In this document: positions 1 to 64,000 of the stretch, in pieces | How positions within the stretch are numbered: the stretch's first letter is position 1 | How the letters are laid out: every line of letters starts with the position of its first letter | Assembly (NCBI GenBank): GCA_903813345.2 | Contig: CAIIXF020000005.1 | Location: 32,739,375-32,803,374, forward strand | Reading direction: 5' to 3' | Source of the DNA: Owenia fusiformis | Lineage: Eukaryota > Annelida > Polychaeta > Sabellida > Oweniidae | Length of the DNA: 64,000 nucleotides | Program-made: the position numbers and the translations under genes | The notes under the pieces: model-generated | The model's database searches: none | Told to the model about the DNA's origin: nothing | Seen by the model: only the letters and a program-made list of their open reading frames with translations

Positions 1-189
1 TCCTAAATTATGACAAGTAGCCTCTGGGAGATCTGGGGTAATGTAAATCTGAGATATAAAAACGACCACTCTTAGCATTTTTCGGAGGTTTGTACTGAAA
101 TCAACATGAATCAACATGGTGTAAACTCAACATAATATATCTAATACGTTTTCGCCAAGACGTCTTAGAATGTCACGTGTAGTGTCAAT

Positions 190-795
190 TGTTACGCGGA
201 ATATGGCATACATTCATGGTAGCGCGGTATTTGTGATACGGGTGAATATGCCATTCCGCAGGTGAGTATGCAATATTCCGCAGTGAATATGTGATGCATT
301 GAATTCAGTGAATACCCGATACTCATCTTCAGAATATGTCATACTCACTTGCGGAATATGCCATATACAGCAGTTGAATATGACATATTCCGCAGGTGAA
401 AAACGTGATACAGAAAGACTTGGTTTGATTGGTTGCGAGAATCGACTCTGAATGTAAAACTACGCTGGATTACCAATACTGTCAGTGCGTACTAATATAT
501 GAATCCTGGATTGATTGGGTAAGTTTATTACGTGAGATTGGTGAGTGATACTTCTCCATACGTTGATGTATTCGATAAACTGTACTGTTGATTCAGTAAT
601 CATTATAACTATTTATAAAGTTTTACTTGTTCGTTCAATCGATGCAATTGACAATTGCATACTTCCGTATCACGTTCTCATTGGTTAGTGTGTATGCCAT
701 ATACCACAGGTGAATCTGTCATACACCGCAAGTGAATATGGCATATTCGTTGCGGAATATGGCATATTTTTGTATCGTGTTTACCGCGTAACCAT
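190..795. repeat. Element-like region of repeated GCGGAATATGGCATAT motifs
   Basis: Short inverted ends GTTACGCGG (about 190) and CCGCGTAAC (about 785) enclose many copies of a roughly 16-bp motif in both orientations, clustered at 195-400 and 690-770. It looks like a small non-autonomous transposon with subterminal repeats. Confidence 0.45.
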
Positions 796-3700
796 TGCAT
801 AAATAGGGATACTATGAATTTATTCGAAATAGCGCACAGACATCCCGCGTTCCGACAGATGTATAACCTTTTACCACATAATATTACTGTTTATAAGTTA
901 CCATAAAAAATGACCATGTCAGGTGATGGATCCACAGTAGGCACAACGAAAGGCAAATACCCTATACTGAAATAAAGTTGACTATCATTTTCATGAGTTA
1001 CCATGCATAACTTGGATTACAGTACAAACTGAGAAAAAGAAGCTTAAAGAGTGGTCGTATATACATCTCAGAATTTGAATTGTGTACTTTTATTCCGTTT
1101 TATTTTTCAGAATACTTTACGAAAGAGATTTGATACGCTCCCTCCTCTAACGTGTAGTTATAAAGAGATATATTATAAATCTAAATTCTTAACGTATTTC
1201 AGATTTGAAACTGCTCCGTCACAGCGGACAAAAAATTTAAACATTATTTTTTATTGAAAAAATTAAAAATACCCAATACATAAAAATCTCATTTATACCT
1301 TCAGAGTTATCCTTAAAACATATGTAAATATTATCGTGTCGCTATATTGTACCATTAAAAAGAAATAAAAGAAATGGTACATTTTGGAGTATGATACTCC
1401 GACGCCGTTTTCAATAGCTTTTACTCTTAGCGTTGTTGGACTTCAAACAGAAGTTAAAGTTACCCGCAAATGATATATTCATTGCATGGAGTCAGTAATT
1501 TTCTTTGATATAGCAAAACATATGAGTAAAAAAATAAATTGTGTGGATTTCCTAGTGTTTCTATGCAAAATAGCACGCTCCGTCACAGCGGACAATTTTT
1601 TCGATACCAGCCTGTGCATCTGGAAATGTACTTATACATCCGAACATGTACTTATACATCTGGAAATGTGTTTGCACATCTGAATCTTCAACTGTCTGAA
1701 GAACAATCGAATCCACGAAGACACCTGGCGCATAATCCACAAAATGATTAGATCTCATTTGAGGAGGATAAAAGTGCCTAGTTTAATAAAAATCCAGACA
1801 ATGTTAGTGTGATAGGCAATAGATACATCAGTCTTATGGATGCATTTCGTGGACAGATTTAATTGCAATGTATTGCAGTACTATCGCTTCCCGAAGTCTG
1901 ACAAGAGTGGATTTATTACAGATCCAGGTCCTATATGGAATCACTGATGCGAACTTGTTATCGCTCTAAACCAAATCACAACGTTGATCGCTTGATAGAT
2001 TGATTGATGGGTTGTTTGATTAATTGATTGATATTAGTTGATTGGTGGATGATTAAGGTGGAGATTAAGAAGTACAAAATACCATTTTCGGTTTGGAGAA
2101 TGAAGTTCATCGGCTTATTTCGACGTAAAAAGTTTTTAGACATTATCAATGTCGCCAACAATTTTGATTTTTTACATCCACTCTCATATATCTTGCATTT
2201 GGTGTTCATGAGTAACCTTTTGGCTGATTATTAATGATTATTTGTTTTTATTTGTCTGTTCTTATTAATGGTTTATCGGACTGTTACCGAGCTATAATTT
2301 CTACGGCTATCATGTGGCCTGTAAAAAAACTGGATACGCCGTACGGAGGCCACAAGGCGTGCGTAGTTTTTCTACGCTCGCCGCAGAAATTCACTGATTT
2401 AATTGATCTGCGGTCGACACACGGCCTCCGTACGACAAATGTGACTGGGGTGTTAGATGTCAGTAAGGTACTTTCAAAAATACAAGAACTATAAATACAA
2501 AATACAATACAATTAGACAAACAGAGTATCTTATGCATTTCTAGGGGTTAGGTATAGTAGAGTGACAAAGTGTAGATTGAAATGTGAATTTAAGATTCAA
2601 TTATGGTAATATTTTTATTTGTTTCATCAAACAAATATTAGTGAACCCCACACAGTCGCCAATAGCTCCTGTCTTCTGTTAATAACGAAGGTGTGGGGGT
2701 GTTTATATGTCAGAATTGGCCATGATGGTCCCTCCAGATATTGCGTAGGGCGTTGGCACTCCCAATGAGACTAATAAAATAAGATCCCAAGGGGCTCATC
2801 CTCCGATCACAGGGCTTCAAAATCCAGAATATATTCTTTCTTTTTACCGGGGGAAGAAGGAGTTTCGGATTCTGGGTACTGCTTAGGAGGGTGAAGGGGC
2901 TCGATGAATCTCCATTGGACTCGTTGACTATCGATTGGACTCCATAGGGCACGTGGGACTTTGCCCCATAATATAGGACTACATTGGGCTTAGAGTCTAT
3001 ATTGATAACGAGAACGTGGGTCTGTAGAAATATGATTGCATGCTCTCTTTCTTTGATTCTTTTAGCCATCGAATCAAGCTCAGCAGGAATCATCTTGAAC
3101 AGTTACTTGAACAAATGTTCACATTGATCTATTGAAACAGAAATACAAGAGGAAAAAGCAGATCGTCAATAACACTAAATTTACACAATGCCATAAGTGA
3201 TGTTACGATATTAAATCATATTCAAGGAGATGTAACCAAGATATCTTATTAGGGAGTTTAAGATTAGCGTAAATAACCCATTTACCCATATCTATACGTA
3301 GTTTGTTATTACACTAACAGGGTTTACGATACGATGATAGGTAATTCGAAAACGTATGTTTTTACCCAACAAATTATGTCATTTCTAGATCAAATATCAT
3401 CCATTAAACTAGTAATTAATTATAACAACAAACATTTCTCATTCGATCTGCATAGAAATTAAGTGGTCGAACACATTCATTGATGCGATAAACGATGCCA
3501 TGTGATGATGCATGAAATTGTTGAATTTACACATTCTTCATCAGTTTCGCTTATTGTAAATGTATGGAATCAGCCATTTTCTCGTGGTTTTAATTGTTTA
3601 ACTTTACTATTTGGTCACTCTCATTGCTGGATCATATGCTAGAAATTTAACATTTCGCCTTAAGTCAATGCCCTATTAGCGGGCCCACAAGCAACACCCC

Positions 3701-5924
3701 CTCCCGACTACAGTAGCTACACCAAACTCTCTCTGAAGTATATAACAATTCTTGGAGGTGACATGTACTGGTATATGCCATATAAGCCATCGCTTGGTTC
3801 TCATTCTATAATTAGGTTGTTAATTTTATCATAAATTGTAGCATACGGTTTCGTAGCCTTTTACGTTAATCTTAAACTCATTTTGCAATACGCATTTAGC
3901 TATATTGGCGTATCCGTAACAAACATACGGATAGGGATGGGTACACGTATATTTTTACCCTAATCTTAACCTCCCTATTTATAAATAGCTACTGATACCT
4001 AGCATGAAGAAAAGAATGATACGTATCTCACCTGATGTTAAAGTACTTGCGAGCTTTTCAATTACATATTGCTCTGTTTGTTTCTTTATTAAAACCTTTC
4101 GATGTGCTGGTTTTTACGGCAACAACATATTTGACAGATGAATTAAATTCTTGAGGCCAGATTTCTTTAATTTCAGCACAAACCACGCTTCGTGTATTGA
4201 TGAACTATTATCTATTGGCCTTTATTAGTTAATGACTGACGTGATGATCAACATTTTGCAAAAACACTTCAGCAAAAAGTCGTTCTAGTCAAATTAAACA
4301 GCATTATTCACCCTATACAGACTGTGCTACGAAAACAAGCTGTGCGGATATCGTGTGCGCAAGGTGCGGATATTAACGTTCACTTTTGAATTTGAATTAG
4401 TGATATTTCATAAACCAAGGCATGTTGGTAAATTATAATCATCCATTTGTAGAGGATATCTAATAAAAGGGAAATGTTGTCTATAGTTGTATTCTTCATA
4501 CTTTAAAGACGCACTAAGCATTCATCCTTGCTCCAAACCAAAGAATTTGAAATCGCTGCTTTATTACACAGTTTACAGCCTTCATTTAGTAGGCGATCGA
4601 GATGACCAATCGGTATGACTTATTTTTGCATTTTGAAAGTCATAAGCTTTCTGTGTGAATTTTTAATCCGCGCCGCTTGTTTAGAGGTAGCACATATATA
4701 CTTGTTAAGTATTATATCCTTGCAGTAAGGATGTTAAATCTCTGATTTATACTTTTTACGAAAGTGTATAATAGCATGGGGTGACTTTAATCGTGTAACA
4801 AAGCTTTATTATGTAATTGTGCTTTAACCTTTGCTACTATAATAAGATCAAAATAAACAAATAAATTAATTAAAGAGGAAAAATGTTACGGTGACACTGA
4901 TATTTCAATGTAAGCAACGGATAATTAAATAAGGTTCTTATTCCCCATAACAAACCCTCTAATCAGACTGATATTTTTACGATTTAATATGAAAAGCTTG
5001 ATCAGATGAAACTAATCATTTGTTTCATTTAAAAATGCATATGGGTATCGTGATACATCGATGTCTCTATTAGATCAGGTGTTGCGTTAGTGTAGTTAAT
5101 ATAGTTATCCAAACAGTAACCAATGTATGCTAATCAGACTAATTTGATAAACGTTTCTATAAGTTACTGTGATCTTAATTTCTATATTTTAACCCAAAAA
5201 ATGTATTTTTTATCTCAACATACATTCGTCACACGAGCTACTACAGCAACCTTTATAAAAGAAAAACAGAACAAACTATGGTTCGACGTGCAGGGGTAAG
5301 ATTTTTCAACATTTATTGCAACATCTGAAAAGTGACTACCCTAGGCCTTTGCTTTCGTTCGACTTCACTTCTTAAAAGAGGGCTTCGTCTTCAGTTTATA
5401 ACTAGACTCTGTGCGCAGTGTAAAAAGTGACCACATCCGCAATATTAGATTTGTTTACCCAAGCATGTATCGGTATTCAAGAGCTTCCAGACATTTTTAT
5501 ATAGGCCAAATATACCCCTTCAATGTTCAGGCCCGAAATGTATTTTTCTGGAAATGATTAGTAGTTTTAATATCAAATAACTCGCCCTCAGTCAACGTTA
5601 CTGGATGATGAAGTAAAATTGATCACATCATGTTTACACAGATTTGATTCTTACCTGTCTTTCCTTAGTTTCCTCTTACCACATTGATCAAAAGCGGATA
5701 TAGTCTACCTACCCCCCAGCTAGCTAGATAGTGTTAATTTATACATTATTCAACAGAAAGTGCAGTGAAAATATATACTATCCACAATGGATTTTCAGTC
5801 CTCAGTATGAGGTAGACGTACTATTCCCGACCACGGCATTTTACTCAATATTTTATTCTTATTTGATTTTATCATGGGCTCTCAAGTCTGTTGAAAGCCC
5901 ATGATTTTATGCTGTTCCTTCAAG
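796..5924. other. Intergenic, no supported gene
   Basis: AT-rich sequence with only short accidental ORFs. The longest (minus 3093-2710, 127 codons) has no recognisable motif. A 12-bp inverted repeat, cgtacggaggcc and its complement, occurs at about 2340 and 2423 in a small GC-richer patch. Confidence 0.5.
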
Positions 5925-6075
5925 CCCGTAGCCCTCCCCCTCCCCTGGCCAAAAGTAATTTCAAAATCATGCAGTTTTTCAAAATTTTGAACATTTTCAA
6001 GTGATTTTATCCCTTTTGAGCCAAAATTGTCAAAAGTAAACCCCATTCGCAAAAGCTGGCCACGGGCCTGTCCTT
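5925..6075. repeat. Short C-rich MITE-like repeat, one orientation
   Basis: It shares tttcaaaatcatgcagtttt and neighbouring sequence with the complement of 8700-8865, and both have C- or G-rich ends with a ctggcc motif. It is probably a member of a small non-autonomous family. Confidence 0.45.
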
Positions 6076-6608
6076 TATCGTAACCAAATTATTACTCTGA
6101 AGCCATGAAATACGTTTCCCTTAATTTTGTAACAGGTGTGACAAAACGGGTGCATGGTATTCTAATTGCAGCATGGCATCTAAACTGAGTGTTAAATTCA
6201 AAGTTCTGACACTTTCAGAATATTTCCGTTTATAGTTTACATAGTCTGGTTAATGTATATTAAACATGTGATATAATTTATAAGTAAATGTATATTATAC
6301 ACTTTTGACAAAAATTTGGGCACAATAAAAATATTCGTGTTATGCAATAACGGTCTTTGTCATATTTCATGTCAATTTACATGGTTATCATTCACGTCAC
6401 ATCAATAAAACTAGAAGCACTAATATTTACAGATAGAATAAAACGGAGGAATTTATACAAAGATAAATGATTGTAGAATATGTACTCTCTGTGCTTGCCT
6501 CGCCCCCATCGGAGCATCGATTTGAACTTAGGCATTTATTTACCCTCTACAAATGCCATGGATTGAAAAAGTGTATACTCTATAAGTACTTGAGAAGTTG
6601 CTATACTC

Positions 6609-8084
6609 TACAGGGCGTCCACAAAAATGTATACCCAACTTCAAAACCAAGTTACTAAAATCCTGAGCATTTTTTTAATACAAAGGTAACTGCAAAAAAT
6701 GTATTTGTCCTCCATTAAATGGTACCTAGATCATTATGTAACTGACATGTATGACTAAGCAATCATGACCATTCTGATAGGTGGTAAAATTAGCGCTGTG
6801 CTAAGTTTTCTTCCTGTGTGGAAATCGATGTGTAATTGGTATTAGTAGCACACCGGAATAGCCTGACAACGGTAAAGTTAGATACCGTTGTCACAAATGG
6901 CGGATATATACCGTCGCTTCAACTGTTTAATCACTTGGTCCTCATTTCATGGGATTTTATCGTCGTTAATTCTGTGCATGTATTAAGGCAAGGCTCTTGT
7001 GATAATGTATCATATGAAATCCCAAATTCGATCTAATTGGGTCGTGAATCGCCACCATATAGCGTCTTCCATATCGTCAATGACAACGGAATCTGAATTT
7101 GAGTAGTCTAGAAAGACGACGGCATATGGTAATTACAGTGTCCGTTGTTCCGTATCTCATTTTGATTGGTTAAATCAAAGACTTTATTTCGATGGTAGAA
7201 CATTATTAACTGTACAATGAGTATTTGATCGATTGTTGTTCCAAAGGAATTTAGTCTAGGTGCTCTATCAAACATACAGTACATGAAAATCTAATTGAGC
7301 GACGGTTATGTCCGCCATTTGTGACAACGGTATTTGATTTTACCGTTGTCAGGCTATTCCATGGTGAGTAGGAATTATTAGAATTAGTATTCTTTTTCTG
7401 TTATATTATGTTAGAGGACAGAACTTTCATAATGAACTGGACTGGAGGCTGGGTTACTCTCTTATAAAAAAAATGTTTGGCAACAAGCTTAACTTACTCT
7501 AAAACTGCCCTTCAAACATGGTTCAACTGACACCTGAGCAGTAGAGCCAACAAAAAGTTCTAAAAAGTCAAGTACAGTGTACTGTTCAAGAACCCCTATT
7601 CTTGCTTTTTAAATGGATTCTAGCAATACTGTCCCACATGAATCTATTTGTTGAGACTCAATCAACTTGAGTTCGTCTGAGAAAATGAGGATTTCAGCAA
7701 GGGTATATTGGCTTAAATGGGGAATACAATTGACTTCAAAGCTGCATATCAAGAAGAAGTTTAATTGCTGTTCAAGAGGCTCTTGAACATGGAACAAGTT
7801 TGAATTTGAACATTGATAATGTTTTGAACACAAAAAATCATTCATTGTGTCAATCCTACTTGAATGCTAACTTGGTACAGTGCTGATTTACCACCTTTCA
7901 TAAAAATCATGATTGCTCAGTCATCCATGACAGTTAGTTACATAATGATCTAGGTACCATTCGATGGAGGACGAACTAGGCCATATACTGCTACAAACTG
8001 CACCTTTGAATTTTTTTAAAAATTGCTCGGAATTCTTGTATCCTGGCTTTGAAGTTGGGTATACTTTTTTGTGGACGCCCTGTA
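6609..8084. mobile_element. Tc1/mariner-type MITE with about 200-bp inverted repeats
   Basis: The ends are TACAGGGCGTCCACAAAAA (left) and its complement at 8066-8084. Inverted homology runs inward for about 200 bp (the ggtacctagatcattatgta region pairs with its complement near 7950). The terminal TA fits a mariner-type target duplication. It contains a second MITE at about 6850-7367. Confidence 0.75.
6850..7367. mobile_element. MITE nested in the 6609-8084 element
   Basis: Inverted repeats of about 70 bp begin ggaatagcctgacaacggta at 6855 and end with the complement at about 7362. Both arms contain taccgttgtcacaaatggcg. The target duplication is not clear. Confidence 0.65.
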
Positions 8085-8699
8085 CAGTATTGTTATCTTT
8101 GATTTAATCTGGACTCATTTTTAATATTTTCTCGTACTTTAATTGATGATTAGAGTCGCTATTTTGTTTTCTTCCCAATGTTTACACCCATTGCAACAAA
8201 GAAGGGCCAGAACCGGTAAAATCTACAAGGATACTGAACACCGACATGATTAAGATAATGTGTATATTGCTGTCTACCCAGTGTACGGTGTAGCAGGTCG
8301 ATGATAAATGACAGGATTCTTAGAAATTTGCAATATTGTCACATATTTGCAGAGCATAGGTTGTTTAAATACCAACTGAGTAAGTTGCCATGGTGAAGAA
8401 TAGTGTGTATATTGGGACACTGTTCAATTTCTCAGAGATGGCTATAAAAAAAACTACGGCCAATGAGACACTATGTAGACTTCTCATTTTCCAGACTCAT
8501 AAATTGAGAGTTACATCTCATATCAAATTAAATTATACAAAATAATATGAACAGAATGACTTAATTGTTTGTCATCTGCTGTCTAAATATACAAAACTCA
8601 TTGATGTAAGATAATATAGATTAGAAATTACATAATAATTAGAATTATCAAAACGTAACGTGTGTTTCAAAACGTAATGTATATTGCCCGCATCCAGTT

Positions 8700-8865
8700 T
8701 TTACAAGGGGGGGGGGGGGGGGGTCCGGGGAGGGAGATATTTGACAGTTTTAACTACAAAACAATGCGAAAAATGCTCAAAATGGTGAAAAACTGCATGA
8801 TTTTGAAAGAAGATCTGGCCAGGGGGGAGCTTCCGCTCACCCAGCTCCCCTTGGCTATGGGCCTG
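8700..8865. repeat. Short poly-G MITE-like repeat, opposite orientation
   Basis: It begins with a run of about 14 G and shares an inner block with the complement of 5925-6075 (aaaactgcatgattttgaaa). The open frame through it has no support as a gene. Confidence 0.45.
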
Positions 8866-9702
8866 TGTATGTATGTATGAATATCTTTATTGCCCTTTAT
8901 GAAAAAGGAGATACTTATTTACGTGACATTTACTCGAAGAACAACTTACATTAAAGCTGCATGATTCGTTATATTTTGATAGATTGCATAAACTACTAAC
9001 AGAAATCGATTCTAATCAATTCTAGTTATTTGATAATATTGTTAACCAATATAGCCATTTGTATTAATGTTATCATATATTTTACGAGTTGTATCTTTTT
9101 TTTTTAATAACATAATCCTTATATGCATTGGAGATGACTTACCTTTAGCGTATGTACCATGCAGGATGTGCCTGGCCTCTACTGTATGCCCGGCAGGTTA
9201 GCCACAGGTAACAGGTAACAGGTATGTCGAACCAGATCTTCTTTGGTATTTCAGTCCTCCTCTATCAAGCAACAGTGATTGCAATAAGCAGTATTGTAAT
9301 ATAATGTCTCTTATACGTCAGTCCCTCGCGAGACAAAGGTAGCTATTAGATTGTGGCAGATTACGCTTCGGAATCCCCCAGGCGGTCAATCGATCACCTA
9401 ATCATTTAGCTTTTTACCTCTCATCATATTGGATCAAGACTCTGAAGAACTTCTAATAAGCATCTCCTTCTTAATCTCGTGTTGAAACAAGCTTTAATTC
9501 GCATCCCTTCAGGTATCCCTTAGTAATAAATATGTGTTGAAACAATCCCTATTATCCCTCACCAGGGACAACCCCTAATTCTTAATTATCCCTCACTAAT
9601 TATGTGCTGAAACAGCCACTTATTTGTATCCCTTTCTAGTAACTATACTAATTAGATGTGCGCCGGGGCATCGCCCTGACTAATCGTGTTTTAAAACAAC
9701 TG

Positions 9703-10325
9703 CTAATTCGTATCCTTTACTAGTAACTTTACGAATTCGTATCCCTTACTAGTAACTTTACTAATTCGTATCCCTTACGAGTAACTTTACTAATTCGTAT
9801 CATTTACTACTAACTTTACTAATTCGTATCCCTTACTAGTAACTTTACTCATTCGTATCCCTTACTAGTAACTTTACTAATTCGTATCCTTTACTACTAA
9901 CTTTACAAATTCGTATCCCTTACTAGTAACTTTACTAATTCGTATCATTTACTACTAACTTTACTAATTCGTATCCCTTACTAGTAACTTTCCTAATTCA
10001 TATCCATATATCCATTACTAGTAACTTTACTAATTCGTATCCTTTACGACTAACTCTACTCATTCGTATCCCTTACTAGTAACTTTACTAATTCATATCC
10101 ATTACTAGTAACTTTACTAATTCATATCCTTTACGACTAATTTTTCTCATTCGTATCCCTTACTAGTAACTTTACTAATTCATATCCCTTACTAGTAAGT
10201 TTACTAATTCATCCCTTACGTGTAACTTCAGTAATTCGTATCCCTTACTCTAGTAACTATATTACTAGTAACCGTACTACTGATTCATATCCCTTACTAG
10301 TAACTTTACTTATTCGTATCCTTCA
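9703..10325. repeat. Minisatellite with a 29-bp unit
   Basis: About 20 copies of a 29-bp unit built on taattcgtatcccttactag followed by taactttac. Small variants are present (cttt for ccct, actact for actagt), as are a few insertions. The unit is continuous, with no unique spacers, so this is not CRISPR. Looser relatives extend back to about 9460. Confidence 0.85.
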
Positions 10326-11125
10326 GTCTAAATCTCTCACTTATAATTTTATGTTGAAACAAGTTTTATTTCTTATTCCTCGTGAGACATGAATTGGAAC
10401 AATCCTCATTCTTAATTAAAGTGTCTAGTTTCCCTGCTCAGAGATGCTATGTAATTTTAAGCGAATTTCAATATTAGAGAGATTTCGCACATAAGTGAAA
10501 GTACAACTCATACGTATACGTATACTTTAAAGGGTCATGTCGAATTATTATATTTACTAAAATCTATTTTAAACTGTATTTAATGGAAAATAACTATTCC
10601 CGATATAGAAAAACTCCATCAACTAGAGACTGTGAATGCAGTTGTCATCTGCACGTGTAGATTATGCACATTATAATTAAATACTTGCCGCTTCCGTGTC
10701 CTAATAGTTGTAGTGTATTATAAACACGATCCTTTAAAGTGAGTTATTTTCAGATGAAGCCCAATGGCTTCAATCAATTCAAAGATTAGTATTCCGGGAT
10801 ACATAGCTCCTCGGATCTAGGAATGCGCCATTCATTGTATGAGGCTACCATAGGCATTGAAATATCTTTTGAACTATAAAAAGTTGGTTCTTCAACAGTC
10901 ACACAATCGAAATTTGACATTTCCGCCACCTTCTCGACCGCCTTTTTTTAAACTAGCAGCGCCTCGCCTTACGTAAGAGGTAATTCTACTTTTCACTCTC
11001 TTTTTTGCAAATTACCCCTCCCACGAGAATCACTAAAAAATCCGGCAACAATAGAATATCGTTTTGCCCCACTCCCGACATTATTTTTGACCATTGAAAA
11101 ATCAAAGAAGATAGTCTTAGGCAAG

Positions 11126-12012
11126 TATACTCCTCAAAAAAGGTTAAGGACCTCATAGGTTTACATGTTAACCCCCATATTTGTTTAACGACTGTTTTCT
11201 AAGCGGGGAACAAAAGAATTCCCAATAAAGAAAATAAATCTGTATCTTGATTCTATTCACTATAAAGTCCTCAACGTTCCAATTTTATATCTCCATTACA
11301 TTGGGTCAAAATTTGATGTTAAAATTGATGAATTTCATGAAATTTAACAAAAATGGCAGATCCCATGTTAAACAAATTGGGAATGGTTGGGTTGCCATAA
11401 GTCATATGAGGAACGATCCATCCATCCGATTGCTCTCAAAATTGAGATTGTAAGAGATAATTAAATTTGCAAAATTGTCTACTCGACAAAAATATGATTT
11501 AATTGTCCAGGCTTTACAAAAGTTAATGGTTTCAAATTCAATAATTTTTTAATGAACCTCTTATTGAAATAACACAGGTGGTTCAGTGAGGTGGTCAAAA
11601 TTACTTTAACGCTCCGTATCGCTAATTTTAACAACATAAGCGAGACATTTAGCATGTAAAATGTAAAATCATTCAATTTTCCACTTAGAAAGTATTTTTA
11701 ATAAATGTTTTGCTGAATAGATATTCCAAAATCTGAGTTGCCCCAAAGCCACCATTCCCCATTTGTTTAACATGGGATCTGCCATTTTTGTTACATTTCA
11801 TGAAATTCATCAATTTTGACATCAAATTTTGACCCAATGTAATGGAGATATAACATGGAAACGTTGCGGACTTTATAGGGAATAGAATCAAGATACAGAT
11901 TTATTTTCTTTATTGGGATTTCTTTTGTTCCCCGCTTAGAAAACAGTCGTTAAACAAATATCGGGGTTAACATGTAAACCTATGAGGTCTTTAACTTTTT
12001 TTGAGGAGTATA
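11126..12012. mobile_element. Mariner-type foldback element with about 260-bp inverted repeats
   Basis: The left end is TATACTCCTCAAAAAA at 11126 and the right end its complement at 12012. The arms stay alignable for about 260 bp (for example ggcagatcccatgttaaaca at 11353 and its complement near 11780). The core of about 300 bp is unique. There is no transposase. The TA at the ends fits the mariner group. Confidence 0.78.
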
Positions 12013-12942
12013 TAAAAGACTCGAAAAATGTAAACCACAACCCATTAATAAAGTGGAACATCAAAGTGCGCGATGATTGACAGATAAGAAAATACTCCGT
12101 CCGGAACAACTTAAAATTTAATTTTTAGGGCCGTTTTGCCCCATGTTCCCTAATGTTTAGTTTGGAAACTCCAAATTGTTTATCTGAATATTGTAATCAA
12201 GACCGTAAATCTTTTGGGATGGTTCAAAACTGCAAATATAATCTCCTTTATTAAAATTTTATTTCAATGTTGCACTATGTGCGCTCCCCGGGTGCGCTCA
12301 CATTATGTAACATTCATAAGATTCGCTGTTGGTAAGCCTCTTCTTTAAGGCCAAGTATAAAGTTTAAACCGATCATTTCTAATGGAGGAGAGAAAACGTG
12401 ATTTAGTTGATGTAAAATGCCGGGAAATTCAAATATCTTTTAGTTTTATCTTATAGTTTTTTCCAAAAGTTACATAGGGAGAAGCCTTCCTTATAGTACC
12501 AAAACCATAATTTCTTTTACACCGGGCTCAAATAGGCTATCCCGTCTCCCGGGTCCGTCTCTAAGCTCAGTATTTTTGGAGACGTTAGGCCTACATGTAC
12601 AATGTACACTGTACATGTATGAATGTAAGGCATACCGAGCAAACATTACTCTAGACTGTGAAACAGCTCTAGAGAGGAACTAATACAAGACCATGCTTTC
12701 TCATGATACCCATACTCATTGGGACGGTGGGTCTGGTAAAGCTTACTGAACACAGCTGGCTCAAAAGCTCGGTAGAGTAAGGTTTAGCCTATATTGCGAC
12801 GAGCCCCTGCAGGTGACAGCAGAGGAAGAAACCCGGGAGAATAGACAGATATAATCCCGGGAGAAAATATATTATTAGGTTATGCTCCCATCAATTTGGT
12901 CATGTGACAAGGGAGCATGACAAGATCATGTGATAAACCAAA
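12013..12942. other. Upstream region of the GH3 gene
   Basis: About 0.9 kb between the foldback element and the GH3 start codon. I see no convincing TATA box. Two cccgggaga motifs lie at about 12832 and 12858. The promoter and 5' UTR should be here, but they cannot be placed. Confidence 0.35.
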
Positions 12943-15900
12943 ATGGCGCGGACGGCAAAAATAATTACAGTGATTTTGTTAGTATTTGGCTCTGTCTTTA
13001 GTAAGTTTCCATTTGAAGATATAACCCTTTCATGGGATGAACGTGTAAATGACATTTTGGATCGTTTGACGTTGCAAGAAATGCAAGATCAGATGGCGTA
13101 TGGAGGCTCGACGCCCGCACCTGCACCCGGAATTTCTCGTCTCGGCATCAAGCCGTATCAGTGGGATACAGAATGTATACGAGGTGACGTTGATCTGAAT
13201 GGTACATCGTTCCCACAATCCATAGGTCTGGCGGCTTCATTTAAGTAAGTATTGCAAATTATTCATTTCTTCATTTTATATTCATTTTGGGGAGGTACTT
13301 ATGGATTTCTTCAATGAGGGGCGGATCTAGGAACCAACAAGGGGGATGCAAAAAACTTCTGCGCTTGCCCAGTAAAATTTTTGGGCCTTTTAAACCAAAA
13401 TGTGGGCTGTAATTTTGAAATTTTGACCCATCTGGGCCCATTATGACCAAAGAGGCCCACTTTTTGGGGCCTTAAGGTTCAGCTGGAAAGTAACATTTTG
13501 GTAAAAAATTGCTATACCTGCACATGTTATTTTCTGGTACAAAATTAAGTATGAAGTTGTGTGTGTATTTCCTTGCTTTTTTCAGGAAAGTATCATTACA
13601 CTGTTTACTTATAGAATATCTAGAAACAGGTCAATGGTAGATCCTATGTTGTCTGGAAACTTTGAAAGAAAATTTGGAAAAATAGAAAGTGTGAAATATC
13701 AGAATTTCCTGGAGTTTCCATTGAACCCCTACCAGATATTCTAAAAGAAGACAATGTAATGATACTTTCCTGAAAAAAGCAAGGAAATTGACACATGCCT
13801 TCATACTTTATTTTGTACCAGAAAATAACATGTGCAGGTATAGCAATTTTTTACCAAAATGTTACTTTCCAGCTGTACCTTAAGGTCAGGGTGCATGATG
13901 GGGAATTTTCTGCATTCCTCAATTGAGTCACATGTTATTTTTCAAACAAGAATCACTCCTTCCCCACATTGTCTATATCTTCCAGTTTTGCACAAAGAGT
14001 GCACTTATGTGCCTAGAAAAGACTTGTGAGAAGTATGTTTTGATGAAGTGTATAAAAAACAAGAAAATTCAGTGAAAAAAATCAGAAAATTTTCAGAATT
14101 TTTTTTCACTGAATTTTCTCATTTTTATACATTTAACAAAACAAACCTTCTCACAAGGCTTTTCTAGGCACATAAGTGCACTCTTTGTGCAAACTTGGAA
14201 GATGTAGACAATGTGGGGAAGGAGTTATTCTTGTTTGAAAAATAACATGTGAATCAATTGAGGAATGCAGAATATTTCCCAACATGCACCCTGTCCTTAA
14301 GGTAGCGTTAAAGTTAATCAAAAGTACAAAAAATGGCAGCCATATTTTTTTGATAAAGTCACAAGGTTTTGTTTATCTGTTTTCCTTATATGTGAATGCA
14401 TTTCCTGACTAAAGAGACGTGTCAAAGAAAACTTAACATTGAAACGCATCTTTTATAACTGTGAATTGGAGGTGCATGGGTCCCTAAAGCTTTCTATATT
14501 TGCACATAGCCATCTTTAGATAGATGGCTATGCAAAACTCGGTAATCCCAGCCCATGTTAAAGGTCTTTTTCAGAAATGTTAGAAATCATGGGAACACTT
14601 ACACTACTTTCATAAAATATCTTTGTAATAATGGTAGAACGCTAACTGGAGTTGGGAGACAGTGAAATTGGCGAAAAATGTTGAAGAGATGATAATTTTC
14701 AAGATGGCTTCTCAGGAAGTTAGGTAATGCGCATGCGCTTCCATGCCATGAGATTTCCGCTTCCGGTTACACGCATGCGCATTGGCAAGACTTCCTGGTC
14801 AGACGACATGGAAAATAACAAGTTCCAAATACATTTTTCGTCAATTAAACTGTCTCCCGACTCCAGTTAGCGTTCTACGATTATTACAATGATACTTTAT
14901 GATGTTATACATCGATTGAAGTAGTGTAAGTGTTCCCATGATTTCTAATATTTCTGAAAAAGACCTTTAACATGGGCTGGGAATATCGAGGAGATAGCTT
15001 TGTGTAAACTAAGTAACCTAAAGCTAGCATGGAGACAGTGAAGTGAGGATAACTTTTTAAAATTTCAAGGAGTAGGATTGCAATGGAGACACATTTGTAA
15101 GACTCCAAAATTTCCACAAATCGTCTTACCTTAGCAAGGAACAACGAAGAAGCATTAAAATGTGTGCTTCTTGCACTATTATACTCTTGGAGTATAATAA
15201 AGCTCAATCCATTGTGAATTCTAAATATTTCATGTCCACCATTTTGTTTGCTGGGACTATTTTCTAGTCCAAAGTAATCCTCACTAATGTATCCATTGTT
15301 TATCATTTATAAAGCCTCAATCATATATCTATCATGATAATTATACTGTTATAGATAATCCATGCCACTTGGTGAAGTCACAAAACTTAAATGAGGATTA
15401 ATCAGGAAGTCTAGAAGTAGTTCCAGCAAACAAAATGGTGGACATAAAATATTTATAAGAAACTATGGTTTTAGCTTTATCATACTCTAACAAAGCAAGT
15501 GCACACTTTCATGCTCCTTCCATGTTCCTTGGTAAGGTAAGATGATTTGTGGAAATATTGGATTCTTGCAAATGTGTCCCTGTGCAATCCTACTCCTTGA
15601 AACTTTCAAAATTTAGGCTCATTTTATGGTCTTCATGCTAGCTTTGAGGACCCATGCACCTCCAATTACTCAGATGCAAGTAGGTAGTAACCAGTTTCAC
15701 CACCAGGTGGCTGATTCGGGGAAATTAACATGGCAGGGTATTACAAAATTCCCTTAAACTTGAATATGCATCAGTTTTAATGGTTCACTTTTCATATTAC
15801 CTTTATGTATCTAATAGTTATACAAATTAAAATATGTCCAGTAGAAGAAAATATTATCTACTCAACACAAGAAAAGATATTTCACTTTTTGTGGTTTTAC

Positions 15901-18900
15901 AACATGGGCTCTATGGGGAATCTCCCCGAACTAGAAGTCACATTTTCAAAGAAAATTAAATTTTCAAAGTTGATAAACTCTTTTCAAAATCACATTTCTA
16001 GATGTAATTTACACATAGATTTCAAATATGACATCAGTTTAACTAAATTGTGAATTTTTAATGATGTAAATCAAGATTATTTCTACTCGCATCTGGGATA
16101 TTCATTGTTATGAAAAATGCGTTAAAATGTGAAGTTTTCTTTGACATGTCTCTTTAGTCTGGAAATGCATTCACATATAAGGAAAACAGATACACAGAAT
16201 CTTGTGACTTTATCAAATAAATGTTGCTGCCATTTTTTGTACTTTTGATTAACTTTAGCGCTACCTTAAGGGCTTTTTTGGCCCAAAATGTTTTTTGGGC
16301 CCAATTTTATTTCTGGGCCCACCAAGGGGGGGGGGGGGGCTTGGACCTCCCCCAGATCCACCAGTGACATTGGTTCTCGTTACTTATTTTATGTTTTCCA
16401 AACATTGTCTTATAACTGCTCATATGCAGTAAAGGGTAATCTAATACTAGACAAACTAAGCAAAAAAGTAGGAAATTATTTAACTTCCAGATGAAGGCAA
16501 ACTCACTCACCTACACCTATCATACTGCTATGTATGCATTACTTACCCGGTGTGGACAGTCCGCCTCCCCAAAATGTCCCCAGGATGAGTGAATACTTAT
16601 CTGATTAGCCTTTCTTGACTTCGCTATTCTTGTTGATATTAGTACTCCACATGATAGCCACAAAATTAGCCATGTATGTACTATAGGTTCCCTGTCTATT
16701 CCCACCTGAATGCCTGTCCTGTAAGTTCTATAAACCCTTTTTTTGGTGAAAAGTAACTTACACCACTACTTTGTCTCACAAAGTCCAACATCCTCTGCAT
16801 GATGCAAAGTGCCCACAGTTACGCTTATCACACCTGGTAATGTGCTAGTTTCTGTTCTTGCTTTTTTGGACTACAATACTATCTCGTTGATGTGACAAAT
16901 CACTTCTTGCTTACTTTCTCACCACAATTGAGCTCCCAAGCAGCCCCATTTCCGCTTCTTAAACTACTTCAAAACTAAGCTAAGCTCAGTCAAATCTCTT
17001 GCTAATACCATGTACCATACTAGTGGAGGTCTTAGAAGAAGGTAAAGTCAAGCAATTATAATGATTCAAAATTAAATAAAAATTCCACATGAATGGATAC
17101 ATGTACACTCTTGATAAAGGTAAATACATAAACATATTTAATTATTTCCTTTATGAAGATTATTCCCTGCTCAGTAATGCTGCTGTCTGTGGCCCCATCA
17201 ACAATCATAGATATATACTTGACACCTTTAATTTCATCAAAAAGTTTCAAATTTTCTTGTGATGCTATAAAGTCAGTCATTTCTTTTGCATATTTATGTT
17301 GTCCTTCATAGCTTATGTCCTGCTTTATCTCCTTGACTTTGTCCAAATTACATAACCATTTGAAGTCTCTAAAGGATTTTCCATGTTTGACGAGAGCATG
17401 TACATTCCAAAACAGTACAATTAGATATTCTAGGTTGTTCTTGTGAATAGATTTCAAAGAATCTTTTATTTTATTAATGGGAGCATTTCCAGGATCAAGA
17501 ACTCAATTCTTTTCGCAGAGTTTAGCATGCATATGCGCTTTGCTTTTTTCATATGAAGTTACTGATTCCATTTTTTTATGAACAGCCCTCAAGAAATATT
17601 TTGCTCTTTAAAAGATGTTTTATTTCTATTTTCCATTTCATACAAAATGGACAGGTCATGGTTTCCTTTTGATGATTAATAGATAGCCAAGGTCTTCCTT
17701 TAGCCCATGCACTGTCAATGTGTCTCTTAAATTTTTCTTTTACATCACTGATAGTCTCACTTTTTCCTTTTTTTTATGGTTTAATGTTTTTACTTTTGTT
17801 GGGTTCCTGAGTATCAGGATTATCAGATTGTTTTGCTTGTCTCAATATCGTCACCTTTCGGGGATTCACTTGTGTGAGTCAGGGGCGGATCTGGGAACCA
17901 ACAAGGGGGGGGGGGGCAAATTTCAGGTCAGAGAAAAAAACGTCCGCGCTTGCTCGGAAAAAAATGTTGGGCCCCTAAAACCCAATAGTGGGCCCAAATT
18001 TTGAAATTTTGAGGCCCATTTTCTTCAAAATATGGCCTGAAATTAAGAATAAGGCCTGGGCCCTCCCAAGGGGGGGGGAGGGGGCTGTCACCTTTGAGGG
18101 TTTTACATGTTTCATTATTATCAACTTGGGGGTGTCACTTGCTTCGATATTGATATTGTCACTTTCCAGGTTTTCATGAGTGCCAATGTTGTGACCTTTT
18201 GGGGTTTTATTTTTTTCAACACAGTTTTGTGACTTTTTGCTTAAAAATGAAGTTAAAAGTTTTTGGGTGACCTTTTTCTTTTTCTTCCATTGGATTTCTT
18301 TAGGTCAGTATTTGGTTAAGGTTTTTCTCCATGGGTCCCTCATCTCTCACAAATGATAATGATGCTATCCTCAGTTGAAAAGTCAGCTACACTGTAACTA
18401 GAAACTAAACTCTGTAGCAATGTTTTCAATTCTTTCATTTAATCATAGATCTAGATAAAGATAGTTGCATAAAAACATACCTTGTACCCTTTAGCTGTTT
18501 ACTGGCTCCCTAGTAATATGTTTTATTTCGATGATTAGAAATTCAACAGTAGAAACTACTCTACCCGCATAAGATCACATGAATATTAATAACGTTCGTT
18601 CGTTTAACGCATTGATACATGCACAGTGTTGATTTCATTTTGACAACTTCCAGTAAAATAACTTTTCATTATTTTTATACCTTGCGCTAATTATTTAAAT
18701 TTAATCATATCAGGAAGTCCTGGCGAATCATGCATACTAAAGTCTTGACGCAACAGTTCATCCATACATAAAAATATCTTAAAATCCGCTCATTTCTGCG
18801 TTCGACAGTGTGGCGATGCTGAAGAAATACATCCGTCTGGGGCGATTGTCGAGTGGATACGACCCACACTGGATAATGATAGTGAGTAAAGCTGTACCAG

Positions 18901-21900
18901 TTCAGGAGCCAAATGGTGGTCAATTTCATGAGACATCAATAAATACGTTTGTAACGCAACGGTCATATTACGGTCATATTAAACAGATGTTTGGTATCGT
19001 ACCTCTATCCCAGGAGGGTGTATCTGTAGGTGAAAATACTCTAAGACCAACATCTCTCATAAGTATATTGACACCCATGATTTGGAGAGTAAATACTCTT
19101 GAAATACTTTTTTTACAATGATTAATATTTTGGTGACATATGAATATGATTTGTTGAAAAAGTGTTCATTTGAGACGAATATGTGGAAAAAACAGCATCT
19201 TTGCAGAAAGTGAAGGCCCCCGTATCAAATGCTACAAAGATCGCATTACTAGATTAGAATTTAAGCCTATAGATGAAATTCACAGATTCGTGCATTGTAT
19301 TTCTCTACTAGGACATTTCACTACTTGTATGTCAGAGAACGTGAACGTTATGACCCCTGTGAATCGTTGTACGTCCACCTCACAATCAATTCAAATGGTT
19401 ACCCTCAAACTACTATTTTCCTGACACTAAAGTATTCACACTCAATCGGCCAAATAAAGCAGGTGATCGGCAAAATAGTCCATATAGGGACCACACTTCA
19501 CAAGTTCTACATACACATTTTCCAAAACAATTGCTGACTTTACCTCCCTAATACCAGTTGATGTCCTATACATCAAAGGAACAGATTCACAAATTTCTTT
19601 TCTAGCCAAGATGGTTTGTAAATGGAAAATACTTGGAAGCCATTAGAAATGTTAGGGGCCAACATGGTGGCCTCCTGTAACCTTAAAAGTTACTAGCCAC
19701 CTAAAACATTCTAAAACATTAACTTTATTAAAATAAATATTCAAAACCACTGTTCACTACACAAAATATATGTAAGCCTTGATGAAATATCCTAACTTAA
19801 ATATATTTTGATACTGTGGTCACTGTCTGTTTTATTTAGAAACTGTCATGCCCATCCATATAAGAACTTGTCCATTGAATCATATAATGCACGCTGCACT
19901 CTGAATGCAAAAAGGCTCTCTTTTTGGTGAACATTATTGCCTCTTTTTTAGAGTTTTCACGATACGGATTACCGGGCTGCAGCTATCATTTTTTCTATGC
20001 TTTGAAATTAACACTGATTTTTGGTGAATTTGAGAAACTTTGTGTTGTTTCAATGCAATGTGGTAGTTCCCAGAATACATTGCGCGTCAAATGGGTGTAA
20101 TGGAGAACTTTGGAATCGGGCTTCTCCATTTTGAGTATGGCTTGAATTCTCCCATCATCAGCCATAACACCATTGGGTGCCAAGATCTCACCTTTTCTGA
20201 ATCACACATTTCTTCCTGTTGAGCTTGACATTGTACTTATCAAGGCATTGTAGTACATCATTCAGTCTACTGTCATGCTCATCTCTAGTACTGCCCCAAA
20301 TCATGATGTCAGCGATGTAAGCATAGGCACCTTCTATTCTACTCGTACTTCATCCATGGATTTCTGGAAGCCTTCTGGACTGGCACATGTTGTAACATTA
20401 TCTGCCCCATGGGGTATTTGAGGTGGTCAGTAATGGAGAGTTGCTATGGAGACATATTTGAAAAAATGAGGAAGCTAAATCTAGTTTGGACATATACTGG
20501 GCCCAATGCATAGCATTTATGATTGAATCTTTCTTTCTAGTGCTGTATCTTATACATTTATTAAGATCAGTGGAATCAATAGTAGTATGGACATTTTTGT
20601 CATCTTTCATAAGTTACAATACTATTTACCCAATTGGTAGCCTCATAAACTTTTCGTATAATAGAATTTGTTTGAAGTTTATCAAGATTTGCTTTGACTT
20701 TCTCACAATAAGGGTGTAAAACTACCTTGGATGAGTGAATCACAGGAGTGAACAGAGACTTCAGTTGTCACATTTTTATCCTGGTGAGTACCATTTACAT
20801 TTATTCTTTTCACCAAGTTTAGCTTAACACATGTTTCATCACACAATAGTGAAATTCCATTGAGCACTATGATAAACAAGGCTGCGAGCTCTGTCCTTAA
20901 CATTAACAGTTAGCATGCAGACACTTTGAGACATTATAGTCAATCAGGTTGATATTTTTTTGCATCACTTAAGGCTTGTTTTTCAAGTGCTTGAAATCAT
21001 TAAGTCATATTTATCAAATCAAATATTGTTGTCAGGTATTTGTGGGATTTACAAAACTTGGCCCACAGGCCGATGACTTCACATTTCAGGCAGTTGCTGG
21101 TTGCTGCTGGGCTCTTTTGCTAGAGTGAGGATCATTGCCACATCAAAAGCTCTTATGATAAAATCTATTTGATATTTTATGATTTTTATGGTGATATTAT
21201 GTATGCCGATGGTGTTTCCCAACTCTTGATACTGCATCACCTGTAGTTGAAGCCAGAATTGGTTCTTCAGATTCCAATAGGGACTGCTTCTTTTTAATTT
21301 GTTCATTGAGTCTTGCTGATGTCTTTTTTTTGTCAAAGGTGAGTTCAGCATCTAGTTGCAACTTACTGAGAAGTAGTTCTTCTGTATACTGTAAGGCAAT
21401 TCTGTCCTGAATTAGTTCCCCTCTTAGCCCCTCTTACTGGCAATACTGGGACTGCTGGTTTAATGTTTTTAAAATTCCTCAATTGTCTCTCCCTTGTATT
21501 GTTTACGATTGTAACTGCGACACACTCATAGATAACGTTGGGCTGGCTATAAAATGTGTCGGGAATAATGAATTTCCTTATACAAGACTTCCATTCCTCG
21601 CTTTTAAACCTAAAGTTTGCAGGTATGATTTGAATTTGAGTGGCCATCTTGTAAAGGTAAGTGCCAATAATACAGTAACAGTATATAAAAATCAGTGTCT
21701 TTAATACAAATATTTAGCATCCTTTGTATACATAGCATACTTATGTAATAGACTGTGGATCCCAGAATGCCTGAAGGATACTATACAAGCTATTGTTTAC
21801 ACAAATAGCCATGCTGTGTGTAAATAAACATCTTATCGTAAATAATTCATTTCTGTCAGAGGACCTCTATCATTACAAGACCCAGTTCTTAAAGTAGATA

Positions 21901-24900
21901 GTCCAGGGTCTTGAAGCAAGACTTTATCCCTTGGTTAAGTGTAATAGTGCAAGAACACGGTGTATAACCCAAACGCTCCTACATGCACGACGGAGCGTTT
22001 CATTACTGAAATTAAACAAAGAAACGCTCCGGAGTAAGAAAACTGGCTGGCGGGAATGATGAGCCGTCTGACAATTTTCCCAATAATGGGAATAAGAGGT
22101 ATGAGTTACATATTTCGAGTACACCATTCGATGGGTGTGATATTCATGTTGTACTTGACTGGCTGTTGACGTTTGAAGCAATTAGGAAGAGCTGTACGAA
22201 GCAGTATGGTCATCAAAATCCAAAAACGTATTTGTCATTCTACCGGTCAAAACCCCTTTTGTCGATACATGTGATTAGTTGAGCCAAGATTAGAGCACCA
22301 ATGTATATTTTAGTCAAATTCCAATGCTTCAACGCACCATACATTATCGTAATAGTGATTTGATGACCGAAAATCCAGTCTTAAAAATGATGACATTCTC
22401 ATATTCAAGAAACGCTCCGATCTCGTTAACACAATGAATTGGAAACGCTCCGGTAGTCTAGATCTGTTTAGGAAATATATAGCTTGCTTTTCCTTTTCAG
22501 GAAGAGAAAGAAAAGATCTATTATACCCCTTGGCATCAAAAGAAGAAAGATTAATTCACTGTAATAATAACACTGTAATAATTTTTTTTATAGTTTTATG
22601 ATTTAGCACACATGTAGGCATCACATCATCTAATTTAGGCTTAAATCAGCTAGTTGCACGTTTAGCACCACCAGGTTCAGATGTTTCAATTTTCCTAACA
22701 AGTACAACACGTTTTTGAGAGATAGATTCGATTCGGAACTCTTCTCTAATAATCTAAAAATGATATCAAAACAAAATGGTAAGAGCGTTTCTAAAATTGT
22801 GTTCTAAATCGACGGAGCGTTTTGAGGAAAACAAGCGATTTCTTGAGAACAAGTAATGGATTTGGACTGGGATTTTAGGAAATGAGAATATACGAGTTTG
22901 TGATCTACTACTTTAACAGAAAGATTAACGTTTTTATAGAAATACTAGTTTAATTCGTAATTTGTGGTCAAATCGTCATCTTCAGATTTGTTCGATCTAC
23001 ACTTCGGAGCTTTGATCAAGCAAATAACAGTTTACCACCAGAAGTTGAATAAATAAGATCTTTGCTCACGGTATTGTTCATCGAATGGTACATAATATTT
23101 CACCATAACATATGATATGTAAGAGAGACGAGAGAAACAATACTTACGGTCATAGTGGAATCTTCATAAGCCGCCATTTTATTTCGCTTCGGAGCGTTTC
23201 CGCGTAAACGAAACGCCCCGTCGTGCATGTAGGAGCGTTTGGGTGATACACCGTGAAGAAAGAGATGATTGACCCAATGAGTTCCCCCACATGCTTTGGT
23301 TGCAACATTTTAAGGCGAAGGAATAAAAACGTCCCTTGATATATAAGCACAAATGCCAAAGGGAAGGGTGACTAAAAACTTTAAAACATACTGTAAGTGT
23401 AAATCTGTCATAAGAAAAGTAGACCCTATATATCCCAAAACCATGATCTAACGTGAAAAGAAACAATGTCTAACATCCCCCTCCCCCCTCCAATCGATAA
23501 CAAATATCACAATCCATGACCAGAACACCAAGGGACATTTCATTCATACTGAAGTCATTACAATACATGTTGAAGAAAAATTGAAAAAATTGATAGCCAA
23601 TACTCAACATCAAAAATAGTTGTAGATACAAGTACTCATAAAAGATAGAGTATTCAGTCTCAAATGATGTGGGATAGATAAAATCCAGTCTCGAAGTCCA
23701 TAGGCAATTCAAAGGGTCAACATCCGCTCGCAAAGCCGTCATCATAATCCATAAAACAACAATTCACAATGGTCATCAGGAGAAAACCATGGCTGGTTTC
23801 GATCCCTATTTCTCAACCATTAATGCCATAGCCGGGATCCACCTCAAAAGGTGCCAAGTGAAAAATTGTGATTTCATTGCCAATTTAATTATACCATTCC
23901 TGCATCCTTCAGCATCTCAAGTGGTAAAACGTTAAATTTCGAAATTAATGACTTGTACTTTTCAGCAAAGCCCAGAAAGTATTTAAGTTGTTTACAAGTA
24001 TAACCTTGACCTAACAGCTTGATCACTAAAACATGGTGTCTTGATTTGAAATCTAGATATTTTGAACACGCCCCGCAATATCTGATAAACTGGGATACAT
24101 AAACCCCATATGCTGGGTTAAGTGGAATATTGCTATCCAAATGTGGAAAGTTAACTATGTCAAAATTAAAGTCATATCTTTTGTCATATAATTTACAATA
24201 TATATTATTGTCTGATTCAATGTTAATAAAAAGATCAAGGTGCACTCATATCAGATTCATTAGTTTTTTCAATTCTAGCTCAGTAGGATATATCTCACCT
24301 ATAAAGTCTTTAAATTTTGGGTTGTCTAAACTCAACAAGTCATCAATATATCGATCTGTCTTATTAAATAACTTTGCAATATGAAATTTACTTTTATCTT
24401 TCATCGTCCTTTGTAAAAATTTATACTCATTCAAGAATAGAAAAAGATCTGCTAAAAGAGGAGCACAATCTGTACCTATTGGTATACCTACATTCTGACG
24501 TAAAACTGTATTTCCAAACTTAACAAATATATTATCAATAAGAAGTTACTTAGTTGGAGTAAATTAGTATGGAAAAACTTTTTGCCACTAAACTAAGCAC
24601 TGTTAAACTAAATACAGTTGCTATAAATAGCAACAACTTAAGTCATAGTAACATATGGGGTTGACAAAAAATTGTAAACCTAAAATGGTAATCTTTAAAT
24701 TGACAAAGGTCTTTGAAAACATGCTCACTGTTTTGATTGGCAGTTCAATATTGTTTACCATCGTATCGAAACTATAGCATACGCCATTACAAAGGTATTC
24801 CACGAAATTGTGATCTGGATGATTACATAGGTCATTTTGTCATTATGATATGTTGATAGGTATTATTGCATGTTTTTCTTCAGGCGATAGTCAATTTTTT

Positions 24901-27900
24901 ATCTTTGAGTTGTGGATTTGTGACACCTTGTCACTGACAAGCGCTGACAGTTTTGCATTTGAGATCTGTCCTTGTCTTTAAAGATATAGCAGACTTCGTA
25001 ACCATTCTGCATAATTATTGTACAACTTCTTTTATCTTAGAATCTGTTGGCAGGACTACTGGAACGCTTTTCAGCCATAATTTGCTTGTCCCCTTAACCT
25101 GATATTTTGAACCAACTAAACATTCATTTCTAACATTCTAAACATATTCAATCCATTAAAAATATCATTTTCATGAAAAAACAAACCCAAAAATATCTAT
25201 TGCAACTTTAATTCTTTCCTTTGGCAATTTGATGGCACATATTATATTTTTTGCATTTGCATGCAGCAGCAGATCCCCAAAACTGCATAATGTAGCGTAC
25301 AATGTATTTGTATTTTACTCACTCCATCTGTGGAAATATACACATATCTTTATTTCACCCACTTCATTGGAACAACTATTGTTTGTATTTTATGAAATAA
25401 ATAAATTGAAACTGTCAGTAATTTTCATTTACATGTAGTGCGTGAGCACCCTACCTCGCTATTGTAATCCTTGCAGGGGTATGGGAAAACTTGCGATTTT
25501 TGCACAGATACAGATTGTGTTGAGGGCTTATTTGCATACATGGTTTGCTTCCTTTTAAGGTGCTTTATATCCAAGTGGCTGAGATCTGCTCCCCATGGGA
25601 AACCATGTATATGTTGTGCTTTGCGGTATTCTCTAGGGCCAGGACACCTTGCCATTCATACGCAATGGCATGTTGAAATATCTTAACAGTATATGCTTGG
25701 TATTCCAAGACACCCTGTGTAGCAAGCTTTCCAGACTGCACCAGTTTCGCCATTATCCTTGCATTTGCGACAGCCCATTCAAAGGGTGATATCTTATCTT
25801 CTCTCTTTGAGGATTTTGACACGAGAATATTTTGATCTCCTCTTTTTGAAATCGATAGCTCCTGGTCACTATTTATCTCTATTGATTTATCAATAAAAAT
25901 CAATTATTTTTAGCTCACCTACTGCTTTATCCTGTACAGGTGTCAGGTAAACCAGTGGGGAGATTGATGCGGCTGCCCCATGTACGGCCGAACTCGTCAC
26001 GCTGCTATCCGGTGATTGTCCTATTTTAGGCATAGGTGTACCGGGTGGTCCTTTTAACAGTTTTGAAATGGGTATTTCATTCATGGGCGATACATCCTCA
26101 TTTACGGAAGGTTGGACTTTTGTTGATGCTAGGTGCTTTTTCAAAATACATATGTCCCCAGCATGCAAGTTTAGACTCATGATAGCGTCAAGGTCCATTG
26201 AGTCTAAGGCCTCCTTCGAGGTAAAACATTCACTCCTCAGAGTTTTAACTGCATTTGATGATAGTCCAATATTATTGCAAAATTGCACAAGAATGTCTTC
26301 TCCAATCTCACAATCTTTCTTCCTAGATTTAGGAGGCATTTTGACTCTGCACTTTTATTTTGTTATAATAAATCCTATTTCAATTAGCGAGCAAACATTT
26401 ATCATTACAGCCAGTTAGCAGGCTAAGAAGCAACTGAAAGGAGCATAGACCAGAACACGTGTCTGGGAATGACATCTGTCACAGATAAGGCCAGCCCCCT
26501 GACAAATGCATTGTAGGTTTAATGTTAGAGGCTGACCCTATCTGAGACGATCTGTTGCTGCATAATTTAAATCAAGTTTAATTAATTAAACTTACAAATT
26601 ATATTTTTTTGCATTTGCATGCAACAGCAGATCCCCAAAACTGCATAATGTAGCATACAATGGATTTGTATTTTACTCACTCCATCTGTGGAAATATACA
26701 CATATCTTTGTTTCACCCACTTCATTGGAACAACTATTGTTTGTATTTTATGAAATAAATAAATTGAAACTGTCAGTAATTTTCATCTTGCTAGAGACTT
26801 TTATTTTTCATCATGTCATTTGTGGTAGGTTCCATATAAGCAGTCAGCAGAGTGATGGCTTCCTTTTTGTCGGGTTTGAAATGCTTCCTTTTGGAGGCAT
26901 ATTCAATTTTTCGTTGTATAAATTGTGATATAAGTAGAAATATATCTACCAATGAAATAAGCTGAAAAAGTGTTGATTAATTGCTTAATCAACAGGAGAC
27001 TACCATGAGATTTTAGATCAAGATGCGCGACTGATTGATAGGTAGTGGGGGGAGTTAAGTGGGAGCACATGTGTTTCCCCATTAATGATGCTTATGTAAA
27101 TACGTTTCCATACATGAAAAAGTTTAGTTGTAGCGGTTCTTACAAAGGTCCCTGCGCATATTGCATCTTAATAGTATAGCCTTTCTAGATATTTTAAAGT
27201 AGTCAGGTTTGTACATCCATATAAAATATCATATATGTCAAAATTAGGCAAAATATGTGAGTTACATTATATAAGCTTTAGATGTTTAGCACCAAATTGT
27301 CTTGATGTACTTTCAAGTGGTTGAGTAACTTATCAATTTTATTGGCTGTTTGGATAATGTGTGGTTCAAAGGTAAATTCATTATAACTGCATGTAATCAA
27401 ACCCCTCCCAACCTTCAGTAATACCTGGGAAAACCCCAATATAACATTCATAGTAAATGGACTTAAAATTGCTTGATATCTATTGTACTATTCACCAATA
27501 CAAACTTTCCTGAATTTGAAAAATGTAAGCATACAGTATATTTTTAGATCTCCAATTCAGAATAAATTATTGCTTTGCCTTGAAGTTGTCCCTTTTGTGC
27601 TTTTCTTTCACCACTTGCTTGGCTCTCTCACATACTTTTTCATTGGCCATAATTCAAAAGAGTGAGCAATTTACCTGGACAAAACCTTATCATATTTTGG
27701 CAACATTGTTCTCTTGTATATTTCAAGTTGAACAGGTAAGTTTTTTTCTGGATTCAATTTATAACTTTTTTTCACGTGATAAAAAATATAAGAATATACC
27801 TCTCTGGTCTAGGAACTTTGCATCGGCATGACAATCAGTGATCACAACACTTCTGTAATTTTGCTTATCTTGGCGGCTGAGAAATTGTGTGTAACTTTAG

Positions 27901-30900
27901 TGATGTATTGGCACCCCAGAGCCTGGCCCTGGTCTTCCATCACTCCCCTGAGCAACATGACATTCTACAACCACATTACTGTTTAGCTAAATCAAACGAA
28001 TTGTTAAATATAGTTGAAATTTGAAAATGTTATGATTTCTGAACTAGCACAAAATTGTAAACCTGCTCCACCCTCTAAAACACAGAGAAAGTATTTGATT
28101 ATCAAAAGTTAAAAATGCAAAAAAGCAATCAACATTTTTGCTTTGCAATGAACATGATTGAAATGTACTGTATAGAAATACAGGAATACGATCCAAGGTG
28201 TTTTCAACAGCCACTCCTGCCCTTTGCAGAGATAGCCAGTGGGTGGCAGATTAAAATTAGATCCCTTTTCTTTTTTTGTGTTCACTCAAGTAGGCATTCA
28301 GGTAATGTCTTTATTTTGTTCAACAAAGATCATCTGGCAACTTTCCAATATAAAAGTTATTAGGCTTGATTTCCAACAAGCCCAGTATGTGACAAATACA
28401 CTAGGAGTGAGCCATTAATTATCAATGGGCCCAGTATATAACTGCCTATTGACATAAGTGGTATTAGCTGCTTACGCCAGGCTCTGACCTCATCTGGATA
28501 CTGTCTGTACAGTGAGAGTTTTGACCCCTTTAAGTTTTTTGCATTCGCTATCCACGAGTCTTGGATGAATGGGTCGGAGAAATGGAGGACGATAGGACGA
28601 ATTTCGCCATCTCGTTTAACTCCCAATTTATGGAATCTGTTGAAGCCTTGTATTCCTGATGTGAGTTTGAGCTTTTCTTGGACAAACTCATGGATCTTGG
28701 CTTCGAGTTTTTTAGGGTTTCTCCTTCTAGGAGACTTAAGATGCGTCATCTTCTTTGATATTGTATATATTGAGATTTTCCCTCATTGATCCTGTTTTTA
28801 GCTTGGTTATCTCATTTGTTGTTCAATGACATGAGTTTTTTCTGTTATTGCTTTAGAGTTTGTTTTGCTACGGTCATTCATTGATCTCATGGTTCCTTTC
28901 ATTTTGTTTACCGTAGTTTTAATATCATTCATGTCATCTTTCATAGCAGACATTTGTTGTAAAGAGAGAATGATTTCATGAATATTATCTAAAGTTACCG
29001 AGTTCTTCTTAAAACTTATGCTGCCTGAATGTGTAGTTGTCATTTTGATATTTATTGGTACATCCCTCTATGTGTATACACAAGTAGGTATATATATCCA
29101 ATATGGCTAGAATCTACCTCAGTAGTCTTACCAGAAATATAGCAGCATATGATGCGACATTGCATAGGATAGGGTCTAACTGGGTAAACTTTTCACTTGT
29201 GGGATTCACCGACCCTGTTGCAAGTTGGTGTTTTGTGAAGAGCCTCCAAGACAGGAATCTGACCACTGCAGATCCATCACTTAACCCAAAGGCCCGTCGC
29301 TTTGTAACTTCAGTAACATCGACACTTACAACTTCTTTCAGTTCAGTAAACTGAAACAGAATGTTTTTTTAATATAAAATGCAATATACAGACATTGTAA
29401 TGAGACTTAATGGACAACCTGTATCTGATCAAATTAAAGTTATGTCCTGAGTAAGATTTTCATTATCAAAATCAAAACAGCCACAACTACTATTTTCTGA
29501 TTTATTTATGAGGCATGTTCAATTATTGACCCTTAAAGAGTAAGGCTATAGAGAATTACATCAATGGTTAAGGAGGGTGGGGGGGGGGACGGAGGGCAGA
29601 TATCTAACCAGCAGATCTGCCCCCCCCTTAACCTTTTAAGGGTTTATACTATTGTTAACTTTTTGTAGAACATTAGTTTTAATACTTCAGTGCATACCAA
29701 ATTAGTATCTACTTACGTCTCCCTCCAATGCTTCTTCAGCTGTCATGATACCCTCCCTTCTCAAAGCACTTTCTGAGTATGGCGTTGGCATAAATGGAGC
29801 TACAGGAAAAAGGCAATTATAATATGATAGGGATGAAACAGCAGATTTACAATTTATACAATTTGTGACGGGGTTAGGTTGAACCCTCGGATATCATTAT
29901 GTTCCCATATCAATCTGTAAAATTTCACTGTGTTCCCATACCAACCAATATATTTCTGAACAGCCATAACAAATGTCCAAACATAAAACCAATGCGATAC
30001 CAAATGTCCAGATATAAGACAAAAATGACCCAAACAACCTCAAATTAAAGATATGTGGAACTACTAGACCAATGCCATTCCACAAATGTGAGGTTACATA
30101 TTTTCCATGACCATTCTCATTTCATAAAGTGGAAAATCCTCAAATAGTTTGGGGTTGAGATCATCATTTGAGAAAATCTGGTTAAATATCTAACTTACCG
30201 TTGACAAGTTGCATTTGAATCCCTGACATTTTCTCCTCTAGCTGCTTGTTAGCTTCTTTCAATGATTTTACTTCTTTCATTAGCTTTTCTACTTCATCTT
30301 GAGCAAGATCTGCCCTCCCCTTAGCAATCTGGATCTCCTCATCCTGCTGGCCAAGATTCTCCTCAAGTCTACGCACTTGTTCTGATAGACTCTAAAACAT
30401 GTGTACATGCCTATTTGTGTTAAAAAGACAGAAAGGTTATGACATCAGGGTATGCCTTAAGGGCTGGTCAGGTTATTAGGTTATTTTTGATACATACGAG
30501 TTGATTTTTTCACTAGGTATAGGCAAATAACATTGTAGCTGGTCAGGAATGCCTCTGACCAGCAGCTCTCAAATCTTTAGAGAATACACTGTAAGACATG
30601 TTATTGTCATAAAACACAAGGACAGGAAGCGTACAGTATACTTAGGAAAAGTTATAAACTTGATCTTTTATTGCATTTATCAGTTCAAATTGTTCATTTT
30701 ACATGTGGCTGGGCCTCAAAGGTAACCCTGAAAACTTGGTTCAAGTTTCTGCTCAAGTAGCAGAAATATAAAAATTTAAGAACCTGGAAGTTGAAACATT
30801 CTTTTAATGAAATTCTTTGGTCATACGGCCAAATAGATTATGGCTACCCCCATTAAACTATTAATAATCTGTTTCAAAGCCTCTCACCTCCAATGGCTAA

Positions 30901-33900
30901 AATAAAGTAAATCTGTCTATTTGACATTTCTCATCCTGCTAAATCCCCTTTCTGGCCAAGCATTTGAAATGGGGATTACAAGCAAACACTTGGCTATCCT
31001 TGACAAACAGGGAAATAACACCCTCATATGGGGCTGCTTAAGTTTCAAACATCCCCATTCAGCAGGTGTGCTCTCAGGGTCAATGATCTTGATGCCTGAA
31101 AATTTATAATATATTAATTTTTTTTTTGATAATATTTTTAATGCAGATATTAATTTATCTCTGACTTTCTATTTTGAAACTAAATAACAACAGGCTTACT
31201 GATTTCACGAAGCTTCTGCTTTGCATAATCAATCGCTGGGTGAATACTGCTGCTCAGCTCACTAAGTACTGGTAAGACTTCCCAAATGATATACAAGGAA
31301 TCGGTCAGTTGTTCAGTCAAAGGCATGTGCTTCATACAATGGTTGGACTTTTGATATTTCCAAAAAGTCTAGCTATGCCCCAGCTTTAATCCAGGTCCAG
31401 AGGGACAATAATACTACCCATAGTAAATAAACAAAGTGTTGTGTCAAAATATCTTTTAAGAAGATAATGCATTAATAGCAAATGAAGGAAATAATTGGTA
31501 AACATTACCTGAATGAATATGAATTTTTCCTCGCAAATGTTGGCATAAGCTGTCTGGCAGTGGGGTCCATGCCAAATGATCTCAGGGTCTGTAGAACTGC
31601 TACTATGTCTTCCAATAGAGCCTCAAAACTCTTGTCAAAAGACAGCCATCTGGTTTTGCATGCCTGAAATATAAATTGAGATAGATAAAAACAATGTGTG
31701 CTAATTTTGATTCTGCATTTACCATTTAAAGTTTTTTTTACAAAATATATACTAGAGTTGTACCTTTTTGACTTTTTTGAATGCCTTCTTGTGAACAGTT
31801 AGGTGCATTTCAAACTGTTTTAAGTTTTCCTGAGTCTTCATATAGGCTGCCATCTTTTTTGGAGAGTTCTGGAAAAGGCACCATAACTGAGTAAGGACTG
31901 TCCCCAATGTTTGAATGATATCATTTGATACATAATTCTGTGTGCCATCTTTCTTATTCACCAACACTATAGACTGGTTGATGGCTTAATGACACCTTGC
32001 TTCAGCATATCTTTCAAAGCCTTTTCTTCTTCCTTCTTTTTATGAAAGGGGAATCCAGCTGTTTGTTGCTTTATGGGTGCAGTTTTACCTGTATTCACGG
32101 TATCCAACCCAAACACTCTTACATGCACGATGGAGCGTTTTATTACTGAAACTAAACAAAGAAACACTCCAGAGTAGGACCGGCGAGTGGGAATGATGAG
32201 CCGTCTGCTTTCCCTATTAATGAGAATAAGAGGTATGAGTTACTTATTTCGAGTATACCATTCGATGGGTGTTATATTCATGTTGTAGTTGGCTGGAGGT
32301 TGACGTTTGAAGCAATTAGGAAGAAAAAACTTATTTGTCATTCTACCGGTCAAAACCCCCTTTGTCGAGACATGTGATTAGTTGAACCAAGATTAGAGCA
32401 CCAACGTATATTGTGGTCAAATTTCAATGCTTCAACGCACCATACATTATCGTAATAGTGATTTGATGGCCAAAAATCTAGTCTTAAAAATGATGACATT
32501 CTCATATTCAAGAAACGCTCCGATCTGGTTAATACAGTGAACTGGAAACGCTGCTGTAGTTGAGGAAATATATAGCTTGACTTTCCTTTTCAGGAAGAGA
32601 AAGAAAAGATCTATTATACCCATTTGGCATCAAAAGAAGAAAGATTAATTCACATATAAACTTTTGGTTTTTTCAATAGTTTTATGTTTTAGCACACATG
32701 TAGGCATGACCTCATCTAATGTAGGCTAAAGTCAGCTAGTTGCATGTTTAGTACCACCAGGTTTCAATTTGTCTAACAAGTACAACACATTTTTGAGAGA
32801 TATATTTGATTCCGAACTCTTCTCTAATATAAAAATTGTAATAAAGTCTGTGAAAATGAACATTAATAAATGGATCTTCTCTAATAATCTGAAAATGACA
32901 TCAAAGCAAAATGGTAAGAGCGTTTCTAAAATTGTGTCCTAAATCGACGGAGCGTTTCGAGGAAAACAAGCGATTTCTCAAGAACAAGTAATGGATTTGG
33001 ACTCGGATTTTAGGAAATGAGAATATACCAGTTTGTGATCTACTTTTTTGATAGAAAGATTGACGTTTTCATATAAATAATAATTCAATTCGTAATTTGT
33101 GGTCATAAACTTCAGATTCGTTTGATCTGCACTATGGAGCTTTGATTGAGCAAATAACAGTTTACCACCAGAAGTTGAATAAATAAGATCTTTGCTCACG
33201 GTATGAAATGTAAGAGAAACGAGTGAAACAATACCTATGCTCAGAGTGGTATCTTTATAAGCCGCCATTTTATTTTGCTCCGCAGCGTTTCCGTGTTAAT
33301 GAAACGCTCCGCCGTGCATGTAAGAGCGTTCGGGTTGGACACCGTGGTATTATCCTATGTTTCGCAATGGCTGTCTTGCCAAGATCACCTCTGGATGAGG
33401 CGATAAGATCCTGATTATCAGGCATGTCCAGTTGGATTCGTCACATTCCCTTTAAAATCGTCATCAGGTTTTTGTATCGCATTACATCCATACAAAGACT
33501 CATCCAAACTACAGCTATTTTCATTTCCTTCTTGACATTGTCTTCCTCATAAAATTCAATTGGTATGTGGCCATCCAATGGACAATTGATTTTTCCAGTT
33601 ACTACCATGGGATACATTGGAGGATGTGATATCCTGCAACATATTGATTAAATATCCATACCTTGGCTCTTAAGTACTTGCATTATGGGTGAAGAGGATA
33701 ACAAGATCTTGTAATCTTTTTCAAACAACATTCATATGAAAAGGTACCTGAAAAAGGTCAATTAAACTCATGTGACTTATAAAAGAATGTGGGGGGGAGG
33801 GAGCCAAAAATTACAAGCAATATAGCATTATAACTAGCACATGTTGTCCGCTGCAAGGACAGTAGCAGAATAAGCAGATAACAGCCAGACACTAGAATTT

Positions 33901-36900
33901 TACATAACAGTTGAAGCATGCAGGAAACATAATATGTTGACCTGGTGATGACCAGGCTGTCTTGAGAAACCCCTCTCAAGTTTAAATTAATTTCACCATG
34001 AAATAATAATTAAACTCATGTGACTTATAAAAGAATGCGCACACAACTAGAGAAAAATGTTTGGCATTACGTTATTTATTGTTCTACTCTAGGCTAACTA
34101 ATAACAACAAAATTACAGGAAAATTGATTCATAGAATGAAATGAATCAATTACCCCAGATGAGCCAAACATTTTAAAGTAGAGTGTAGAAGTATTATATA
34201 TACAAAGTAATTATTATAACAATCAAAAGTCAAAAGATCAAGATCACTTCACACTAATGTTGGTCATAAAAGTTCCTACTTCAATTTAATGGTAGATTAG
34301 CTGTGAAATCTTTAATAACTTGAAGCTTGTTTTGAAGTGGCATCTCTAAATACCTTTGATAAGCAGAAGAACGCCAGTCCCCCATCAGTTGGATAATATC
34401 ACTAGGTAAGTTGCATTGAAGTCCCCAGGACGCTCCACCCCTACGAAAACTGAGGGTAGAAAATTCTGTGCTACAGTAACCTGCTTTCTTGAGGTAAAGC
34501 TGTAGCATTGAAGTAAATAGTGAAGGTGGGAAAGGTTTCTTCTGATGTGGAGCTGGGAGGGTGAAGAGTGGATCTGTGACATTCTTTGGGCTCATGTATT
34601 AATCGTATAGCCTCCGAATTGGGTTTTGGCACTGATATAACGATTATTGTCAATTTCTTTTATTATTTGATTTTCCACTTTCCACTTGTTCTCAGAAAAA
34701 ATAGCTGAATTATAATTGTTCATTTCTGCAGAGGTTGGGAAGGCATCCTCATCAATTATTCGAAATCCATTATAAATACCATTTAAAATAAAGTCCTTGT
34801 CATTATCTTCAGATAGTCCATTTTCCCATTTACTATAATTGAGGGGTGAGTTAATAGGTCCGTGAGAGGGGTGTTTTAGTTTCCCTGGTGTTCCTTCTGG
34901 GGGTGTTTCTTGAAACATTGCAGGCATAGATGCTCGAATCTGCAGTTTTCAAACCTGCAGATTCCTTTGTTGTAGTTACGACAAATAACATTGCCGTTAG
35001 GTGCTGTTACATTATTTTCAGCCCTTCTGTTTTAGATGGGTACTACAGATATGAGGGATATCTGTCCCCCATGCAAACCCTTTTAAAGCCTGACGATATC
35101 TATATTCATCGTCATACAAAATGACACTTTGCCAGGTATAACGATCACCCTCTGCCTGTCTCTGCTGGGGGGTTTCTTCAGCTGATGAGGACGTTTGTTC
35201 ATCGACTGCAGCGAAGTTAAGGGTCTAGGGCCCTTGTCCAGCTTGCAGGACGGTCAAGCCTTTTTCCAACAGTCTATATTGTCCTATTGGCTTGATTTTC
35301 ATTGCCTTCAGGTCATCGGGCAATGCCATACTTTTTAGTGACATCATGTTGGTAAATCCATTGTCACTGAGTGTCTTGATAGTGTCTGGTGATAGGCACT
35401 ACTTCTCCAGGAAGTCTTCAAATTCCATTATTTGGTTATTTATCCAAGGCAAAAAGAGCCAAAAATTACAAGCAATATAGCATTATAACTAGCACATGTT
35501 GTCCGCTGCAAGGACAGTAGCAGAATAAGCAGATAACAGCCAGACACAAGAATTTTACATAACAGTTGAAGCATGCAGGAAACATAATATGTTGACCTGG
35601 TGATGACCCAGGCTGTCTTGAGAAACCCCTCTCAAGTTTAAATTAATTTCACCATGAAATAATAAGTAACCGTGATGGCTGGTTTCAGTACTTATATATT
35701 CATAAACCTTTGAACTGTTATACATTATCTTGTGATTTTTAAGTGAAAAGTCCCATAACGCTGATATCTGATTTCAGTAGTTATATATTCATGAAGTCAC
35801 ATTATCTTTTAAATTTTCAAACTGATCAGTGATTCTAGTTTTACTTTAGTCAATTATTACAATTTATTGTTTTTCTTGATATTACTTTTTCATCTCCTTC
35901 ATGAATTTCATATGCATCTGCATGACCTCCTGTGTCGGTGGTACTCTGTCATAATAGAGGGTATTGGTTGCTTCACTATGGGCCAAAAACTGTGATATTT
36001 GTCTGCAAATGAATGAAATATCAAGATTAAATTTCATATAATATGTATGAACATATATATTGCTTGAGGCTTAAAATGACACACCAGCCACTAGAAATCA
36101 CCCCATATTATATTTATATAATCTCTACTGAACATGTTCTTCAGACATGAGTGCATTGAAATGACTTATCTCACTGATGTTGAAAGATTTCATGTGGCTC
36201 AAAGAAGAAATATAATCTCAAGAATCTCCCACATGTGCATTTAATGATAATAATTTTCGGAAGTACACAATGGTACATCACTTACCGATAAAAATAACTT
36301 TCGATTTGAAGATGTTTATCATACTTGTCTAAAATTAAATGACTATGTTCAATTCCCAGTTCAGGCATTTGCTTGTTGCATTATGTATACCAGGGTGTTT
36401 GACTGACTCATGAGTGGTCCACAACTTGTATAAGAGGCAGTGGTGTGTACATATATGTCCATGTATTTAATGTATGTACATAAAAGAACACAGTGCTCCT
36501 CAAAAATGGTATTGGCCCTAGTTTCCTTTTAACTAAGAATAATTCTTACCTTGTTTCAGTGTCGGGTCTCATTCAGCACTGTTGTCATTGCATTTTGTAA
36601 CTGGCCCATGGTGAATCCAGTGTAACCAGCTGCATTGGACATCAATACCAGTATCTTACCCACAGACGAGCTATTACGTGATTTTCCCTCAGTATTAGTA
36701 AAGAGTGCATTATCATTGTAAACTGGTTCCTTAGTCTTGATGTAGGTTATAAAACGTCTAACGATTGTCTTTGAAACGCCTGATATTGTGATCCTGAAAC
36801 AAACAAGTCCGAGCATGTTACTCTTTTGTATACATATTTTGTTAATATTATGATAGTTATTTATGAAACTACAATAGTGTACATGTGTCTATTCAGCTAG

Positions 36901-39900
36901 ACTCCCTAATTTAGAGCTTTAAGCTTGAGTGACATTTCCTGGAAATATACTTGAATGTATTTGTGAAGTTTATAGATGCACCATGTGATATCAACTTAAT
37001 CTAGAAATGTAAACAGTTAGTAAATCTCACAATTTTGGGAAAACACTTTAAAACGAAGATTTATTTATCATCATGTGATAATATTGTAGGCAATCCATAA
37101 AATAATCTGATAAACCTAAAAGTCAAACAAACAATAAACATCTTGACTTATTAAGTATGCAACAACATGTGACAAAACAATATAACAGCCTTACAATTAA
37201 GACAATAACGGAATGCAACATTGGATTCTTCAGCACCACTGGTCCATTACCGGTCCATGAGCCGTGAACTGGATAACGTACATCATTTAATGTGAGGGTA
37301 TATATAAACCACACGGCCTACTAACTGCACCAAATATGGCATGGGTTAATGCGAAAGGCATCGCGAATAAGTAATCCCCTTTTCTTATGGTTGAGTGAGC
37401 AGCCTTTGCTTCTGTGAAGATGCTATCATATCTGTCCTGGCATCTAGAGTCCCTTCATCAGTTTCAACTTCCTGACATTCAAGACTTGCTCTTTTTTCCT
37501 TCTTATTCCAATTTTTCAATTTAAGGTTCATGTTTTCAAAAAAAGAGGACTGGGACTCACTTCATTTTTTAACACGGCATATTTTGCTGCCTTAAAGATT
37601 TAGACAAGCTTCCCCTGTGAAAATGTCAGGAACTGTTCTTGAACTGTTCCTGAACTATTCTTGGATAATTCTTGAACGCAGTTCCTGAACTGTTCACTAT
37701 CTGTTCAAAGAACAGTTCATGAATAGTTCTTGAAGTGCAAAATGGCACTAATTCATTGAATTCATTCATTGAATTTCTGCAGAATTTTTGTTCTTGAATA
37801 TTTTGTGAACAATTATTCTTGAACTATAGTTCAGGAAAGGTTCTATAAATAGTTGTTTAGAACAAATCTTGAACTTGTGTTCTTGAATTTAAATTCTCAA
37901 CAAATTCAATAAAAAGATACATTTTGCACCTCAAGAATTATTCAAGAATTATTCTTGAACTTTACATTGAACCTTTCCAGAATACTTGTTCAGAATAAAT
38001 CTTGAACTTGTGTTCTTGAACTTTAATTCTTAACAAATTCAATGAACAGATTCAATGAATTGGTGCCATTTTGCACTTCAAGAATTATGCGAGAACTATT
38101 CTTGAACTTTTTCTTTGAACTCTTCCAGAATATTTATTCTGAACAAATCTTGAACATTTGTTCTTGAATTTTAATTCTTAACAAATTCAATGAATCAATT
38201 CAATGAATAAGTGCCATTTTGCACTTCAAGAATTATTCAAGAATTCTTCTTGAACTTAATGTTGATCTATTCCAGAATACTTACTTAGAACAAATCTTGA
38301 ACTTGTGTTCTTGAATTATAATTCTTAACAAATTCAATGTAAGTGCCATTTTGTACTTCAAGAACAATTCAAAAACTATTCTTGAACTTTATCTTGAATT
38401 CTACCAGAATACTTATTCAGAACAAATCCGGAACATATGTTCTTGAACTTTTCAACAATATTTATTCAGAACAAATCAGTAACCTATGTTCTTAAGAAAT
38501 TCAATGGATTTGTTTCCATTTTGCCCTTGAATCGATGAACCTTTAAAAAACATTAAAACCTTTGAAACTTCTTGAAAATAAAGATTGCTTTAATCTCAAA
38601 ATGTTTGTTGTAAAAATGTTGATGGTGATAATAAATAAGATAAATAAGATAATTTGTCTAACTTCAGTTTGTATTTGTTTGTATTTAAAGTTTACATATA
38701 AAAATCAACTGAGCAGCGAGTAGCTATTAAAAAACTATTGTACTTTTCAAAGTCTTTTAATGTCGCAGTGTCTATGAATCAATATTTTTCAATTTATATT
38801 TTCTTCTTTCAACTTTAATAATATTATCGAACTTTTGAATGAATGTTTCATGGTCGATGGAGCACTAGCTTAGACAGACTGCTTCCACAGTTTGCAAGGT
38901 TTCTGCATTTAGCTTCTGTCTTGGACCATCCCCTGAAAAATACAATTCATGAAATAGAAATATTACAATACATGTATGTCCTGAGGTAAGCCACAATTTT
39001 AAAAGCTTTTGAGCATTATATAATACTCAGGCTTACTACATGATTCACTTAAATTAGTACTTACCAGGCGAAGCTGCTGTTTTCTTGCCTGTTCTGTTGC
39101 CACGAGCCAGTTGCTCTGATGTAAATGCAGTTAGAACAATCCTTGTAATCATCTTTTGTCTGTCTTCTGTTTTACTTAAGTTTTTTTTATGACGGTAAGC
39201 AGCTTAGCTTTTAACCCCTCTGGTGGACTCTGAGTGGACTCACGGTCAGGCTTTGAGGAGCGTTTTAAAGCCGGTACATCCGTTTTTCGCATTCTCGTCT
39301 CTAATCTGATTTGTTCATCATCGGAGTCACTGAAAATACATGAAAAAAGACTGTAATTCATGCAAATCTATGATCAAATAATTCATGATTAGGGCATGGA
39401 CTTCGAGTTCATGTTGGGAAGGAAAACACAACAAACTGCATTAATCTTGTGCTTTAAACTACTAATGATACAAACCCGATAACTTGCCTATCACTGACTG
39501 GTATCAAAGGCTTACGCTTCTTGTTTGGGGTCTCCTTGGTTGGGGTCTGCTTCTTGGTGGGTGTGGTATGCTTCTTGGTGGGGGTGGTATGGTTCTTAAT
39601 ATTGTATATTGATGATTCAGCCATGTTTGGGCAAATTCCCTAGGATAGTTAGTATTTGCAACCATGAAAGAAGATAACCAAATGATCATTGAGAAACTTC
39701 ACTTATAGCCAAATAACCTATTGGATACATTAAGTTGTATGATGCAACCAATGATGGTGGGTGGATGTTTGACTTTAAATAAGGGTGAAGTGTAAGTCAT
39801 CATATATGGGGTCACCTTAATGGACACCAAAAACCAAACAACATGGCTTATTTCTAGTAACGAATTCACAAACTGATGTTTTATTGTAAAGTAATAAAAT

Positions 39901-42900
39901 AGCCATATAATAATACAAAATTGGTCTTTGTGATACTCCCTAGACCTGCTTGTTGTGAATCAGTAGACAATATAACAAGGTTTAGGATGTAGATAATATT
40001 ATTATATAATATATTTATTAAATTAACAAGTTTGGTGTATAAAACTGCAGCAATGAAGAATGGTTTGATTTACCATCAGTTGTTATTATGTCTCTTTTGT
40101 TGATGTAGCCAATGAATCACCGACTAATTTGCTGACCCTCTTTTGAATTTTAGCTTTATAATTTGAGCCGGATCTTTGTTCAGCCATGGTGCTAGTTTCC
40201 ACGCTTGTTCCATCTGAAAATGGGAAATTTTTTGATGAAGAAATATACTCTGTTTTGATTAAAATGTTATCTTTGAGACAGGTTAGAATAAGTTGTCGTT
40301 GAAGGGCCATGGTTTGTTTATTCTTTGATGTCATGTTGTCAATAGCTTGACATATCACTTGTTGTCACATCTAATTAACAGTTTTTGTTAAGAGACCTGA
40401 CCATGTACATACGCTGATGACAATTGGGATTAACTCTTTTGTTGATATATCAAAATGCTTTGTGTTGTCTGACCTGGGCAAGAAAAACCATTTTGATCTT
40501 AACACCCCTGCGTAGCCTAAGTTCCCGCTTGCGTCAGTGTACAAATGTAGGGTGTCTGAATTAATAACTTGTTTGTTCATGAAAAAGGAAACACCATTGT
40601 AGTTTTTCAAAAATATATGCCACATATTAAAATTTTTTTGCTCATTTCATTTAATTCGTTCCTTTTGTTTTTATTACTATAAATAGATTGACCTAGTGTA
40701 TCATACAATCTTTGGAGTGCGACTGCCTGGACATACAACTCTTTTCGCGAAAGCGAATTTCCCCAATATTGATTCTAATTCATGTTGCAAGATGTATTTG
40801 CATTTTCTATATTTTTTCACGTCATTTTGAAGTATTATCAATTTGTCTTGAGGTAAACGAGCCTCCAATGCGTTAGTATCTAATTATATCCCAAATACCG
40901 TCAATATTGGTGAAGGACCACATGTCTTAGATGACTTGATGGGGATTTTTATCTTGCTGGCAAGTCTCAGAAAAGTTGCTAGGTAATCAGAGCATTTTGT
41001 GAATTAGGAGGTCCTACAGATAAAAAATCGTCAAGGAGGTGCGCATTATGTTCGATATCAAATTTTGACCATGCAATAAATTCTACTGCTGTACTAAACG
41101 ATTCAAAAATACTACATGATGAAGAACATCCTATAGGCAATGTTTTATCAAAGTATTACTGACCCTCTCATAAAATTCCTAAAAGAGGATGAATTGGAAT
41201 GATTTTAAACTATTTTCGAGATCAGTTTAATGAACCTCAACCATTGAGTTGAATTAAGTCGATTACTGTGTCAATAGTTTGGTATGTTACAGATGTATCT
41301 GCAGACAATATTCCCTTGTTAACAGATCCCCTCTGGGAAACTTCGGTCATGGATAATTCTGAATTTTTTTTCCTTTTTCGGTATTCTTCCCAATGAACTG
41401 ATAATGAATTTATTATTGAATTCTGGTGGCTGCATTTTAATGGGCCCGACCATTCCACTAAGATTTCTTTCATTTTTCAAGTAAGTTATAATTTCTGTTG
41501 GTGCGCTGCTTGCAGAAAATGATTACGCTCAATTTTATTATGTCCCCACCACATAGTGTGGGGCCATATTGTCGTCCTAGGTGCGTCCATCCGTCCATCT
41601 GTTTGTCTGTCTGTCTGTCCGTCCATACGTCCGGCAGTTTTCTCCCAAACCGCTACAGGTATCACCTTCAAATTTTCAGGAATAACTTGTGAGTGCATAC
41701 AGATGTGGATGAAAAAAATTAAATCGATAGCTACTTCCATAGCTACTTCCTGTCGGCCATTTTGAGGTCAAATGCTAAAATCCTTGTCTGCAAACTTTAA
41801 GAAAAACGGCTTCACAGTTGCTTTTAAAACTTTATAATCTTGTTCAGCTCACTTCATTCTACATCTGATTAGGTTTTGGACCTGTTAGCTCAGTCATGTC
41901 AGCCATTTTGAATGTCTTAAGAAAAGTTAGCGCGCGATAATACTTTGTATCATATTGAATGGTGTTTTTCAGTTTTCATACTTTAACTATTTAGAAGCTT
42001 TATAAATAATTTCAGGTGAACTTTGTTGTAAAAGCCTATGTTATTGTTAACAGTAGTTATATGTGATAATTTTGTGAAAGGAAATCAGCAAAAATTTATA
42101 ATCACTTTTTTATTGTTGGCCATTTTGGTTTTTTCCATCCTAAAATTTTGTCTGTAAAGTCTTGTCTACGCATTTCCAGGTGAACCGTTTAGTAGATCAA
42201 TTTCAAATTTTCAGGGATGATTCTTAGTATGAAAATCTAGATCTGATAAATTTTTTGGCGTTCTGGGTAAATGTCAAGGCAGCCATTTTGGATTTTCCGT
42301 CCTAAAATCTTGTCTGTAAAGTCTTGTCTATGCATTTCCAGGTGAACCGTTTAGTAGATCAATTTCAAATTTTCAGGGATGATTCTTAGTATGAAAATCT
42401 AGATCTGATAAGTTTTTTGGCGTTCTGGGTAAATGTCAAGGCAGCCATTTTGGATTTTCCATCCTAAAATCTTGCCTGTAAAGTCTTGTCAACGCGTTTT
42501 TGGGTGAACCGTTTGATAGATCAATTTCGAATTTTCAGAGATGATTCTTAGTTTTAAAATCTAAATTTGATTAGTTTTTTGGCATTCTGGGTAAATGTCA
42601 AGGCAGCCATTTTGGATTTTCTGTCCTAAAATCTTGTCTGTAAAGTCTTGTCTACGCGTTTTCAGGTGAACCGTAGATCAATTTCAAATTTTCAGGGATG
42701 ATTCTTAGTATGAAAATCTAGGCAGCCATTTTGGATTTTCCATCCTAAAATCTTGTCTGTAAAGTCTTGTTTAACTGTTTGACGGATCAATTTCAAATTT
42801 TCAGGGGTGGTTCTTAGTATGAAAATCAAGAACTAACTAATTTTTGGTGATTCTGGGTAAATTTTAAGGTGGCCATTTTGGATTTTCCGTCCTCAAATTG

Positions 42901-45900
42901 TGTCAGTAAAGTCTCGTCTACTCATTTTCAGGATAACCATTTGACGGGATCACCCATTGGTGGGGACATTTTGTACACATTTATGTTCTTGTATAAATTT
43001 CTGTCTTTTTTTGAATCCGATCTTAAACCTGTGAGTAAAACCATCTATTAATTGTTTTGCTTTCTCTGGATAATAACCGTCAAGGAGAATTGGGAAGATT
43101 TTACAATTGATGGGATTTGTCCTTGAATCATATTTTAAATAGGAGATGTCCTTTTTGAGAAATTTATTTTCCCGATTTCATTTGGATGGAGTACCCGGCT
43201 TGTGTTCGTTGTTGCATTTTTTACACAGGTGTATGTATGCAATATTTTCCCCTGTTACATATCCCTTTGTTTGCAAAGCTATAACAGTGACCTTCTGGCG
43301 CTGTCTTGATATTGGTACTTGAGGTTGATTTGAATCCGCTACAAAAATTAGATTTAGATGGGTATGACTCTTGTTGCTTTGATTGCCGATGGCCTGATTT
43401 TACACTTTGATTAGATCTCAATTTCTTATACCCCAAGTGAGACTCGCTGATTTTTTGTGCAACCAAAAATTCTCATCGTAGAGTTTTGCAACATAGACAG
43501 AAACAGGTGTATTTTTACTTGGAGTAATACCTGTAGATTTTCTTTGTGATTTCTCACTTGGTCTTTGTAAGTCAGGACTATGAATTATGTAAGGACTTTG
43601 TATGTTGTCTCAACTTTGACCTTTGTCCAGACTTGGTAGTTTGTATAGGCTTTGTAGTTTGTCTGAACTTGTCTGTATCTTTTCTGGTCCAGTCTGTAAT
43701 CTGGTATGTTTTCAAATCTTTCTTGGACAAAACTGTTTTTTTCCGAATACGGTCTTTGATATCAGTAGCTGTGATTGGTAACTGATCTGTGAACGACAAC
43801 ATATGTAGAGGTAATTCTGCACCATCTGACCCATCGTCCTCTTCGAGAAGATTCTGTCAATGAACTTTTCTACAGGATTTTGGCTTAGGTTTCTCTTTCC
43901 TAGCCTCATGCCATTTTCTAATGTCATCACAACGCGATTTCAGATGTCCAAGTTCACTGCTCTTATGACAAGTTGTTGAACGGAACCGGCATATATTTGC
44001 CTTGTGGTCGCCACCACATCTCCAGCAAGTTAGTTTATGAATCTGGTTTACGGATGCATTTGTTGATGTTTAAGTGTCAATTTTTTGCAGGAAGCAGTCA
44101 CACTTTCCTCTGCTTGTGCTATAGATATAACTTTAGCAAATGTAAGTTCAGATTCTTGTATTAGTCGATTCTGTTCTTTCAGAATATTTAGTCCAACAAC
44201 AAATTGCATACACAATGAGTCTTCTAAAAAGGTCCCAGATTTGCAGGTTGGTGGTAACTTTTTCCAATCTATGACAAAATTGGATATCTTTTCATTGGGT
44301 TGTCGGGTCCTTTTCCCGAATTTGTATCTTTCAAAGATTAGCAGAGGTTCTGGTTTGAAGTGTAACTTTAATTTTGTGCTAATATCGTCAAAAGTTTCAT
44401 CAGAAACTTTATTTGGCAGACATACGTTTTTCAATGTGTCATACGTTTTTGCATCACAAGCTGCTAAAAAAAACACTTACATTTATCTTCTTCAATGTCA
44501 TTTGCAATGATATATTGTTCAATCCTTTCTATGTAATTTTCAAATGGCTCTACCTCGCTGTTGAATTCTCCAATTTTTCCTATAGTCATTTTGAAACTTG
44601 TTTTTTCCAGAAACATCTCCAGCAAGTTAGTTTATGAATCTGGTTTACGGATGCATTTGTTGATGTTTAAGTGTCAATTTTTTGCAGGAAGCAGTCACAC
44701 TTTCCTCTGCTTGTGCTATAGATATAGCTTTAGCAAATGTAAGTTCAGATTCTTGTATTAGTCGATTCTGTTCTTTCAGAATATTTAGTCCAACAACAAA
44801 TTGCATACACAATGAGTCTTCTAAAAAGGTCCCAGATTTGCAGGTTGGTGGTAACTTTTTCCAATCTATGACAAAATTGGATATCTTTTCATTGGGTTGT
44901 CGGGTCCTTTTCCCGAATTTGTATCTTTCAAAGATTAGCAGAGGTTCTGGTTTGAAGTGTAACTTTAATTTTGTGCTAATATCGTCAAAAGTTTCATCAG
45001 AAACTTTATTTGGCAGACATACGTTTTTCAATGTGTCATACGTTTTTGCATCACAAGCTGCTAAAAAAAACACTTACATTTATCTTCTTCAATGTCATTT
45101 GCAATGATATATTGTTCAATCCTTTCTATGTAATTTTCAAATGGCTCTACCTCGCTGTTGAATTCTCCAATTTTTCCTATAGTCATTTTGAAACTTGTTT
45201 TTTCCAGAATTTTTGAAGTCCCAATTAAAGTTCAATTTTCTCCACTTTACAGTCTATTAGTACTTTATTTCACACATTGAGGTATTATTTTTCTGTTCTT
45301 ACTTGTTTTGCTACTATCCTCGTCACCATTGTGAAGTTTGAAGTTTATATATTGCTATTGTACAAGGGGTGATCAATAAGTAATGGACGCTTTTTTACAC
45401 AGATACTTTTTATAGACCAATCCCTTTGATTTTCCTACCAGTGATACATCATTCAATTATCTATCAATTCTGAAGATTTGAAGACAAAATATATAATATA
45501 TGTTGATATATCCTTATTTCCGTGAAGGAGGTACAGGTACCCCGAGACCGACATTTACGTCACATATTCAGTTTTTAGCCAGTTTGGCAAATTTCAGTTA
45601 GATTTGAACTTTTTATATGCAACAAGTGTTGTGTTGTTTGACATTTTTTGCTGACTGGTAACACATAAACAGAAAGTATTGTGATGTCAGAGTGTTGTAT
45701 GGAAGGGGTTTGCAGGTCAATTTGAGAAAGCATTGTGGAAGAAAGGGGTGGTGAGAGAAGGGAACACCCTACTCCATATGGACAATGCACCTGCCCACAG
45801 ATCTCAAAATGTTCAGAAAACAATATCCCTGGACCTCAAAATTGAGCTCTTGGTCAATGCACCATATTGTGCAGATCTGCTCACATGTGACTTATTTATT

Positions 45901-48900
45901 TCTATACTACTTATTTCTATAGAGAAAGGATGCAGGTTTATTGTCATTGATGAAATAAAACAACCCGTGCAACTGCATCTTGCTACCATGTCAGAGAATG
46001 GATTCAGCCTTGTCTCACAATCTTGAGTTAAGAGGATGAGTAATTGTGTACATGTAGCACTTGATGGAACCTATGTAGAGGGACCTGTGGAATGAATGTG
46101 GCATGAATACCACATAGTGATGATAAAATATTCAAAATCAACTATGACATAACAAAATGGGGTAATTCATGACCATAATAGTTTGTTTTGTTCAGCCTGC
46201 ATTCAACTGCATTGCATGTTAAACAAGCTAAAATAGCTTCAGAATGTTTGACGTAAATGTCGGTCCCGGGGTACCTACACATCCTTCACGGAAATAAAGA
46301 TATATCAAAATATATTACATGTTTTGTTTTCAAATCTTCAGAGTTGATAGATAATTGAATGACGTATCATTGGTAAAAAAATCAAAGGGATTGGTCTATA
46401 AAAAGCATCTGTGTGAAAAAGCGTCCATTACTTATTGATCACCCCTCGTAATATGTACAAGTTTACCAATAACTAACACAGACATCATCTCAGTCTAAAT
46501 CATGGTGGAATCTCTATTTTTAGCCTTATATGGTACACATGTGCTTTTTTCCAAGATTCCATTTAAGAGCGCAATCTATGAATGGACTCAACAATAATTG
46601 ATGAACATTACACAACATTTAAACAAAAAAGTAAAAACCTCTAAATTAGGTTGATGGTGAAATGGTAGCATATTGCACTGCACACCAGAGTCATATTTGA
46701 AGGAGACATTGCAGCCATGTATATTTAGAAACATCCCTTGATTGGAACACAAAGATGAGAATACTGTTTATGAAGAATGCTTCAATGTCCTCTGTCTGTT
46801 CTACAGTATGTACCTTCTGATGATTGTATTCTTGTGGCATTTGTGAATAAAATGGTTGGATCTCTTGCAGTAATGTCACTGTTTGCCAAATGTGTGACAC
46901 TGAATAGAAATTGATTGTATTCTCACTTTTGGCATTTGTGAATAAAATGGTTGGATCCCTTGCAGTAATGGCACTGTTTTCTAAATGTGTGACACTGAAT
47001 AGAATTCAGTTTATGGAGAACCTTATAATCTGTGTGATTCATTGGGTGCCACCAGAGTCTGCCAAGCACTTCATATTCCACTGTGGCCAATACAATAAGA
47101 ATAGAAAACAACCGTTGTTCACTCCTTTAGGGTAACACCTCACCTGGCAGATGCATGGTTGTTTTGATGGATCTGTGCATTTACTCTTGTGAGATCAAAG
47201 TAAAATTTGATAGTTGTAAAGAAACAATTATCCCCTATAAATGCCCTGATAGAAAAGATGGAACAATAGCTTTGAACATCATGCACACAATGAATATGTT
47301 TTCAAGTTATTTTGCTAATATCTGTAATTCTCATTCTAAATAACCATTTTTTCATGCAATGTAAGTATATGTATGCAATCAATATGCTTGGCCATAAACC
47401 TTCTTATTCTATATTATCACAGCTTGAAAAAGCTTGAATAATTGTTTAAAATATAGAAACTGAATTATTGCCTTTTACTATGAAAAAAGGTGCAAGTAGT
47501 TTAAACTTGAAACTAATGTCTTGTTTACTGGATAAAATATAACCTCCATCAGTGTTATTGCTCTGTCCCATATATTTGTCATAAGTATAATGATAGATTG
47601 CATATTTAGTTTTTAAACTAATGAGTCACAACTATGCCATACTTGACTATTTAAATTGACATACAAGACCCACAAGACCCACCTTTTGGCTACATAAGTG
47701 TTTTTTATGTGGAAACCTTTTCTTAAACCTTAAAATGTAGAATGCCAAACTCTGATCATAATTTAGAGGATTTTAGAGGTCTGAGACCAGTTCATGATGT
47801 ATAATCTCTATATATTTGTGTTCTTCAGCCCAAAATTGCTGTATGAAGTAGCAAAGACCACAGCTCAAGAAGTGCGTGCTTTCAACAACTATTTTGAATC
47901 CCAAGGAGACTATGGGATGCATAAAGGTCTTAGTTGCTTCAGCCCTGTTCTTAATATACACAGACATCCTCTTTGGGGACGCAATCAGGTCAGTTCATTC
48001 AAGGATGTTATGTCACAGCAAGCCTATAGAGCTCTAGGTATTTCATTAGTTCAGTAGGCATTTTGAAACCCAATATACCTAATCAATATTCAATAGCCTC
48101 AAAAATATCTGTTTGATATGAGTAGAGTACATGTTCAGACTACAAATATTCAAGAATGCAAATCTTGAAATAATTGTTTGATTTTCCATGCTCTTTGTTG
48201 TGCTGTGATTAGTGGGCTATTTGTGAGCAAGTAATAATATGTTCTACAGATACCACATGTACAGTACTATTATATTTAATGCATTAATACAATTCAACTA
48301 GAAGTTGTGCTTAAATTTGGCTTTCAGGAGACCTACGGAGAAGATCCATATATGAGTGGCGTCTACTCTCAACATTTTATCTGGGGTTTACAAGGTGATC
48401 ACCCAAGATATGTAAGGGCTAGTGGTGGCTGTAAACACTTTGATGTACATGGAGGGCCAGAGAATATACCTTCTTCAAGATTTGACTTTGATGCTAAGGT
48501 AAAATATGAAAGCAAAATGGTCAAGTGGAAAAAGAAAGTTTTAAAGAATTTAAACAATTTACTTTTTTTAAATATTTATTTTATTTATTTGCTAACATGT
48601 TATAACATTGGCATAATAAATTTTTAGCAGCTAAAATTTAATATACCGAAAATCCAAAGTATTTGATATTACTAACTGAATATTGTACATACTTAAAATA
48701 ATTTTTATTACAAGCCATGGGGCTTGTATAATTGGCATAAAAAGTGTTTTACAGTGTTATCAAATAAAACATATAGATTATGAGGAATGTCTTAATATTG
48801 TTTCGGATTTCAAATGTTGCCCTTGTATATGGTGTAACATGAGGTTTCAAGAGGTTGTGTAGACAGAAAGCCATTTTTTATTAATCACACTTTGATGTTT

Positions 48901-51900
48901 CTGATTGGTGTTTTGTAATTTTACAATATCTCAGTAAATGTATTGTTTTACTAAGGTGTCTACTAAAGATTGGAAGGCAACATTTCAGCCTGCATTTAAA
49001 GCATGTGTTAAGGCAGGCACATACAGTCTAATGTGTAGCTACAACAGGTATGTTCAGGGTACTGAAGTATGAAACAAATTTGCTTTTCATATTAAATTTA
49101 TTTGAACTATTGTGCACTTAAATTTTTTAACAATACTGTAATAGTGTAGCACTCAATGTTTTTTTGTATTATAAAAAACATATTACACATCAACTTCAAA
49201 CCCATCCTATATAATAACCTGTTAGCAGCTCCTTCATTTTACTGACATTTCCTTTTTGTCATACTCACATAAAAATACTTACTCTGTATATTATCATTAT
49301 CTCACATTTCACACTTGAAGATTATTCTGCTCTTCATTTGTGATATAATTTATCACAGTGCATCTTGTTATTTGTATTTCTAAATATTCATACATTCAAT
49401 TATATCATTTCCAGCAAGACATTGTATTTTGACCTTTGCATTCCTGCTTAATACAACACTTGATAGTTGAGTATAGTCAGTATCCAATAGAAAATAGAGA
49501 CACAAATATTTATATAGATTTTCCTTGTTGTAGTATAAACGGTGTACCTTCATGTGCAAACAAAGAGCTCCTTACTGACATCCTGCGCTATGAATGGGGC
49601 TTTACAGGCTATATAGTTAGTGATGAAGGGGCCATTGAGAATATTATCACTCACCATAAATACCTCAATGATAGTGCTGAGACAGCAGCATCTTGTATCA
49701 ATGCAGGGACAAATCTAAATCTTCCTGTTCCCCCGAACATATATTTGTCTATTACCGAAGCAGTCTCAAAGGGTTAGTGTTTTCTCAGTGGAATTGCTTA
49801 CCAATGTGCTTCAGTCAATGTTTTAAACACAGCACTAAAAAATTGACAAGAAGTGTATGCTTACATTCATCCACTCATCTTTTAATCACCCGCTAGATAC
49901 AGTTTATCATTCACATTAAAACTGAATACCAAATACCTGAATTGATCAAAAACCACCCATGAAAATGCCTCTCCCCACCCTTACCAAGGAATGGCCGAGT
50001 GTCACCCTTACATACCAGCATTTATACCACAGAAGACTTGCATATTTAGTAATTGATTCCAGTATAAATGGTATCCCTTCATGTGCCAATAAGGAGCTAC
50101 TTACTGACATCCTTCGTTATGAATGGGGCTTCACTGGCTATGTTGTCAGTGATGATGGAGCAATAGAAAATATTATTACTCACCACCACTACCTAAATGA
50201 CTCTGTTCAAACTGCAGCAGCATGTATACACGCTGGTACAAATCTTAATCTCCCTATGGGACCCAATGTATACCTCCACATAGTAGAGAGTGTTGAACAG
50301 GGTGAGTTTCTAGTAATTAAGCCTTTCCTATTCACCACATAAACCCGATGCTAGCTTAGCTCAGAGTATATTGAAATTACCCACTTGCCTTGCCTGTTCA
50401 TGTGTTTGTCAACAATATTTACATTTTAAGCTCTCCGATTCCCGTTTCTTTTCATTATCAATAAAAATAACTTTATGACTCCTACTTTAAAATCATGAAC
50501 TATTTTGATTAATATGTTTCAAGTTAATCTTTCATGTTCTATTAAAAAGATTTTAAAGTCTTTTGAAACATGTGAAAAATGGGATATATGGAAAAATAAT
50601 AGTGAAATATGGTAAAAATAATATTTGCTACTATTTTGAGTGAAATCACACCATGTGAGATCAAAATCCTGGTACTTTTTATTTATTCAGTTGAGCTTTC
50701 CTCTAATCACATGTACAGTTCAAAGCACTTTTTGTTTGTTCTTACTTTTATTACTTGTGGAGCCATAGGTTATGTACTATACTTAACTTCTGCTTGCTTT
50801 ATTACATTTCTCATTGCATCCCACTTTCTCTGTATCTCAACAGTCTAATTAAGGTGTTGTGTCATGTTTATAGAAATATATTGCCAGCCTTCATACTTAC
50901 AGTTTTAATATACCCACTTGTGCTAACAAGGATGCTAGTTATTAATGACAAGATATGTTACGAATGAGGCTTCACTGGGTATGTCATTAGTGATGACAGT
51001 TCTATATAGAATATTATCACTCGCCACAACTGCATTAAGGGCTGAGACTTTAATTCAGTTGCATAAAATGCTGAAACCAGAAGTAGCCTTCCTTTTCCCC
51101 ACTTTCCCATCGCTCAAACAATTAACAATTTCATTAAGTAATTAAGCAAGCATAATGTACATTAAGTGTCTAGATACAGAGTAGATAAATTATAGTTAAC
51201 ACCTGTTCTCTCTAATCAGATTTGCTGATGAAACAGCCTTTTTTGGGGTTATCAAATTATTCTCCCTTAAATCTGTCAAAGCAGGGATGAATAACTCTTT
51301 AATTCATATCTTGCGACCATGAATTGGCAAATAAATGTAAAGAATATACATGCAGTATGAAATTAAGAGTAATAAAATCTGATATCATTGCTAACTGTAT
51401 TTAAAAACATGGGACAGTTTCGTCTTAAGAACTTCACATCCTAACCCCATTTGTTTTTTGTGCTCTCAAAAAAACTATCCATCCTTTTTGTCATGTCATA
51501 GAAATACACCTTTTATTGATGTAGTGCTGTACATTTACGACATTATAGTGATTAAAATGTATTTTCTGTCTGCCTTTCCCTGTATCTGGCCCTAATAGTT
51601 AAGTTAACATAGTCTACAATTTTTCCAACTAACAATTGATATTGCTTGCTTGAAAAAATGTTAATTTCAATTTAAAATTTAAATCTTCTTTTTTTTTGTT
51701 GAAACATATAACAATTACATTTTAACATCATCATAATTGATGCTGTCAGGGAATGTTATAATTATAATGATAGATGTAGATAATACTTATAAGTTTATCT
51801 TTATTATATAGAGTTAATATCAATTATTGTTATGACATTATAACATCCTGTAGCCAATTATTGGCATAAAGATGCTTCACTATTTAATGGTTCAGGTCTA

Positions 51901-54753
51901 GTTACTGAGGAAACTGTGAAAGAGCGTGTAAAGCCTTTGTTCTACACTCGTATGAAGCTCGGAGAGTTTGATCCACCGTCACTCAACCCATATAAATCGA
52001 TAGACAGGTCTATTATCCAGAGCCCTGCCCATCAAGCCCTGTCATTAAGAGCTGCAATGGAATCGTTTGTACTTTTAAAGAATGAAGCTAACATGTTACC
52101 TTTGAAAGGTTCTGTAAAATATGGGGCTGTAAGTATATGTATGTATGTATGTAAATTTGTTTAGATACATTATGTAACTAATAAATACCAGAGTGAAATT
52201 AGTTGTTTTATTCACCATACTTGTAGTGTTGAAACTTAGATTCGAAATGGGTTAGATTCCCTTGAATAAACAATTTGAACTGTACATCATTAATTTTTAT
52301 TCATTATCAAGTTAAAACTATGACAATTACAACATTATATAAATCTCACTGTTGAATTCCAAATATTTATTAGATTCTTTTACAAATATCCAAACATTTT
52401 TTTAGTTTCATTGTAGGATTGTTTAGCTTGTCAAAGTTTGTAAGTTTTAATTTTGATAAACTGCTTTTCTGACAATCTGTTTTCAAATTTATGCAAGCTT
52501 ATAGGTCTGACATTTTTAACGTTGGATTTTAGATTCTTGGTCCATTTGCGGACAATCCCGATCAGATGTTTGGAGACTATACTGCCAAACCAGATGCCAA
52601 GTATATCACAACCCCCATGTCTAGTCTTACTGATGTTATAGCAGACAAGACATATTACAAACAGCTATGTGATAACAGTGATCCTCATTGTTCTACTTAC
52701 ACACAAGCAGCTCTACAAGACCTGGTACAGTATGCTGACATTGTTGTGCTATGTCTAGGAACAGGTGATTGTGTTTGCTACATTGTGTGCTACATTGCCA
52801 TCTTTTTATGAATTCAATCTTTTTTCAGCTTTTTTTGCTGAATTAATATGTGCAAGTAATGTTGCCATGCATCTCATTGATATGAGAAATATATCTGATC
52901 TGATCCTTAGTTAAGGTTTTTATGTGTAATACAGGACAAGCTGTTGAGGCTGAGGGGAATGACAGGCCTGACATGGAATTACCTGGCAAACAAAAACAAA
53001 TGTTAGATGATGCCATCATGTACAGTAAGTATGATTCTGTACTTTGTTTGTGAAGTTTTTGATAACAATGAATGAGGAAAAAAACAAAAATGTCAGTTTT
53101 AAATCACTATACTGCAACTAATATTTGACACTAATATATTACGCATTTTCATGGCTATAAATTTATGCTAATTATTAGTCTTTTGAAATTTTGCAGCTAC
53201 TTTTGCTTTGTGACTTCTAGAACCTGAAACCTTAATAAAACAGTACTTTGAACCTTCCTACCTTTAATCAGTCATCACTGGACAAAAATATTGAAATCAT
53301 TGAGCGAAATAAATTTCATGTCTATTACATTTTGCATATAAGAACTATTTGAATTTCATGGCTATTGTATTTTGCAAATTTCCTAAAACTCGCGAAAAAT
53401 GTGAAATATAGTAGCACGCAAAAATTATCAGGAGTACAGCATTAGAAATGCAATATTTTCATCAATACTTGAGTAATGTGTATATGTGATTGTTTACAGC
53501 CAAGGGAAAGATCATCTTGCTGTTGTTTAGTGCAGCCCCTCTGGACGTTGCACCAGCTATAGCTTCTGACAAGGTATCTGCAATCATCCATTGTTTCTTC
53601 CCCAGTCAGACTACAGGAGAAGCTATCAGAAGGGTTCTCTTCAATGATGGCCCTGGAAGTAACCCAGCTGGCAGGTTGCCTTTCACTTGGTACTCATCTC
53701 TTGAATATGTGAGTCTGTTATTTAATTGTTGCATTTTCAGATAACTACACTTTTTGGTAATTGAAAATAATTGCTCTTGTAACTTTAGTGATTTAGTAGA
53801 CATTCTGCTTTGTAAAATGTTACAACAGTACATAAATAAAATATGGTTTAATTAAATTGAAATTGTTGCTTGTAGGTGTTACCGATCACAAACTACACTA
53901 TGGTGAATCGAACCTACCGTTACATCCAGGGTGATCCTACACTGCCCTATGGCTATGGTCTTTCATATTCATCATTCAACTACACTTCACTGACCATCAC
54001 TCCAGCTGTTGTTAAGGCAGGCAACAATGTCACTGTAGTTGTAGGTGTGAGGAACATAGGAAAGATTGATGGTGATGAGGTAATTTGGGTTTAAACTTGA
54101 ATGTTGTGTTTTATTGTCATTGCTTTCTTCACATTCAAACAGAAAATACCTAAATCTTTTCTTGGTTTTTCCATTTAGGAAGCTTTATATTTAAAAATAA
54201 TTTATAGGTAATACAGCTGTACATATCATGGGTTGGTGTCCAGGAAGTCATGCCTAAATATCAACTTGCTGGTTTTGACCGTGTTTTCTTGGAAGCCACG
54301 CAAGAAAACTGGTACAAGTTCACAATCACAGCTGAGCAGATGGCTGTCATAGATGATGCTGGCAGACAGACTGTTGTACCATGTATGTTTTGCATCTTGT
54401 TAAATAGAACTTTTAGATGTGTTTATATGTTAAAATGCATTCAAAACACTGTAACCAAATATTACCACTCCTGCTCCTTATCACATTTTTCTGGAGGTCC
54501 CCAGTGAGATTTTTATTATTTGTTTTGCATTCATAGTTGTTTGTTCAGGTAAGTTAAACTTATCTGACCAATACCATTGTATCCATAATGAGAAGTATTA
54601 GATACACATGACTCTGGAGCTTTTAATTCATTTATATATACTCTTCATTTATTTTCAGGTACCATAAATGTGTATGCGGGAGGACAGCAACCCAACCAGA
54701 AGGCATCAGTTGGATCCAATGTACTACAAGGAAACTTCACAATACAGGCATAG
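12943..54753 (+). CDS. Secreted glycoside hydrolase family 3 enzyme, beta-xylosidase/beta-glucosidase-like (12 exon positions)
   Basis: Exons: 12943-13244, 47829-47988, 48328-48498, 48956-49047, 49534-49772 or 50063-50301, 51896-52128, 52533-52764, 52935-53024, 53500-53708, 53876-54079, 54208-54382, 54659-54753. All junctions are GT/AG and phases match, giving about 733 codons. The start ATG sits in a strong context (caaaATGG) and is followed by a hydrophobic signal peptide (about residues 1-20), so the enzyme is probably secreted or lysosomal. GH3 landmarks in order are AASFN at the exon 1/2 junction, LWGRNQETYGEDP (exons 2/3), CKHF (about 189-192), MCSYNSINGVPSCAN (exons 4/5), the nucleophile motif GY(I/V)VSD (Asp about 272), EAEGNDR in exon 8 (a candidate acid/base Glu, inferred), YGYGLSY, and a C-terminal fibronectin-III-like domain (about 610-700). 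The family cleaves beta-linked xylose or glucose; substrate here is unknown. AATAAA lies at 54929. Odd points are a 34.6-kb first intron and a duplicated catalytic exon. Confidence 0.93.
13316..16365. mobile_element. Composite of nested palindromes inside a GGGGCGGATCT-type MITE
   Basis: The outer shell (13316-13472 and 16264-16365) matches the small element at 17880-18085 in style (ggggcggatct start, poly-G end). Within it lie consecutive or nested inverted repeats: 13472-13889 (arms about 135 bp), 13886-14301 (arms about 200 bp, centre about 14094), and 14302-16263 (outer arms about 150 bp). The last encloses 14460-15665, which contains two more foldbacks centred near 14760 and 15345. No coding region is supported; ORFs here are accidental. 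Confidence 0.72.
17056..17760 (-). pseudogene. hAT/ZNF862-like transposase relic (N-terminal half)
   Basis: On the minus strand the longest open piece (17457-17056) contains NVHALVKHGKSFRDFKWLC and SMIVDGATDSSITEQ, typical of the DUF4371-like region of hAT-derived ZNF862/KIAA1586-type proteins. Upstream, up to about 17760 and in other frames, are KFKRHIDSAWAKGRPWL, CPFCMKW and KSKAHMHA, which look like the preceding TTF-type zinc finger. At least two frameshifts and a stop separate the pieces. A poly-G MITE (17880-18085) sits just upstream and may interrupt the 5' part. Confidence 0.6.
17880..18085. mobile_element. Short GGGGCGGATCT/poly-G MITE
   Basis: It starts ggggcggatctgggaacc and ends in a poly-G run followed by agggggctg. 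The body matches the ends of the composite at 13316-16365 (accaacaaggggg, cgcttgc, gggcc runs, gaaattttga). It appears to interrupt the upstream part of the hAT relic. Confidence 0.6.
18340..19990. other. Intron sequence with nothing recognised
   Basis: It contains short ORFs on both strands (for example + 18810-19121, 103 codons), none with family motifs or splice support. Confidence 0.4.
19995..21647 (-). mobile_element. Ty3/gypsy retrotransposon relic (gag start fused to RT)
   Basis: Reading minus from 21647, a gag-like N-terminus (IPANFRFKSEEWKSCIRKF) is followed, after frameshifts, by a pre-RT block (about 20760-20640) with VKANLDKLQ and ATNWVNSIV. RT motifs come next at 20610-20398 (IDSTDLNKCIRY, MSKLDLASSFFQI, NTPWGR) and then the IMIWGSTRDEHDSRL region near 20290. 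The tail (20183-19995) has NGVMADDGRIQAILKMEKP, the usual segment after the RT core. The YxDD box is damaged and the frame is broken many times. Most of gag and the protease are missing. Confidence 0.72.
21956..23255. mobile_element. Transib/RAG-like non-autonomous DNA transposon, copy 1 (1300 bp)
   Basis: The ends are inverted repeats of about 46 bp starting CACGGTGTAT, with two mismatches between the arms. The element is flanked on both sides by the 5-bp duplication AAGAA. Inside, about ten copies of a short motif (AAACGCTCC or its complement) are scattered in both orientations, concentrated near the ends. There is no transposase ORF. A CAC-starting heptamer-like terminus and a 5-bp target duplication are hallmarks of the Transib/RAG superfamily (RAG heptamer CACAGTG). 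Confidence 0.8.
23880..24540 (-). mobile_element. Reverse transcriptase relic, Penelope-like or related non-LTR
   Basis: Minus-strand reading gives GIPIGTDCAPLLADLFLF (about 24490-24430), DRYIDDLLSLDNPKF with a YIDD catalytic box (about 24360), and then FNFDIVNFPHLDSNIPLNP, YGVYVSQFIRYCGAC and KLLGQGYTCKQLKYFL down to 23889. A frame change separates the pieces at about 24245. This RT type is common in marine invertebrate genomes, but I cannot assign the lineage firmly. No endonuclease domain is visible. Confidence 0.6.
25239..25432. repeat. Direct repeat, left copy (about 190 bp)
   Basis: This is nearly identical to 26599-26787, in the same orientation. It starts near tttgcatttgcatgcagca and ends near cagtaattttcat. 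The pair brackets the DIRS-like ORF1 remnant, so it may be a terminal or split direct repeat of that element. Confidence 0.8.
25425..26339 (-). mobile_element. DIRS-like retrotransposon ORF1 (gag-like) remnant
   Basis: On the minus strand the ORF begins MPPKSRKKDCEIGEDILVQF at 26339. It continues through SPFEWAVANARIMAKLVQSG (25903 ORF) and LSHLDIKHLKRKQ to a Cys cluster, YPCKDYNSEVGCSRTTC, near 25440. The pieces lie in at least three frames, so it is dead. The arrangement matches the upstream ORF of DIRS-like (tyrosine-recombinase) retroelements. It is bracketed by two direct repeats of about 190 bp. Confidence 0.55.
26599..26787. repeat. Direct repeat, right copy (about 190 bp)
   Basis: Second copy of the repeat at 25239-25432, with a few base differences. 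The flanking sequences of the two copies differ. Confidence 0.8.
26790..28355. other. Intron sequence with nothing recognised
   Basis: AT-rich, with only short ORFs and a small hairpin (tgttgattaattgcttaatc) near 26972. Confidence 0.4.
28360..29043 (-). mobile_element. LINE ORF1-like remnant (coiled coil plus RRM-like region)
   Basis: On the minus strand, 29043-28807 encodes a coiled-coil-like stretch (IILSLQQMSAMKDDMNDIK, NKMKGTMRSMNDR). 28749-28360 encodes the RNA-binding half, with IHEFVQEKLKLTSGIQGFNR, HKLGVKRDGEIRPIVLHF and NAKNLKGSKLSLYRQYPDEV. This matches the layout of L1/Tx1-type LINE ORF1 proteins. The two parts are in different frames and no ORF2 is seen nearby. Confidence 0.6.
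29132..30391 (-). CDS. Three phase-matched exons of an unrecognised coiled-coil gene (partial)
   Basis: Minus-strand exons 30391-30199, 29799-29717 and 29350-29132 have canonical AG/GT borders and compatible phases. Together they encode about 165 open codons. The first is a coiled coil of heptad type (VRRLEENLGQQDEEIQ, then LMKEVKSLKEANKQLEEK). The second contains FMPTPYSESALRREG and EEALEGD. The third contains KRRAFGLSDGSAVVRFLSW and FTKHQLATG. I recognise no domain. Clean splicing across three exons argues for a real, possibly expressed gene or a young intron-bearing mobile gene. The 5' and 3' ends are not resolved. The hAT-like exons upstream (31200-31925) could belong to it, but the phase at 31203 does not fit simply. 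Confidence 0.5.
31200..31925 (-). pseudogene. hAT transposase-like (ZNF862/KIAA1586-like) exons
   Basis: On the minus strand, about 31920-31765 encodes a stretch with LTQLWCLFQNSPKKM. It is spliced by AAAAAG|GTACAA to an exon starting at 31664 that opens with ACKTRWLSFDKSFEALL, the (C/G)xTRWLS hallmark of hAT-derived proteins. A third block at about 31330-31203 has WEVLPVLSELSSS and PAIDYAKQKLREI before a gtaagc donor. Members of this family are transposase-derived zinc-finger proteins. At its 5' side it abuts a Ty3 pol fragment without a splice signal, so the copy is truncated or chimeric. Confidence 0.55.
31925..33420 (-). mobile_element. Ty3/gypsy pol fragment interrupted by the Transib-like MITE
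   Basis: Minus-strand sequence 33415-33347 encodes DLIASSRGDLGKTAIAKHR. Beyond the MITE, 32095-31925 encodes NTGKTAPIKQQ, FPFHKKKEEEKALKDMLKQG and VLVNKKDGTQ. Together these are the pre-RT region of Ty3/gypsy pol. Removing the MITE and one GTATT copy leaves the two halves adjacent but one base out of frame. The fragment ends abruptly at about 31925, where hAT-like sequence begins. Confidence 0.65.
32096..33346. mobile_element. Transib/RAG-like non-autonomous DNA transposon, copy 2 (1251 bp)
   Basis: This is homologous to the element at 21956 over nearly its whole length. Its right end, read inward, starts CACGGTGTCC; the left end has CACGGTATCC. The flanks carry a 5-bp duplication, GTATT. 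It has inserted into a Ty3 pol fragment whose two halves continue on either side. The same AAACGCTCC motifs occur inside. No coding capacity is seen. Confidence 0.8.
33793..34007. repeat. Direct repeat, copy 1 (about 205 bp), flanking the DIRS-like remnant
   Basis: Nearly identical to 35457-35665, same orientation (core tagcacatgttgtccgctgc). This copy is itself bracketed by a direct repeat of about 31 bp (starting aattaaactcatgtgactt at about 33761 and again at about 34008). It may be a split direct repeat of the DIRS-like element. Confidence 0.8.
34281..34927 (-). mobile_element. DIRS-like element, internally deleted: RT start joined to tyrosine recombinase end
   Basis: Minus 34927-34592 has YSKWENGLSEDNDKDFILNG and YNGFRIIDEDAF, the usual entry to a DIRS-type RT. 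Minus 34595-34281 has FSTLSFRRGGASWGLQCNL, DIIQLMGDWRSSAYQRYLE and KVIKDF-like ends, the C-terminal catalytic part of a tyrosine recombinase with its RxxGA block and nucleophile Tyr. RNase H and most of the RT are missing, so an internal deletion joined the two ends. Confidence 0.7.
35457..35665. repeat. Direct repeat, copy 2 (about 205 bp)
   Basis: Second copy of the repeat at 33793-34007, with only a few differences. It lies about 1.65 kb away, on the other side of the DIRS-like coding remnant. Confidence 0.8.
35882..36793 (-). pseudogene. Tyrosine-recombinase-like C-terminus in two exons, frameshifted
   Basis: The minus-strand exon starting at 36793 (acceptor gtttcag) encodes GVSKTIVRRFITYIKTKEP and SSVGKILVLMSNAAGYTG. 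The exon at 36002-35882 (acceptor tttgcag) encodes QFLAHSEATNTLYYDR and ends with TAA at 35882. The second block has the HS-x2-T-x4-Y pattern expected around the nucleophile Tyr of tyrosine recombinases (Crypton/DIRS-like). The first exon needs a one-base shift near 36560 to read into the second. It could be a domesticated recombinase gene or a Crypton relic. Confidence 0.42.
37625..38500. repeat. AT-rich satellite with about 130-145-bp units rich in TTCTTGAA
   Basis: About six imperfect units share gtgccattttgcacttcaag, attcttgaac and cagaacaaatcttgaac segments. TTCTTGAA occurs about 14 times and its complement TTCAAGAA about 5 times by eye. It lies between the BEN-like gene and the recombinase-like exons, in GH3 intron 1. 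Confidence 0.75.
38865..39624 (-). CDS. Small BEN-domain-like nuclear protein, one A-run frameshift
   Basis: Three exons on the minus strand: 39624-39488, 39329-39065, 38932-38865. The first intron uses a GC donor (AG|GCAAGT), the second GT. The N-terminus begins MAESSIYN and carries repeated TPTKK-type motifs, KKRKP (a likely nuclear localisation signal) and an acidic SDSDSDDE run formed across the first junction. The C-terminus (MITRIVLTAFTSEQLARG ... GKK ... LNAETLQTVEAV) resembles the end of BEN domains, which bind DNA or chromatin proteins. An eight-A run (plus T8 at 39181-39188) throws the frame, so the uncorrected product stops at about 96 residues; with one more A it would be about 156. 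This could be a sequencing indel, a polymorphism or real inactivation. It is nested antisense in GH3 intron 1. The BEN call is by pattern only. Confidence 0.55.
40086..43466 (-). mobile_element. DIRS-like retrotransposon relic with a MITE inserted in it
   Basis: Minus-strand order is as expected for DIRS. 43466-43221 is a gag-like segment with a Cys-rich cluster (HCYSFANKGICNRGKYC). 41473-41237 has the RT entry (RGSVNKGILSADTSVTYQT). About 41140-41000 has LPIGCSSSCSIFESFS and the catalytic HLLDDFLSVGPPNS. 40625-40371 is RNase H (LYTDASGNLGYAGVL, FDISTKELIPIV). 40358-40086 covers the end of RNase H and the start of the recombinase (KNKQTMALQRQLILTCL, VSKLVGDSLATSTKE). Many stops and shifts are present. 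A 1.43-kb MITE (41540-42969) separates gag from RT. Confidence 0.68.
41540..42969. mobile_element. Non-autonomous DNA transposon with internal tandem units
   Basis: It has 12-bp inverted ends, ATGTCCCCACCA, at 41540-41551 and 42958-42969. After a CCATCCGTCC/TGTCTG simple-repeat patch (about 41585-41635), the body consists of about six units of roughly 110-160 bp (starts near 42119, 42278, 42440, 42605, 42722 and 42870). Each opens with GCCATTTTGGATTTTCC or a close variant. It has no coding capacity and is inserted within the DIRS-like relic. Confidence 0.72.
43546..45215 (-). mobile_element. Ty3/gypsy gag relic with an internal 597-bp tandem duplication
   Basis: Minus 45073-44645 and 44476-44048 encode two almost identical gag blocks (FFLAACDAKTYDTLKNVCL, LKLHFKPEPLLIFERYKFG, FVVGLNILKEQNRLIQESEL). 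A zinc-knuckle segment follows (CWRCGGDHKANICRF, then GHLKSRC) at about 44035-43930. Next comes EEDDGSDGAELPLHMLSFTD and DIKDRIRKKTVLSK (about 43850-43720), which normally lies after RNase H. Protease, RT and RNase H are therefore deleted here. Several frameshifts are present. Confidence 0.68.
44016..45209. repeat. Head-to-tail 597-bp tandem duplication
   Basis: Copies are 44016-44612 and 44613-45209, both starting acatctccagcaagttag. I see a single clear base difference (ataact against atagct). The unit is 597 = 3 x 199 bp, so it keeps the gag frame. The near identity points to a recent event or an assembly artefact. Confidence 0.88.
45361..46450 (+). mobile_element. Mariner-type DNA transposon with long inverted repeats and a transposase remnant
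   Basis: The ends are inverted repeats of about 200 bp starting TACAAGGGGTGATCAATAAG (left) and TACGAGGGGTGATCAATAAG (right, read inward); the outer TA fits the mariner target duplication. Between them, + strand 45733-46026 encodes a piece of transposase with GNTLLHMDNAPAHRSQNV, which contains the second catalytic Asp of the DD(34)D triad, followed by a degraded tail. The first catalytic part is deleted, so the copy is inactive. Confidence 0.8.
46830..47111 (-). mobile_element. Gag zinc-knuckle fragment, tandemly duplicated
   Basis: The minus strand near 47010-46925 encodes QCHTFRKQCHYCKGSNHFIHKC, which contains a CX2CX4HX4C zinc knuckle as in Ty3 gag. A second, more decayed copy of the same roughly 95-bp segment lies at about 46830-46920, where + strand ggcatttgtgaataaaatgg is repeated. 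No neighbouring gag or pol is intact. Confidence 0.5.
49534..49772 (+). CDS. GH3 exon 5a: first intact copy of the catalytic-nucleophile exon
   Basis: This 239-nt exon has acceptor ttgttgtag and donor g|gttagt. It completes a Ser codon from exon 4 (ag+t) and ends one base into a Gly codon completed by exon 6 (g+gt). It encodes the end of the GH3 barrel, including INGVPSCANKELL, YEWGFTGY and the nucleophile motif IVSDEGAI. It lies 290 bp upstream of copy 5b and has no stop or frameshift. Confidence 0.88.
50063..50301 (+). CDS. GH3 exon 5b: second intact copy of the catalytic-nucleophile exon
   Basis: This exon has exactly the same length (239 nt) and phases as 5a, with acceptor gattccag and donor g|gtgagt, which is the stronger donor of the two. 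It encodes INGIPSCANKELL, YEWGFTGY and VVSDDGAI. Against 5a it differs at 16 of 79 complete codons. These include the residue just after the nucleophile Asp (D for E) and several residues in the last third. Joining 5a to 5b gives GTA then TAA at once, so both cannot be used together. Confidence 0.88.
50903..51115 (+). pseudogene. Decayed third copy (5c) of the GH3 catalytic exon
   Basis: An AG acceptor-like site at 50901 is followed by sequence that aligns with exons 5a and 5b through the ANKELL, YEWGFTGY and SDD segments. The YEWG Trp codon has become TGA (gaatgagg in place of gaatgggg), and an in-frame TAG follows the SDD codons. The 3' third is closer to 5a (gctgagac is shared) and fades out near 51115. 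I infer an older tandem duplicate that has lost its coding function. Confidence 0.75.
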
Positions 54754-54928
54754 GGCAATACTCAACACTTCTAAAACCATTCCATTATCACATTCAATCA
54801 CATATGTAAACAAAAATAGATCATTTATAGATAGGACTTACAAAGATTGGTCTAGCAATACCACCATGTATTACAAATCACACAAGCACTATTGATTCAA
54901 TTGATGAATTAGACAGGATGTAATATGC

Positions 54929-54934
54929 AATAAA
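54929..54934 (+). terminator. Polyadenylation signal of the GH3 gene
   Basis: AATAAA lies 176 bp after the GH3 stop codon. Further AATAAA hexamers follow downstream before the convergent PRR5 gene. Confidence 0.6.
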
Positions 54935-55583
54935 AGTGCCAAATTTAATGATTTAAATAATGAGTGAAGGATGAATAAATTGTATTAAAAGTACATTAAT
55001 AAATGCTCAATATTTGGAGACTGTGTGCATTATGTACATTCAGTTTTTATTTACCTAATGTACACTATCTCCAATTTTAATTTATAAAAAGATATAAGAT
55101 AATCAAATAATACATAAATATATTGTATCTTAAATACTTATTTTCGTGAAATCTTGGTTTCTCCTTGTGATTCATTAAAATGTCATTCAATCTGAATTTG
55201 TATATAGCTATGTTTAACACAATAAAGATATAAAATAAATGTTTTGTTTATCTTTTATTGCAGAAATATTTTTGAAAGTGTTTATAGTCCCAAATGAAGG
55301 GTTCTGTATGAAGTCAGTCAGTCATTATAGATCAGGTTTGATATACAATTGAGGATTCCTAATATCTTTCTTTGAAAGAGAGATTAAGAATCCTACCATG
55401 TGCAGCAGTCAAATATAGATGGCAGTGCTCCATTATCTCTGAAGATACAAAATGTGCAATTACAGTTTGCAATGTTTGCTATGTGGATATTTGGTGATCA
55501 TTTCTCACTTAAATGAAGCATCTCTGGTCACTTCTTGACATGTGTTCATCAGCTTTTTGAAAAATACCATTTGTCTAAGAATA

Positions 55584-58500
55584 TTACATTGTAAACTTCT
55601 CTTTTGATGCACATTCCTCAACTGTACTTATACTGTGTCTCCGCTCAATGTTATCATTTTCAATGACTGGTTTAAGCATATGTTTAGCTGGATTCGGCTG
55701 ACTATTCTGCCTCATATGTGTCAGTAGTAGATTGCTTGTACTTTTGGAATATTCACTTTGAGAACTGGGGTTTTGTAGGTTTACCTCTGAAAGCATTAAG
55801 CATATGTATAGTGTGTGTTTTCATTTTTTACATTTTTAAATTCATCTAATTATTTATAAAGAATCAGATACCACTAATCCATTTCTGTTTAAATGATAAT
55901 GTATGAATGTTTAAAAAGTGCCGTTTATATTTTGTGGAAAATGTAAGAAGTACATGTATATTCATAGCTATGAAGCACACATGACCTGTGTTTGAATGAT
56001 GTTTTTGTCTTTTCAACCTTCTTACTTTCAAAATGGTGCTTGGCAATGTGTTCATGTCTGTTTCAATCTCTAATTTGTTAATTTTCTATATACATTTAAT
56101 ATGTGAGGTTTTCATACCATCTTCACTGGCAGCATAGTAAGCATTAACAAGTGCTGGAAATTCAGGATCAATTTTACCAATGTAGAGACCTTGAAGTCCC
56201 AGATATGGCACAATATATTTTGCAGTAAGTCTTTCTAGTCTCTTGTAATTTTCACTTGGTGGGGACCCATCTGGTATTGCCTATAAGTACACATTACAAA
56301 GATCTTTGTTGATATAGAAAACACTGCAGAAACACAGTGAGCACTATCAATCTTCATTATTCAGTTATAAAACTGAAAGTGTGGTTACTCTTTTGACTTC
56401 CGGTTTGGACTCCCGTGCAGAAAGCATGACTGCTACATTAGTAAAACAAAGATAAACAAATTTCCCTAAAATTTATTTATGGTGAAACGTAAGGTTATCA
56501 TATATTAGGTGTGTACATTTACAGTCATAGTGAAACAAATTTGAAGTGCTATTTGTGATACTTAAACAACAGGACCAAAATGGTGCTTACAGTATTGTTC
56601 TTATACAATTTAGACAGAAAATTGATAACAAGAAAATTCCAATGGCATAGTTGTAGTAAAAGGAAGTAAATGAAATATAAGCTTGATTTCATAAGTCTGA
56701 AAAAAGAAAATGCATCCATCTTGGGCAGGAGCTATTATTAACTAATGTCAGTCTTGTAATAAACTTCAAAAAAATGTTTTTGGAAGCAGTACAAAATAAA
56801 GTGTTCATAAAATCAAATACCATCATGATTTATGAATAGTTCAGTGTCATTAAAACATTACCTGTAGCACCAGCAGCATCTGTTTCAAGGCAGATGATAT
56901 CAGTAATGGTTCCTCAGATTCCAGATACACTTAAATAAATCAAATGGTTAGGATCCTATTAAATATGAAATAGAAGATTTGAGAAGAAAATACAACCATA
57001 CCAAGGTATTGTATTAAAATAGTTGTAATTATCATTATACTGTACTAATATCCATAGCAATGATAAAAATAAATTTATGAACCATATCAATTCAATAAAG
57101 GATGACCTAAATGTTCCACGCCACGTCAGATTTAGATGTATCAATAAAGAATAGTTTTATTTTTCAAATGTGTCACTACTTTCCTGTATATTCATTTTAT
57201 TCATTTACATGTACCTTCTAAATTTGAGTTGAAAAGAACCGTATCTCTAAATTCTAATAAAGTGGCTTGACGAACTGAGTATTTCTTTATCTGAAATAAT
57301 GAAACACATTAATACACAAATATAATACAAAGTGCAATTAAAAGCACATAATCAAATAATTTATATGCAGGTGATGTTAACAGTTAAGAACAGTCTTGAT
57401 AAATGTTTCGAATTAGTGAGAATTTGAATTATCTATTTGTAAGCAATAAATGTAGCATTGATCCCTCAAGTTCTCCCTTAATAGATGTTAGCTAAATGAA
57501 GTACCTCTATCGGATGTAGAATAGCCTGAAGTAGTGGAAGGATTTCTCTAAAGAAATAGTCCCAAGAATCACCTAGTCTTTCAAGTAATTCAGTATCTAA
57601 AGCGTACACAACATTTGTTCAGAAAATGTCAGAACATTAGGTAAAATCAGATTAAAAAAGACATTGATGTATTACTGGCACTGAATATCTAAGCTTAAGC
57701 GGCAAAATGGAAAAGTGAAAAGAGCATTAAAAACAACAGAAAAATCAACATATAAGAAGAGCACAAGAAGACAGGAAGTTTGTATTATATAAGAATAAAA
57801 AAATGTTTTCTATAATCATGTGAAAATATTTGTATTCAGGAATATGATCGTTATTAGTACTAATAAGTGCACTTACCGTGTAAGTGGTAATTTTGCCTTA
57901 TCATTGAATTTGCCTATTGCCTAATTTTTGCTAGGTTCATGAAAATTAAATGTTGGAAATATCACCTCCATAATGTTATCCAATGGGAAGTTTCTTGTGA
58001 TTAGCAAAATTAAAATTGGAAAAAGATTTTACCATTCTGCAAATTAACCACTCAGATTTAAAACCACTTATACAGTAATCACAATAAATACAATGGCATA
58101 TATCATAACTAGTGTGCTGTAATATTGTTACAGTTTCAAAATGATTACCATTGTCATTTTTGTCATCTCCATGAACAAAGTCTCTCATATCTGCTAATGA
58201 TCTTTTCAATAATTCATTCTGAAAGAATAATTTAGATTTAATTAGAATGCATTTAGAGATCTAATTATTGTCTAATTTAGTAAGACAATGTTAGATAGAA
58301 ATATTATAAAATGCTACATGTACGTAAAGATACAGGAGGCCGTTTCTTAAAAGATTCGTTATTAACGTCATTGTTGATTCACTTGTTAATAACAATTTTT
58401 CCGCTTCTCAAAAGTTAACGATTGGTGATGACATGATTTTTATCGATTTATTCCATGATTGATTTTACAAGTACGAATGGGGGTCGCGTTATTCCATTAA

Positions 58501-61500
58501 CGATGCGGTGTCCATAGAAATGAATCCTAGATTCGCTATTAACAATTTGTTGGGTTTGTGTAAAAAACTGGATTACCGGGTAACTGGGTAGCTGGGTACC
58601 CTACCTTCCTACCAGGGTTAGGAATTTGATTTTTCATTTTATGCCTCAAAACGCCCAACTGACATCCCAATCAACGTACCAGTGGCACAACCAATCAAGC
58701 AAACAATCAACAAAATTTATTTACCAATAAATCAACCGGCAAACCGACAAACAAAATTAATATAATGTCAATCAGTGAGGCAATAAATCAAGCAACTAAC
58801 GTTGTATTGTACATCAATGAACAGATAAAAACGGCAAATAACGTTTCAATGTACGCGTACGTAAACCTTCCAGATTTGTTTAATATCTAGAAGAAATCGC
58901 CATCATAGAAAACAATCATCGATATCCTGTCAATCACTCAATAATCAATCTAACAATAAATCAAGCAACTAACATCATCGTATGTGTAAACTGTGCAAAT
59001 AACTAGGACTTCCGAAATTAAGTCTCTTACAGGTTCTTGGTAAATGATGATAACGTAAAAAATATGGAGGGGTAGTCGTCTAAAAATGTGCAACTTTGAA
59101 AGTTGGTAACCCTGCAATAAACTTTAAGTACCCGGTTACCCGGCCAACCGGCTACCCAGTCACCCAGTTTTTTACACAAACCCCAATTTGTTAATAATGG
59201 TAAGTTTCGAGAAATGGCCTCCAGTTTATTGTTGTTGTGTTTACCTTATAATAGTCATATACATATGGTCCTACTTTTGAATTCACCAGATTTCTGAAAC
59301 ATATTTTTATGTAACACAGTCATTTGAAATTGGGATGAATATTTGTTTTGCATTGATTTTCTCTCACTTACAAAACAAGATAGCTATAGCATGTAATGTG
59401 AGAAACTTGTCTTTAATGGACCCTGCAGAATTGATGTTCTAAGCCTCTTAGAGATCCCAGGGGTCTCATTTACATTCTAGACAACCTGTTGTATTGAACC
59501 TGATCCATTCACAATTTAAGCAATGTTCAATCTAGATCCCACATATTTACCATAATTTTACATTCCTTTTTGCTTTAATAATTAATCAATTAACAAATAC
59601 ACAATATCCATAACTATGTCCTAAAACAAGAAGAACAATGTTTATTGCATTTTTCTCAATTCCCGATTCTCAAATGTACAACTATTCAGTGTTATAAATA
59701 TCAGTCAGTGTTAATCCACTCAAGTGTCGCCTGGTATGCGAACAGTAAGTGTCGCAAATAATGATGTACACAGATTAGCCCAGATTCATTGCATCCTGAC
59801 ACGAGGGATGCATGTTGCCCCATCTCAAGGTCATCTCGCCATTTATTTTTTGTTTCGCCCATAAAATATGAGAGCATGCACAGATATAATGTAGAAATGA
59901 AGGAGGTGAAGGGATGTGATCATTTTGTTTCTAATTATCCCTCCGAACGAAGTTCGAGGGGGATAAGGAAAGCCATCTGTTTGTCCATCCATCTGTTTGG
60001 CTGAATGATAACTCAAATACCAGTTGACAGATTTGATTCAAATTTTATAGGCTTATGCATTATGGGGGTAGAACTTCTTCTGCTTGAGAAGGAATTTCAA
60101 TATAGCTGCTTAATTCAAAATGGCTGCCATTTTTCGTAAACAATATAATCTTTGATAACTCAAATTCTACTTGATGGATTTGATTCAAATTGATGATGCT
60201 TAGGGGAAAAGTAGATTTTTCAAAAAAGAATTTTCAAGATGGTGGCTGAATTTCAAAATGGCCACCATTTTTCATAATAAAACGCAATCTTTGATAACTC
60301 AAATACTAGTTGACAGATTTGGTTCAAATTTTATATGCTGATGTCTAGGGACACAGGAGCTACACTGATGAAGATATTTTTAGATTGGCTGCTAAATATC
60401 ACAATGGCGACACAGTAGCTCAGTTCAAAATGATTTTCAAAATGGCGGCTGAATTTCAAAATGACTGCCATTTTTCATTAAAAAGGAATTGATTCTATGA
60501 TAACTCAAATGCTTATTTACGGATATGGTTTACATTTTATATGTTAATGCTTAGGGACAAACAAGCTCTGCTAAAGAAGGAATTTTCAAGATGGCCACTA
60601 ATAATCAAAATATGTTTTGTTTGGTGGGATTTGCTACTCTGTGGAGTTGCTGTTTTTCTAGTTCAGCCAGTACAATCAAAATAAGAATATTTTTTCAAAA
60701 ATGTGACGCACAACAGTCGTCTTTCAAAGCGACAGTATGGTGGATTACCACTGACTGAATATTGCAGACAAAACATGGGACCAATTTTGAGAAGTGCACA
60801 AACACAAAAGGCATGATGATTATTAAGACCAAATGCAGAATACAAAATGAATGTACATTTGTAATTTTAATAGAGAAAGAAGTTGTCATGAACCATTAAT
60901 TCCATCAAGATATTTCACACTTTAAGTAAGCTAGGGTTTAATGTTCTAAAAGCATTAGGCTTGTGAACTTTTAAGGGAAATTGACTGTCAAGATTTTCCT
61001 GATAAACAGTCTGAGTATGGAATAAATTTCTGCAGGTCCATCAATTTGAGGCCAACTTTAAATTGCACAAAGGATGTAATAGGAGACATCAAGATCTTAT
61101 AGCTTAACTTAAGAAAATTCTTCTGTATATACAAAACCGAGAACTATTATATGTTAATACATATTTATGCTCAATAATACAACTTGACATCACAAAGGTT
61201 TTTCATTATTTTTTGTTTTGAATGTCACTGTCAATAATATTTGGCTTTCACTAACATTATTAAAGAATTCAAATTGTCTGAATTGAGAAATTAATAGGAG
61301 ACAAAAATGAGCTGTGAGTCATGTGTAATTGCCTATAATCTACTGTCATGGCCACTGTATCATATTGACTACTCTGGTAGATATTTCATACATATAGTTG
61401 CTTTATCATGTTTAAAATCTAAGAGAGTTTAAGCTTGCATATAAAATTGAAACGCCAACCTAAACGCAGGGCCAATCGCCCATACATATGCCATGCATTG

Positions 61501-63367
61501 CTGAAATAACATTCACGTTTAGGTTAACAGTGGTAGCTCAAACTCTCTAATATCTATGAGAAATCACACATGGTTACTTTTTAACACCAAATCAAGTCCG
61601 ATCACAATTGTTTAAAACTAGTCATTAATCAGTGATAAAATATCAAGAGCATTGTACCTAATGCTCTTAACGTTGAATATCGAATCTTGCGACTATCGAT
61701 AAGTGATTATTTTTTAAAATGTAGTACTGTTTTGGGCATTGGTTGTTGTTGTTTTCTGTGTTTTCTTAGATGTTAAAGTGTGCGCCAAAGTTTAAAACTG
61801 CGCAGGCGCACCGCTCTCGCTAAACTATATAAAGAGATTGCCCGGTACACGATTCAGAGGTAAGCCAGGAAGGCGAACGATCTTCGTCTCGTGATGATTT
61901 CCCATATAATCTTAACCAGGGAAGTTTCAACATTGAAATTGAAAATTACTATTAGATATACTTTGTAGATGTTATTTATGAAGCTATTTAGTGTTTGCAT
62001 CAATCAAATGGCTCATTTTGAACATATAAAACGTATTTGTGTTTTGTTTCCCAGGGAATTGTATTGTATGTAGTACACACATAAATAGTGTACATTATAC
62101 TTGAATAGCCTGGTTTACATAATATTGAAGGGCATGCTGATTACATGCACACGAGTACATGAATGAAGGCCTAATATTGATATACGTAGCTTGCATACCT
62201 AAATAAAAAATAAACTCTTCTAATCCCCTAATGTAAACACGGCGGTATACCTAGCCCGATTTATCGGGGACTTTAAGTCCCATGTTTCTATCCATATATA
62301 GTTTTAGTTCAGGAAGCTTCTGACAAAATCATGAATAATGAATCAATTAAGGTTAGCAATTCGGAAATATTTTTTTAATAAAAAAACTGAAATGTCATTT
62401 CGTCCTTGACACTAAGATTTATTGATCTATATAACATTACATTGTCACATTTGGTTAAACATTAGAATATCAGGAAATTTGTAATTTCTGAATGTACAAG
62501 ATCTTTTATGCTGTTCCATCCCATTAAGGTAAGAGTTAATATAAGCATATGACATGATTAGTTTATCTCTATGTGGTATAAACACACTACTATACCTAAC
62601 ACCTAGAAATGCATAAGATACTTTGTTTGTCTAATTGGATTGTTTAGTATATTTTTGAAAGTACCTTATCAACATCTAACTTTCAACCAATAAACCATTT
62701 ATAAGGAACAGACAAATAAAAACAAATATACAATCATTACTAATAAGCCAAATGGGTTGCTCATGAAAGCCAAATGCAAGGTATAGTAGAGTGATAAAGT
62801 AATTCAATTAGTTCATGTTACATTATTAGAAAATGTTTTGTATTATTGATGTGTCTACAATAACAATTGGCAATTGTACATAGCATCAATTATGAAAGTC
62901 AAGATATTTCCATGCATAATAATCCCACTAGATAAATAATATTCACCATCTAAATCTACCTATGTATACCGTATAAATCTCTTACCTAACATTGTTATAA
63001 AGATTGGCCAATTCCCCATCAGTAAGCCTCTGTTTCTGAAATAATTGTAGCACAGCCACCTGAACACTGTAATAAAGAAATAGCATGTGTTTAACATTTT
63101 AGTTATGAAGCAAATGCCGTATACGTAATTAAACTTGAATTTAGAAATAAGGAAAATATCAAACCTGTTCCAGTTTTCATTTCTTGGTACAGATGCAACT
63201 GATGGCTCAGGTTCTTGGGTGTTAGTGTTGAATAATGAGTTCCTCAGACTAAGGGATCGTGTAAATAGAGATATAGAAGTTCTGTTCAGAGAACCCCGTC
63301 TTAATGGACTTTTGTTAAAAAGGTCAACAGACCCAGCCAAGCTTCTTCTGCTTGAAAAGGAAGTCAT
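55584..63367 (-). CDS. PRR5: PRR5/PRR5L (Protor)-like mTORC2 subunit
   Basis: Nine exons on the minus strand: 63367-63165, 63066-62986, 59293-59245, 58218-58149, 57596-57505, 57290-57215, 56929-56862, 56280-56118, 55786-55584. All splice sites are GT/AG and all phases agree, giving about 334 codons against the roughly 370-390 of vertebrate PRR5/PRR5L. The N-terminus is rich in Ser and Arg (about residues 1-60). The HbrB/Protor domain follows, with NENWNSVQ, LLERLGDSWDYFFREILP, LLQAILHPIE, VRQATLLEFRDTV, LKQMLLVLQ and NYKRLERL with VPYLGLQGLY. The C-terminus is low-complexity. In animals this family binds Rictor in mTORC2, which phosphorylates AKT, SGK and PKC; that role is carried over from the family. 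Intron 2 is about 3.7 kb. The start is the first ATG upstream of the conserved block; an upstream non-coding exon is possible. The gene is convergent with GH3. Confidence 0.92.
58330..59225. mobile_element. Nested MITEs in PRR5 intron 3
   Basis: The outer inverted ends are ggaggccgtttcttaaaa near 58336 and tttcgagaaatggcctcc near 59202-59220. An inner pair begins at about 58552 (tttgtgtaaaaaactgg) and closes at about 59183 with its complement, and carries taccgggtaactgggta-type repeats. There are no ORFs. Confidence 0.6.
59936..60650. repeat. Tandem units with ATGGC(G/C)GC motifs in PRR5 intron 2
   Basis: It opens with a short palindrome (ccctccgaacgaagttcgag) and a ccatccatctgttt patch. About four units of roughly 120-150 bp follow, each containing gataactcaaat, a gattcaaattttat-like segment and a tttcaaaatggc-like segment. 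In plan it resembles the element at 41540-42969 without sharing its termini. Confidence 0.55.
61416..61562. repeat. Small hairpin-forming inverted repeat in PRR5 intron 2
   Basis: Arms agagagtttaagc and gctcaaactctct, with an inner pair ccaacctaaacg and cgtttaggtt. The whole is about 145 bp. It could be a tiny MITE. Confidence 0.5.
61798..61870 (+). promoter_or_regulatory. Possible TATA promoter with an NRF-1-like site
   Basis: gcgcaggcgc (NRF-1-like) at about 61800 is followed by a TATA box, ctatataaag, at about 61825 and, about 30 bp on, by cagag|gtaagc, which could be the end of a short first exon. It lies in PRR5 intron 2 and points in the + direction. There is no coding evidence. Confidence 0.3.
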
Positions 63368-63992
63368 TCTAATCTTTAAATCTCCTCATTTACATTTAGT
63401 GTAATAATCTTTTAATCCCTTAATCAGAATCCATTCTATTATTGTTTAGAAATTCTAGCCTCTTGATTTTGATAGTTATTTTAACATAAAATGGCCCATC
63501 AAGGCTGTTAATTTGATAAGTAAACATGATTCCATGATTGTAGATACTGATTGTGCCATTATCCTAGTGTGCAATCCTGATAAAATGGGAACACTTATAT
63601 GCAGTATTTCCTCACTGAGTTTCAGTACTATGATAATTACAGAGCCAATATCTTCTCTTTATGCAGTACATCCAAATAACTGGTATAGATTTGAAGTAAA
63701 ATTTAATATGTCCAATAGAATTTTACTGCACAATGATATCAGTAATGTACAATTGATAACAGTCATTATATGAAGAGCCTTAAATTGTACACTTCATATC
63801 TGTTAACCTCTTTATCTATTTTATGACACCATATACTGCTTAGCCTTATAAGGCCATACGAAATAGATTCTTTGTTTTGCGTCCCCTTGCTTGCACGATT
63901 TTGAGTAAATCAGAAAAAACAAACACATCCAAATAGCAATCACAAGGGTCTGAAAGTACCATAGCATTTCGTTCAATCAGAATCAGAGGAAA

Positions 63993-64000
63993 TGGCGGAT
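63993..64000 (+). other. Possible start codon of a + strand gene cut by the window edge
   Basis: gaaATGGCGGAT has a good initiation context, but only two or three codons are visible. With the PRR5 start 630 bp away on the other strand, this could be a divergent neighbour. It could equally be chance. Confidence 0.2.

Follow-up and report, generated by a model that had tools for sequence, protein, structure and literature searches.

An intact tandem pair of nucleophile exons in a GH3 glycosidase gene of Owenia fusiformis, putatively used one at a time

A twelve-exon GH3 gene and its predicted product

The 64,000-nt stretch of Owenia fusiformis DNA analysed in this study (the window) carries a complete GH3 gene of 12 exons on the forward strand, which runs from an ATG at 12943 to a stop codon at 54753 and encodes a product of 733 residues (Table 1). 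The first intron, between exons 1 and 2, measures 34,584 nt (about 34.6 kb), and a search with the N terminus found two exon-1-type exons in the genome, one for each of two GH3 genes.

Table 1. Exons of the GH3 gene and features of its duplicated exon, in window positions
Feature	Position	Strand	Basis
Exon 1 (start codon, signal-peptide-like N terminus, start of GH3 domain)	12943..13244	+	tblastn with paralogue N terminus; in-frame join
Exon 2	47829..47988	+	spliced gene model
Exon 3, bears K190-H191	48328..48498	+	gene model, residue alignment
Exon 4, donor CAG/gtatgt, ends directly before the duplicated exon	48956..49047	+	gene model
Exon 5a, nucleophile exon version a (VSDEG, D272, E273)	49534..49772	+	gene model, residue alignment
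Intron separating 5a and 5b, 290 nt	49773..50062	+	
Exon 5b, nucleophile exon version b (VSDDG, D272, D273)	50063..50301	+	gene model, residue alignment
Exon 5c, decayed third copy	50903..51150, end approximate	+	repeat search, tblastn, genome search, alignment
Exon 6, downstream acceptor common to both copies	51896..52128	+	gene model
Exon 7	52533..52764	+	gene model
Exon 8, bears inferred acid/base E483	52935..53024	+	gene model, residue alignment
Exon 9	53500..53708	+	gene model
Exon 10	53876..54079	+	gene model
Exon 11	54208..54382	+	gene model
Exon 12, including stop codon	54659..54753	+	gene model

Within intron 1, an inverted repeat at 45361-46450 has 209-nt arms that are 91% complementary and 672 nt apart, and a 113-codon open frame inside it gives a weak match to DDE_3 (E 0.017, below cut-off); the element looks like a decayed DNA transposon. 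Two identical 300-nt stretches lie 597 nt apart at 44016-44912, where minus-strand frames bear a weak likeness to Ty3-type capsid (E 0.0033, below cut-off), weakly suggesting a recent tandem duplication within a retroelement remnant. Upstream of exon 2, two 79-nt direct copies, 94% alike, are found 95 nt apart at 46831-47004.

The predicted protein contains GH3 N-terminal, C-terminal and Fn3-like domains in order (Pfam PF00933, E 1.9e-40; PF01915, E 8.3e-39; PF14310, E 6.2e-11; all three above cut-off), and the gene product appears to be a secreted-type GH3 enzyme that is beta-xylosidase/beta-glucosidase-like. A PDB search matched 81 distinct sequences with E values of 0.001 or less; among the 60 of them listed, the closest solved structures were the fungal beta-xylosidase entries 7vc7 (E 7e-91) and 7vc6 (E 2.3e-90). 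Hand counts on the alignment with PcBxl3 placed D272 at its nucleophile D267, E483 at its acid/base E470, and K190-H191, Y415 and E77 at its K183-H184, Y407 and E62, respectively; judged from this alignment, the catalytic residues are kept. The strand-c Glu of beta-xylosidase type, in place of Asp, is kept as E77, and Trp60 of PcBxl3, described near C5 of xylose, is replaced by D75. Bacterial xylosidase models match far under their cut-off (Xyl3A, 510 vs 1250 bits), and the sugar preference of the enzyme cannot be read off from its sequence.

Copies of exon 5 and their divergence

Two copies of exon 5, each of 239 nt, of equal phase and with usable splice sites, lie between exons 4 and 6, both of which are single. 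Exon 4 ends in TAC AAC AG, 5a and 5b both start with TATAAA and end in G, and exon 6 starts with GTCTAG; the frame is open through 4-5a-6 and through 4-5b-6, each of which gives the full 733-residue protein. In 4-5a-5b-6 the junction reads AAG GTA TAA, a stop two codons into the reading of 5b, and direct joining of exons 4 and 6 reaches a TGA in exon 6 after four codons beyond the final complete codon of exon 4, both stops lying far upstream of the last exon junction. The first-pass annotation of this DNA had described two intact 239-nt copies of the same phase with a nucleophile motif in each, and a frame logic under which only one of the two keeps the protein open; the coordinates, splice dinucleotides and junctions were all reproduced. 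Its count of 16 differing codons of 79 needs correction, as 16 is the number of residue differences (sites 246, 269, 273, 284, 290, 291, 295, 298, 307, 308, 311, 314, 316, 318, 320 and 321) and 48 of the 79 codons differ, 32 of them silently and 16 not. At the nucleotide level the copies differ at 66 of 239 positions, with 43 of these 66 differences in third positions, and a tblastn alignment covers their full length with 79.7% identity (E about 1e-43). When the introns of the cluster were joined and scanned in overlapping windows of 79 codons, 2 of 1,854 windows were open; on this count and the E value, two open 239-nt copies are more than chance. In sequence the pair has the features of mutually exclusive exons: the two are homologous neighbours, equal in length and phase, and their joint use or joint omission breaks the frame.

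A third copy, 5c, which was absent from the first-pass annotation, is preceded by an intact-looking acceptor at 50901-50902 (the acceptor-like CTTACAG is kept), and its marks of decay are four stops within the frame of the match, indels that shift the frame and the lack of GT at the aligned donor position. Over the better-aligned part it is 71% identical to 5b and 68% to 5a; over the last part (about 98 nt) identity falls to 41% and 48%, respectively, and the alignment there means little. Third-position bias is less pronounced in 5c than between 5a and 5b (44/98 vs 43/66, p 0.016), also when the better-aligned part alone is taken (22/40 vs 22/27, p 0.036). This weaker bias is as would be expected of decay, with modest significance and with the poor 3' alignment bounding the use of 5c as an internal decay control. 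The array is thus read as having had at least three members, one of them dead, which points to exon birth and death within it. Loss or degradation of one copy had been named beforehand as an observation that would speak against two alternative exons, and it was found for 5c, with 5a and 5b both free of it.

In the other GH3 gene, which lies on contig C11, exon 5 is single, intron 4/5 is at the same place, and exons 5 and 6 form one exon with no intron between them (locus L004, 4361-3891, minus strand), so that either the paralogue lost that intron or the window gene acquired it; exon swapping would be possible only in the intron-flanked state and not with the fused exon 5-6 of the paralogue. 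Genome searches with the Pfam model, the N terminus and exons 5-6, which can miss weak matches, found only these two GH3 genes of such type, plus 5c and one weak match (E 0.62), and the exon-5 matches in the genome were 5a, 5b, 5c and the C11 paralogue. Because 5a and 5b resemble each other (80% identity) more than either resembles the paralogue (58% for 5a and 56% for 5b), the exon duplication probably came after the two genes parted, and gene conversion could mimic this closeness.

Between 5a and 5b, three methods gave dN of 0.156, 0.169 and 0.148 and dS of 3.95, 1.56 and 2.69, respectively, dS being saturated and dN/dS consequently rough. When both copies were allowed to drift in simulation, 3,614 of 20,000 runs were stop-free and none of the 20,000 had as few as 16 residue changes (mean 40.7, minimum 28); with drift of one copy over half of the differences, runs that were stop-free with 16 or fewer changes numbered 36 of 10,000 starting from 5a and 17 of 10,000 starting from 5b. 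With the paralogue as outgroup, 6 of the 16 differing residue sites were 5a-like, 4 were 5b-like and 6 were neither, and nucleotide changes were divided 19 vs 27 between the copies (p 0.30), suggesting that 5a and 5b have changed about equally, with neither ahead. Both copies look constrained and long separated, and the purifying selection that the first-pass annotation had asked about is accordingly borne out for each, as judged from their mutual divergence in one genome (dN 0.15-0.17, simulations), an estimate that averages over the entire time since duplication and in which splicing of one copy could have ceased recently without this showing. For the first half of the exons, gene conversion need not be invoked, silent codons being about as common there (10/30 up to the nucleophile) as after it (22/49).

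Exon choice and alternative explanations

We consider mutually exclusive use of 5a and 5b, enforced at least by the reading frame, to be the best reading of this locus and a quite probable one. Exon 5 of a secreted GH3 gene would have been duplicated in tandem long ago, at least two times, 5a and 5b would have stayed under selection as alternatives, and 5c would have died. Each mature mRNA would take either 5a or 5b, faulty mRNAs with both or neither would be removed by nonsense-mediated decay, and the reading frame would act as main enforcer. The 5a:5b ratio in each tissue or stage would be set by a putative splicing regulator. Less certainly, the two enzymes may differ subtly, through E273/D273 beside the nucleophile and an altered loop after strand h, and such a subtle difference might lead to tuned specificity, pH behaviour or stability more than to a new substrate class.

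The donors concerned in exon choice are all GT, with 7/9 and 8/9 matches to the U2-type consensus, so a U2/U12 clash is not indicated. A human survey describes a steric-clash criterion of under about 50 nt from donor to branch point (PMC5740500); the intron between 5a and 5b is 290 nt long and the nearest upstream AG lies 13 nt before the 5b acceptor, so that nothing points to a branch point close to the 5a donor. Intron pairing of the docking-selector type was rejected as the switch, because shuffled sequences equalled or beat the best gapless score in 165, 19 and 97 of 200 cases for the three intron pairs; the shuffles kept non-overlapping base pairs in blocks and not exact dinucleotide counts, and gapless pairings only were scored. 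Reading frame together with decay of faulty mRNA would be the simplest enforcer left, and in the same human survey mutually exclusive exons are reported to have lengths not divisible by three in 377 clusters (60%) (PMC5740500). Against exclusive use, an extra AG lies close upstream of both alternative acceptors (16 and 13 nt, vs 21 to 38 nt in four other exons of the gene), which could mean weak acceptor sites, and the decay of 5c implies that copies are dispensable on some time scale.

The death of 5c, which shows that copies in the array do die, and the fact that the duplication was not seen in the C11 paralogue also lend something to the view that only one copy is used and that the other is a recently silenced relic heading for the fate of 5c. 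We regard this as unlikely, as neither 5a nor 5b has a stop, an indel or a broken splice site, the one-copy drift that it implies over half of the differences reproduced the data in just 36 and 17 of 10,000 simulations, and there is no excess of change on one copy (19 vs 27 nt, p 0.30). The early stops created by joint inclusion and by joint skipping would equally suit a poison-exon switch, through which gene output is lowered and the protein difference hardly matters, and most substitutions are indeed conservative or away from described sugar contacts; a poison exon, however, does not need a full catalytic frame under selection in both copies, and we give this explanation a very low probability.

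Short tandem repeats can be misassembled, and two alleles or paralogues might in principle have been placed side by side. Such an artefact is, in our judgement, the least credible of the alternatives, since the copies differ at 66/239 nt, the surrounding introns have no significant similarity, exons 4 and 6 are single, and the exon-5 matches in the genome are 5a, 5b, 5c and the paralogue.

Isoform differences and known systems

According to the PcBxl3 alignment and published descriptions of GH3 active sites, 1 of the 16 substitutions hits a sugar-facing position, namely E273/D273 beside the nucleophile D272. V307M and P308G lie two and three residues past the position aligned with PcBxl3 Cys300, just beyond strand h, and the remaining 13 differences are at positions without a described role; both isoforms share one set of seven N-glycosylation-like motifs. 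The first-pass annotation had supposed that the nucleophile exon is interchangeable and that this could give different substrate pockets: interchangeability holds at the level of frame and motif, and different pockets are a conjecture, with one substitution at a sugar-facing position. Differences cluster after the nucleophile (14/49 residues vs 2/30 up to it), and they do so likewise in the comparison with the paralogue (25/49 vs 8/30), so this clustering reflects ordinary family constraint and was rejected as a sign of pocket tuning.

Residue 273 is E in 5a, D in 5b and E in the C11 paralogue, and it is the clearest candidate for an isoform difference. In barley ExoI, D285 is presumably the nucleophile. 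Its neighbour W286, at the position of residue 273, is listed as a subsite +1 residue (PMC6987092), and residue 237 of TrCel3A is described on the beta-face of the sugar, where PcBxl3 and TrXyl3A have a disulfide (PMC8913315), to which, from the alignment, Cys268 of PcBxl3 would belong. Among 73 bacterial relatives, as read by a motif match, the position is W in 39, F in 27, C in 5, S in 1 and Y in 1, and acidic in 0/73; these relatives were picked by two peptide patterns with the shorter alignment (A3) and are not a fair sample of GH3. The longer alignment (A2) matched 26 stretches in bacterial sequences and the shorter one 5 stretches in viral contigs, none of either a relative.

A broader proposal, which we put forward tentatively and hold to be somewhat doubtful, is that a single animal gene yields two secreted GH3 enzymes through the swap of a whole nucleophile-bearing barrel segment. 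The three animal exons compared all have an acidic residue 273 (E, D, E), which none of the 73 bacterial relatives has, and the E/D toggle might be a case of splicing that tunes a sugar-facing pocket wall. Copies in the array might be born and lost, as 5c suggests, and so achieve inside one gene what extra GH3 genes achieve in other lineages.

Tandem exons of mutually exclusive use are a familiar arrangement, including at the active sites of enzymes. Exons 6a and 6e of coq-2 are described, with RNA support, as exons of which one or the other is used in helminths, annelids and molluscs (PMC7434440); like 5a and 5b they are two internal exons of equal length (134 nt in coq-2), and their swap remodels the enzyme core and changes the product, whereas coq-2 encodes a membrane prenyltransferase of quinone synthesis and the window gene a predicted secreted glycosidase with its nucleophile in the putatively swapped exon. 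A survey reports nine mutually exclusive exon events that affect catalytic-site residues, such as fly CG42249 (PMC7954323), which share with the window gene a homologous exon swap at the catalytic site, but events of that type change key catalytic residues and the window gene keeps its nucleophile and all constitutive catalytic residues. In Rhodothermus marinus, the tandem-duplicated GH3 beta-xylosidases RmXyl3A and RmXyl3B are 93% identical and are reported to differ in activity (PMC6987092). One of their two divergent regions extends from strand g, with the nucleophile, to helix H2, within the stretch encoded by exon 5; these are, however, two whole bacterial genes, and as the second divergent region is in domain 2 (PMC6987092), the change in activity is not assignable to strand g-H2 alone. 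Splicing likewise gives property-changed glycosidase variants in Aspergillus niger beta-glucosidase BGL1A/BGL1B and other spliced lignocellulases (PMC11031446), by fungal intron retention as opposed to the exchange of a duplicated exon. PpSerpin-1 (cited in PMC12758981) resembles the window gene as a secreted animal protein in which exon duplication and splicing yield functional variants, and differs from it in being a protease inhibitor.

Among the open-access literature matches listed, none was seen that describes catalytic-exon exchange by splicing in a glycosidase, the glycosidase splicing known from them being fungal intron retention (PMC11031446). If transcripts confirm exclusive use, this gene would encode a glycoside hydrolase in which splicing swaps the catalytic exon, and it would offer a clean test of whether exon duplication can replace gene duplication in digestive enzymes, with the dead copy 5c as the built-in control of the array for decay. 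In the annelid Enchytraeus albidus, five extracellular GH3 beta-glucosidase/xylosidase genes are reported (PMC11083476), compared with the two GH3 genes of such type found in this genome.
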